Shown here: positions 1 to 47,704 of the stretch, piece after piece | Layout: each line of letters starts with the position of its first letter | Position numbering within the stretch: the stretch's first letter is position 1 | From: Clostridia bacterium | GTDB lineage: Bacteria > Bacillota > Clostridia > TANB77 > RGIG9151 | Length of the DNA: 47,704 nt | Direction of reading: 5' to 3' | Assembly: GCA_017450465.1 (NCBI GenBank) | Contig: JAFSUW010000016.1 | Location: 1-47,704, forward strand | Notes under the pieces: model-generated | Seen by the model: the letters and a program-made list of their open reading frames with translations, nothing else | The model's database searches: none | What the model was told of the DNA's origin: nothing | Translations under genes and position numbers: made by a program

Positions 1-2146
1 AATAAGTTGCAAATGATTTTTCAATATCCTTATAATCATTTACGAAATCCAATATAAATGTCTTTTTGTTATATGGAGGGCATATCCTATTTAATCTCGA
101 GAATGTTTGAACTGCATTAACACCTTTTAGCTTCTTTAATACATACATTGCACACAATTTGTCTTGATCGAATCCAGTTTGATACTTATTAGCCACTAAC
201 AATACTTGATACTCATCTGTGTCAAATTTTTCAGCTGTTTTATCTTCAGAAAACTTGTTCATAAAACTTTCTGAATATTCTGTAGAATCTCCTTTAATTT
301 TAACCTTACCTGAAAAAGCAACTAATGCATGAATATCGCTATATCCCTTTCTGGCAACATATTTTTCAAATGCAATCTTATATTTTACTGCACTTTCTCT
401 TGAATCAGTAACAACCATTGCTTTGGCTTGTCCACCTAATTCTTGCATAACAGTAGTTCTGAAATGCTCTACAATAATTTCTACTTTTTGTGCTATATTA
501 GTTTCGTGCAATTTTACAAATCTTGCTATTTGTTTCTTTGCTTTATTTGTTTCCAAAGAAGGATCATCAATTATTTTCTTATTAATCTTATAAAACGTTT
601 CATATGGAGTAAAGTTTTGTAAAACATCTAAAATAAAGCCTTCTTCTATTGCCTGTTTCATAGAATAAATATGAAAAGCTTCTCTCTGTCCTCTTTCATT
701 TACCTTTCCAAATAATTGTAATGTAGTAGGTTTTGGAGTTGCTGTAAAAGCAAACATTGAGACATTTGGTCTTTTTCCATTTGTCTTAACTTCTGCTCCA
801 ATAATATCTTCCATATCTATGGCTTCTTCATCGGTTGAACCTAATGTCTTTCTTATTGCATCCATATCTTTACCAGATGTTGATGAATGTGCTTCATCAA
901 TAATAACCGCAAACTTTTTATTACTCAAACCTTTAACACTTTCTACTATATAAGGAAACTTTTGAATAGTAGTAGCAATAATTTTTGTATTACCATTAAG
1001 TGCTGAAGCTAAATCTTTTGAACTACATTTTTCATCCATTACCCTTATTAAACCACTTTTATGTTCAATTCCTGTTATTGCAGCTTGAAGTTGTCTGTCA
1101 ACAACCACTCTATCAGATACTACAACAATATTATCATATATTATCTTGTCTTTATCATCGTGAAAAGAAGAAAGTCTGTGTGCAAGCCAAGCTATTGAAT
1201 TAGTTTTTCCACTTCCAGCTGAATGCTGAATCAAATAGTTCTGTGATGTTTTGTTTTCTTTAACATCTTCTAATATTTTTCTAATAACATCAAGTTGGTG
1301 GTATCTAGGGAAAATTAGTGTCTCCGTTTTCTTCATTTTATCTGTTTGTGGATCTTTTTTCTCTATGAAGATAAACTTGTAAATAAGCTCTGTTAATGTA
1401 TCTTTTGTTAGTATATCTTCCCACATATAAGAAACACTATATTTATCCTTGAATATAGGATTTCCTTGTCCTGCGTCAATTCCTTTACCATTTCCCATAT
1501 TAAATGGTAAGAAAAATGTCTTTTCTCCTTGTAATCTAGTTGTCATATAAACTTCATTTAAGTCCATAGCAAAATTAACAAGACATCCTGCTTTGAACAA
1601 AAACAATCTATTCCTGTAATCCCTTTCTTTACGGTATTGATATATCGCATCTTGATAAGATTGTCCTGCAGGATTGCATTTTAATTCAAACGAAATTACA
1701 GCTAATCCATTAATAAATAAGACTAAATCTATTCTTTGAGAATTATTAATCCATACTTCTTCCATTACAGAAAAAATATTTGATTTATACAATTTATTCA
1801 ATTCTTTATTAATTGTGGTAGCTGGTTTGCCATACATAAGATAAATTTGATAATTGGATATTTCTATTGGTCGTTTTAATACATTTATCAATCCTTTACT
1901 CTCTTTAGTTATTTCTTGATTAATAAAATTTACTAATGTATCTTCCAATTTATCTTTGTATATTCTTCGAAGTGCTTCCATTGTTTCTGGTTGAGTATTA
2001 TTTAAGAACTTAAACAATAACTCCTTATCCATAGCAACCATTCTGTCATAATTCTTGTTTGCATTTCTTATAACATAGCCATTATCCTCTTTTAATCGAT
2101 CCATTATGTATTTTTGATATTCTTTTTCAGATAATATCTGATTCAT
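1..2146 (-). CDS. hsdR: Type I restriction enzyme R subunit HsdR (C-terminus beyond window)
   Basis: Restriction and DNA-translocating subunit of a type I system; with HsdM and HsdS it forms the complex that cuts unmodified foreign DNA. About 715 residues are visible from an ATG preceded by GGAGG (2154-2158); the rest lies beyond the left edge. The N-terminal nuclease has the PD-(D/E)xK pattern (Asp140, then Glu154-Leu-Lys156). The helicase motor shows a Walker A site, HSAGSGKT, with Lys near 314, a DEAH box near 416-419, and the later motif FAFTATPKP. It lies 18 bases downstream of hsdS in the same operon. The reading frame is intact as far as it can be seen. Family assignment is firm; completeness of the C-terminus is not known. 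Confidence 0.95.
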   Translation of the reverse strand, partial: MNQILSEKEYQKYIMDRLKEDNGYVIRNANKNYDRMVAMDKELLFKFLNNTQPETMEALRRIYKDKLEDTLVNFINQEITKESKGLINVLKRPIEISNYQIYLMYGKPATTINKELNKLYKSNIFSVMEEVWINNSQRIDLVLFINGLAVISFELKCNPAGQSYQDAIYQYRKERDYRNRLFLFKAGCLVNFAMDLNEVYMTTRLQGEKTFFLPFNMGNGKGIDAGQGNPIFKDKYSVSYMWEDILTKDTLTELIYKFIFIEKKDPQTDKMKKTETLIFPRYHQLDVIRKILEDVKENKTSQNYLIQHSAGSGKTNSIAWLAHRLSSFHDDKDKIIYDNIVVVSDRVVVDRQLQAAITGIEHKSGLIRVMDEKCSSKDLASALNGNTKIIATTIQKFPYIVESVKGLSNKKFAVIIDEAHSSTSGKDMDAIRKTLGSTDEEAIDMEDIIGAEVKTNGKRPNVSMFAFTATPKPTTLQLFGKVNERGQREAFHIYSMKQAIEEGFILDVLQNFTPYETFYKINKKIIDDPSLETNKAKKQIARFVKLHETNIAQKVEIIVEHFRTTVMQELGGQAKAMVVTDSRESAVKYKIAFEKYVARKGYSDIHALVAFSGKVKIKGDSTEYSESFMNKFSEDKTAEKFDTDEYQVLLVANKYQTGFDQDKLCAMYVLKKLKGVNAVQTFSRLNRICPPYNKKTFILDFVNDYKDIEKSFATY

Positions 2147-2164
2147 ATAAATACCTCCAATGTT

Positions 2165-3460
2165 TTATATTACTCTTTTTTTGCCAGTTACATATTCGAA
2201 TATAAGCGATTTTTTATAGTTTTCTAATGTATTAATCTGTTTATTTTTATTATCTATAATGTTATCTATTTTCTTTTCTATAAAATCAATTTTTTCAATT
2301 ATTTCATTTAGTTCATTAACTGGCGGAATTGCAACATAAAATTCATATAATTGTGGTGTGTATAATCTTGAAAAGCCATCGCCTACACCTGCTCCAATCG
2401 CTTTAAATTGTGTAACATATTTATCTGTTTTCAAAAGATATTGCAAATATCTTGCATTACATATTTTTCTAACAGTATATACTGCAAAATCGGGGCTTGT
2501 TATACCATTATATTCAGAAGCTCCAAATCTAGCTAATCCTGGATTTAGTTTATTGAATACTAAATCATTTTTATACACTTTTTTATAGCCTACTAATGAC
2601 TCTGCTTGCATTGTTCGTTGCTTTAATTCAGAAGAATAAATAACTCCTTTATACTGACTTACCGAAAGAAGTTCTTCACTACCACTCTTGCTTCTTTCAT
2701 TTCTTTCACTCAATACATATTTTAATCTTTTTAACAACCAATTATTAGGTATATACCCTATATACTCAATTCCACTGTCTTTCATTTCAGCATTAGAATT
2801 CAATCCTTTGGTAACCACTTCTGTAATAGTAGATCTTTTATATTGCTCAAGCACATCAATTTGTTTATTTATATCACTAATTAATTTGTCAATTTTAGAA
2901 CAATTATTATCAAGAAAATCAGCAATTTCTTTTTGTTCTTCAATACTAGCAACAGGTATCATTTGCTTACCGAATTTTTCCATAGGAATTCTTAATCTAA
3001 TTGTATTTAATTTTCCATTACTTGATTCTTTAATTAGTATACCATTTCCCAATCCATATAAGCTTTTTTGAAATTCTATCGTTTGAAAAATGTAATTAAA
3101 AAATCTAACATCATTTTCACTATCTATTGGATTAAGCATATAATATACTGGACTAACACAACCATAATATTTTGATATACCAACCGAACCAGATAATATA
3201 TTCATACTATTCATAACAATATCATTAGGATACGCTAATTTATATGCACTTAAGTCTTCTTTTGGCTTATTTCCGCCTCCTTCTTTTTCATCATAAGGTA
3301 TTACACCCTGCTTGGCTGTCAAAGAAAGTATATTAGAAGACTTTATTGGTAAATTTTTTTCATTTCTCTCTTTTAAAACATATTGAATTCTAACTATATT
3401 CCATTGTTCTGGAATATCGCCTAACCAACTTATTCCACTATCTTTCATTTCATATTCCAT
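2165..3460 (-). CDS. hsdS: Type I restriction-modification specificity subunit HsdS
   Basis: DNA-recognition subunit that sets the bipartite target of the type I enzyme. The 431 residues form two target-recognition halves, and both begin with a near-identical stretch: MKDSGISWLGDIP near residue 5 and MKDSGIEYIGYIP near residue 226. Each half ends in a coiled-coil spacer with a Q-I-x-x-L-E-x-Y-K pattern (QIDVLEQYKRS and QINTLENYKKS). The length is usual for the family. The ATG lies one base after the hsdM stop, and its AAGGAGG sits inside the hsdM end, so translation is probably coupled. The two recognition halves differ strongly in sequence, as expected for a bipartite target. The target itself cannot be read from sequence. 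Confidence 0.95.
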   Translation of the reverse strand: MEYEMKDSGISWLGDIPEQWNIVRIQYVLKERNEKNLPIKSSNILSLTAKQGVIPYDEKEGGGNKPKEDLSAYKLAYPNDIVMNSMNILSGSVGISKYYGCVSPVYYMLNPIDSENDVRFFNYIFQTIEFQKSLYGLGNGILIKESSNGKLNTIRLRIPMEKFGKQMIPVASIEEQKEIADFLDNNCSKIDKLISDINKQIDVLEQYKRSTITEVVTKGLNSNAEMKDSGIEYIGYIPNNWLLKRLKYVLSERNERSKSGSEELLSVSQYKGVIYSSELKQRTMQAESLVGYKKVYKNDLVFNKLNPGLARFGASEYNGITSPDFAVYTVRKICNARYLQYLLKTDKYVTQFKAIGAGVGDGFSRLYTPQLYEFYVAIPPVNELNEIIEKIDFIEKKIDNIIDNKNKQINTLENYKKSLIFEYVTGKKRVI

Positions 3461-3461
3461 A

Positions 3462-5537
3462 TTAGTCCTCCTTTAAAAGCTCATTGACTTGATTTTGAAT
3501 ACTTTTTTCAAGTTCAATGAATTTTTCTTTCAAAGAATCACTACTTTCTGGCTTTTGATATTTATAAAAATATCTTGTAAATGGAATTTCAGCTCCTGTT
3601 TTTATTTTAGGTGTTTTAGCACTTAAGTCTTCCTCAAAGAATGCTTTGGCATCTGGAACATGTGGAAGTACTTCTCTTGCCATATATTCTTCAATGTTCT
3701 CGTTCCATTTTACTAATTCAGTATCTTTTGTTTCTTTATCGTATATAATCTCGCCCTTTTTATCTCTTTGTATCTCTGCACTTTTATCCATAATAGATAA
3801 ACCATCTGCTATTTTACTAGCTAATTTTTTATCGTCTATTAAAGAAGTTAATACCATCATAAAATCATCTATATTGTAATAAACTTTGTCAGAGATATTG
3901 TTTTTAAGAGTTTCTATTATAGCATCATACTTTTCTTTATTCTTATAGAAATCCTCTAATTTCTTTTTATCTTTTTCTGTAAGTTCTTCAGCATTTTCAA
4001 GCTCATACACTTTAGCTTCATCATATATACTATTTAATGCACCTTTACTGATCATATTTTCAATTCTTTCTTCTGTAAAAGCATAACTTCTTTGTAATGG
4101 TTGCATAACAGCATATTCTCTATAAATGAATTCTTCATTATCATATATTTTACAATGTTCGTTTTGCTTAAAATCAGCATACAATTTAGTAATATCTTTT
4201 CTATCATCTGGATTTATTTCATTCTTTTTATTTCCTAATGCTTTTCTTAATTTATGGCAATAACTTGAAGCATCAATAAGTTGAATTTTACCTTTTCTTT
4301 CTTCTCTTTTATTAACAGATAATATCCAAATATATGTAGCAATGCCTGTGTTATAAAACAAATCAGTTGGTAATGCAATAATCGCCTCTATTAAATCATT
4401 TTCTAGCATATATCTTCTAATCTGACTTTCTCCTGAACCAGTATCTCCAGAAAACAAAGGACTACCATTCTCAACAATTGCACATCTTCCTAATTTATCA
4501 TCCATTTTATTAATTGCAGATTGCATAAACAATAATTGCATATCTCCAGACGAAGGCAATCCAGCTCCCCATCTGCTATTTGCTTTTGCATATTCTTCTC
4601 TAACTGCTTTCTCCACACCTTCTCCAGCATCTTTTCCACCCCAAGCTGTGCCAAAAGGAGGATTTTCAATAACAAATCTCATCTTTTGCTCTTTGAAGGC
4701 ATCTTCTTTCATTGTATCAACTAATCTTATACTTTCTGCTCTTTGCCCTTTTATTAACATTTCAGCAAGACACATAGCATAAGATTCTGGATTAACTTCT
4801 TGAGAGAATAATCTTACATCTGCAGTTGGATTAAATCTATGTATATAATCATATGCAGTTGAAAGCATGCCTCCAGTACCTGCTGCTTGGTCAAGAATTG
4901 TAACAACTTTGTTATCATCGAATAAGTCATCGCATCCCTCTGCAAGCAAGATAGAAACCATTAATTTGATAATATCTCTACCTGTGTAATGGTCACCAGC
5001 TTCTGCATTTTCAGAAAACTTTCTAATTAGTTCCTCAAAAATATATCCCATCTTGATATTATCTATCTCTTTAGGAGAAAGATTTAATTCTGAAAAAGCT
5101 TTAACAATTCCTAATAGCCTATCACTATTATCCATCTTCTTAATTTGGTCATCAAATTCCAAGCTATTAATAATATTTCTAACATTTGCAGAAAAACCTT
5201 TAATATATGCTTTAAAGTTACTTGCAATATTATCGGAATCATTCAATAATTCAGCTAAATTAAATCTACTTGTATTATAGAATTGATAACCACTATATTG
5301 GCAAAGAATTCTTTCTGGTAGACTTGGATCAGCCTCATATTTTTCTACAACAAAATTTTTGGTATCTTCCAAAGCACATTCAAATCTTCTTATTATAACC
5401 ATAGGTATAATTACATCTTTATATTTATCAGCCTGATATGGACCTCTTAGCTTATTTGCTATTGACCATATAAAATTAACCTCACTTGATACATCAACAG
5501 GTGAGTCATCCCACATTAAATCATTAATTTTTCCCAT
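3462..5537 (-). CDS. hsdM: Type I restriction-modification methyltransferase subunit HsdM
   Basis: N6-adenine DNA methyltransferase that protects host sites in complex with HsdS. The 691-residue protein has an N-terminal helical HsdM region (about 15-150), the S-adenosylmethionine motif LDQAAGTGG near 214-222, and the catalytic motif NPPF at about 292-295. At 691 residues it is longer than the common 500-550-residue form; the extra part is a long C-terminal region rich in charged residues. It is first in the hsdM-hsdS-hsdR operon. A ribosome site, AAGGGG, lies just before the ATG. A promoter of the form TTGTTG-16-TATATA upstream is possible but weak. Confidence 0.95.
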   Translation of the reverse strand: MGKINDLMWDDSPVDVSSEVNFIWSIANKLRGPYQADKYKDVIIPMVIIRRFECALEDTKNFVVEKYEADPSLPERILCQYSGYQFYNTSRFNLAELLNDSDNIASNFKAYIKGFSANVRNIINSLEFDDQIKKMDNSDRLLGIVKAFSELNLSPKEIDNIKMGYIFEELIRKFSENAEAGDHYTGRDIIKLMVSILLAEGCDDLFDDNKVVTILDQAAGTGGMLSTAYDYIHRFNPTADVRLFSQEVNPESYAMCLAEMLIKGQRAESIRLVDTMKEDAFKEQKMRFVIENPPFGTAWGGKDAGEGVEKAVREEYAKANSRWGAGLPSSGDMQLLFMQSAINKMDDKLGRCAIVENGSPLFSGDTGSGESQIRRYMLENDLIEAIIALPTDLFYNTGIATYIWILSVNKREERKGKIQLIDASSYCHKLRKALGNKKNEINPDDRKDITKLYADFKQNEHCKIYDNEEFIYREYAVMQPLQRSYAFTEERIENMISKGALNSIYDEAKVYELENAEELTEKDKKKLEDFYKNKEKYDAIIETLKNNISDKVYYNIDDFMMVLTSLIDDKKLASKIADGLSIMDKSAEIQRDKKGEIIYDKETKDTELVKWNENIEEYMAREVLPHVPDAKAFFEEDLSAKTPKIKTGAEIPFTRYFYKYQKPESSDSLKEKFIELEKSIQNQVNELLKED

Positions 5538-6008
5538 AATTAATTCCCCTTACTTTCAATTAGTTATATACTAGTTTTATCTATAACAACAAGATATATT
5601 ATTTCATCAGTAAAAAATAAAAATTATCGTTTTTGATTCAAGTATTTAATTAAGTAGTCAATTTTGAGATTCTTTCTATTTTAAAAGCAAAGTCGTATAT
5701 AAATTACTAACACTATTATAAATATAATCTCTCGAAAATCACCTTCATCACAAATTTAAAATAAGTATTGCAACAACGCAACTAAAGTCTTACATCATTA
5801 GTTCTTCCTTACTTTCAACCTTCTGCATCACTTTATGTCTTTCTTCAAAAAAACTTTATTGTTATGCTACTATACTTATTGCCATCTTAATGAACACAAT
5901 TGTATTTTCACTCACATTTTATCATATTTATTTATAGTTTTACAAGATATCGTTTTTTCTCCTTGCTATCTAACAAAAATAAGACTATACTACCCTTGAG
6001 GTGTTAAT
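5538..6008. other. Intergenic region between divergent hsdM and acetyltransferase genes
   Basis: About 470 AT-rich bases with no convincing gene. It holds the likely hsdM promoter near its left end and a good plus-strand promoter at its right end. A short minus-strand open stretch near 5790-5855 reads FFEERHKVMQKVESKEELMM but has no start, so it may be a gene remnant or chance. No repeat or RNA gene was recognised. Confidence 0.6.
5963..5991 (+). promoter_or_regulatory. Promoter of the 6009 acetyltransferase gene
   Basis: TTGCTA (5963-5968), a 17-base spacer and TATACT (5986-5991). The start codon lies only 17 bases beyond, so the leader is very short and holds just the GAGGTG ribosome site. 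Confidence 0.65.
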
Positions 6009-6419
6009 ATGATAAAATACATACAAAAAACACCCACTGCCGACGAATTCAACTGCCTTACAAATTCAGTCGGGTGGGGTGTTCGTGAAAAATCTATTGT
6101 AAATAAAGCACTAAATAACACACTTTTTTCACTTTGTGTTTACGATGATGAAAATTTAATCGGTTATGGTCGTATCATTGGCGATGAAACTATATTTTTG
6201 TATATCCACGATGTTATGGTTGTGCCAAAATACCAACATAAACAAATTGGTACCACCATTATGAAACTCTTACTTAACCAAATTGATGAGTATAAAAAGG
6301 TTAATCCTTCTATACGTACATATCTTGGTGCATCTAAAGGAAAAGAAGGGTTTTACGAAAAGTTTGGCTTTATTTCTCGGCCTAATGATGATTTAGGTGC
6401 CGGTATGATTTTATATTAA
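6009..6419 (+). CDS. GNAT-family N-acetyltransferase
   Basis: Acetyl-CoA-dependent N-acetyltransferase of 136 residues; the substrate is unknown. The acetyl-CoA binding motif A is visible as DVMVVPKYQHKQIGTTIM (about 69-86), followed by a C-terminal FYEKFGF segment typical of the fold. It is a single-gene unit, read against its neighbours, between the type I operon and mcrC. Start ATG is preceded by GAGGTG. The gene converges on mcrC, and the two share a palindrome at 6422-6439. Small stand-alone acetyltransferases of this type are common in Firmicutes, and a defence role should not be assumed from position alone. Confidence 0.85.
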   Translation: MIKYIQKTPTADEFNCLTNSVGWGVREKSIVNKALNNTLFSLCVYDDENLIGYGRIIGDETIFLYIHDVMVVPKYQHKQIGTTIMKLLLNQIDEYKKVNPSIRTYLGASKGKEGFYEKFGFISRPNDDLGAGMILY

Positions 6420-6421
6420 AA

Positions 6422-6439
6422 GGGCGAATTAATTCGCCC
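6422..6439 (-). terminator. Palindromic terminator of mcrC
   Basis: A perfect 18-base palindrome, GGGCGAATT/AATTCGCCC, overlaps the mcrC stop codon. On the minus strand it is followed by TTTT. On the plus strand no T-run follows, so it mainly serves the mcrBC operon. A related hairpin ends the YoaP operon at 14301-14316. Confidence 0.65.
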
Positions 6440-7502
6440 CTAAAACCATTTCCATTAAATCTTTCTCTATTTCTTCCCAATTTTTTGATAAATCAATCGT
6501 TTTTATTCTTAATTTTGCATCTGATATTTCACTCTGTCCCATAATCTTCACATCGTACGTTTCATCAATTGGTTCTCCATTTAGTGGGTACAAAAGCATT
6601 CCTGTTAAGTTGCTATCGGTGTTTATTTGATTCATATACGTATACATCTGATACATATTTCCCGATATTAAGGTGCCTTTGCCGTCCATATATTTAGATA
6701 AATAATTTGAATAATACTTTGTGTCTATAATAATTGTTTCTTCTGCGCTTTTTAGCAGTATATCTAGTCGCATTTTCGGAAGTATTTCTTGATTACCATT
6801 ATATAGGTCCCAGTTTAACTGCGTTTGATAACTTACATTATACTTTTTTTGCTTTTCTTCTAAATGATATTTATAAAACTTATATATAAACATTTCATAT
6901 ATATTTTGCATTGTTTTATCGTCATCTAAAATATTTATAAACTTATACGAACCTTTGTCTTCCGAAAGCATTAACGAATTATTAATTAATTCGCATACAT
7001 TTATCAAGTGCTTCGTATACAAATTGTTTTTGTTATAGCGTATATTAAACGTACTATCTTTAATTTCAATTAAGTCTACTTGGTTAAAATACAGCAAAAC
7101 ATTATTTAATTTCTTTTTGTTTTCATCAGTAATTCCATTTGCTCTATATAGTTTTAATGCTGTTGTTTTTATTATTTGGTTTATAATGTTGTTTTCGTTT
7201 AAGATATCGTAATTGCAAAAGGCCTTTGCATTCTTAAAAGACAAATTATTGAGTGAGTTTTTAAAATCTATTTTACCCCTTATGCCTTTTATTTCTTCAT
7301 TTATCTCATTATATTCTTTATACAAGCCCCTTTTTAATATACTATTTACGTTTATCAAAAACAGCGTACTTAGTATGTTTGCCGAGTCAAAATCGTCTTC
7401 GTTATTTAAATTAACATACTCTTCGAAATATGCTTTATCCCAAACATAGCTAAACATATATAAAACATTTTTTATCGGAACTTTTCTTTTTAATTTTTCC
7501 AT
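6429..7502 (-). CDS. mcrC: 5-methylcytosine restriction endonuclease subunit McrC
   Basis: Nuclease subunit of the type IV restriction system McrBC, which cuts modified DNA when driven by McrB GTP hydrolysis. The 357 residues contain an N-terminal McrB-binding region and a C-terminal PD-(D/E)xK nuclease with Asp247 (MRLDILL) and Asp259-Thr-Lys261 (IIDTKYY). It starts 9 bases after the mcrB stop; an AGGA site overlaps the junction. The mcrB stop is TAG and is in frame with mcrC, but both proteins are normally separate and each has its own start, so this is two genes. Assignment rests on the partner and the nuclease motif. Confidence 0.93.
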   Translation of the reverse strand: MEKLKRKVPIKNVLYMFSYVWDKAYFEEYVNLNNEDDFDSANILSTLFLINVNSILKRGLYKEYNEINEEIKGIRGKIDFKNSLNNLSFKNAKAFCNYDILNENNIINQIIKTTALKLYRANGITDENKKKLNNVLLYFNQVDLIEIKDSTFNIRYNKNNLYTKHLINVCELINNSLMLSEDKGSYKFINILDDDKTMQNIYEMFIYKFYKYHLEEKQKKYNVSYQTQLNWDLYNGNQEILPKMRLDILLKSAEETIIIDTKYYSNYLSKYMDGKGTLISGNMYQMYTYMNQINTDSNLTGMLLYPLNGEPIDETYDVKIMGQSEISDAKLRIKTIDLSKNWEEIEKDLMEMVLGAN

Positions 7503-7511
7503 ATTCTTATC

Positions 7512-9596
7512 CTATATATTCTCAATTATTTTCTTTGCTTCTTCTACTTTGTCTTTATCATCATAGAAGTATTCCTCTATAAGTGGCAATATTTCATAAT
7601 TTACTATACTTTTATATACTTCTTCGTTATCGTCATCGCCATTAAATTGGTTTATGAAATAACTATGGCCTATCTTAAAGTCTTTACCTAAAGAGTGTTC
7701 TATAAAGTTATTCAATCTTTTGTATGCTGTTATTATTCTTCCTACAAACACTGCTTCTACTTTTTCATCTTTTATTAAATAATCTTTTAATTTGTCACAC
7801 GTTTCATCGTTTTCAAATGCTGGTTCTAAGTTTATAAAGGCAAATCTACGTCTTAAAGCGTAGTCTATTGTAGTGAGGCTTCTATCTGCTGTGTTCATTG
7901 TGCCAATTATGTATAAATTACTTGGAATATAAAATTCGTCGTCGGAATAAGTTAAATTAATGCTCCATTTAGGATCTCTTTTGTCGCTTTCAATTAGCAT
8001 CATTAGCTCGCCAAATACTTTAGATAAATTACCTCTATTTATTTCGTCTATTATCATGCAATATTTTTTTGGCTCTTCGTTTTGAGTAATAGCTCTTTCG
8101 TACTCTCTTCGTGCTTCTTGAACTAGGTTATAGAACAAACCATTTTTTAGTTCAAAGTTCCCATCATCGTTTGGTCTATAGCCCTGTATAAAGTCTTCAT
8201 ATGAGTACGATTGATGGAACTGCACTGTTCTTATTTTTGAGTCGTCTTTATAATTCATTAAAGAGTACATAAGTCGTTTTGCACAATATGTTTTTCCTAC
8301 TCCTGGAGCGCCTTGCAAAATAATATTCTTTTTCCTTTCTAACGTGTTTACGATATTGTCATACTTTTCTTCTGTCATTAATACTTCGTCTAAGAAGTCA
8401 AATCTCGTATATTCATTTACACTTCGCGTATCTGTGCTTTGTTTTTCATATATTTTTTCTAGTCTCTCAACATCTTCAGGAAATTTAGATATGTCTGTCA
8501 ATGTTTTTTGTGCTAAACCGTGTCCAATATAGTCTGCATGACTTTTTTCTTCATTATATAGCCAATTAACTTTCCTATAGCTTTTGTAATCTTGTCTATT
8601 TTCGTCATATATATAGTCCGATTCAACTACGCCTTTACCTATAATTGTGTCTGTTCCTCTTTTTGCATAAACTATATCGCCTATTTTTAATACATTTGTA
8701 AATTCCCAAATTGCCAAAACATCGTTTTTCCTTGAGGATGTTCCGCCCATTGCTTCTTTTATTTCGGATTTTGACGCATACTGTCTTAAATCACCAAGCT
8801 CAAATTCATCATAGTTTATTGCCATTATTCCTTCGTTATAAAATTCGTTCCATCTATTTGCGTTTTCGCCAGGTGAATAAACCCAAGTTTTTTGTCCTAC
8901 ACTTTGTTTGTTTTTGTCGGTCTCATAATTATTTGCACAGCAAAAACTCCAAAGTAGATTTCCCAAAGTAACCGGATTAATATTTGAAAGTTCCTTAAAT
9001 TCACTTCTTATTACCTGATTAATCAAAAATGAAAGCTTTAATGACGAATAATCTTCACTATATTCTATATCAAATGTATCCAAAATTTCTTTTAAGTATT
9101 TTCTTCCAGCAATAGAAACGAGTTTTTGTGGAAAATAGAAATAAGAAATTTTAACAATATAGCTAGGCATACCTTTTAACGAAGAATAGTCATCTTTAAT
9201 TTCACTAACTGAATTTGCGTTTGCTACAGAATGAATTACCTTAAATACATCTTCTTTTATGTTTTTCCAAATGCGTTCTGGTTCAGTTGTTATACCATTT
9301 ATAGTTGTAAAACTGCTTTTGTCTTTAGAATAATATATTCCATATTTAGCAGACGAGCCACCACCTATACTTGGTCCAACATATTTGTATTTTCCAAATT
9401 CTATTTTATAACATAGAGAATTTTTGTTATTTGTGCCTAAAACATAGTCTTCTAAAGATAAATCTATAAACTTTTCAAGTGGATATTCTGTTACAAAATC
9501 TTTTAAATAATTATTTTTCTCAATAAATTCATCTGATTGCTCAAAACTTTGAATATACTCCAAACAATGTTTTTCAAATTCTTCTTTATTCTTCAT
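7512..9596 (-). CDS. mcrB: McrB-type AAA+ GTPase with EVE-like modified-base reader domain
   Basis: Motor subunit of a type IV restriction system: it recognises modified cytosine and translocates DNA so that McrC can cut. In the 694 residues, three parts are visible: an N-terminal region (1-225) of a kind often found on McrB proteins; an EVE/PUA-like domain (about 232-345), starting TWVYSPGENANRWNEF; and the AAA+ motor with Walker A GAPGVGKT (about 430-437), Walker B and signature IIDEINRGN (near 514-522), and the McrB-family motif MNTADRSL (near 562). EVE domains bind modified bases in a cage, so the target may be other than 5-methylcytosine. It follows an acetyltransferase by 24 bases; AAAGGAGAA precedes the ATG. 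Confidence 0.93.
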   Translation of the reverse strand: MKNKEEFEKHCLEYIQSFEQSDEFIEKNNYLKDFVTEYPLEKFIDLSLEDYVLGTNNKNSLCYKIEFGKYKYVGPSIGGGSSAKYGIYYSKDKSSFTTINGITTEPERIWKNIKEDVFKVIHSVANANSVSEIKDDYSSLKGMPSYIVKISYFYFPQKLVSIAGRKYLKEILDTFDIEYSEDYSSLKLSFLINQVIRSEFKELSNINPVTLGNLLWSFCCANNYETDKNKQSVGQKTWVYSPGENANRWNEFYNEGIMAINYDEFELGDLRQYASKSEIKEAMGGTSSRKNDVLAIWEFTNVLKIGDIVYAKRGTDTIIGKGVVESDYIYDENRQDYKSYRKVNWLYNEEKSHADYIGHGLAQKTLTDISKFPEDVERLEKIYEKQSTDTRSVNEYTRFDFLDEVLMTEEKYDNIVNTLERKKNIILQGAPGVGKTYCAKRLMYSLMNYKDDSKIRTVQFHQSYSYEDFIQGYRPNDDGNFELKNGLFYNLVQEARREYERAITQNEEPKKYCMIIDEINRGNLSKVFGELMMLIESDKRDPKWSINLTYSDDEFYIPSNLYIIGTMNTADRSLTTIDYALRRRFAFINLEPAFENDETCDKLKDYLIKDEKVEAVFVGRIITAYKRLNNFIEHSLGKDFKIGHSYFINQFNGDDDNEEVYKSIVNYEILPLIEEYFYDDKDKVEEAKKIIENI

Positions 9597-9620
9597 TTTA
9601 TTATTCTCCTTTGTTCAAAT

Positions 9621-10100
9621 TTACATTATCTCCATTTCTGCTCTATCCCATGCTTCGCCGTGAAAATTATATGCGTTTCTTTCAACGCCAGTCACATTAA
9701 ACCCTGCCGATTTATAGCAATTAAGTGCTCTTTCATTATTCATAAACACACGTAATATGACAGATTTCGCCCCTAGCTCCTCTTTTGCGTACGTCACCGC
9801 ACCTTTTACTAATTTCTTGCCTAACCCTTTACCACGCATGTTGCTATCTATTATGACAAAGCCAAGTTTTACTATGCCTTCTATTTTTTCTAAAGTTAAA
9901 TGCCCTATAATTTTCCCTTCGTCTTCTAGCACCAGTGGATAAAAGTTCACTTTTTTCTCTAAATAGCTATTACTCATTTCTTCTGGAAATATTGGATACG
10001 CAGGATATTTGCTCGAACTCCATAACCTAAATTCTCTTTCATCCCTTACCCAAGATAGTATTTCTTCTGCATCTGAATCTTTATATGACCTAAATTTCAC
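9621..10100 (-). CDS. GNAT-family N-acetyltransferase (RimI/RimJ-like)
   Basis: Acetyl-CoA-dependent acetyltransferase of 159 residues. Motif A reads GFVIIDSNMRGKGLGKKLV, and the C-terminal part has NERALNCYKSAGF, the usual layout of this superfamily. I place the start at GTG 10100, because AGGGGG lies 7 bases upstream and the protein then begins KFRSYKDSDAEEIL; a frame-matched ATG at 10136 has no ribosome site. It precedes mcrB by 24 bases and probably shares its transcript. The substrate is unknown. The context could mean a role in the McrBC system or simple co-transcription. Confidence 0.85.
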   Translation of the reverse strand: MKFRSYKDSDAEEILSWVRDEREFRLWSSSKYPAYPIFPEEMSNSYLEKKVNFYPLVLEDEGKIIGHLTLEKIEGIVKLGFVIIDSNMRGKGLGKKLVKGAVTYAKEELGAKSVILRVFMNNERALNCYKSAGFNVTGVERNAYNFHGEAWDRAEMEIM

Positions 10101-10140
10101 TGTTTTTCCCCCTATTCGATGATTAACTCTATACACATGA

Positions 10141-10169
10141 AGTATAACATAATAAATTTTAGAATTCTA
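10141..10169 (-). promoter_or_regulatory. Probable promoter of the acetyltransferase-mcrBC operon
   Basis: TAGAAT, 17 bases, TATACT on the minus strand. The -10 box is good and the -35 box weak. It lies directly after the terminator at 10182-10209. Confidence 0.45.
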
Positions 10170-10181
10170 TACCTAAAAAAA

Positions 10182-10209
10182 GGCCGATAGCATGTTACTG
10201 CTATCAGCC
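10182..10209 (-). terminator. Bidirectional hairpin terminator after the AcrVA2-like gene
   Basis: Stem GGCCGATAGCA / TGCTATCAGCC with a 6-base loop and one mismatch. A run of seven T follows on the minus strand, and AATTTTTATTTT on the plus strand. It separates the G+C-richer block from the mcrBC operon. Confidence 0.85.
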
Positions 10210-10214
10210 AATTT

Positions 10215-11198
10215 TTATTTTACATGATTCACAACGGGAAGTTCGTCGTCCTTCATCTCGTTTACAAGAACCGGTGCAACAAACTTTACCCTTCTTTCCG
10301 TCTTGCCTTTTCCGCAAAGATACGTATGCCAGTGTGCTTTTCTCCAGTGCATACGCGGTCTTTTTCTTTCGCCTGTCTTTTCTTTTGCTTCTTCCTCTTC
10401 GGCTTCTTCTTCCGCGTCTTTCTTTGCTTTCGCGTGTTCTCTTACCACACGATAACCAACGTCCCACTTACGAAGTTCGGAGAACTTGTTACGCACAGTA
10501 GTGCTCGGCTTATATATCTTTTTCTGTTCCGGGTTTTCCTCAACATCCGAATTCGTGGAACACAGATACATCATGCTTTGCAAAACAAGCGCGATTACTC
10601 TTAAATACTCGTCTAACTTTTCACGTTCTTCTTCTAATACTTCCACCCCTTCTAGTTCGTCAAGAATATTGTGATACGACTTTATTATGCCAAAGTCTAT
10701 TTCACCAGATACGATATTTTCACGTTTGGCGAAATTGTTATAGCACACAGTGTACATCAAAGTCTGCTTTTGGGGGGTATACTTTGCCAACACGCCATGG
10801 ATATCTGCTCGATTGGGGATTTCAAGATAAAATGCGTTGAACGGAAGATAGTCGAAAAGATTGGCATCAATTTCGAAATCGTCCATATCGTAAAGCATGT
10901 CACAGAATTCTTTCGAAAAACTGTACACCTGCTTTGATTTTATCCAGTCTTTTGACACAATTACGAAGATTGTATCATTGAACATCTTGGCCCCGACAAA
11001 GTCTACGCCTTCATCGGTTTGCATGCTTATACCCCTTTGATTACAAATTCTAAGTATGTCATCTCTTACCATGCCCATAACTGCTTCGAATTCATCAATC
11101 GGTTCAACATTTAACGCACTTGCCTTTTCGTAAATCTTGGGGTACTCGGTCTCGATCCGCGCGATGGTCCTAAACGGCACATACTTTTCTTGTTTCAT
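10215..11198 (-). CDS. AcrVA2-like protein (anti-CRISPR family resemblance)
   Basis: A 327-residue cytosolic protein. The C-terminal segment RMHWRKAHWHTY (about 282-293) with the following charged strand and PVLVN resembles, from memory, the conserved C-terminus of the AcrVA2 family, whose founder blocks Cas12a; the length is also about the same. A Lys/Glu-rich linker (about 252-278) separates this from an N-terminal region I do not recognise. The start is ATG 11198, because AAAGGA lies 6 bases upstream; a longer in-frame extension to 11423 lacks a ribosome site. AcrVA2 relatives occur widely on plasmids and phages, and most have no proven function. It lies 196 bases below the first cysteine-module gene. 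No Cas12a or CRISPR array is in the window. Confidence 0.6.
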   Translation of the reverse strand: MKQEKYVPFRTIARIETEYPKIYEKASALNVEPIDEFEAVMGMVRDDILRICNQRGISMQTDEGVDFVGAKMFNDTIFVIVSKDWIKSKQVYSFSKEFCDMLYDMDDFEIDANLFDYLPFNAFYLEIPNRADIHGVLAKYTPQKQTLMYTVCYNNFAKRENIVSGEIDFGIIKSYHNILDELEGVEVLEEEREKLDEYLRVIALVLQSMMYLCSTNSDVEENPEQKKIYKPSTTVRNKFSELRKWDVGYRVVREHAKAKKDAEEEAEEEEAKEKTGERKRPRMHWRKAHWHTYLCGKGKTERRVKFVAPVLVNEMKDDELPVVNHVK

Positions 11199-11394
11199 GG
11201 CCTGTCCTTTCGTATGAATAAAATTTTGATAAACTTGATTTTTCGCCTTCAAATATTGCACTATGTTTTTACATAATTTTGAAGAACGAATTTTGAACAA
11301 TGGCGTGATAACGGCAAAATAAGCGCGTGCTATTTTTACATAATTGTGGTCAATTGCCCCCGTCCCTTTTGACAGACGTGTCCCTGCTGATATT

Positions 11395-11994
11395 TTACAT
11401 CTCGTAATAATTGCATCTTTCACTTTTTATTTTATCGTAGCATTTGTCCACAAGTTTTCTACCCGTATATTCGCATTTTCCTTCTTTCGCGAACGGGCAC
11501 AAATAATCTTCGTGTTTTTCAAGTTTACTAAGATAAAATATACAGTGCTGATATTCCTCTTCATTATAACAAGTATCAAGGAAAAGTGGCATTTCGGAAG
11601 ATGCACATCGTGTTTTTCCAGCGAACGGGCAACACGGTTTTCGTGTATCCTCTAACTCTACACTCTGCTCCTTTTTTGTTTCTCCGGATGCTCTATGGTA
11701 AAAAGGGCATGTCTTAAACTGTTTTGCATCATAGCAATCACTACTAACAGATAGTCCTATCAAACATTTGTCCTTTGCATCCATATAACATACAGGTTTA
11801 TCGTTTTTAGCGGCCACGAGATGAAATACACTCGCTTCACTTGTGTTTTCTTCAGCAGCAAACTGGCATGTTGTTTTTTTCTTTTCTTCACACGTCCTTT
11901 CAGAATTACTATCGAATGGGCATTTGTTTTGGCACTCACTTTTTAGCGTGCAGAAAACTTCACCCTTACGAATTGAGATATATGGTGAAAACAT
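11395..11994 (-). CDS. Cysteine-module protein 1 (no CFI-box tail)
   Basis: A 199-residue protein with 20 or more cysteines and no signal peptide. After an N-terminal segment MFSPYISIRKGEVFC shared with module protein 2, it carries three clear copies of a four-cysteine unit of the form C-x7-C-x(9-11)-C-Y-x7-C-x-[FY]-Y, starting near residues 69, 123 and 165, for example CPFAKEGKC ... DKCYDKIKSERCNYY. The spacing suggests a metal-binding, zinc-ribbon-like fold. It stops right after the last module, where its two paralogues continue into a CFI-box-type domain. GGGAGG precedes the ATG by 5 bases; it has its own promoter and leader. Function unknown. Confidence 0.7.
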   Translation of the reverse strand: MFSPYISIRKGEVFCTLKSECQNKCPFDSNSERTCEEKKKTTCQFAAEENTSEASVFHLVAAKNDKPVCYMDAKDKCLIGLSVSSDCYDAKQFKTCPFYHRASGETKKEQSVELEDTRKPCCPFAGKTRCASSEMPLFLDTCYNEEEYQHCIFYLSKLEKHEDYLCPFAKEGKCEYTGRKLVDKCYDKIKSERCNYYEM

Positions 11995-12015
11995 AAAAAC
12001 CTCCCAAAATAAAAA

Positions 12016-12026
12016 ACGTCCTCTTG
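12016..12026 (-). promoter_or_regulatory. Shared leader box, copy 1
   Basis: Minus-strand CAAGAGGACGT in the untranslated leader, about 35-45 bases after the predicted start of transcription. The same box (CARGAGGACGT) occurs in the leaders of the other two cysteine-module genes at the same distance. AATC occurs upstream of it in all three. Confidence 0.55.
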
Positions 12027-12066
12027 GACAAGAACTCCCAGATTGTTTTTGCTTATTTTACGTTTA

Positions 12067-12095
12067 ATAATACCACATTATGTAAATAAAGTCAA
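12067..12095 (-). promoter_or_regulatory. Promoter of cysteine-module gene 1
   Basis: TTGACT, 17 bases, TATTAT on the minus strand. The first 16 spacer bases match those of gene 2 except for one base. Confidence 0.8.
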
Positions 12096-12122
12096 TGTGA
12101 ATGGCTTCTATAAAGTAAAAAT

Positions 12123-12151
12123 AAACCCCTAGGGGGTTACCCTTGGGGTTT
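12123..12151 (-). terminator. Terminator of cysteine-module gene 2
   Basis: Nested stem AAACCCC/GGGGTTT enclosing GGG-TAAC-CCC, then TATTTTTA on the minus strand. It starts a few bases after the stop codon. Confidence 0.85.
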
Positions 12152-12157
12152 TTCGCT

Positions 12158-13126
12158 TTACTGACTTTCGTCAAGCAAGGTCGCGAGTTTATCTACATAG
12201 TCCCGATAGTGGTTGTGTGCCTCTGCATACTTGTGGTCCTCGATGAGTTTTACGCAGGGCTGAACCAATTCGGTGTAGATTTTGTCGTAGATTTCGTTTT
12301 TGTCCGGTCTTTTGTCGATTGCGGCAACCACATACGGCGCCGTCATATAGTACTTTTGTACGTCATCTCGTCCGACTTCGAACGTGCGAAGATATTTGTC
12401 GCGATACTCGCGAAGGAGATTTAACTCGTAGCAGTTATCCGAAAGGCCTTTATTTCTGATGCAAGCAGTGCTGATGAAACATTCCTGGTCTTCGGGCTGC
12501 TTATAGAAGATGCACTCTCTACATTCCACCTGATCGTAGCACTTGTCTACAAGGTCGTAGCCAGTGAACTTGCATTTTCCGTCATCTGCAGACGGGCAAA
12601 CGAAGTCTTTATCGGCCGTCCAGACAAGGTTGTAGAACGGGCAGCGAAGATACTCCTCTTCAGCATAGCATCCAACGAAGAGTGGTGCTTTCGTAGAGAG
12701 GCAATGCGTTCTACTTGCACAGGGGCAAGCAGATTCAGGCATTACCGATCTCGGCTTCGGTGCTTCTTCCTTCTTTTCCGTGGGTGGCTCCGCATAGAAT
12801 TGGCATTCCTTGGAACGTGCCTCATCATAGCAGGCGTCATAGAGTGCTGGACAACCAGCCATGCACTTATCATGGATAGCCCAAGTGCAGACCGGTTCAC
12901 GCTTACATTTGCTCACATGAGTTGCGGTAAGCCGAAGCTTACCTTCGCTAAGACTGTAGGAAAAGGTAGCCGGCTTGTCGCCTTTCGCAAGCGGGCAAAC
13001 GAACTTTTCTTCCCCACCCTAGGTCTTTACGATTTCAACCTGACAGCAAGGGCACTTCGTAACGTGTTCGCCTTTGAGCTCACAGTAGATGTGCCCATCA
13101 CGAATCGAGATGTACGGTGAAAGCAT
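12158..13126 (-). pseudogene. Cysteine-module protein 2 with CFI-box tail, interrupted by in-frame TAG
   Basis: A reading frame of 323 codons including the stop. ATG 13126 has GGAGG 7 bases upstream and starts MLSPYISIRDGHIYC, matching module protein 1. Codon 36 is TAG (13019-13021). The same frame then continues to the TAA at 12158 and stays similar to protein 1 on both sides of the TAG. Three four-cysteine modules follow, starting near CTWAIHDKC, CPCASRTHC and CPSADDGKC. The end is a CFI-box-type domain (CFISTACI, then LLREYRDKYL). The open part after the TAG has only a GTG at 12916 without a ribosome site. It is either a nonsense mutant or read through. Base composition is clearly G+C-richer than in flanking genes. 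Function unknown. Confidence 0.65.
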
Positions 13127-13167
13127 GATAAACCTCCATATGATTTAAGTTATCGATATGCTTAAAT

Positions 13168-13178
13168 ACGTCCTCCTG
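13168..13178 (-). promoter_or_regulatory. Shared leader box, copy 2
   Basis: Minus-strand CAGGAGGACGT, about 35-45 bases into the leader of cysteine-module gene 2. It is identical to copy 3. Confidence 0.55.
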
Positions 13179-13218
13179 TTGAAAAGGTTCAGGATTGCCT
13201 CAACCCATTTTCTGCTAT

Positions 13219-13247
13219 ATATTATCACGTTATGTAAATAAAGTCAA
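13219..13247 (-). promoter_or_regulatory. Promoter of cysteine-module gene 2
   Basis: TTGACT, 17 bases, TAATAT on the minus strand, placed just after the terminator at 13258-13282. Confidence 0.85.
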
Positions 13248-13257
13248 TAAAAAAACA

Positions 13258-13282
13258 CCCCCCGGTATTTCTACCGGTGGGG
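13258..13282 (-). terminator. Terminator downstream of cysteine-module gene 3
   Basis: Stem CCCC-A-CCGGTA / TACCGG-GGGG with a GAAA-type loop, then TGTTTTTTTATT on the minus strand. It lies about 215 bases after the stop of gene 3. Confidence 0.88.
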
Positions 13283-13497
13283 CTACGCAAGCATGCAGAT
13301 GGGGGCTACACGCTCGTGGTCGATTTTAATGTTTACCGATTGCAGCAATATGGTAACGCTTGCTAATCAGTATAAAAGGTATCTTTTCCTTCCTTCTTCC
13401 TCAAGTAGGCCTATTTGCCAAAAGTTTCATCTGGCACTGGTTGTTACACCAGTGCAGCGGCTAAAAGAATAAGCCAATGATTTGTGCTGCCTATTTT
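13283..13497 (-). other. Structured untranslated region after cysteine-module gene 3
   Basis: About 215 bases with no reading frame of note. They contain a perfect 8-base-pair hairpin, GCACTGGT/ACCAGTGC (13434-13455), a GGCT/AGCC stem with GCAGC/GCTGC pairing around it (about 13453-13490), and other short stems. The region ends in a strong terminator. It could be a long 3' untranslated region or a small RNA. No known RNA family was recognised. Confidence 0.4.
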
Positions 13498-14082
13498 TTA
13501 ACCTTTTAAGAATTCCGAAAGTTTCTCCACACCATCCCGATAGAAGTAGTGCGCTTCCGCGTACTTTTTGTTTTCCACAAGGGTAACCATGGGAAGAACA
13601 AGATCGGAATAAATGTGCTCGAGGATTTCGTCCTTGTCGGGTCGTTTGTTGATTTCGGCAACCATGCCGGGTGCAACCCGATAATAATCTTGTACGTCCT
13701 TTTCTCCGAGCTCAAAAGACTGGAGATAAGTGTCGCGATAATGACGAAGCGTCTGAAGTTCGTAGCAATCATCCGGCAAGCCCTTGTGATTGACGCAAGC
13801 CGTCGTCAGAAAGCATCCCGAACTGGAGCTATCATCATCATTAGGTTCCGAGCCACCATAGTGGACGCACGAACGGAAATTAACGCAACTAGAGTCAACT
13901 CTTCCGCCGCCTCTATCACACCATGTTCCCTGACCATACGGACAGTTCGTAATTACACGAGGATTAGCACGGCTGTAATAGGTGCAACTCTCGTCGTCGT
14001 ACGGGCAATAGAAACTAATGTAGCCGTGTTTCGCGCTACAATAATCATACCCGTTTTTTGTGCCGTAATACTTGCAAGGCAT
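13498..14082 (-). CDS. Cysteine-module protein 3 with CFI-box-type C-terminal domain
   Basis: A 194-residue protein. Residues 1-75 have two looser copies of the cysteine module (CKYYGTKNGYDYC ... CPYDDESCTYY and CPYGQGTWC ... CVNFRSCVHYG). A short Asp/Ser linker (DDDSSSS) follows, then a CFI-box-type domain from CFLTTACV (about residue 90) through LRHYRDTYL and INKRPDKDEI to the end. That domain matches the tail of module protein 2 closely. AGGAGG precedes the ATG by 7 bases. It has its own promoter and a leader of about 170 bases with hairpins. Codon use is G+C-rich compared with the surroundings. CFI-box tails occur on many otherwise unrelated Firmicute proteins, and their role is not established. 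Confidence 0.7.
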   Translation of the reverse strand: MPCKYYGTKNGYDYCSAKHGYISFYCPYDDESCTYYSRANPRVITNCPYGQGTWCDRGGGRVDSSCVNFRSCVHYGGSEPNDDDSSSSGCFLTTACVNHKGLPDDCYELQTLRHYRDTYLQSFELGEKDVQDYYRVAPGMVAEINKRPDKDEILEHIYSDLVLPMVTLVENKKYAEAHYFYRDGVEKLSEFLKG

Positions 14083-14252
14083 GACAAGCCCTCCTGAAGA
14101 AAAAGATTTTGATTCCCCATGCGTAGTAAGGTTTTCCCAACCTGGGCCATAAAACGTACATGTTCCTTGCTAGGGAACTTGCCTGGTATATTTTCGCTTC
14201 ACACGTCCTCCTGTTTTCATACCGATTAGGATTTGTATGTAAATCCTTTACG
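14083..14252 (-). promoter_or_regulatory. Long structured leader of cysteine-module gene 3
   Basis: About 170 untranslated bases from the predicted transcription start to the ATG. Visible stems are GGATTT/AAATCC (14229-14246) and GTTCC/GGAAC (14162-14178), plus a GGTT/AACC stem near 14130-14145. The leader box lies between the first two. It matches no riboswitch class I can name. Confidence 0.4.
14203..14213 (-). promoter_or_regulatory. Shared leader box, copy 3
   Basis: Minus-strand CAGGAGGACGT, about 40-50 bases into the leader of cysteine-module gene 3. Confidence 0.55.
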
Positions 14253-14257
14253 CCCTC

Positions 14258-14286
14258 ATATTATCATATTTTTTATGAAACGTCAA
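14258..14286 (-). promoter_or_regulatory. Promoter of cysteine-module gene 3
   Basis: TTGACG, 17 bases, TAATAT on the minus strand. It lies directly after the terminator of the YoaP-like operon. Confidence 0.85.
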
Positions 14287-14300
14287 TATATAACAAAAGA

Positions 14301-14316
14301 GGCGATGTTTATCGCC
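14301..14316 (-). terminator. Terminator of the YoaP-like operon
   Basis: Perfect 6-base-pair stem GGCGAT/ATCGCC with a four-base loop, followed by TCTTTTGTTA on the minus strand. The arm and its flank resemble the mcrC palindrome. Confidence 0.7.
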
Positions 14317-14325
14317 CCTACAAAC

Positions 14326-15069
14326 CTATTTAAGCAATTTTTCTAGTGCATTTGCATTAAGTATTGTGTTTGAAATGAACTTACCTTTATAGAAGTTGGC
14401 CCAGTTATTAAATACACATGGTGCGTTTTTTGCCTTTTCAAGTGAATCTATTTTTACAAAATTTAATTTCATTCCCTTTTCTTTTGCGTAATCTGTTAAT
14501 TCTTTTACTTCGTACTCTACATAAGGGCATTCTGGACTATAATAAATAGTGAAGTCTTTACTTTCTATCTCCATCTTCTTGGCATTATCGTTAAACCTTG
14601 GTGTATCACTCTTATCAAACGATAGTGCAAGTAATTCATAATCGCCTATGCTATCTACTACCTTAAAACCATAGTGTTCAAAGAATGCTTTCTCGCCTAA
14701 AAATGGTTTCTTCTTTTTAGCAACTAGTGTACACATACCACTTTTACTTTTTTTCTTTGAATCATCTATTGCATACTCAAGTAGTTCTTTTGCAATTCCT
14801 TTACCCTTAAAACTTCCGGCAACCCACAAACAATAAATATATTCATAATTTTTGCCACTAACTGGTGCCCATGCTGTTTCTATTGGTTCATACTCAATAA
14901 ATATTTTTCCTCTTGCATCTAATCTCCTAAATGCATGACCATCTTTTAACTTTTCCTTTATCCATTCTTTTTTTCTGTCTACACCATCTTGATGCTTTTT
15001 ATCGCCTATTGCACAGCAAATGTGCTCATCATCAATATTTTCTAAAGTTAAGTTTATGTATTTGTTCAT
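14326..15069 (-). CDS. YoaP-like GNAT acetyltransferase with thioredoxin-like tail
   Basis: A 247-residue two-domain protein. The N-terminal half is a GNAT fold with acetyl-CoA motif WVAGSFKGKGIAKELL. The C-terminal part (from about 180) reads FTIYYSPECPYVEYE and then KGMKLNFVKIDSLEKAKNAPC, the layout of the YoaP domain, a thioredoxin-like addition seen on a subset of acetyltransferases. The start is ATG 15069 after AGGAGGAATAAAG; an in-frame extension to 15120 overlaps the upstream gene and lacks a ribosome site. It is last in a three-gene operon with a coiled-coil protein and a HAD phosphatase. Substrate unknown. Stop is TAG, followed by a terminator. Confidence 0.85.
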   Translation of the reverse strand: MNKYINLTLENIDDEHICCAIGDKKHQDGVDRKKEWIKEKLKDGHAFRRLDARGKIFIEYEPIETAWAPVSGKNYEYIYCLWVAGSFKGKGIAKELLEYAIDDSKKKSKSGMCTLVAKKKKPFLGEKAFFEHYGFKVVDSIGDYELLALSFDKSDTPRFNDNAKKMEIESKDFTIYYSPECPYVEYEVKELTDYAKEKGMKLNFVKIDSLEKAKNAPCVFNNWANFYKGKFISNTILNANALEKLLK

Positions 15070-15088
15070 CTTTATTCCTCCTAAAAGA

Positions 15089-15436
15089 TTAGTCTTTATT
15101 AAACAAATTAAGTGCTTCACCTATCAATAAATAATCCGCCGTTTTAGATGTTTCTTTTGCGTGATAATTTATGCCCGATATATTTTCGCAAATAGTACTA
15201 TTAATTTTTTTATTTTCTTCTAAATTCTTATTTAATTTTATTAATTCAATTAACATTTTCCCCATTAGTTCTTTTTCTGATAAGGACATTAGTTTTTTCC
15301 ATTCTTCAAGACGTTTTTGTTCTTCACGTCTTTTTGCCTCTTCTTCTTTTTTCCTTTTTTCCTCAATTCCTTTTAAGCGCTCTTGCTCTTTTTGCTTCTT
15401 CTCTTCTTCCATTTTTTCTTTTAATTTGCTAAACAT
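15089..15436 (-). CDS. Small Lys/Glu-rich coiled-coil protein
   Basis: A 115-residue protein. Residues 1-50 are a long charged helix (repeated KKEEE, RREEQKR), probably a coiled coil, and the remainder is mixed helical with one cysteine and no membrane segment. It lies 13 bases after the HAD phosphatase gene and 19 bases before the YoaP-like gene, so all three share a transcript. The ribosome site GGTGG is moderate. I do not recognise a family; low complexity makes similarity hits unreliable. It is a real gene by operon placement and uninterrupted frame. Confidence 0.65.
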   Translation of the reverse strand: MFSKLKEKMEEEKKQKEQERLKGIEEKRKKEEEAKRREEQKRLEEWKKLMSLSEKELMGKMLIELIKLNKNLEENKKINSTICENISGINYHAKETSKTADYLLIGEALNLFNKD

Positions 15437-15449
15437 TTTACCACCATCC

Positions 15450-15944
15450 CTATCTATCTAATTCATCTACTCTTTTTACAAGTGCTGTTTTCATTTTATT
15501 TCTCTTGCCACCATGAACATCACCTATTACACTATCTCCTACAACCAATACTTTTTCAGGTGATACATCTAATGCTTCACATGCTTTCTTAAAACCACGT
15601 TTTAATGGTTTATGTGCAAAACTTATATAATCGATGTTTCGTTCTTTTAAGAATTGTTCTATCTTTTTATCTCGACCATTGCTTAAAACTATAACTTTAA
15701 GTTCACCTCGTAAGTTTTCAATCCACTTTTTATTTACATCTGGGATATCTCGCATATTTTTTCTTAAAGTATCATCTACATCTAATATAATTGCCTCGAT
15801 ACCATATGCTTCTTTTAACTTTATAATCATTTCTTTGTCGAGTTCTGTTACTTTGTTTAGTTTTATATCTGGCTTGATTACACGAGATAATGCTACGTTT
15901 ATCATGCTACATATTTTATCTACTACTAATTCTTCTATATCCAT
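15450..15944 (-). CDS. HAD-superfamily hydrolase, YqeG-like (subfamily IIIA)
   Basis: A 164-residue cytosolic HAD phosphatase. Motif I is DVDDT (about 55-59), motif II is VLSNG (about 90), a lysine lies in HKPLKRG, and motif III is VGDSVIGDVHGG. The absence of a cap insertion and the short length fit the IIIA/YqeG group. The physiological substrate is not known. It is the first gene of the operon: AGGAGA precedes the ATG, and a promoter lies at 15978-16006. It ends in TAG. Confidence 0.85.
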   Translation of the reverse strand: MDIEELVVDKICSMINVALSRVIKPDIKLNKVTELDKEMIIKLKEAYGIEAIILDVDDTLRKNMRDIPDVNKKWIENLRGELKVIVLSNGRDKKIEQFLKERNIDYISFAHKPLKRGFKKACEALDVSPEKVLVVGDSVIGDVHGGKRNKMKTALVKRVDELDR

Positions 15945-15977
15945 TACTACTCTCCTAATTTAGTTTAAGTGTATGTT

Positions 15978-16006
15978 AGTATAACATAATTAGTAGATTA
16001 TTGCAA
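15978..16006 (-). promoter_or_regulatory. Promoter of the HAD phosphatase operon
   Basis: TTGCAA, 17 bases, TATACT on the minus strand, about 34 bases before the ATG. Confidence 0.7.
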
Positions 16007-16008
16007 TC

Positions 16009-16548
16009 TTAGATAAGTTCCTTTATCTTTTTTTCCATATCTTCTGGCTTAAATGTAGGTGAATATCTAGCAATTATTTTTCCTTCTCTATCAACCAAAA
16101 ATTTAGTGAAATTCCACTTAATATCTCCTTCTTTTTTATAAGTAGAACTCATTTTTTCTATTGCAGCCATCGCCATTTTATTTTTCATACCTTCTATTTC
16201 ATCATCATGTATTTCGTCTTTTATATATTTGTATAATTCACTTTCGCTTTCACCATTTACATCTATTTTTGAGAATTGATCAAAAGACGTGTTGTATTTT
16301 AATGTGCAAAATTCATGAATTTCATCGTCACTTCCTGGTGCTTGGCTTCCAAATTGATTGCAAGGAAAATCTAAAATTTCAAGTCCCTTATCGTGATATT
16401 CTTTATATAGTTTTTCTAAGCCCTCATATTGTGGTGTAAAGCCACAACCTGTTGCAGTATTTACAATGATTAAAACTTTGCCTTTATAATCAGAAATAGA
16501 AACTTCTTCTCCTTTTCTGTTTTTTACCTTATAATCATAAATTGACAT
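16009..16548 (-). CDS. Glutathione peroxidase family thiol peroxidase
   Basis: Reduces hydroperoxides; bacterial members usually use thioredoxin as the electron donor. The 179 residues show the catalytic cysteine Cys35 in NTATGCGFTPQ, the FPCNQFG motif with the second conserved Cys/Gln (63-65), and WNFTKFLVD with the conserved tryptophan. It has a cysteine, not selenocysteine, at the active site. GGAGGGATAAAT precedes the ATG. It lies downstream of the Xre/membrane pair in the same direction with a 56-base gap that includes a possible TATACT box. Confidence 0.93.
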   Translation of the reverse strand: MSIYDYKVKNRKGEEVSISDYKGKVLIIVNTATGCGFTPQYEGLEKLYKEYHDKGLEILDFPCNQFGSQAPGSDDEIHEFCTLKYNTSFDQFSKIDVNGESESELYKYIKDEIHDDEIEGMKNKMAMAAIEKMSSTYKKEGDIKWNFTKFLVDREGKIIARYSPTFKPEDMEKKIKELI

Positions 16549-16604
16549 ATTTATCCCTCCAGCTTCATTCTACTATAAAGTATAAGTTTTATCAACAATT
16601 TACT

Positions 16605-17012
16605 CTAATACTTCCTACTAAGAATCATATAGGTAATCCAATAAACCAATATAATTGCACAAACTGAATATGCAAGAACCATTTGTACTGTTTCTTGTCC
16701 TAAAACTAATGCAACTACTGCCCCTATTCCTTCTACAAGTACAATAATGTACCCTGTCCATGCCCAACTTTGCAAATGTAAAAATTTATTTCTTTCATCT
16801 TTTACTTGTACATCTATCTTTTCTCTATAGTTTTCGTCTTTTCTATATCTTATAATTTGAATTAGACGAATAAATCCAACAGCTACAAGTGCTCCTCCCA
16901 TACCTGAATAAACTGAAGAATCCAAAATTTCTGCTATACTAAGTCCTATTAATAATGCTCCAAGTACTACCCAAAAAATACTAAGTGCTAATCTTTTATT
17001 GTTATAATACAT
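16605..17012 (-). CDS. Small four-helix membrane protein paired with Xre regulator
   Basis: A 135-residue membrane protein with four predicted helices in two hairpins (about 8-28, 35-52, 85-105, 110-130) and a central charged segment containing KDERNKFL. The layout matches small membrane proteins often coded directly after a short Xre regulator in Firmicutes. The start is 2 bases after the regulator stop, so the two are co-transcribed and probably coupled. The function of these pairs is not well defined. Confidence 0.75.
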   Translation of the reverse strand: MYYNNKRLALSIFWVVLGALLIGLSIAEILDSSVYSGMGGALVAVGFIRLIQIIRYRKDENYREKIDVQVKDERNKFLHLQSWAWTGYIIVLVEGIGAVVALVLGQETVQMVLAYSVCAIILVYWITYMILSRKY

Positions 17013-17014
17013 AA

Positions 17015-17212
17015 TTATTCCTCCTCAAAAATAAATATTTCTTCTATGGTCATATTAAAATACTCCGCGATTTTGTGTGCAAGCATTATAGACGGGTTAT
17101 ATCGACCATTTTCTAGTGAACTAATTGTTTGGCGTGATACGCCAAGTATTTTGGCCAAATCTTCTTGTCGTATGTTTTTGGTGTTACGTATTTCTTCTAT
17201 TCGATTTTTCAT
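17015..17212 (-). CDS. Small Xre-family regulator
   Basis: A 65-residue protein made almost only of a helix-turn-helix: EDLAKILGVSRQTISSLENG (about 17-36) and PSIMLAHKIAEYFN. It is of the YozG type that regulates its own operon. AAAGGAGG precedes the ATG. A consensus promoter and two 18-base symmetric operators lie upstream, which strongly suggests autorepression together with the downstream membrane-protein gene. Confidence 0.9.
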   Translation of the reverse strand: MKNRIEEIRNTKNIRQEDLAKILGVSRQTISSLENGRYNPSIMLAHKIAEYFNMTIEEIFIFEEE

Positions 17213-17226
17213 TATTGCGCCTCCTT

Positions 17227-17244
17227 TGTAAAGCTTACTTTACA
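17227..17244. promoter_or_regulatory. Operator 1 of the Xre/membrane operon
   Basis: TGTAAAGCTTACTTTACA on the plus strand, nearly symmetric, between the -10 box and the start codon. Its half-site TGTAAAG recurs in operator 2. Confidence 0.6.
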
Positions 17245-17247
17245 TTA

Positions 17248-17276
17248 ATTATAAATCGTATTTTAAAATATGTCAA
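17248..17276 (-). promoter_or_regulatory. Promoter of the Xre/membrane operon
   Basis: Exact consensus TTGACA, 17 bases, TATAAT on the minus strand. Confidence 0.92.
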
Positions 17277-17288
17277 GTACACTTTACA
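17271..17288. promoter_or_regulatory. Operator 2 of the Xre/membrane operon
   Basis: TGTCAAGTACACTTTACA on the plus strand, nearly symmetric and overlapping the -35 box. Together with operator 1 it brackets the promoter. Confidence 0.6.
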
Positions 17289-17307
17289 TTATTTTAAAAA
17301 CAAAAAA

Positions 17308-17329
17308 ACAGAAGGTTTTTACCTTCTGT
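17308..17329 (-). terminator. Terminator of the cold-shock gene
   Basis: Perfect 9-base-pair stem ACAGAAGGT/ACCTTCTGT with a short loop, followed by TTTTTTTG on the minus strand. It insulates the Xre operon promoter. Confidence 0.85.
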
Positions 17330-17404
17330 TTTTGAATAGAAATCTATTTATTGAAAACGGACATCGAAATCATTCTCAAATCAATAATTGCTATTTTTTT
17401 AAGA

Positions 17405-17605
17405 TTAAAGAGATGTTACATTAGCAGCTTGTGGTCCTTTAGCTCCATCAACAACGTTGAATTGAACTTCCATACCTTCTGATAATGTTTTGTAACCATC
17501 CATTTCGATAGCTGAGAAATGAACAAATACGTCATTTCCGCCTTCTCTTTCGATAAATCCGAAACCTTTTTCAGCATTAAACCATTTAACTTTTCCTTTT
17601 TCCAC
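17405..17605 (-). CDS. csp: Cold-shock protein (CspA family)
   Basis: Single cold-shock domain that binds single-stranded RNA and DNA and melts RNA structure. The RNP motifs are KGFGFIE and VFVHFSAI. I choose GTG 17605, giving [18 protein letters not shown] (66 residues): AGGAGG lies 9 bases upstream, whereas an in-frame GTG at 17611 is only 3 bases from it. A leader of about 90 bases from the promoter at 17697-17725 is typical of cold-shock messages. Single-gene unit with its own terminator. Confidence 0.95.
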
Positions 17606-17696
17606 TTTCACATACCTCCTAAAAGCCTTTTTTCATTATGTAATAATGAATAAATTTGTTGCGTTATTGCCGATGTCGTACAAAAACTACTCTTTT

Positions 17697-17725
17697 AATT
17701 TAGCACACTTTTTCTACATTGTCAA
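17697..17725 (-). promoter_or_regulatory. Promoter of the cold-shock gene
   Basis: TTGACA, 17 bases, TAAATT on the minus strand. Confidence 0.8.
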
Positions 17726-17757
17726 ACCTATTTTGAATAAAAGAATTAAACAAAAAA

Positions 17758-17780
17758 ATATGGTATCATTTATACCATAT
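17758..17780 (-). terminator. Terminator of the 17783 Xre gene
   Basis: Perfect 9-base-pair stem ATATGGTAT/ATACCATAT followed by TTTTTTTG on the minus strand, directly after the stop codon. Confidence 0.85.
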
Positions 17781-17782
17781 CC

Positions 17783-18094
17783 TTAATCAACTATTGCTTG
17801 TACTATTTTCTTTACTATATTTATTTGTTCTTTATTTGCATTGGTCAATATACCAACTATTTCTCTTAAACTATCCTCGTCTTCACATGCGGAACCCTCT
17901 ATGAAATAGCTTACTGGCTTATCAAATATCACGCCTGCTTGTTTAAATCTTTTTAAGTTAAAACATTTCTTACCTGTTTCTACTTGATTTACATAGCCAA
18001 CAGATATTCCCATCTTTTCAGCAAATTCTTCCTGTGTCATTGATTTTTCTTTGCGTGCTTGCCGTATCCTAGCACCAATAATACTATAATTCAT
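17783..18094 (-). CDS. Xre-family transcriptional regulator (SinR/ImmR-like)
   Basis: A 103-residue regulator with an N-terminal helix-turn-helix (TQEEFAEKMGISVGYVNQVE, about 22-41) and a C-terminal helical segment (SLREIVGILTNANKEQINIV), possibly for dimer formation. The start is ATG 18094; a GTG at 18109 lies within its ribosome site GAAGGTG. The target is unknown: its neighbours are the ExoX-tailed gene upstream and csp downstream, and no partner gene is fused or coupled. It is a single-gene unit with its own terminator. Confidence 0.85.
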   Translation of the reverse strand: MNYSIIGARIRQARKEKSMTQEEFAEKMGISVGYVNQVETGKKCFNLKRFKQAGVIFDKPVSYFIEGSACEDEDSLREIVGILTNANKEQINIVKKIVQAIVD

Positions 18095-18188
18095 ACAAAA
18101 CACCTTCACTAAGTTTTTACCCTACAGTAATATTATCTTATAGTTTATTTATGCCAAACTCCATAAACCAAATTGTTTAAAAATATAC

Positions 18189-18956
18189 CTATTGGTTACT
18201 AGGTAAAACTCCTTCCAATTTTTCTAGATTTGCACATGCTTTCCTTATTGAATCATCTGTCTTATCATTATTTTTCAGCCAATAAAAATACTTACTGTCT
18301 GTTTCATAAACGTTTTTCAATGTTTTCCCTTTATATTTTCCAAACTCAAGTTTTATATCTCCTGCGGTACTTTTTTCGTTACGCGAATAATTTATTATTT
18401 CTCCAAAGTCTTCTAAATCCTGCGTGAATATATCACTTAAGCTTGCAAGTTGTAAAACCGCATCTATAAACGCACGTTTTTTAGCCATCTTTAATATGGT
18501 ATTTGCAAAATTACACAAATCTTGATTCTCTATTTTATATTTTGTATTTCCATATTTATCAATAACCTTTTCACTACTGCCTAAATAGTTTTCTGGGACT
18601 TCATTTACAAAAATGTATCTATATTTTTTCTCTTTACTATTACAACTTCCAACGCCCTCTGCCATCGTTTCGCCATCACGTTTTAATATGCATTTTAAAT
18701 TATAACTAAAAAAATTTTTTTCATATTCTTCTGTTACTTTTAAAAATTCATATTCTGGATACACATTAAATAACATACAAATTTTCTCGCCACCTGGTTT
18801 TAATAATGTCGGCTTAGTTGTTCCTGGAATAATTCCATAATCATAATCTTTTACCAAACTATTTTGAAGCACTGTGTGCATTTGATTTATCTTGCGCATT
18901 GTATCGTAAACTGTATTTATATCAATGTTGTCAATTATATTAACATTTCCTGCCAT
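18189..18956 (-). CDS. Conserved protein with ExoX-like C-terminal domain
   Basis: A 255-residue cytosolic protein. The N-terminal part carries KDYDYGIIPGTTKPTLLKPG (about 37-56), a sequence I associate with proteins seen in phages, archaea and bacteria; then a compact region with GVGSCNSKEKKYRY; then a C-terminal segment FGKYKGKTLKNVYETDSKYF that resembles the short C-terminal domain found on exonuclease X-type proteins. The exonuclease catalytic domain itself is absent. This fits DNA processing or recombination, but the activity is not established. AAAGGAGAAC precedes the ATG. It is divergent from the bactofilin gene; no other phage genes are near. Confidence 0.6.
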   Translation of the reverse strand: MAGNVNIIDNIDINTVYDTMRKINQMHTVLQNSLVKDYDYGIIPGTTKPTLLKPGGEKICMLFNVYPEYEFLKVTEEYEKNFFSYNLKCILKRDGETMAEGVGSCNSKEKKYRYIFVNEVPENYLGSSEKVIDKYGNTKYKIENQDLCNFANTILKMAKKRAFIDAVLQLASLSDIFTQDLEDFGEIINYSRNEKSTAGDIKLEFGKYKGKTLKNVYETDSKYFYWLKNNDKTDDSIRKACANLEKLEGVLPSNQ

Positions 18957-19023
18957 CTTGTTCTCCTTTTATTTTTAGTTTTTCAATTTTTTTATTTTAT
19001 AATCATCCAATTTATTTTAGGGC

Positions 19024-19052
19024 TTGAATAATTTACAATAATAGGTTATTAT
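19024..19052 (+). promoter_or_regulatory. Promoter of the bactofilin gene
   Basis: TTGAAT, 17 bases, TATTAT on the plus strand, about 30 bases before the ATG. Confidence 0.7.
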
Positions 19053-19085
19053 AATAATGTATTTTTAGCGGTAAAGGAGGACATT

Positions 19086-19529
19086 ATGTTTAACAAAATT
19101 GATAAAAATGAAACTATAATTGCTGGCAATTGCATTATCGATAGCAATTTAACAACCGAGGGAAACATAACAATATTCGGGAAAATCAATGGTTCTATAA
19201 ATGTTAAAGGTAATGTTACAGTTGGTGAAACAGGTGTTATATTAGGTGAAGTAAATGCACATAATTTAACACTTAGTGGAACTGTCGAAGGTGACGTTCA
19301 CTTAAAAGACTCATTAAAGCTTACTTCTTCCGCAAAGTTAAAAGGGAATGCCTATGTAAAGAAGTTTTCAAGCGAAGAAGGTTGCTTATTTGGTGGGAAA
19401 TGCGTAATGGAAGAAATGGAAAAATTAAAGCAAAAGAATGATACTCCGGATAAAAACTTTGATATGGCAGCACCAAAAAACAATCAAAAATCAACAATAC
19501 TTTCAGAACTTGTAGATACAGAAAAATAA
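19086..19529 (+). CDS. Bactofilin family polymer-forming cytoskeletal protein
   Basis: A 147-residue bactofilin: a right-handed beta-helix of short repeats, visible as alternating hydrophobic and glycine positions (GNITIFGKINGSINVKGNVT, then GTVEGDVHLK), flanked by disordered ends. Bactofilins polymerise without nucleotides and scaffold wall enzymes at local sites. AAAGGAGG precedes the ATG. The gene is convergent with the PBP1A gene, and the two share a terminator. Next to a penicillin-binding protein, a link with wall synthesis is plausible but not shown. Confidence 0.9.
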   Translation: MFNKIDKNETIIAGNCIIDSNLTTEGNITIFGKINGSINVKGNVTVGETGVILGEVNAHNLTLSGTVEGDVHLKDSLKLTSSAKLKGNAYVKKFSSEEGCLFGGKCVMEEMEKLKQKNDTPDKNFDMAAPKNNQKSTILSELVDTEK

Positions 19530-19540
19530 TTTTTAATACA

Positions 19541-19572
19541 AAAAAGAGAATGGCGAAAGTCATTCTCTTTTT
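19541..19572. terminator. Bidirectional terminator between bactofilin and PBP1A genes
   Basis: Perfect 12-base-pair stem AAAAAGAGAATG/CATTCTCTTTTT with an 8-base loop. It supplies a T-run in both directions. Confidence 0.9.
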
Positions 19573-19581
19573 ATTTGCTTT

Positions 19582-21699
19582 TTAATATACAACTGCTGTT
19601 TCTTCATATACCGGCACATAAGAGTGCACCGTGCAAAAACCTGGCACTGTATCACTTATAAACCACTCGTTTGTTATGTCTGAACAGTATCCTGTACTTC
19701 TTAAGCCAGAAGCTTTACAAATAGATACTTTTGTTACTCCATTTGGTGGAACAAAACCTGGGTCTGACTTGCCTTCGTGTATTTTTGTCATTACTCTTTT
19801 CCAAACTTGTTTTGATATTTCACTACCAACTGTAACAGATTTTCTCTCATCATAACCGGTCCATACGCCACCAACATAATATGGCGTAAATCCTACAAAC
19901 CATTTATCTATGTTTTCTTGCGTTGAACCAGTTTTACCTGCAGCTGTCATACCATTTAATTTTGCTGTTGTAGCTGTTCCGTTTGTAACAACAGTTCTCA
20001 AGATATCTTTTAATATAAATGCTGATTGTTCACTCATTACCCTTACTGGGCTTATTTTGTTTTGGAGTACAATCTGACCTTTTGAATCTATAACTTTCGT
20101 ATATGATATTCCTTTGTTAAATGAACCATTATTTGCAATCATTCCATATGCTGCTGTCCATTCACGCACATTTATTCCTTTAGTTAAACCACCAAGTGAA
20201 AGTGGTGAATAGTTTAAGTCATTGCTTGTAAGTGTTGTTATTCCAACGCTCTTTAACGCTTCATAAGAACGATTTATACCAACCTTCATAAGTATTTTTA
20301 CCGCTGGAATATTCATAGATCTTTCAATAGCACGTCTTATTGTTACATTTCCATAATAGTAGCCATACCAGTTTGTTGGTGTCCACGACTTACTTCCAGG
20401 AATTTTTACGGTAAGTGGGCTATCATCTACTAAAGATGCCGCCGTTACTATTTTATCGTTTAAGGCCGGTCCATAAACTGCAAGTGGTTTTATTGTAGAA
20501 CCTGGTTGCCTAAATGCCATTGTCGCATAGTTAAATCCACGATTTTCTTTCTTCTCGCCTCTTCCACCTGCAATACCTACAATTTGGCCTGTTGTATAAT
20601 CTATTATAACCATCGCAGATTGTGGTTGTTCAGCTTGATTTTTGAATGCTGCAAAAACTTCTGCATCATGTGTTATATATGTGTCGTCAATAGCTGCCTG
20701 TACCTTAGGGTCCATTGTTGTATATATCTTTAAACCGCCACCATAAATCATGTTTGATGCTGCGGTTCTTGTTATTCTTTCTTTTTCCATCAAATCATTT
20801 ATTACATCTTCTATTACCATATCCACAAAATATGATTGAATTGCTGCGGTTTGTGCTTTACCTTCTTCTATAACTATTTTTTCTTCTTTTGCGGTATTAC
20901 ACTGCTCTTGATTTATATAACCAAGCTCTAGCATTTTATTTAATATTACTTCTTGACGTGTCTTTGCATTATCAAAATTTGTAAAAGGATTGTACTTCGT
21001 TGGTCTGTTTGGAATTCCTGCAAGTAATGCACATTCTGCTAAACTTAAGTCTTTTACATCTTTATTGTAGTAAACTTTAGCTGCAGTTTTAACACCATAC
21101 GCACCTTTACCAAAGTTTATTGTATTTAAATATAGTTCAAGTATTTGCTCTTTTGAAAGTTCTTTTTCGAGTTGAAGGGCTCTCCACCATTCTCTTACTT
21201 TTCTCATTGCATTCTTTTCTTTATCTTCAGTTACGTTTTTGATAAGCTGCTGTGTTATAGTACTACCACCATAGGTACCTTCGCCTTTTGTTTTTATATA
21301 ACTTATTATCGCACCTAAAGTTCTTTTATAGTCTATACCATTGTGGTCATAAAAACGTTCGTCTTCTATTGAAATAAATGCTTTTTGCAAATAATATGGT
21401 ATTTCATCTAATGACGCAACTGTCCTATTTTCACCGCCATGTGCTATACCTATTTCATTGCCTTCTCTATCATAAAAATATGTAGAAATGTTATCTGTAA
21501 TTAAATAGTCATCTATATTAATGTCTGATGCAGTATCTAGGAACCCAAATAGTGCACCTATTCCTGCTCCAAGTCCTGCGAACATTATTAACATTAAAAA
21601 TATAAAAACTAAAAAGCAACCACCCTTTTTACGCTTTTTGGTCTTTTTTGCTTTTTTACTTTCCATTTTAGCATGTTTCTCTAAATCCCAATTTGCCAT
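19582..21699 (-). CDS. Class A penicillin-binding protein (PBP1A)
   Basis: Bifunctional peptidoglycan synthase of 705 residues. A Lys-rich cytosolic tail and one membrane segment (about 26-52) come first. The glycosyltransferase 51 domain has the catalytic region IEDERFYDHNGID near 111-123 and GGSTITQQLIKN. The transpeptidase has the serine motif STIK (401-404), SMN near 460 and KTGS near 587. A short C-terminal stretch with cysteines follows. It is the last gene of an operon with tsaD 24 bases upstream; AAAGGGG precedes the ATG. All catalytic motifs are intact. Confidence 0.96.
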   Translation of the reverse strand: MANWDLEKHAKMESKKAKKTKKRKKGGCFLVFIFLMLIMFAGLGAGIGALFGFLDTASDINIDDYLITDNISTYFYDREGNEIGIAHGGENRTVASLDEIPYYLQKAFISIEDERFYDHNGIDYKRTLGAIISYIKTKGEGTYGGSTITQQLIKNVTEDKEKNAMRKVREWWRALQLEKELSKEQILELYLNTINFGKGAYGVKTAAKVYYNKDVKDLSLAECALLAGIPNRPTKYNPFTNFDNAKTRQEVILNKMLELGYINQEQCNTAKEEKIVIEEGKAQTAAIQSYFVDMVIEDVINDLMEKERITRTAASNMIYGGGLKIYTTMDPKVQAAIDDTYITHDAEVFAAFKNQAEQPQSAMVIIDYTTGQIVGIAGGRGEKKENRGFNYATMAFRQPGSTIKPLAVYGPALNDKIVTAASLVDDSPLTVKIPGSKSWTPTNWYGYYYGNVTIRRAIERSMNIPAVKILMKVGINRSYEALKSVGITTLTSNDLNYSPLSLGGLTKGINVREWTAAYGMIANNGSFNKGISYTKVIDSKGQIVLQNKISPVRVMSEQSAFILKDILRTVVTNGTATTAKLNGMTAAGKTGSTQENIDKWFVGFTPYYVGGVWTGYDERKSVTVGSEISKQVWKRVMTKIHEGKSDPGFVPPNGVTKVSICKASGLRSTGYCSDITNEWFISDTVPGFCTVHSYVPVYEETAVVY

Positions 21700-21723
21700 A
21701 TTAATCCCCTTTACTTTTGTAAA

Positions 21724-22722
21724 TTACCCCTCACGAAGTGGTAAATTTGCAACTGCATTTAAATAAAAGTCCGAAGTTTTTCCAAGAATATAATTATAAT
21801 ATGTCGCGCAAGCGATCATCGCTGCATTATCTGTGCAAAGTTTTATGTCTGGGCAATAAAAACTTACACCATTTTTTGCACACATATTCTGCATTTTTTC
21901 GCGTAACATACTATTTGCCGCTACGCCTCCTGCTAATGCAATTTTATCTAGATTATATTCCTTTATTGCTTTTTCACTATTCTTTACTACAACATCTGTA
22001 ACCGCTTCTTCAAAACTCCTACAAACATCATTTACATTATATTCAGGATTTTTACTTACATAATTTATAACTGCCGTCTTTATCCCGCTAAAACTAAAAT
22101 CATAATTATCAAAGCATACACGCTTAAATCCACAATTATCTGTACCTAGCTTTGCTGCTTTATCAATAAGTGGACCGCCTGGATATCCCAAACCAACAAC
22201 ACGTGCTACTTTATCAAATGCTTCTCCTATTGCATCATCCATTGTTTTGCCTAGTATTTCAAAATCATCATAAGAATTTACTCTTACTAAATAAGTATGT
22301 CCACCCGATACAACCATACAAATAAATGGTGGTTCAAGTTCTTTATACTGTATGAAATTTGCAAATATATGTCCTTTTATATGATTAACTCCTACAAATG
22401 GTTTATTTAGTGCATACGCAAGGCCTTTTGCTGCAGATAATCCAACAAGCAGTGCACCTATTAAGCCAGGCCCATAAGTTGCACCAATAACATCGATATC
22501 ATCAAAAGTCATATGTGCTTCTTCTAAAGCTTCTTTTATTACTAAATTTATACTCTCAACATGATGGCGTGATGCAATCTCTGGAACAACACCACCAAAT
22601 TTCTTATGTATATCAATCTGCGTAAAAACAACATTTGCTAGAACTTCCCTACCGTTTCTAACTATGGCAACCGCAGTCTCATCGCAACTACTTTCAATTG
22701 CGAGACATACTATATCTTTCAT
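21724..22722 (-). CDS. tsaD: tRNA N6-threonylcarbamoyladenosine transferase TsaD
   Basis: Transfers the threonylcarbamoyl group to adenosine 37 of ANN-decoding tRNAs, working with TsaB and TsaE. The 332 residues match the family from end to end: [12 protein letters not shown] at the N-terminus, the metal-binding VNHIKGH (near 105-112), MVVSGGHT, and the C-terminal [12 protein letters not shown]. Length is usual. It sits between the M50 protease and PBP1A genes in one direction. Confidence 0.97.
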
Positions 22723-22770
22723 TTATATCACCATTTTATATTGTACCACATTTTAATATAATTGCAAAAC

Positions 22771-23196
22771 TTATTTATATATTTTATTTTCGATAAAAAT
22801 ATTTATTATTCGCATTCCATCCAATCTATAAACTGGTAATAAATTTGTAAGACCTATTATTAAGTTAAGTATAGCGAAATTTTTTGTCCAAAGCAAAGAT
22901 AAACCTGCTACAATAAAGCTCGTAGCAGGTCCTGCAATCAAAATTTTTAATATTTTTTTATCTTCTATTTTCGTTTGATTTTTTAATTTACATGAAAATC
23001 CAAAAGGCAAGATTTCAAAAATTGAGATTTTTTCTTTTAATATAAAAATCATGGCAATATGTCCACATTCGTGAAAGAATAACGCGGTAAAACACAGCAA
23101 AAATTCGTTTATTTTGTTATTTATCATGCACCATAGCAATACAAGTAGTATGTATGGGCTTACTAGGACATATGTATCAAAGATTTTTATTTTCAA
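22771..23196 (-). CDS. SpoIVFB-like membrane metalloprotease (M50)
   Basis: A 141-residue site-2-type protease. The zinc site HECGH (42-46) lies in a membrane helix, and the third ligand is in NLLPVYRLDG (about 118-127). It is much shorter than B. subtilis SpoIVFB, lacking the C-terminal CBS domain, and resembles the compact forms in Clostridia. The upstream gene, 11 bases away, is a SpoIVFA-like protein, the usual partner that controls SpoIVFB during sporulation. This suggests processing of a membrane-bound regulator such as pro-sigma-K, although no substrate gene is in the window. Confidence 0.85.
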   Translation of the reverse strand: MKIKIFDTYVLVSPYILLVLLWCMINNKINEFLLCFTALFFHECGHIAMIFILKEKISIFEILPFGFSCKLKNQTKIEDKKILKILIAGPATSFIVAGLSLLWTKNFAILNLIIGLTNLLPVYRLDGMRIINIFIENKIYK

Positions 23197-23207
23197 TTAT
23201 TTAACTC

Positions 23208-23903
23208 CTATTCTTGGCTTAACAAAAATCCCGGATCGATAAATCTTCCGCAGTAACTTACTTCAAAGTGAAGATGCGGACCCGTTACATTTCCTGTGCT
23301 ACCAGAATATGCAATTACCTCACCTTGCACTACATCTTCACCTTCTTCTACCTCTATAGAAGAACAATGTGCATAAGTTGTTAATATATCCCCATTCTTT
23401 ACGCGTACAAATTTACCAAAAGATGTTGTAAGCTCCTTTACTTCAATAACCGTTCCCGCAATTGCCGCTTTAACCGGTGTACCCTCTGCTGCCGCCAAAT
23501 CAACACCTGTATGATTTTCTTCACTGCCATTTACCATATGCTTACCAAAACGCAGTGTAGCAACGCCTGGCACCGGCCGAACAAAATTTGTAATTTTTCT
23601 TACCTCTTCTACATCTTGTTTCATTTGATCTACAGTTTCTTCAGTACTGCTTTCTGACTTATCTTCTATGTAATTTATCACTTCACTTACAGTATTTAGT
23701 ACATCATCTATTTTTACATCGTATTTGCTTATAGCATTTATCTTTTCCCACAGCAAAGATTCTTTAACTGCTGGGATACTACTTACCCCCAAAAATACCG
23801 CAACAAGTATTCCACAAATACATATTTGCCTTATAAACTTTGCTAAATACTTATTTGTTTTTTCTTCAGTCTTTTTCCTATATGGCGATACTGATTGTTC
23901 CAT
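23208..23903 (-). CDS. SpoIVFA-like membrane protein with M23 (LytM) peptidase domain
   Basis: A 231-residue protein with a cytosolic N-terminus, one membrane helix (about 29-47), a spacer, and a C-terminal LytM domain. It resembles SpoIVFA by order and by pairing with the SpoIVFB-like gene. The zinc motif residues HTGVD (near 130) and HLHF (near 210) are present, whereas classic SpoIVFA is thought to be non-catalytic, so this copy may be active. The start is ATG 23903 after AAAGGAGGAGTAGT; an in-frame extension to 24053 runs over a repeat element and is rejected. Confidence 0.8.
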   Translation of the reverse strand: MEQSVSPYRKKTEEKTNKYLAKFIRQICICGILVAVFLGVSSIPAVKESLLWEKINAISKYDVKIDDVLNTVSEVINYIEDKSESSTEETVDQMKQDVEEVRKITNFVRPVPGVATLRFGKHMVNGSEENHTGVDLAAAEGTPVKAAIAGTVIEVKELTTSFGKFVRVKNGDILTTYAHCSSIEVEEGEDVVQGEVIAYSGSTGNVTGPHLHFEVSYCGRFIDPGFLLSQE

Positions 23904-23950
23904 ACTACTCCTCCTTTGTTTTACTAGTTTGTCGTTTTTCAAAAGTTGCG

Positions 23951-24075
23951 GCGAAAGAAGGGACGGGGGTGTTTGACACGAACAAGGGTCAAATAGCCCC
24001 GTCCCATTGTACGCATTTACGTCGCTTGCGACGTAAATGCGAGTGGAGCACAATGTGCTCCGCTACAAGTCGCCA
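23951..24075. repeat. Multi-hairpin intergenic repeat-like element
   Basis: Three adjacent perfect or near-perfect hairpins. The first is GGGACGGGG...CCCCGTCCC enclosing TTTGAC/GTCAAA (23960-24005). The second is a 13-base-pair stem, GCATTTACGTCGC with a 2-base spacer (24013-24040). The third is GGAGCA/TGCTCC (24045-24061). Outer arms GGCGA (about 23950) and TCGCC (about 24070) may close a cloverleaf. No gene lies inside. The 'GGGACGGGGG' core also appears near 11360. Such elements are usually mobile-type repeats. It may also end transcription between the GH94 gene and the SpoIVF-like genes. Confidence 0.65.
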
Positions 24076-24116
24076 TATCCGTTAAATCGCCAAACAACAA
24101 GTTTGCAACATTCAAA

Positions 24117-26924
24117 TCACATCGTATACTCTACAAAATGAATCCCCCCATCGTCTTGTAAATCAAACATATTGCCTTCCTTTAACACACCATCTACAGT
24201 TAACTTATTCACTCCTGATTTAATTTTATTCAGGACATTAATTTTATATACCGTTTTATTAAATTTATACTCTACCTCAAAATCACCTAATTTCTCTGGA
24301 ACAACTGGGTCTAGTATCATAGAATTGCCACGTTTCTTTAATCCTAATAGATAACAAATGCCAAACCTATACATCCAGCCACTTGCACCGGTATACCACG
24401 TCCAGCCACCACGACCAAAATGATTTTCGTTTGTATAAATATCTGCCGCCATCACATATGGCTCCACTTGATATTTTTTAATCTCGGCATCGGTTTTTGC
24501 ATGATTTATTGGATTTAATATTTCAAAAATTTCATATGCCTTTTCATCATTTTTTAGCATTGCATATGCTATACCAAGCCAAATAGCCCCATGCGTGTAC
24601 TGCCCACCATTTTCTCTTATGCCCTCTGGGTACCTTTTTATATAGCCCGGGCTTAACCTACCTTTATTAAAAGCTGGTGTTAAAAGTTTTATTATTTTAT
24701 TTTCTTTATCTACTAAATAATCTTCTACCGACGATAACGCTATATTCACTTTATCTGGTGCCCCCGCTCCAGATATAACGCTAAACGACTGCGAAATCGA
24801 ATCTATTTTACACTCATCATTTTCTATAGAGCCAAGTGGTGTTCCATCATCAAAAAACGCCCTTTTATACCATCTTCCGTCCCACGCCTTATTGTCTAAC
24901 GCCTCAGCTAATTTAGACGCATATTCCGCATATACATTTGCTAACTCCTCTTCATTTCGCATTCTACATATACTTGAAAACCCAGTTAAAATTTCATACA
25001 TAAACCAAGATAGCCAAACACTTTCACCTCTACCCTTATTACCTACTGTATTCATTCCATCATTCCAGTCACCAGAACCCATAAGCATAAGACCATGCTC
25101 ACCTAGTTTATATGCATGATCTATTGCAAGTTTTATATGCTCATACAAACTTGCTTTCTTACTCGAAATACTAAAATGAATGTATTTCTCGTCTTCATCT
25201 TCATTTAGTGCTTCACCATCTATAAATGGAACCTCTTCGCTTAAAATAGACATATCCTCTGTAACCAAAAGGTACTCTAAAGTAACATAGGAAAGCCATA
25301 ATAAATCATCCGAGAATTTGGTCCTTGTGCCACTTTCACTTTCTTCATGCCACCAATGAACTACATCGCCCTCGGCAAACTGGTGTGAAGCATGCTTTAA
25401 TATCTGGTTTCTTGTAACACTAGGGTTTATAAGCATTAACGCTAGAGAATCTTGCAATTGATCTCTATACCCATATGCACCAGAAGATTGATAAAATCCA
25501 CTTCTTGCCCAAAGTCGCGAAACAAGAGTCTCGTAAAGTAAAAAGCCATTTAATAATAAATCAAATGCCTTATCCTCTGTCTTTACTTTTATTTTCATGA
25601 CTTCATTATTATAAAAATCTTTTACTTTACTAAGTTCTTCAGTGCAAACTTTACTATCAACATATTTATCAACAATTTTTTCACTATTTTCGCCAAATAA
25701 ATATATAAGTTCATCACTATCATTAACATTTAACTCTATGTCTTTTATAATGCTACCTATTGGATAATCATAGTTTTCAATATTTTCTTCTATGCTCACC
25801 CTTAAAAATTCTGGATTTTTCTCGCCTTGGTCACCAAAAAACATCTTTTTATCTAGACAAAATCTAGGTTTTTCCCTTAAAACTTTTGCCATGACTTGCT
25901 TTTCACTAAAAAATTCTTCATAACTGTTTTCAAATACTATTCGTTCGTGAGTTACTTTAGCATCTATAAACTTTTCTTTGCCGTCCGCATTAAATGACAA
26001 AACGGGGTCTATAAAATAAGCTACTCGAAGATTCCTCTTTTGGTTCGACTTATTTTCTATACTAAGCATCGAAATTTTTACATTTTCACGACAAGGCACA
26101 AACACGGTAAGCTTAAGCATTAGTCCACAAACGCTTGCTTCATATATGGCATACCCAAGCCCATATCTTACCCTGTATTTTCCGTTAAAACCTGCTGGTA
26201 AAATATATGGGTTAAATATCTCACCAGTACTTAAATCCTCAATGTATATTGTTTCTCCCCTTTTATCGGTTACGACATCATTTGTCCATGGCGTTAAGCG
26301 AAATTCTCTACTATTTTCTTGCCAAGTATAGCCACCGCCACTTTCTGTAACGCATGTTCCAAACATTTCATTAGCAAGAATATTTACCCATGGGAGCGGT
26401 GTTACATTATTCTCATCTAGATTAATTACATATTCATTTTCTTTCTCATAAAATCCGCCTACACCATTAAAAAATTCTAACTCCAAGTTTGGCAATTCAT
26501 TTGCATATTCCGTGGTGTTACTTAAAAATTCCATGTTTTCAAATTTATTTATTTTTTTACCCTCATTCTTAAACTTATTATCACTAAAAACAAGTGATGC
26601 CGCCTTTTTTAATGCACTCATCTCTTCATTAGTTAAAATCTCACCACGAAGTAAAAATACTCCACCGGAAACATTTTGCATATTTCTAATATAGCTATTA
26701 CTTACTATTTCAGAAATATTATTCCAAAGAGGATGCGTATAACTTACCCCTTCTTTACTTATAATCACTAAATCAGTTATTATCCCTTTAATACGCCAAT
26801 ATTCATGTGCCTTTAGCACATCATATATTATATCCGCGTCTTCGTATTTTTTTATTATGACAAGGACAATCGGCAAATCTCCAGATATTCCATGTGACCA
26901 AAGAATATTTTTTATATTTTTCAT
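24117..26924 (-). CDS. GH94-type glycoside phosphorylase half of a cyclic beta-glucan synthase
   Basis: A 935-residue protein that corresponds to the C-terminal part of long cyclic beta-1,2-glucan synthase-like proteins. It begins ILWSHGISGDLPIVLV, then an N-terminal beta-sandwich, then the GH94 (alpha/alpha)6 barrel with the catalytic motif GSGDWNDG (acid Asp near 619) and a C-terminal part with HFGRGGWTWYTGASGWMYR. In the single-chain enzymes this domain trims chain length by phosphorolysis. Here it has its own ATG with AAAGGA and starts 15 bases after the upstream half, in the same frame, across two TAG codons. No signal peptide. It probably acts with the 26940-31988 product at the membrane. 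Confidence 0.88.
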   Translation of the reverse strand: MKNIKNILWSHGISGDLPIVLVIIKKYEDADIIYDVLKAHEYWRIKGIITDLVIISKEGVSYTHPLWNNISEIVSNSYIRNMQNVSGGVFLLRGEILTNEEMSALKKAASLVFSDNKFKNEGKKINKFENMEFLSNTTEYANELPNLELEFFNGVGGFYEKENEYVINLDENNVTPLPWVNILANEMFGTCVTESGGGYTWQENSREFRLTPWTNDVVTDKRGETIYIEDLSTGEIFNPYILPAGFNGKYRVRYGLGYAIYEASVCGLMLKLTVFVPCRENVKISMLSIENKSNQKRNLRVAYFIDPVLSFNADGKEKFIDAKVTHERIVFENSYEEFFSEKQVMAKVLREKPRFCLDKKMFFGDQGEKNPEFLRVSIEENIENYDYPIGSIIKDIELNVNDSDELIYLFGENSEKIVDKYVDSKVCTEELSKVKDFYNNEVMKIKVKTEDKAFDLLLNGFLLYETLVSRLWARSGFYQSSGAYGYRDQLQDSLALMLINPSVTRNQILKHASHQFAEGDVVHWWHEESESGTRTKFSDDLLWLSYVTLEYLLVTEDMSILSEEVPFIDGEALNEDEDEKYIHFSISSKKASLYEHIKLAIDHAYKLGEHGLMLMGSGDWNDGMNTVGNKGRGESVWLSWFMYEILTGFSSICRMRNEEELANVYAEYASKLAEALDNKAWDGRWYKRAFFDDGTPLGSIENDECKIDSISQSFSVISGAGAPDKVNIALSSVEDYLVDKENKIIKLLTPAFNKGRLSPGYIKRYPEGIRENGGQYTHGAIWLGIAYAMLKNDEKAYEIFEILNPINHAKTDAEIKKYQVEPYVMAADIYTNENHFGRGGWTWYTGASGWMYRFGICYLLGLKKRGNSMILDPVVPEKLGDFEVEYKFNKTVYKINVLNKIKSGVNKLTVDGVLKEGNMFDLQDDGGIHFVEYTM

Positions 26925-26939
26925 ACTCTATTCCTTTCG

Positions 26940-29900
26940 CTATACCAAAAACTTCATTAAATCATCATAAACTGCAACTTCATCTGACGTAACATTCAAA
27001 TATGATAATTCTACTTGATTTCTTGCAAATGCCATCCTAAACGTTCTAGAAATCATGTTCTCTGATAAATACTTATTAGCAAGGTTTTTCGCATCTTCTT
27101 TAGTATCTGCAATACCTGTTATAAAATTTATTTGTCCTACTGCTCCACTAGCAAGTTTTATATATCTTCTTTGTGCCAAAATTGGCTCTAATACAGCTCC
27201 TGTATTACCCGCAAGTGGCTTTTCAGTCATAATGGCTACTGGATTTACTAAACTTCTATATCTTCCTACAAAATTTCTCCTATCCGTTTCAAAACTAAAT
27301 CCACCAAGTTTGTTATCACCTACACAAGACGTTGCAAACACGGCTTTACTTATCTTGTTATCTCGATATTTCTTTACTGCAAATAGCATATTATCTTCAC
27401 AATACGTTTTTATAAACATATTTTCAAAAACCCTGTGTGATAAATCTACGTTTTTATTATCTAAAACCACTTCCATATAACTTGTAACTGAAAACTCTAG
27501 TTCTACATCCGTATTATTGGTTATTGAAATCTTCCTTACTTCCACATCATCTTCCGCCGAAACAATAACTTCCTGCGTGGTTTCTATTTTGTCATCTACT
27601 CTAGTAATTTTTGCCTTATCGCCCGAAAAAACAACTGCGTAACTATCTGGTTTTACTAAATAAGGTTTATATGATGCAGTCCATACTTTTCCTGTGTTTA
27701 TACATTTTATATAAAAAATTGGGCCAGAGTTTCTTAAAATATAGTCACTACGGCTTCTTAAAATATCCATGTTCTTATACCGCATAAATCCATTGCCTCT
27801 ATCATTTATCATACTGTACAAATTACCGTTAGTAAGGATTTGAACATTCGGGCGACTATTATCTATATCTTTTATTACTCTTGCGGTATCTATATTAACT
27901 ACTTTAACTTCTTTATGCGGCACTACTTTTTCTTTCGTATCTTTAGTGAATATCACGCCCTTCTTTATTTTTTCTTGCAGCAAATATTCAATTGATTTCA
28001 CAACAGGGCTACTATGAAATCTTTTTTGCATAATGTTATCGTTAATCACATTATTAAGTGCTACTAAACTCATGCCTTGATGATGTGCCATATAGCTCTT
28101 TACTATTGCATAGCCATTTACATTGTTTAAGTTTAATCGTCTTGGTGTAAAATCCACTGCTTCATAAAAACCGTATTCACCAAGCATAGATAATTTTTCA
28201 AGTTCCGTTAAGTTTTTTATTGCCTCTTTCGGATTTACCATAAGTGCAAGCATTGTAGAATATGGTGATATTACGGTATCTTCCACAAGGCCACGTTTAA
28301 GCCCAAGCCATGGCACGCCAAGTGCTTTATACTGATAATTTAAGTTTATATCGAAATTGTAAAACGCCGATTCTGAAATTCCCCAAACCGGTACTCGCTT
28401 CTTTTTCGCATATTCCATCTGGCACTTAATAACAAAGTTATACGTTTCATCTAACAATGTACTTGAATAATTTTTCATGAGTAGAATTGGCATAAGATAC
28501 TCAAACATAGTCCCTGTCCAAGAAATCAAACCCTTTTCCCTGCCAAACCTAGTAAGATTTCGTGACAATGAAAACCAGTGTTTTGTTGGTACTTCATGAC
28601 GTGCTACGGCAAGGAAACTTGTCTGCCTCGATTCCGACGCGAATAAATCGTAATACGAATTCGTAAGACGATTTTCTTCAAGATTATACCCTATTGAAAA
28701 TACATTCTTTTTGTTGTCGTACAAAACATCAAAATGTATCTCATCTTCTAGGACCTTTAATCGATTTATTAATGCATTTTTCTTTTCTTCTTGCAAATTT
28801 AACTTTTTTAAGCTTTCTTTTACTGTTATTACATAGCCCAAAAAATTGCCGCTATCCACTGTTGAAATGTATCGCGGGAAAAGTGGTTTTAACGTTTTTG
28901 TGTTATACCAATTTAGTAAATGTCCGTTCCATTTTTCTAATTTATCTATGGTACTTAAAACATTTTTCATACTATAAAATAACGTATTTTCGTCTATTAA
29001 TTTTAAGTCATATCCACAAACTAACGCCATAAGGCCAAGTCCTATATTTGTTGGCGATGTTCTACTTGCCACCTCATTTGGCGGATCTTCTTGATAATTA
29101 TCTGGCGGCAAATAATTATTCTCTTCATTCATAAGTGTAGAAAAATAATTAAATGTTCTTTTTGCATATTCTTTTAGCTTTTCTAATTCTTTTTCATCTA
29201 ATTTTTCTTTATTATCTTTTATTTCAGTGCTTATTAAGAAACTAACAAGTGGTGCTAAAATCCATAATACCCCTAAAAATGTACTTGTAAAAACGCTTAA
29301 CGCATCCTGTTTTATAAACACCGAAAGTAAAATAATAACTATACCAAATAAAACAGGAGAACCCATAAGCCGGTAATAGCTTGTTACTGTATTTTTTAGT
29401 TTTGTGTCCATATCTTTAGCTGTAACCCATTCAAGCAAGTTTTTATGAGATACGAACATCCTAAACATTGTTTTTATTATCGCTTTTAGTATAAGATACG
29501 CAGTAAACGGCAAAAAAAGTATTTGAAGCAAAAACTGTTTTTTATTCCCTCGTATCCCCGCTATTAAAAAGAAAGATATCCAGATTAAGCTATAACCTGG
29601 TAAAACAGATGTCGAAAGTATAATACCAAGTAAAATTAGTATCGCAGTTAAACTACGTCTTAAGTTATCAAATATTTTCCACTTAGAAATTTTATTTATC
29701 GGATTTTTTACTTTTTCGTTATTAGCATTTCTTACTTTACTAAAAAGCCATGAAATAATCTGCCAATCGCCCCTTACCCATCTTTCAGAGCGCATAGCAT
29801 AACTATTATATCTATATGGGTAGCCATCTATTAATTCTATATCCGAAGATAGTCCTACTCTAAGGTATGAACCCTCAAGCAAGTCATGGCTTAAAACGGT

Positions 29901-31988
29901 ATTTTCTTTAATTGCATTATGCAAAACTTTTGCAAATATATTTAAGTCGTAAATACCCTTGCCGGTAAAAATGGCTTCACCAAATAAATCTTGGTATATA
30001 TCTGATGACGCACAAACATAAGGGTCTATGCCTCCACTTCCAGCAAATATTTTTGAGAATATACTTTTGTTCGCGCTTTCAACATCTATACCAATATGTG
30101 GCTGAATTAAGCCATAGCCATCTATTACTGCAGTTCCTTCCTCATTTAGTTTTGGTGCATTTAGTGGGTGAGAAATCGCACCAACCAGCTTTTGTACTGC
30201 TCCTTGTGGAATGCAAGTATCCGCATCAACCGTTAAAACATATAAAATCGGTGGCAGTGTATCAAAGCCCTCCGAAATCGCCTTATAATCTGATGCGTCT
30301 TTGGTTAATAGAAATTCATTAAACTTTATAATCGCGCCACGTTTTCTCTCATAACCTAGCCACTTGTTTTCGGTTTTATTGAAAAATCTTTTCCTATACA
30401 CAAAGAAAAAACTTTTTGTATTATATTTTTTATTGAGTTCAGCCACTTTTCTTAGGCCAACTTCCGCTATTTTATCATCTTCAATATCATTTTCAGTATT
30501 CGATTCTTTCGCATCCCCAACCAAAGTAAAATACACGTTTTTATCATTTGTAGCTACAAAATATTTCTCTATGTTTTCTAGCATATCTTCTACTCTTTCT
30601 ACGCTCGAAAGAAGTGTTGGGACAATTACCATTGTGCTTTTTATAATACCATCCTTAAAATCTATTCGTGGTATTATGCGTGGCTTAAATATTCTATTAA
30701 ACGAATAATTTATAAAACAAACCGCACTATCTAATGCTACTAAAAAAGTAAGTATCATGCCTATATAGTACGCTTTAGTAGGTGTTACAAAAAATTTAGT
30801 AAAATAAAAAAATGCTATCGTTATAAAAATTGCGACAACAAAAATAGACGAAACGTATAAGAAAAATGGTTCGTTTCGTATTTCTTTTTTCAACTTATAT
30901 ATTTTAGGTACATAGCTTACTAGCTTACTTTCTAAATATTCCTGTCCTTCATTCCACAAATAATATCCTATATGGCTTTCTTTAGTATTTGGCTCCGCCT
31001 CTTTGGCTAAACTTAAAACTTTTTTTGCCACATGCGTTTCAGATATTTTTAAGTTTTTTGCGATATATTCTATTCTTGCTCTATAGGCATGTTTACTTTC
31101 TATATCCATATTTTTATACACATCAAGCGGGTCGTTATTAAATGTATTTTCTATAACACTAATTTTATTAAATAATTCACTAAAATCTATATTGGATATA
31201 TATTTTAAGCTTAAAATTGAGTTCCCCATAGATATTTTTAGTGCTGCTTGTCTTGCGTGTTCAATGTGTGATACTTTATCTACACTAAGTCCGTATTTTT
31301 CTATGTAACTATCAATACGGTTTAATATTATTAAGCCCTTTTTCCCACTTCTTCTTAAAATAAACGCCAGATGCTCTATGAAAGAACTATTTACATTCAT
31401 GTCTGAAATAGAAAGTTTTAGATCTATTTTTTCATCATAATCTTTTATCCATTTTATCGCCTTTTCCCACTCTAAATACGTTCTATACATCTTTTTACTG
31501 ATTGCCGCTATTTTATCTATTAGTGCTATCCTTATTGCAATTAAAAGTGTCCATATTTCACGCATATATAGTGCTTGTTCATTCTCGTAGTTCTTTAAAA
31601 AAAGCTCTATTAAATCCTCATCAATCTTACCATCTTGGCTTTTTACAATCTCCTGCGCTATCCCATAAATTCTTGTATAGCCCTTATACTTTCCTTCAGC
31701 CATTACGGGCAAATTATAATATGCTTTTCCTTTTAGCTCCTTTTTTAACTCCTTTGCATGTTCTTCTATAACATAGAAATTATCTAGTAACCACTCGCTA
31801 GCAGGAATAACATCATGTCCAGAAGTATAGCTATTAAGAAGTTTTTTATATATAGAATTTATCGTATAATAATTATCTGCTAGTTCTTTTTTTGCTTTAC
31901 TATTTTTATTTTTCTTTGAACTAACCTTACTATATCTTGCAAGTTCTCTTGCTGCTTTTTCTACAAATTCATCAGTAATCAAATTCAT
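26940..31988 (-). CDS. Cyclic beta-glucan synthase-like glycosyltransferase (NdvB/Cgs type), N-terminal half
   Basis: A 1682-residue membrane protein. The order is: an N-terminal helical region (1-360), two membrane helices near 375-440, a GT84-type glycosyltransferase with VLTVDADTCIPQGA (near 583) and SERWVRGDWQ (near 733), further membrane helices (about 790-920), then a GH189-type region with SESRQTSFLAVARHEVP and MAHHQGMSL (near 1300), and a beta-sandwich. In Brucella and rhizobial enzymes all of this and the GH94 domain form one chain of about 2800 residues; here the gene stops at TAG before GH94. It follows hicB by about 60 bases. Product is probably a beta-1,2-glucan; linkage cannot be read from sequence. 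Confidence 0.88.
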   Translation of the reverse strand: MNLITDEFVEKAARELARYSKVSSKKNKNSKAKKELADNYYTINSIYKKLLNSYTSGHDVIPASEWLLDNFYVIEEHAKELKKELKGKAYYNLPVMAEGKYKGYTRIYGIAQEIVKSQDGKIDEDLIELFLKNYENEQALYMREIWTLLIAIRIALIDKIAAISKKMYRTYLEWEKAIKWIKDYDEKIDLKLSISDMNVNSSFIEHLAFILRRSGKKGLIILNRIDSYIEKYGLSVDKVSHIEHARQAALKISMGNSILSLKYISNIDFSELFNKISVIENTFNNDPLDVYKNMDIESKHAYRARIEYIAKNLKISETHVAKKVLSLAKEAEPNTKESHIGYYLWNEGQEYLESKLVSYVPKIYKLKKEIRNEPFFLYVSSIFVVAIFITIAFFYFTKFFVTPTKAYYIGMILTFLVALDSAVCFINYSFNRIFKPRIIPRIDFKDGIIKSTMVIVPTLLSSVERVEDMLENIEKYFVATNDKNVYFTLVGDAKESNTENDIEDDKIAEVGLRKVAELNKKYNTKSFFFVYRKRFFNKTENKWLGYERKRGAIIKFNEFLLTKDASDYKAISEGFDTLPPILYVLTVDADTCIPQGAVQKLVGAISHPLNAPKLNEEGTAVIDGYGLIQPHIGIDVESANKSIFSKIFAGSGGIDPYVCASSDIYQDLFGEAIFTGKGIYDLNIFAKVLHNAIKENTVLSHDLLEGSYLRVGLSSDIELIDGYPYRYNSYAMRSERWVRGDWQIISWLFSKVRNANNEKVKNPINKISKWKIFDNLRRSLTAILILLGIILSTSVLPGYSLIWISFFLIAGIRGNKKQFLLQILFLPFTAYLILKAIIKTMFRMFVSHKNLLEWVTAKDMDTKLKNTVTSYYRLMGSPVLFGIVIILLSVFIKQDALSVFTSTFLGVLWILAPLVSFLISTEIKDNKEKLDEKELEKLKEYAKRTFNYFSTLMNEENNYLPPDNYQEDPPNEVASRTSPTNIGLGLMALVCGYDLKLIDENTLFYSMKNVLSTIDKLEKWNGHLLNWYNTKTLKPLFPRYISTVDSGNFLGYVITVKESLKKLNLQEEKKNALINRLKVLEDEIHFDVLYDNKKNVFSIGYNLEENRLTNSYYDLFASESRQTSFLAVARHEVPTKHWFSLSRNLTRFGREKGLISWTGTMFEYLMPILLMKNYSSTLLDETYNFVIKCQMEYAKKKRVPVWGISESAFYNFDINLNYQYKALGVPWLGLKRGLVEDTVISPYSTMLALMVNPKEAIKNLTELEKLSMLGEYGFYEAVDFTPRRLNLNNVNGYAIVKSYMAHHQGMSLVALNNVINDNIMQKRFHSSPVVKSIEYLLQEKIKKGVIFTKDTKEKVVPHKEVKVVNIDTARVIKDIDNSRPNVQILTNGNLYSMINDRGNGFMRYKNMDILRSRSDYILRNSGPIFYIKCINTGKVWTASYKPYLVKPDSYAVVFSGDKAKITRVDDKIETTQEVIVSAEDDVEVRKISITNNTDVELEFSVTSYMEVVLDNKNVDLSHRVFENMFIKTYCEDNMLFAVKKYRDNKISKAVFATSCVGDNKLGGFSFETDRRNFVGRYRSLVNPVAIMTEKPLAGNTGAVLEPILAQRRYIKLASGAVGQINFITGIADTKEDAKNLANKYLSENMISRTFRMAFARNQVELSYLNVTSDEVAVYDDLMKFLV

Positions 31989-32052
31989 GCCAAAACCACC
32001 TTTTTAGTAGTATTGGCAATTTGATGCATTTTTATGCAAATACAATTTAATA

Positions 32053-32397
32053 CTAAACTCTATTTTTCAAATATAACTCTACTGCATTTTTTATTAACTC
32101 ATTAATTGAAACATTTTCTTCTAACGATTTTATTTTTGCTTTTGTATGAAGATCAACCCCAAGGCGTACGTTCAATGAACCCTTACATTGTTTTTCTGGC
32201 TCTGTATTCGTCTCTTTGCAAAAATTTATATAATCATCTATCGCACTTTCAAAATCTTCTCGTAAATCCTTTACTGTATCCCCCTCAAAAGAAATGCTAT
32301 CATTTTTTAGTCCCTCAATTATCCCATAAAAACATCCTGTATCATCATCATACTTTATTTCTGCCCAATATCCCTTGTATTCCATAACATTTTTCAT
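32053..32397 (-). CDS. hicB: HicB-like antitoxin
   Basis: A 114-residue antitoxin of the HicAB type. The N-terminal HicB fold is visible (MEYKGYWAEIKYDDDTGCFY and DFESAIDDYINFC), and the C-terminal ribbon-helix-helix reads LNVRLGVDLHTKAKIKSLEE. It neutralises HicA and represses its operon through the C-terminal domain. The ATG overlaps the hicA stop by one base (TAATG), so translation is coupled. GGGGG lies about 9 bases upstream. An internal start at Met5 is also possible. Confidence 0.9.
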   Translation of the reverse strand: MKNVMEYKGYWAEIKYDDDTGCFYGIIEGLKNDSISFEGDTVKDLREDFESAIDDYINFCKETNTEPEKQCKGSLNVRLGVDLHTKAKIKSLEENVSINELIKNAVELYLKNRV

Positions 32398-32648
32398 TAT
32401 AAAAGGCCCCCTTCTTTTAGTACTCTTAAAATTTCATTTATCTGATATGCTTTTAATATATTATCATGTGGCTTATGCATATCTATTTTTTTATTTTGTC
32501 CATTTATAAATCTAATTCTCGAACCAGATGTCTTTCCTTTAGTATATTCAATAAAACCCAAACTATTTAATATACTTTTCGCTTCATAATATGTATAATC
32601 TTTTGGCTCTGATTTTAATCTTTCTATTTCTTTTTCTAATCTACTCAT
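32397..32648 (-). CDS. hicA: HicA-like toxin
   Basis: An 83-residue mRNA interferase of the HicA type with a double-stranded-RNA-binding-like fold. The characteristic part is GSRIRFINGQ followed by MHKPH; in this clade the first position is Arg where other members have His. The N-terminal coiled part (EKEIERLKSEPKDYTYYEAK) is typical of the longer form. AAAGGAG precedes the ATG. It lies 35 bases below comEC and may have its own promoter (TTGAAA-17-TTAGTT, weak). Frame is intact, so the toxin is likely functional. Confidence 0.88.
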   Translation of the reverse strand: MSRLEKEIERLKSEPKDYTYYEAKSILNSLGFIEYTKGKTSGSRIRFINGQNKKIDMHKPHDNILKAYQINEILRVLKEGGLL

Positions 32649-32683
32649 ATTTTACTCCTTTCTTATGTCATTTGCAACTAAAA

Positions 32684-34888
32684 TTAGTCGCAATAAAATT
32701 TCAATTCTACGCATCCTATCTCATCGGTCCTAAATACTTTTGCACCAACATTTTTTAATCTTTGTAAAACTTCTATGTTCGGTAACGTATTAAATCTATT
32801 GCCTACACTAATTACTGCTATTTTCGGTGATACTTTCTTCAAGAATTCACTACTAGAAGATGTATTTGACCCATGGTGCCCTACTTTTAATAAATCAGCC
32901 TTTACATCTATACCCTTTTCTAGTAACCACTTTTCTCCCTCTTCTTCTAAATCACCCGTAAACAGTGCTGTAATAGCTTTCGACTTCATCTTTAACACAA
33001 CTGAATTATTGTTTTCGGATACATTAAAGTTCTCATTCGGCAACAAAACACTGAATTCTATTTTATCCACTATAAACTTCATACCGCTTTTTAACTCCAC
33101 CGTCTTAACGTTTTTTAATTCTTCAATATTCCCACTATTTACACCTATGGCTACCTTTTTTACGTTTAACTCATTTAATACCGAACCCACGCCGCCTGTA
33201 TGGTCACTATCCATGTGCGTAAGTATAAGTAAATCTATCGTTTTATAACCCTTACTTAAAATATATGGGACTACATTTTGGCTTCCTTTATCGTATTCCT
33301 TGCCATTTGATATGTACTTATCCCCGGTATCTATTAATATTGTTTTGTGATTCGGTGTCACAATAAATATACTGTCGCCATGCCCTACATCTATAGTATT
33401 AATTTCTAATTTGCCAGGTAATAGTGTTATAACAATACATAAAGCTATCAAAATAACTACATACTTTTTGTATCTTTTCTTTAATAAAAACCACACATAT
33501 ATGATTAACAAGCATATCAATGCTCTATTCGACACCTTAAAAGTTAGGAAACTAATCCCTGCAAATATCTCTGCTACTTTTCTTAATGTAAATATCAACA
33601 CACAGTTAGCATATGCTATAAACTTGCCAACTACGGGAATTACTGAAAATACACCAAGTGATAGTATCGCACTTGTAAGTGGTACTGCAACTATACTAGT
33701 AACTATTCCAGCTAAATAAAGCGTGTGAAAATAGTATATTATCACTGGTATAGTAAAAATTTGCACTGATAATGCTATACTGAGTGTGTTCCGCAAAAAT
33801 TCGGGTAAAAAACTTATTTTTTCATATACCATTTTATTAAACAAAAGAATTGAAAATGCTCCCGAAAATGACAGTAAAAAGCCAATACTATATATAGTAT
33901 ATGGATTAAAAAGCAGTAGCAGAAATGCTCCGAGAAACATAGTCGTTATTCCATCATTTTGACGTTTTAAGGCCTTTGATATTAAGAATAGTATAGTTAC
34001 CATGCCAGCCCTTAAAATCGAAGCAGATGCCCCAGTAATGATTATATAAGCTATGATAAAAATGATTAATATACCGTAATGAAATCTTTTACTTATCTTC
34101 AAAAACTTTAATATTTTTGATACCAATAAAATAAAAAATGCTATATGAGCACCAGATACAACTAACAGATGCACCATACCTGCTTTCGTAAAATCTTCAT
34201 TTACTTCATCTGATAAATCATTCTTATCGCCCAAAAGTATCGCATTTACTATACTTGCTTCTTCTTTAGGGTAACGCATATTTATTTTATCTATAAGTCC
34301 TCTTCTTAACTTATAAAAAAGTGGCTCTCGCCCTTCTTCTACTTCTATACTCTTTAATTCACAAACAAAAAATATACCTTTGCTATACAAATACTTTCGA
34401 TAGTCGAAATTCCCTTTATTTCGTGCTTTTTCTGGAATTTTTCCTATGACACTTGCTTTTACTTTATCGCCTACTTTTAATAAATTCTGCGTTTTTAGCA
34501 ACACTTTGCCTTTTTTAGTTTTAACAATAGTTTCAACATAACTTGCCTTTTCTGTAACATTTACCACTTTACCCGTTATGTTTGTTACTTCATCAGTATA
34601 AACATGATTTTTTGTATATAAATTTGTATAAAAATAGCCACAAAAAATAAAGATTATTACTATTAAAACCATTTTCAAGGCATTTTTGAATTCATATGTA
34701 CGCAGTAGTACCGGCAAATTGGTATTCTTATGGCCGATGTGGGCATCGACTACTACATTCATACATATGCATACTATAACTGCACAAAAAAAGAAGAGAA
34801 CCATATTTATTAATATGGTCCTCTTTATTAAACTTAAAATTATTCCGACTATAAAGCCAATTACAAAGTTTACTAACGGTCGTTTCAC
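32684..34888 (-). CDS. comEC: ComEC/Rec2 competence channel protein
   Basis: Membrane channel that brings single-stranded DNA into the cytosol. The 734 residues contain an N-terminal membrane pair and DUF4131-type soluble domain, the competence membrane domain with about eight helices (LLVVSGAHIAFF at its start), and a C-terminal metallo-beta-lactamase domain with LTHMDSDHTGG (near 555-565) and VGHHGS. It starts at GTG 34888, which shares one base with the upstream stop, so translation is coupled to the NlpC/P60 gene. No comEA or comEB lies beside it. Confidence 0.95.
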   Translation of the reverse strand: MKRPLVNFVIGFIVGIILSLIKRTILINMVLFFFCAVIVCICMNVVVDAHIGHKNTNLPVLLRTYEFKNALKMVLIVIIFIFCGYFYTNLYTKNHVYTDEVTNITGKVVNVTEKASYVETIVKTKKGKVLLKTQNLLKVGDKVKASVIGKIPEKARNKGNFDYRKYLYSKGIFFVCELKSIEVEEGREPLFYKLRRGLIDKINMRYPKEEASIVNAILLGDKNDLSDEVNEDFTKAGMVHLLVVSGAHIAFFILLVSKILKFLKISKRFHYGILIIFIIAYIIITGASASILRAGMVTILFLISKALKRQNDGITTMFLGAFLLLLFNPYTIYSIGFLLSFSGAFSILLFNKMVYEKISFLPEFLRNTLSIALSVQIFTIPVIIYYFHTLYLAGIVTSIVAVPLTSAILSLGVFSVIPVVGKFIAYANCVLIFTLRKVAEIFAGISFLTFKVSNRALICLLIIYVWFLLKKRYKKYVVILIALCIVITLLPGKLEINTIDVGHGDSIFIVTPNHKTILIDTGDKYISNGKEYDKGSQNVVPYILSKGYKTIDLLILTHMDSDHTGGVGSVLNELNVKKVAIGVNSGNIEELKNVKTVELKSGMKFIVDKIEFSVLLPNENFNVSENNNSVVLKMKSKAITALFTGDLEEEGEKWLLEKGIDVKADLLKVGHHGSNTSSSSEFLKKVSPKIAVISVGNRFNTLPNIEVLQRLKNVGAKVFRTDEIGCVELKFYCD

Positions 34889-36000
34889 TATCTTATTACC
34901 CTTCTTGCTGTTACAAAGTGATTTACATAGTAGCTTACATCAAAACTATCTTTTACAACACCACGAGATGAGTTTGCAGCGTGGATAAATTCGTTGTTTC
35001 CAATGTATATACCAACGTGTGATATTCTTCTATTCGCTGAACTGTTAATTCCTGTGAAGAATACTAAGTCACCTGGTTGTAAATCGCTATACGCCACTTT
35101 TACACCGTTTGCTGTTTGGTCACCTGAAACTCTATTAAGTGATACACCTACTTTAGAATAAACATACTGTGTTAAACCAGAACAGTCAAATGTATTTGGT
35201 CCTTCTGTTCCCCAAACATATCTTTTACCAAGTTGTGCCTTAGCAAGATCTATTACTTTTTTGATTTTTGCTGAACTTGAACCAGATCTTGATGTTACGT
35301 TGCCCATTACAAGTTCAACATAGTCTGAATGTATATAACCTGTTTTATCGTTATATGTTACTTGATACCAACTTCCGTTGATATTGTTTATTTCTACTGC
35401 TGTTCCATCAGATAATTTACCTAATGATTCAGATTCGGTAGTAGGTTCTTTTCTTATATTTACCACACTTGCTGTTACCCTACCTTCCGATTTTGCTTGT
35501 GAAACATCTGATGTAATTAAGTCGGCACGAACATATCCTGTATCTGTTCCTTCTAACTGTACTTTATACCAAGTACCATCATCTGCTTCTGTTTCTGACA
35601 ATACTTTAAGTAATTGTCCTTTAGTTGCTTGACCAAGTAAAGTTGAATTGGTCGTTGGCTCTTTTCTTATATTTACTACAGCTGTATCTATAACCACATT
35701 TTTTAATTCTGACTTGTTTTCAGTTACTTTTGCTACTGTTTCTTCATTTTTCACAAAATACTCGGCAGAAATATAGCCAGTTAAATCATTTATGGTTATT
35801 TTATACCAACCTGTCTTTTCTTCAAGAATCTCAGCCGTCTTACCTTTATCAAGTAATGTTAACGTTTTACCTGTTAAAGATGGCTCTTCTCTTAAGCGCA
35901 CCGCACTACCACTTACAGTTCCTGTTGTTGCCATTGAAGATAAAGGTAATACTGTAAGAATTGCGGTAGTTACTATTATCTTCCCTATATTTTTAATCAT
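34888..36000 (-). CDS. Secreted SH3b-NlpC/P60 peptidoglycan endopeptidase
   Basis: A 370-residue exported cell-wall hydrolase, predicted to cut D-Glu-diamino acid bonds in peptidoglycan stems. A signal peptide (1-25, ending SSMATTG) is followed by three bacterial SH3 domains (about 26-83, 98-160, 170-230), each with the R-x-E/K-P-[ST] start and a GY[IV]... end. The C-terminal NlpC/P60 domain has the triad Cys near 271 (FDCSG), His near 327 (SHVGIYIG) and a third residue near 340 (IHAAN). It has a consensus promoter upstream and overlaps comEC. Confidence 0.93.
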   Translation of the reverse strand: MIKNIGKIIVTTAILTVLPLSSMATTGTVSGSAVRLREEPSLTGKTLTLLDKGKTAEILEEKTGWYKITINDLTGYISAEYFVKNEETVAKVTENKSELKNVVIDTAVVNIRKEPTTNSTLLGQATKGQLLKVLSETEADDGTWYKVQLEGTDTGYVRADLITSDVSQAKSEGRVTASVVNIRKEPTTESESLGKLSDGTAVEINNINGSWYQVTYNDKTGYIHSDYVELVMGNVTSRSGSSSAKIKKVIDLAKAQLGKRYVWGTEGPNTFDCSGLTQYVYSKVGVSLNRVSGDQTANGVKVAYSDLQPGDLVFFTGINSSANRRISHVGIYIGNNEFIHAANSSRGVVKDSFDVSYYVNHFVTARRVIR

Positions 36001-36075
36001 AAATTCTCTCCTTTGTCCATCAAATCACTTTGATTTCTCATTTGTCGTACAGATAATTAATTATATACGTTAAGT

Positions 36076-36104
36076 ATTATATATGTCCTTTTCTTATCTG
36101 TCAA
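36076..36104 (-). promoter_or_regulatory. Promoter of the NlpC/P60-comEC operon
   Basis: Exact consensus TTGACA, 17 bases, TATAAT on the minus strand, about 75 bases before the ATG. Confidence 0.9.
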
Positions 36105-36227
36105 GTTCCATATCGGCAAATTATGGTTAAAACTTTAATGGGGCTAAAAAACAGTACGATTCACTTGGCACTACACTAGTTTTAATGCCGTTTTCATAAC
36201 TTTTAATCTGTATCAAACTTTTAACTA

Positions 36228-37199
36228 TTATAATTCGTATTGTGTTACCCAATTACCAAAAGACATAAATACTTGTTCAAGTGAATTTTGAATTTTCTTG
36301 TTATCTTCTATGCTGCCTGCTGCCAAATTTTTGTTGGCTGTTTCTGCAAGGCGTTTTGCCGTCTGTAAAATTTCTATTATGTCGGTATAATCAGTTTTAC
36401 TGATTGCATTTATCTTGTCTATTACAGTAGCTATTCTACCCATATCAAAGCTTTGTATACTATTTATATCTGTGCCATACTGTGCTTCATAGTAATCATA
36501 GAAAATAATTTCATCAAGCGACATAAATATGTTATTTATCTCGTCAATTATCTTTTCTTGAGTTAATGCATTATATCTTAATGCATTTTTAGATAACGCG
36601 CTCGCATCTGCTTCTTTTACAACAACATCTTCTATTCTAACATTATAGCTATATCCAAAATCATCGGTGAAACTACCAGTTTTAAGTATACCTTCTGCAG
36701 TTACAGGGCTATCTGTAAAATCTATCCTTTTGTTCTTCTTTGCTATTATTGCCATTGTATTATATATTTCTGTTGTCCCTGGAACACAATAAGGGCAACT
36801 TTGATATGGCAAGTTCATAAGATATGCAAATTCACCATTAATTGGCGAAAGTGTAGATATATAACCTGTCATCTTTACCTTTTGTCCACTTATGCTTTTT
36901 AAGTAATCTAATGATAAAGTACTCCTAAACTTTAACTCTAATACACCATTCTTTGCCTCATTATTTTCAGGCACTTCTGCTATTTGCTCTAGAATTTTTG
37001 CACGTTCTTCCTGAGTTTTAGGCCCATCTGATGTCTCTAACAGTTGTTCCTCTACAGGTTGCTCTTCTACTGGCTGCTCCTCTACTGGTTGCTCCTCTAC
37101 TGGTGGTGTACTTACCGGAGTTTCTATAGGTTCATTATTGTTATCACATCCTACGCACAATAATACTGCAATCATAGCAATTAATAAACGTCTTTTCAT
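36228..37199 (-). CDS. Lipoprotein with CPYC motif, partner of a predicted metal ABC system
   Basis: A 323-residue exported lipoprotein. The signal ends in a lipobox-like CVGC with Cys18. A Pro/Glu-rich linker has four exact PVEEQ repeats. The central domain (about 80-200) includes YQSCPYCVPG near 132-141, resembling the DUF3299-type domain found beside FtsX/LolD-like transporters, and the C-terminal part is helical. The CPYC pair could bind metal or be redox-active. It starts 10 bases after the permease gene, in the same operon as permease and ATPase. Ligand unknown; a zinc or other divalent metal is an inference from the permease loop. Confidence 0.7.
   Translation of the reverse strand: MKRRLLIAMIAVLLCVGCDNNNEPIETPVSTPPVEEQPVEEQPVEEQPVEEQLLETSDGPKTQEERAKILEQIAEVPENNEAKNGVLELKFRSTLSLDYLKSISGQKVKMTGYISTLSPINGEFAYLMNLPYQSCPYCVPGTTEIYNTMAIIAKKNKRIDFTDSPVTAEGILKTGSFTDDFGYSYNVRIEDVVVKEADASALSKNALRYNALTQEKIIDEINNIFMSLDEIIFYDYYEAQYGTDINSIQSFDMGRIATVIDKINAISKTDYTDIIEILQTAKRLAETANKNLAAGSIEDNKKIQNSLEQVFMSFGNWVTQYEL
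37044..37103. repeat. Four 15-base repeats encoding PVEEQ
   Basis: Four tandem 15-base units differing at single positions, inside the lipoprotein linker. Such arrays change copy number easily. Confidence 0.9.
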
Positions 37200-37209
37200 A
37201 TTTTTCCTC

Positions 37210-38442
37210 CTAATCTTTTAATGGGTCATTCTTAAACGACTTTATGTTCGCTACAAATATAGGAATAAAACTAAATATAAATATTCCAAGAATTATCCAT
37301 GCCTCTAACGAATAAAACCTTAAGCTATCTATTACTATTCCCATAGACGATGTAAAGTTATTAACTAACATAAGTAATACTCTACATAAGAGAACTGATA
37401 CAATAATCGCAATTGCTGTTACTATAAAGTTTTGAATCACTAATACTAAGTTTATTCTTCCCTTTGAAATACCTATTAAACGCATTAATTTTATATCTTT
37501 CTTTGAATCGTGCATATTAAGTAATGCCATGATATAGATAATAAGTAATGCCATTATTCCAATGACTACACATAAAGCATATATTATTTGCTTACTTAAG
37601 TCAACATTGTTCATAATCTCACGAGCAACCACCATGGGAGTAATTGCTTGTATTCCCGCCTGTTCCTTAAGCTCTGAAAGTAAAGTTTGTTGTACCATTG
37701 GATTTTTTGTCTTTACTAATACTGCTGTTAAATCTCCTTCTTCATGGTCATGTTCATGTTCTTCCTCTTCTTCATGTTCGCCATGTTCTTCATCTTCTTC
37801 GTGTTCTTCATGCTCTTCGCCCTCTTCATGATGCTCGTGTGCATGCCAAATGTCTTCTACATTTACAAATATTACATTATCATATGCTGTATTAGTCTTT
37901 TTTAATATTCCCACTACAGTGTATGGGTTATTTTCATGCTTATGTCCTGTTCCTGACACACCATGAGAACTTACAAATGTGCTACCTACACTTAAATTCA
38001 TCTTCTTAGCAACATTTGCGCCAATCGTTGCCGTATTTCCTTCAGTAAACATTTCACCATTTTTTACTGTAAGATTTTCTAAAAACTCTGGTTTGGTACC
38101 AATCAATTTATATCCGCCAAAGTTATCTCCCATGGCAAAAGGTACTGCCACATTTACTCTACTATCTTCTAATAAATTTTCATAATATTCATAACTTATC
38201 TTTCCTAAAGGTGAACCTGTAAAGAACATTGTATTTAATACTAAGTCCGTACTACTACCGCTAGGGCCTACCAATATATCATAAAAGCCAACTGTATTTA
38301 CTATTCCGTCACTTACTTGGCTAGATATGTTAAACGCAAGTAAGCCAATTGTCGTCGCCATTATTATTGAGAGTGCTGATAATATTGTTTTAGATTTTCT
38401 CGTAAGTAAATTTTTTAAGGCAAAACTAAACATTTGCATCAT
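37210..38442 (-). CDS. FtsX/MacB-type ABC permease with His/Glu-rich extracellular loop
   Basis: A 410-residue permease with one N-terminal membrane helix (about 18-38), a large extracellular domain, and three C-terminal helices (about 282-310, 330-355, 375-400), the layout of lipoprotein-release and MacB permeases. About residues 197-237 form a striking acidic His-rich stretch (HAHEHHEEGEEHEEHEED and onward), typical of Zn or Ni binding. The start overlaps the ATPase end by 17 bases. The permease, its ATPase and the CPYC lipoprotein probably form one complex. Related operons in other bacteria have been linked to zinc, but the substrate here is not shown. Confidence 0.85.
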   Translation of the reverse strand: MMQMFSFALKNLLTRKSKTILSALSIIMATTIGLLAFNISSQVSDGIVNTVGFYDILVGPSGSSTDLVLNTMFFTGSPLGKISYEYYENLLEDSRVNVAVPFAMGDNFGGYKLIGTKPEFLENLTVKNGEMFTEGNTATIGANVAKKMNLSVGSTFVSSHGVSGTGHKHENNPYTVVGILKKTNTAYDNVIFVNVEDIWHAHEHHEEGEEHEEHEEDEEHGEHEEEEEHEHDHEEGDLTAVLVKTKNPMVQQTLLSELKEQAGIQAITPMVVAREIMNNVDLSKQIIYALCVVIGIMALLIIYIMALLNMHDSKKDIKLMRLIGISKGRINLVLVIQNFIVTAIAIIVSVLLCRVLLMLVNNFTSSMGIVIDSLRFYSLEAWIILGIFIFSFIPIFVANIKSFKNDPLKD

Positions 38443-39079
38443 CTTCTTTCTTTAGTAAATCTTCAAAATGAATTACTTCATCGAAATATTCTGCTAGTCG
38501 ATCATCATGAGTAACTACAATTATATTTTTGGCAGTAGTTTTAGCGTTTTTCATAAGTAAATCAACAACCTTTTTCCCGTTTTCAAAGTTAAGGTTACCA
38601 GTTGGCTCATCACCAATTATTATTCTTGGCTTTTTAATTAAAGCTCTTGCTATTGCTACTCTTTGCTTTTCGCCACCAGATAAATTTTTTACTTTATTTT
38701 TCTTTTTACTAAGTATTCCAACGCTATCTAGTACTTCATCTACTTGTAAATCTTTAAATTTACCTAGTTTTAATATATTTAAATTATCTAAAACCGTCAT
38801 ATCTTCCATTAGTTTAAAATCTTGAAAGATGTATCCAACATTTTTTAAGCGATAAGCGTCTTTTTCTTCTTGAGTCATATCCGTAATAACGTCACCGTCT
38901 ATTTTTATTTCTCCTGTATCTGCTGTAATTACACCAGTTATCATATTAAGGAGTGTCGATTTACCACAGCCTGATGCTCCAAGTATGCAATATGATTTAC
39001 CATCTTGAAACGTAAAATCTTCTAATACTATATGACTATCCTCGTCATATTTTTTTGATACATTTTTTAATTCAATCAC
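38426..39079 (-). CDS. ABC transporter ATP-binding protein (LolD/MacB type)
   Basis: A 217-residue ATPase that drives the adjacent permease. Walker A is GASGCGKST (34-42), the signature is LSGGEKQRVAIARAL, and Walker B is IIIGDEPTGNL. I choose the start GTG 39079, which has AGGAG 9 bases upstream; the in-frame ATG 39088 lies against that ribosome site. The gene overlaps the permease. It is first in the three-gene operon, and its promoter may lie inside the terminator hairpin just upstream. Confidence 0.93.
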   Translation of the reverse strand: MIELKNVSKKYDEDSHIVLEDFTFQDGKSYCILGASGCGKSTLLNMITGVITADTGEIKIDGDVITDMTQEEKDAYRLKNVGYIFQDFKLMEDMTVLDNLNILKLGKFKDLQVDEVLDSVGILSKKKNKVKNLSGGEKQRVAIARALIKKPRIIIGDEPTGNLNFENGKKVVDLLMKNAKTTAKNIIVVTHDDRLAEYFDEVIHFEDLLKKEDDANV

Positions 39080-39096
39080 AAAAACCATCTCCTAAA

Positions 39097-39138
39097 AAAA
39101 TACGATATAACTATTTCTTCAATAATTATATCGTATTT
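39097..39138 (-). terminator. Terminator of the 795-residue gene, containing a -10-like box
   Basis: Perfect 14-base-pair stem AAAATACGATATAA/TTATATCGTATTTT with a 14-base loop, followed by TTTTTTT and then directly by the ribosome site of the ATPase gene. The first arm on the minus strand contains TATAAT. Confidence 0.75.
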
Positions 39139-39176
39139 TCATTCTTTACTGTTAGTCTTTTCACACAATTTTCAGA

Positions 39177-41564
39177 TTAGTGCTCATACTCCATGCTTCC
39201 CCTTTGGGCAACTCTATCCTGCTTTTCTACCATATCTAGTGAAAATTCTCCATCTTTTTCTATTATTTCAAAGCCATTTATTTTACCTGTACAAAATTTA
39301 CTTACATTTGGTCCTGTAAGAATATTATTCATAACAAATTTTCTGTACTTAAAATCAGCATTCATCCTTTCTACATCAATTTTGCCAGGAACATATATGT
39401 TATTTAACGCCGATTCCCCTTTTACACTCAAAAACTGATTTCCATTATTCTCCCACAAACGGTATTGTTCTGCAAAGTTAAACCCTTTATTTTCTGACGT
39501 AATATTAACAATACAATTATTTTGCGCATATTTTTTATTTATTTCCATATCCATTCCTATATATCCATTATGGTCTAGCAATGCATCATCTATTAACAAT
39601 GGCGAAGTTCTCATATTCTCTGGCTTACCAAATATAATTGGTCTTCTCCTTTTATCATATAAGCTTTTATCCTGCCTTATTTCTTTCATCTCATCCGTAG
39701 TTATTACTTCATAAACATTTAATGGTTTCCCATCTTCATGTTCATTCGCAAAAGTACCTAATTCACGCAAATAATATTTATTATTTCCTTGTCCTATACA
39801 TAGTTCTCCCTGTGCTCCGTGAGTTGCCTGTGCCTCAACAAAATCATAGTCCATATGGTTTTTTGGTCCTACGATTGTATTACGTACTTCGCCAAGATAC
39901 AAATTCCCACCTCTACTGTCTAGTCTTTCTTTAGTCATAAACTCTTTTTCTATAAACTCTCTATAAGCGATATCATTTCTCAATTTCCAAGAATCAATAT
40001 CTGCAGTAAATACTTCTCCTAGATTAAATCTTTCTCCTGCTCTATACTCTTCAAGACTACTTTTTGTCATTAAACAATATTTGTTTAAATTATCTTTACC
40101 AACTTTTTCTTCAAGTTTTACTAAATACATCGATTGTTCGCGTCCAAAATAATCTTTTTCATATCCTTTTGGGTGAAGTATCTGAATTTTATCTTTTTCT
40201 TCTAGTCTTTCCTGTACATTTTCATCAATAGCATTTTGCATATACTTATCTAAATGGCCTATATATCCACCATAGTTTAATACTCTTTCATCAATCATTT
40301 GAGATGAAAGTAGTTTTTGTCCTACGGCTCTAGCATAAGTTGGGTCATCTAATTTTTTTATATCAATGTTTCCTTTTAATAACTCTCCTTTGTATTCGTG
40401 GTCTCCCTGCAAATACTGTTGATACTCTTCTTCCGTTAAATATTGATAATTCTTAAGTCGCACTCCATCTACTAAATCTTCTCCCCATTCTCGAATATAA
40501 AGTATTCCATCTTCTCCTCTATCAATAGGAATAAATTCTGTTTCATGAAACTGTGTTTCTTTTTCTTTAAAAAATTTACTTTTGATTCTCTCAAATAAAC
40601 TTTTGGCTTTTGGAATAACTTGCGGTACATTACTAGAAGACAAAATTTCTTTTGCTACATCATCAAATTTTACCATTTCATTTGGCTTTTTCCCACGATT
40701 TACTATTTCTAAGTATTTTCTTATAAACATATCATTATATTGCTCATATTTTGCATCAGTAAGTGACGCATTAATATCTATAGCATTTAATTCTTTTAAT
40801 TTCCTTTTTAATTCATCTGCTTCTTCAAGTGTAGAAACTCTTTCTATTTCTGGCTTCAAACATTTCGATAAAAATATTTTTTGTGCATCAACAAAAGTAT
40901 TTTCCAAATTATTTTTTGCAAGTATTATTTGTTCCTTTTCCTCATCTGATAATTCAGACATTTTTCTGCCTTTACGTATATTACGAATATAACTATCTTT
41001 TGCATCTATATGATCAAACGCATCAGCAATGGTCCTAAATTCTGGTATGTCCAAATTTTCATGATTTATATATGCCTTAATTAACATATCTTTCCCATAT
41101 AAATGTTCAATTTGCTTTACCATAATTTGCTCCATTGGATAGCTACCTTCAATACTAAAAGAAACATTAAAAGAGGTATATTCGTTTGTTTTTCCTTTTA
41201 ATAGTTTATTAGTAAGCCATTCTGTTATACCTTCGTTAAGCCCTCTACAATTTTCATTCCTTTTTATTCCAGTAACAGCATTGTTCAATTCATCTTGAAC
41301 TAACGCATGAATAAGCTCATGAATAGCTACTTTTTTATATTCATTACTATCTAACTTAGAACTAATTGCTATATAGTTTGTAGAAGATTGCCAATAGCCA
41401 CCAAGTTCTTCCTTACTTAAATCTTTTTCCTCAACTTTATGAACAACTCGTAGTAATTTTTCTCTTACTTGGTCTACAGTAAGATAGCCCTCAAATATAT
41501 TATTTTTATTTAGTTCTTCTATTAGAGTTGATTCTATAAACTCCTTTACATCTATCTCGCTCAT
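39177..41564 (-). CDS. Large HExxH protein with four degenerate C-terminal repeats, unknown family
   Basis: A 795-residue protein with no signal peptide. The N-terminal 120 residues carry HELIH (82-86) and LNEGITEW with Glu111 or Glu115 as possible third ligand, the pattern of a gluzincin metallopeptidase. A charged helical region (about 190-300) follows. From about 355 to 790 I see four degenerate repeats of 105-120 residues starting near 356, 479, 595 and 699; each begins with a Y-L-x-E/L strand and has a D-x-x-Y-R-x-F-[IV] core, for example NDIAYREFIEKEF and ADFKYRKFVMNNI. The gene starts 3 bases after a small protein gene and ends at a terminator. No family recognised; a protease or effector is inferred only from the zinc motif. 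Confidence 0.7.
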   Translation of the reverse strand: MSEIDVKEFIESTLIEELNKNNIFEGYLTVDQVREKLLRVVHKVEEKDLSKEELGGYWQSSTNYIAISSKLDSNEYKKVAIHELIHALVQDELNNAVTGIKRNENCRGLNEGITEWLTNKLLKGKTNEYTSFNVSFSIEGSYPMEQIMVKQIEHLYGKDMLIKAYINHENLDIPEFRTIADAFDHIDAKDSYIRNIRKGRKMSELSDEEKEQIILAKNNLENTFVDAQKIFLSKCLKPEIERVSTLEEADELKRKLKELNAIDINASLTDAKYEQYNDMFIRKYLEIVNRGKKPNEMVKFDDVAKEILSSSNVPQVIPKAKSLFERIKSKFFKEKETQFHETEFIPIDRGEDGILYIREWGEDLVDGVRLKNYQYLTEEEYQQYLQGDHEYKGELLKGNIDIKKLDDPTYARAVGQKLLSSQMIDERVLNYGGYIGHLDKYMQNAIDENVQERLEEKDKIQILHPKGYEKDYFGREQSMYLVKLEEKVGKDNLNKYCLMTKSSLEEYRAGERFNLGEVFTADIDSWKLRNDIAYREFIEKEFMTKERLDSRGGNLYLGEVRNTIVGPKNHMDYDFVEAQATHGAQGELCIGQGNNKYYLRELGTFANEHEDGKPLNVYEVITTDEMKEIRQDKSLYDKRRRPIIFGKPENMRTSPLLIDDALLDHNGYIGMDMEINKKYAQNNCIVNITSENKGFNFAEQYRLWENNGNQFLSVKGESALNNIYVPGKIDVERMNADFKYRKFVMNNILTGPNVSKFCTGKINGFEIIEKDGEFSLDMVEKQDRVAQRGSMEYEH

Positions 41565-41567
41565 AGA

Positions 41568-41777
41568 TTATTCTCCTATCACAATATCTCTTTCACGAAC
41601 TGGTCTTCCATATTTATTGTCTAGTTCATCTATGACATCTTGTTTTTCTTCTATTTTTCCTTCAATTACATATTTCTTTGTACCCTCTATATATGCCACC
41701 CATATGCGTCCATATTTTTCATCTTTTATTTCTTCCATTACATTCATACTTAGTCCATTTAATTCTACTTTTTTCAT
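41568..41777 (-). CDS. Small protein in the stalk-HExxH operon
   Basis: A 69-residue soluble protein (MKKVELNGLSMNV to the end at VIGE) with a beta-strand-rich first half and a Lys/Glu-rich second half. The start ATG 41777 has AAGGAAG 8 bases upstream. It lies 15 bases after the stalk gene and 3 bases before the 795-residue gene, whose ribosome site is inside its end. Family unknown; coupling suggests a partner of the large HExxH protein. Confidence 0.65.
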   Translation of the reverse strand: MKKVELNGLSMNVMEEIKDEKYGRIWVAYIEGTKKYVIEGKIEEKQDVIDELDNKYGRPVRERDIVIGE

Positions 41778-41792
41778 CAAAAACACTTCCTT

Positions 41793-42902
41793 TTAATAAA
41801 CTAATGGGTTATATACTGTAAAATCTGTATTAAATTCGCTTATTTCTAACTCTACTTTTACATACATATCATCATTTGCTTTGGCGTCCTCTATTACCAT
41901 TGTCGCTATTAATGACTCTACATTACCTGTAGCCCTATTTATATAGTATTCAAAAGTTAATTCCTTTATCTCGCCTAATTCTTCAGCTCCTATAGCACTC
42001 TGCGCTGTTCCATTTAACTCCTCCATAAGTCCTTTATACATAACATCATTTCTTAATACCAATACTTCTTCATTTGTTTTTTCGGTATCGATTGTAAAAA
42101 TATCGTATAATGTTTCATCTTTTATAGAAAAATCAGTAAAATCATTTGCATAATTTTTTAGTACTTCAAACGTTTGATCTGTATATGTTTCTTCCCAAAC
42201 TCCTAATTCATTTGGTGTATAATATTTACCTCCTGCAAAATACTGCTCATTTGATGAAACTAAATCAGCAAATTTTGCTTCCGCTACTGTATATACTTCT
42301 TCTTTTGGCAAATCAAGTTCCATATATGTTTTGATATTCATCACATCGCCACTATTTTGATACCCCAAATCTACAGCAGCTGTTGCTTTTAATGTCCTTA
42401 CATCAGCCATAATACGTTCTGTATCTGCAAATACTTGTCTTACTTCTCCATACATTTCACCATCTCTTACAAGCACTTTTGAATCATATGAATCCCAGCC
42501 AATTTTCTTATTTAATGCTTCTCCAACAAATCTTGCAGGTATATATGTAAAATCGTTATAAATTATTGCAGGTGCATCAAGTATCATTTCTTCTCCATTA
42601 AGTAGGGCTATATCCGAATCTATCGTAAGTTCAATATGTGTATCTTCGCTATTTATATATACTTTACGTTCCTCATTATCCCAAATTATATGTTCTGAAT
42701 CATTTGGCACACCAAGTGCTGTAACTAAATCACGAAGCGGTAAAAGCGTTCTAGAATTTACTATTATTGGAGTGTTTCCGTTTTCAACAACTCCGCCATT
42801 TACAACTATTTGTATATCCTGTCTTTCAGTTACATCAGCTGCCATTGATACTGATGTAAATAATAATGCTCCAATAAAAATACCTGCTAATAATTTTTTC
42901 AT
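41793..42902 (-). CDS. Secreted stalk-domain (copper amine oxidase N-terminal-like) protein
   Basis: A 369-residue exported protein. The signal peptide ends SVSMAAD (about 21). Residues 25-145 are the stalk domain: IVNSRTLLPLRDLVTALGVP and FTYIPARFVGEALNKKIGWD. Residues 150-369 are a mixed domain with repeated beta-strands that resembles the lipoprotein-carrier-like fold of DUF6612-type proteins. It probably acts at the cell surface. It is the first gene of the operon with the 69-residue and 795-residue proteins; AAGGAGGAAAATAT precedes the ATG. It is divergent from smpB, and its promoter must overlap that of smpB. Confidence 0.85.
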   Translation of the reverse strand: MKKLLAGIFIGALLFTSVSMAADVTERQDIQIVVNGGVVENGNTPIIVNSRTLLPLRDLVTALGVPNDSEHIIWDNEERKVYINSEDTHIELTIDSDIALLNGEEMILDAPAIIYNDFTYIPARFVGEALNKKIGWDSYDSKVLVRDGEMYGEVRQVFADTERIMADVRTLKATAAVDLGYQNSGDVMNIKTYMELDLPKEEVYTVAEAKFADLVSSNEQYFAGGKYYTPNELGVWEETYTDQTFEVLKNYANDFTDFSIKDETLYDIFTIDTEKTNEEVLVLRNDVMYKGLMEELNGTAQSAIGAEELGEIKELTFEYYINRATGNVESLIATMVIEDAKANDDMYVKVELEISEFNTDFTVYNPLVY

Positions 42903-42980
42903 ATATTTTCCTCCTTAGTATATTGTTCAAACTATTTTCCTATGATGTTATCGGCAATACTTAAATAATACTTTATACAA

Positions 42981-43009
42981 TTTACAAAAGCCGTAAACTA
43001 GTGTATAAT
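42981..43009 (+). promoter_or_regulatory. Promoter of smpB-ssrA
   Basis: TTTACA, 17 bases, TATAAT on the plus strand. Since the -10 box lies at 43004-43009, the longer smpB frame from 43001 cannot be used. Confidence 0.8.
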
Positions 43010-43030
43010 AGTAAAAGAATTGGAGGTACT

Positions 43031-43495
43031 ATGGAATATCCTATTAAAGAAATTGCTTCTAACAAGAAAGCATATCACGATTATTTTATTAACGACATTT
43101 TTGAAGCCGGTATTGAACTTACTGGCACAGAAATTAAATCTATCCGCCTTGGTAATGTAAACCTAAAGGATAGCTATGCATATATTAAGAGTGGCGAACT
43201 CTTTATTAGTCATATGCATATTAGCCCTTATGAAGAAGGCAATAGATTTAACGCTGACCCACTCCGTGAAAGACGCCTTCTTGTTACAAAGAAAGAAATA
43301 TACAAGCTTACCGGCCTTATAAAACAACAAGGGGTTACTTTAGTACCTGTTAAATTATATTTTAAGGGCAAATGGGTAAAACTATCTATTGGTGTTGGTA
43401 AAGGTAAAAAACTTTATGACAAGCGCGATGATATCGCAAAGAAAACAGCCCAAAGAGAAATTGCTTCCCGCCTTAAAGAAAATCAACATTATTAA
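43031..43495 (+). CDS. smpB: SsrA-binding protein SmpB
   Basis: Binds tmRNA and brings it to stalled ribosomes for trans-translation. The 154 residues match the family throughout: NKKAYHDYFINDIFEAGIEL, GTEIKSIR, the SHMHISPY segment, and the basic C-terminal tail (KGKKLYDKRDDIAKKTAQRE). The start is ATG 43031 with GGAGGT upstream. The stop codon is followed one base later by the mature 5' end of the tmRNA gene. Confidence 0.97.
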   Translation: MEYPIKEIASNKKAYHDYFINDIFEAGIELTGTEIKSIRLGNVNLKDSYAYIKSGELFISHMHISPYEEGNRFNADPLRERRLLVTKKEIYKLTGLIKQQGVTLVPVKLYFKGKWVKLSIGVGKGKKLYDKRDDIAKKTAQREIASRLKENQHY

Positions 43496-43496
43496 T

Positions 43497-43845
43497 GGGG
43501 GTGCAAAGGTATCGACATATTTTTTGAAATATAGGTAGCGAGTAGTGGATTCTGTTGGCCACTTAAAAAAACAGAAAATTAAATTTAAACGCTGATAGAG
43601 AATTAGCATTAGCTGCCTAAGCGCGGCTACGTCAACCTAAGAGTGTCGTCGGCTTAGTGCTTGGCGTCGACAGACGACTAACGAAGCTGGGTAAGCTTTG
43701 CCCCAGTAGGTATCTATGAAGCTACTAAAGTGGCAAACCTGTTTGTGGGTGACCCACCGAGGGAATTTTTATACACAAACTGCACTCGGAGAAACTTATA
43801 TGGATAGATTTATGGACAGGAGTTCGATTCTCCTCATCTCCACCA
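43497..43845 (+). ncRNA. ssrA: tmRNA (ssrA)
   Basis: Transfer-messenger RNA of 349 bases, which rescues stalled ribosomes and tags the unfinished protein. The acceptor stem pairs GGGGGTG (43497-43503) with CATCTCC before ACCA. The 5' part GGTGCAAAGGTATCGACAT is typical, and the 3' T-arm is AGGAGTTCGATTCTCCT. The tag frame (43591-43620) reads GCT GAT AGA GAA TTA GCA TTA GCT GCC TAA, giving the tag ADRELALAA. It lies directly behind smpB and has a terminator, so it may be matured from a joint transcript. Confidence 0.96.
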
Positions 43846-43872
43846 AAAAAAACACGCATACGCGTGTTTTTT
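43846..43872. terminator. Bidirectional terminator of ssrA and yebC
   Basis: Stem AAAAAACACGC/GCGTGTTTTTT with loop ATAC. T-runs on both strands. Confidence 0.9.
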
Positions 43873-43886
43873 GATTACAAATTTTT

Positions 43887-44606
43887 TTATTCTAGATTTG
43901 TCCACACATTTTGAACATCATCATTATCTTCTAGTGCATCTATTAATCTATCTACTTTTACCATATCTTCCTCTGTTACAGCCGTTGTTGTTTGTGGAAC
44001 ATACTTTATCTCTGCTTCTAAGAAAGTTAGACCATTTTTTTCTAATTCTTCTCTTACTTTTGAAAAATTATTGGGGTCCGTTGATATTTCATAATACTCG
44101 TCTTCTGAGGCAACATCTTCTGCTCCTGCATCAAGCGCCATCATCATTAAATCGTCTTCGGATAAACTATCTGTTTTTTCTACAACCATTATTCCTTTTC
44201 TATCAAACATAAAGCCAACTGAACCTGTTTGACCTAAGTTGCCACCAAATTTATCGAAATAATGTCTCATATCACCTGCTGTTCTATTTCTATTGTCAGT
44301 AAGTGCCTCTACAATTACAGCAACTCCTCCTGCAGCATATCCTTCATATACTAAAGACTCATAATTTGCTGTATCGCCTTCACCAGCAGCTTTTTTTATA
44401 CTTCTTTCTATATTATCATTTGGAATATTAGCAGCTTTTGCTTTAGCTATTACATCACGAAGTCTTGAGTTAGCATCAGGATTAGCTCCTCCAGCTTTTA
44501 CTGCAACTGCTATTTCTCTTCCTATTTTAGTAAATATTTTTCCTCTTGCTGAATCTGCTTTTTCTTTTTTATTTTTGATATTGGCCCATTTACTATGTCC
44601 TGACAT
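43887..44606 (-). CDS. YebC/PmpR-family protein
   Basis: A 239-residue protein of the YebC family, known as DNA-binding regulators and, in recent work, as translation factors at proline-rich stalls. The start [20 protein letters not shown] and the segment [20 protein letters not shown] are diagnostic. Start is ATG 44606 with AAAGGA upstream; an in-frame ATG at 44624 lies within the ribosome site. It is convergent with ssrA, with which it shares a terminator, and lies downstream of yfhO. Confidence 0.95.
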
Positions 44607-44655
44607 TAAAACCATTCCTTTCAATTTATATTGCTATTGTATTGTATCATAAGTA

Positions 44656-47016
44656 CTATTTATTGTCAAAATGTATATGTTTCTTACTTTTAGCAAAATA
44701 CAATAATGTTAAAAGTAAAAATACACTTGAGATAGCTACACCAATTTTAAAACCAGGTGAAATATATTTCATTTCAACAGTATGTGTACCAGCTGGTACA
44801 TCAATAACCATAAATGTATCATTATAGTCTGTATATTTTACTTTTTCCCCATCTACTTTAATCGTCCAACCGTTCTCATCATACGGTATTGATGTAAAAA
44901 GTCTTTGCCCTTCCTTTAACGTAACCTGGCCTACTAAATTTTCTTTTCCGTGTTTCTCGACTATATAACTATTTTCTTTTAATTTATTCATCACGTTTTT
45001 ATATTTTTCTACATCTAAGCCATAAATAAAAATTTGGGAATCATCAAAATTATCCCACTCATCATCGGGATTCAAGCCTAATATAACCTCCTGATTATTA
45101 AATTTATCTATATATTTTGCTTTAACAGTAAAATTATTAAAATAATCAAAACGATAGTCATCGTTTACAGTTATATACCCTCCTCTAGTCTTCAACTTAT
45201 CATCTAGTGTAAGATAAAAGTAAACATGTTCATTTTCATTAGTTTTAAAAAATACTTTATACTGTTCATCATCTTTATGTACATCAAAATCTATAGGGTA
45301 AAAATAAGCTTCATCTGTCCCTGCCAAATCATTTAATAAAGTATTTTGATTTTCAAAAGGATTATCAGTTAAAATATCACTATTCCTACTTATATTCGCT
45401 CCAAAAGCTATAGGTAATGCATAGTTATTCCTATATATTGTTTTATCATCATCTACAGAAATCTCTTCATAAAGCTCAGATTCCATTTCTCTAGACATTA
45501 TATACTTAACATCAAAAATCGACGATGTAATAGGAGTTTGTCCATCAAAGAGCTGCATACAACCTGCTCCAGCACATCCTAGTTTTTTCAATAATTGAAT
45601 AATATTAAGATTATATACCGATGAAAATGAAGTTATTGCATTATAATTCAAATATACACCATCATTAAACGTGTACCGATATGTTTTATCTACTCTATAA
45701 AAACCCTTATCAATATCTTTAATATAATTTACATCATTTTCTAATGTATTAAAAAAATCTTTATATTCAGCAACTGAATATCCGTATATATCATTTACTT
45801 TAGCCTTTATACTGTAACCATTGGTTCCTAAATCTATAGCGAATATACACACTAAAACCGCGGAAAATAATCTAGCTCTTTTTAGCTTTACCGAATTACA
45901 ATATATAAAAGCCATATATATCATAACAAATGATATTAAAAAACAATATCTATAATCATATCCAGCAGGTCTCTGAAATACTTGCCACATTTCATTAATT
46001 TTTGCAATCCATGTGCTTATAATAAACATTCCCATTATAGCTAAGTAAGATATCTTTTCTTTTAATTTAATCCTTTCTGAAGTAGCAAATGCAACCATAA
46101 AAATTGGAATTAAAATCCCACAATATGCCGGCAATAATTCTCCAGTATGTGTTACACCATCACTTGTTAAAAGACCTTTTAATATTTCTTTTATACTTGT
46201 TGCAAAAAACCTATCATAATGTAATGTTTCTTTTAGACGCCCTTTAGAAATATCAAGGAAAGCAGGAATTAGAATAGCAGAAGCTAAGCCAATTGAACAT
46301 ACAGAACAAATCACATATCTTTTTATTTTTCCAAAAACTTCATTTTTATCAGCTACATTTAATATAAGTACAACAATAAAATATATAAACGAAAAAATTC
46401 CAATTATATAGCCCATATAAAAGTTAGAATAAAACAATGCTACTAAAGAAATTATATATAACGTACCTTTATTCTTAATTACAATATTTTCCACTCCAAG
46501 CATAATTATTGGTAATAATATAATTCCTTCTAACCACATTAAATTACTTGTACCATAAATCATATTATATGTCATAAGTGCGTAAGAAATCGAAAATGGT
46601 AATGCAAGCCATAATTTATTCTCCTCAGTAATATGAGATTTTATAAATATGCAAAATGTTAAACCTGCTAAACCTATTTTTAGTAAAACCAAACATGTCA
46701 ATCCTATTTGCATATTACCATTACTACACAATAAAGTTAGAAATGCCAAAGGGCTTGAAACATAATAAGCAAATGTTCCAAAAAAATTTCCACCCATTGT
46801 AACTGACCAATTAAAAAATATAGAATTGTCGCTATCATTAAAAATATTCTTTAATGCCATATGGAAAGGAATATATTGTTCAAGTGAATCATCAATAAGT
46901 AGACTATTATCGCCAAAAGGATATATGTTAAGTAATGCCATAACAATTATAAATATTATTATAGGTAAAATAAAACTCATAAGTGCCACAACACAGTAGG
47001 CTTTCTTGTCTTTCAT
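44656..47016 (-). CDS. YfhO-family membrane glycosyltransferase
   Basis: A 786-residue membrane protein with about 12 helices in the first 420 residues, a large extracellular region and a last helix at the C-terminus. YfhO proteins are GT-C-type enzymes; the B. subtilis member adds sugar to lipoteichoic acid. An Asp-rich first loop (DNSLLIDDSLEQYIP, near 36) is conserved in the family. AGGAGG precedes the ATG. The C-terminal third is almost identical to that of the next gene upstream (47052-47704), so this is a recent tandem duplicate. Confidence 0.9.
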   Translation of the reverse strand: MKDKKAYCVVALMSFILPIIIFIIVMALLNIYPFGDNSLLIDDSLEQYIPFHMALKNIFNDSDNSIFFNWSVTMGGNFFGTFAYYVSSPLAFLTLLCSNGNMQIGLTCLVLLKIGLAGLTFCIFIKSHITEENKLWLALPFSISYALMTYNMIYGTSNLMWLEGIILLPIIMLGVENIVIKNKGTLYIISLVALFYSNFYMGYIIGIFSFIYFIVVLILNVADKNEVFGKIKRYVICSVCSIGLASAILIPAFLDISKGRLKETLHYDRFFATSIKEILKGLLTSDGVTHTGELLPAYCGILIPIFMVAFATSERIKLKEKISYLAIMGMFIISTWIAKINEMWQVFQRPAGYDYRYCFLISFVMIYMAFIYCNSVKLKRARLFSAVLVCIFAIDLGTNGYSIKAKVNDIYGYSVAEYKDFFNTLENDVNYIKDIDKGFYRVDKTYRYTFNDGVYLNYNAITSFSSVYNLNIIQLLKKLGCAGAGCMQLFDGQTPITSSIFDVKYIMSREMESELYEEISVDDDKTIYRNNYALPIAFGANISRNSDILTDNPFENQNTLLNDLAGTDEAYFYPIDFDVHKDDEQYKVFFKTNENEHVYFYLTLDDKLKTRGGYITVNDDYRFDYFNNFTVKAKYIDKFNNQEVILGLNPDDEWDNFDDSQIFIYGLDVEKYKNVMNKLKENSYIVEKHGKENLVGQVTLKEGQRLFTSIPYDENGWTIKVDGEKVKYTDYNDTFMVIDVPAGTHTVEMKYISPGFKIGVAISSVFLLLTLLYFAKSKKHIHFDNK
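44751..45317. repeat. Duplicated yfhO 3' segment, copy 1
   Basis: Matches 47141-47704 over about 565 bases with a 3-base length difference and scattered substitutions. It covers the last extracellular domain and membrane helix of YfhO. Confidence 0.9.
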
Positions 47017-47051
47017 AAACCTTTCCTCCTATATTAAATTTTTCAAACCAT

Positions 47052-47704
47052 TCATTTATTGGTATTCAATAATTTATTTTTATTTTCATAAAATATTGTC
47101 ATACACAAAAATAAGATTGTAAGTAATACTCCTAACTTAAAACCAGGTGAAATATATTTCATTTCAACAGTATGTGTACCCGCTGGTATATCAATAACCA
47201 TAAATGTATCATTATAGTCTGTATATTTTACTTTTTCCCCATCTACTTTAATCGTCCAACCGTTCTCATATGGTATTGATGTAAAAAGTCTTTGTCCTTC
47301 CTTTAACGTAACCTGGCCTACTAAATTTTCTTTTCCGTGTTTCTCAACTATATAACTATTTTCTTTTAATTTATTCATCACGTTTTTATATTTTTCTACA
47401 TCTAAGCCATAAATAAAAATTTGGGAATCATCAAAATTATTCAAATCCTCATCAGGATGCAAATCTAATATAACCTCCTGATTATTAAATTTACCTATAT
47501 ATTTTGCTTTAACAGTAAAATTATTAAAATAATTAAATCGATCGTCATCGTTTACAGTTATATACCCATCTCTAGTCTTAAACTCATCATCTAGTGTAAG
47601 ATAAAAGTAAACATGTTCATTTTCATTAGTTTTAAAAAATACTTTATACTGTTCATCATCTTTATGTACATCAAAATCTATAGGGTAAAAATAAGCTTCA
47701 TCTG
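47052..47704 (-). CDS. Second YfhO-family protein (5' part beyond window)
   Basis: The C-terminal 217 residues of a YfhO-family protein; the rest lies beyond the right edge. The frame is open to the window end, so the first ATG (47462) is not a real start. The visible part starts with the EAYFYPIDFDVHKDDEQYKV stretch also found in the neighbour and ends with one membrane helix and a short Asn/Lys tail. It differs from the downstream copy mainly in the last 30 residues and by one residue in PYENGW. It lies 35 bases above the first copy, in the same direction. Confidence 0.88.
   Translation of the reverse strand, partial: DEAYFYPIDFDVHKDDEQYKVFFKTNENEHVYFYLTLDDEFKTRDGYITVNDDDRFNYFNNFTVKAKYIGKFNNQEVILDLHPDEDLNNFDDSQIFIYGLDVEKYKNVMNKLKENSYIVEKHGKENLVGQVTLKEGQRLFTSIPYENGWTIKVDGEKVKYTDYNDTFMVIDIPAGTHTVEMKYISPGFKLGVLLTILFLCMTIFYENKNKLLNTNK
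47141..47704. repeat. Duplicated yfhO 3' segment, copy 2
   Basis: Second copy of the segment at 44751-45317, extending to the window edge and probably beyond. Confidence 0.9.

Follow-up and report, generated by a model that had tools for sequence, protein, structure and literature searches.

Three related genes encoding small, cysteine-rich proteins lie on the minus strand of the window, that is, of the whole 47,704-nt stretch of DNA from a small-genome Clostridia bacterium that was analysed. Open reading frames are present at 11395-11994, 12158-12916 and 13498-14082, encoding proteins 1, 2 and 3 (P1, P2 and P3), respectively. Cysteine makes up 9.0% of P1, 7.8% of P2 and 5.7% of P3, compared with 0.96% in the remaining proteins of the window. 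P1 (199 aa, 18 Cys) consists of an N-terminal Cys region and three strict copies of a four-cysteine module, without a CFI-box tail, and P3 (194 aa, 11 Cys) of two divergent modules and such a tail. Together with an AcrVA2-like gene (10215-11198, minus strand; 327 aa, ATG at 11198), the three genes make up a GC-rich islet at positions 10150-14320.

P1 and P2 each contain three copies of the strict repeat unit, C-x7-C-x9-11-C-Y-x7-C-x-[FY]-Y, as the original prediction had stated (modules 1 to 3 at 11692-11799, 11527-11640 and 11398-11508 in P1 and at 12785-12898, 12626-12736 and 12494-12607 in P2, all on the minus strand). When the residues of each protein were shuffled, at least one strict copy was obtained in none of 20,000 shuffles for P1 and in one of 20,000 for P2, and at the DNA level the x10 form was found four times in the window versus not at all in 100 shuffles. 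The spacing, which had been described as constant, in fact ranges from x9 to x11. P3 contains no strict copy. Of the two looser copies that had been proposed for it, one was recovered (residues 47-74, at 13852-13953 on the minus strand; C-x7-C-x10-C-x5-C-x-H-Y, a form reached in 21 of 20,000 shuffles), and the second turned out to be a divergent N-terminal set, C3-x11-C15-x10-C26-x6-C33-x-Y-Y. None of the three proteins has a segment hydrophobic enough to serve as a signal peptide or membrane helix (maximum KD19 0.9). Combined with a cysteine content of 6-9%, this means that soluble cytosolic metal sites fit better than secreted disulfides. Each module of about 33 residues would most likely be built around a single zinc ion, with the four cysteines as ligands; in the AlphaFold predictions, the modules have pLDDT values below 50 in both models.

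The P2 gene is longer than the open reading frame at 12158-12916, which begins with a GTG codon that no ribosome site precedes. The true start lies 210 bases upstream in the same frame, at an ATG at 13126 behind a good ribosome site (GGAGG), so that the full gene covers 12158-13126 on the minus strand and comprises 322 codons plus a stop. Its N-terminus is P1-like: the first nine residues match those of P1 at 8 of 9 positions (MLSPYISIR/MFSPYISIR), and the N-terminal part overall aligns with 40% identity. Upstream of the GTG, the frame is open as far as the ATG except for a single TAG codon at 13019-13021 (codon 36). Since 12 of the 37 tabulated open reading frames of the window terminate with TAG, this codon must be regarded as an ordinary stop in the host, and the P2 gene is therefore probably broken. 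A nonsense mutation is the simplest reading, and an assembly error is possible. A broken middle gene also suggests that current selection on the array is weak.

The three Cys-module genes are tandem duplicates that have retained copies of their promoter. That is, each gene is preceded by one promoter-like site of the form TTGAC-17-TATTAT/TAATAT on the minus strand, at 12067-12095 for P1 (TTGACT-17-TATTAT, a copy of the sites upstream of P2 and P3), at 13219-13247 for the P2 gene (TTGACT-17-TAATAT) and at 14258-14286 for P3 (TTGACG-17-TAATAT). The three paralogues also share a leader motif, CARGAGGACGT, located some tens to more than 100 bases 5′ of the start codon (within 12020-12130, 13170-13260 and 14205-14290). 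The RNA leader matched no Rfam family above the gathering threshold and showed no unusual folding. A terminator-like hairpin, readable on both strands, is found 3′ of the P2 gene at 12116-12148. At the protein level, the modules of P1 and P2 pair one to one in order, with identities of 35% (M1/M4), 47% (M2/M5) and 49% (M3/M6), which implies that the three-module string predates the split between P1 and P2. The two sequences differ by a pS of 0.88, near saturation, versus a pN of only 0.41, indicating that the protein sequence has been conserved; for the tails of P2 and P3 the values are 0.64 and 0.29, respectively. In P3, residues Y5, G11 and C15 of the N-terminus (MPCKYYGTKNGYDYC) are in register with P1 and P2.

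The prediction that P2 and P3 end in a CFI-box tail was fully borne out: the NCBIfam model NF041770 (CFI_box_CTERM) scored 52.3 bits for P2 and 51.5 bits for P3 against a curated cut-off of 40. The tail domain lies at 12170-12487 in the P2 gene and at 13504-13818 in the P3 gene (both minus strand). In P3, the CFI box itself is C-terminal, covering residues 90-161 of 194, and in both proteins a profile of the extended tail runs to within a short distance of the stop codon. AlphaFold predicts that P3 residues 90-193 form a domain of five helices, with a pLDDT of about 96, and a fold search with the P3 model gave no PDB or viral match at E-values up to 0.001. Compared with CFI-box-CTERM proteins in general, the P2 and P3 tails retain the landmarks CF[IL]xTA, DxCxEL, LRxFRD and YYxxAP and differ by a TAC-x8-DxCYEL sequence, and the Cys module was found on none of the other CFI proteins seen. 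The possibility that the start of the CFI box is a derived module was considered and dropped, as the module profile does not detect it.

Relatives of the tail are numerous in phages. Outside the window, the closest relatives of the P3 tail are mostly forms from viral contigs, with 38-48% identity, and a Pannonibacter plasmid protein is among the top matches. Altogether, the CFI tail was found at 79 viral-contig loci. It ends tape-measure proteins (phrog_3547) at two loci (L116, 2273-4300; L129, 758-4303), is present in a phage-record protein of 994 residues whose gene lies between those for the portal and the major capsid protein (L097, 1412-4396), and occurs in viral proteins of 310-390 residues, one of which is encoded with a tail gene upstream (L107, 3137-4279). 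In bacteria, the tail is attached to a kinase-like protein with zinc ribbons, Sel1-type repeats, a zinc-ribbon protein, a cold-shock-type protein and a Nif11-like leader, these domains having been recognised by eye. Such a variety of unrelated bacterial settings dilutes the link to phages. In one case (L055/L092; G778:C17, about 94915-95238), the CFI box stands behind a Nif11/NHLP-type leader ending in AVAGG, again as read by eye, and the sequence suggests a peptide-export or RiPP context for this one protein. On an E. coli plasmid, a CFI-box protein is encoded in an operon with two dynamin-family genes (L096, 1-4315). No paper on the CFI-box domain was found in the open literature searched.

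Unlike the tail, which has relatives in phage and plasmid records, the module appears from sequence comparison to be essentially an orphan. In agreement with the claim that it is undescribed, no match over cut-off was obtained in Pfam, NCBIfam, PHROGs, PADLOC or the PDB. Modules were absent from 98 relatives searched with P2 and from 391 genomes of the class searched with P1, and in 398 genomes of the phylum the module profile gave one match only, covering 22 residues of a 33-residue frame (E=6e-4; G792). The profile search of genomes that had been proposed, run on about 500 relatives, yielded weak resemblances only. The best outside match (E=4e-4; G093) is a 46-residue clostridial protein with five cysteines, whose C-x7-C-x10-C-x4-C-x-Y-Y core (e.g. 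L179) resembles the module; unlike P1-P3, this protein is single, short and without a tail. Its wider family is present in 18 of 59 relatives, mostly with the third core cysteine missing, and the similarity between its profile and the module profile fell from E=5e-5 with two sequences to a weak E=3e-3 (probability 10%) with 18 sequences. When 84,980 species genomes, possibly without near copies of the source genome, were scanned with a strict pattern, four matches were obtained, all attributable to chance; as the pattern demanded a C-P start and x10 spacing, looser relatives could be missed. In viral contigs, the module pattern matched 34 times, with an open frame in five cases, all of which look like chance open reading frames, and neither P1, P2 nor the P1/P2 alignment had any relative there. 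Likewise, P1 had no relatives in phage and plasmid records and the P3 head gave chance-level matches only. The mobile origin considered below therefore rests on GC content and the neighbour gene.

Two known cysteine domains were also considered. DUF1540 (PF07561), a short Firmicute cysteine domain of a size like that of the module, gave no Pfam match and no profile-profile similarity (hhalign E=0.19 over 3 columns). Prok-RING_4 (PF14447) aligned with 19 residues of P1 at 11.6 bits versus a cut-off of 27, which was taken as chance; it was the only sub-cut-off match, and no Pfam cysteine domain exceeded its own cut-off in P1-P3.

The islet (4.2 kb) has a GC content of 42.7% versus 31.2% for the remaining contig, where the highest value for a stretch of equal length is 35.1%. 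Restriction systems and an anti-CRISPR-like gene had been reported to adjoin the array, and type I HsdM/HsdS genes, McrB/McrC genes and the AcrVA2-like gene were indeed confirmed. The GC content of the flanking restriction genes is host-like, which places them outside the islet. Neither an integrase nor a target-site repeat was recognised at the edges of the islet. At 14326-15120, a GNAT/YoaP-type gene shows about 78% DNA identity to genes of two other genomes (G002 and G010), with different neighbours in G002.

The AcrVA2-like gene matches phrog_6160 (E=7e-17). A profile of four homologues matched AcrVA2 (7ci1) with an E-value of 1.1e-4 over the C-terminal 70 residues only; as a whole, the protein shows little similarity to AcrVA2, and its gene does not belong to the Cys family. 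AcrVA2 reduces Cas12a mRNA in a translation-dependent manner (review PMC13131331). Homologues of the islet gene are found in another genome (G005; 44%) and as a second copy in the source genome, and no match was obtained in viral contigs. In G005, the homologues sit in further GC-rich islets, in one of which (L069, 9204-12227) the AcrVA2-like gene stands beside a metallophosphoesterase-like gene, as read by eye.

The account that we tentatively favour brings these features together. The islet would be small and probably recently acquired, most likely from a higher-GC phage or plasmid, and would carry the AcrVA2-like gene and three tandem duplicates, each with its own promoter, that encode soluble cytoplasmic proteins made of Cys modules. 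The string of putative zinc modules may present a binding surface for a protein or a nucleic acid. The five-helix CFI-box domain that follows the modules in P2 and P3 is common to phage tape-measure and virion-region proteins and to varied bacterial proteins, and would most likely serve for docking or targeting. If carried by a mobile element as accessory cargo, the three proteins may act in conflict between phage and host or between element and host, with P1 and P3 intact and the P2 gene now carrying a nonsense codon. The original prediction that the tandem array and its neighbours constitute an undescribed system is not supported in the sense of a working system of three genes, given the in-frame stop in the middle gene, the position of the restriction genes outside the islet and the lack of clear relatives of the module. 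Overall, a genuine, undescribed Cys-repeat head sits on a known tail, probably as cargo of a mobile element, with one of the three copies probably broken.

The alternative to be taken most seriously, if still an unlikely one, is that the array is debris of a decaying mobile element, that is, passenger DNA without present function. The TAG codon in P2, the foreign composition and the absence of a second occurrence from the roughly 500 relatives searched are all consistent with decay. However, P1 and P3 are undamaged, each with a promoter-like site and a good ribosome site, the P2 frame is otherwise open across its 322 codons, and the paralogues are conserved at the protein level. It is more doubtful that the genes belong to an anti-phage defence array that also includes the type I restriction and McrBC genes nearby. 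Defence genes do lie within about 10 kb and the CFI box adjoins dynamin-family genes on E. coli plasmids, but the islet differs in composition from the restriction genes, which are host-like, and PADLOC gave no match for P1-P3 or the AcrVA2-like protein.

Rather improbable, too, is a role in metal storage or buffering, in which the Cys-rich strings would be metallothionein-like sponges and the CFI tail would merely stabilise or localise them. A cysteine content of up to 9% and the many modules per protein would suit such a function, and repeated gene copies would raise dosage. Typical metallothioneins, however, are unlike the pattern of P1-P3, in which cysteine spacing is fixed, Y and [FY]Y are conserved and C-C or C-x-C pairs are few; moreover, the whole protein sequence is conserved, and no metal-resistance gene was recognised alongside. 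Finally, it is very unlikely that full-length P2 is made by readthrough or recoding of the TAG (e.g. as glutamine, inherited from a TAG-recoding phage ancestor), because, even though the frame stays open before and after the codon and the part flanking it is still conserved relative to P1 (pS 0.83, pN 0.46), TAG serves so widely as a stop in the window, and P1, P3 and the AcrVA2-like protein have no in-frame TAG, unlike the genes of recoded phages.

P1-P3 represent a conserved and undescribed four-cysteine repeat family that joins the heads carried by the CFI-box tail, and phage tape-measure proteins and other proteins of the virion region are capped by this tail as well. It is conceivable, at rather long odds, that the modules are a new zinc-binding repeat fold and that CFI-tailed proteins are conflict effectors or virion cargo, the CFI helical domain being their shared docking or delivery part; the islet would then combine this tail with a head of Cys repeats not seen before, next to an AcrVA2-like gene. 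The CFI box is a widespread, uncharacterised domain, and the Cys-repeat family together with the tape-measure and virion-region proteins provides concrete objects on which its role may be tested.
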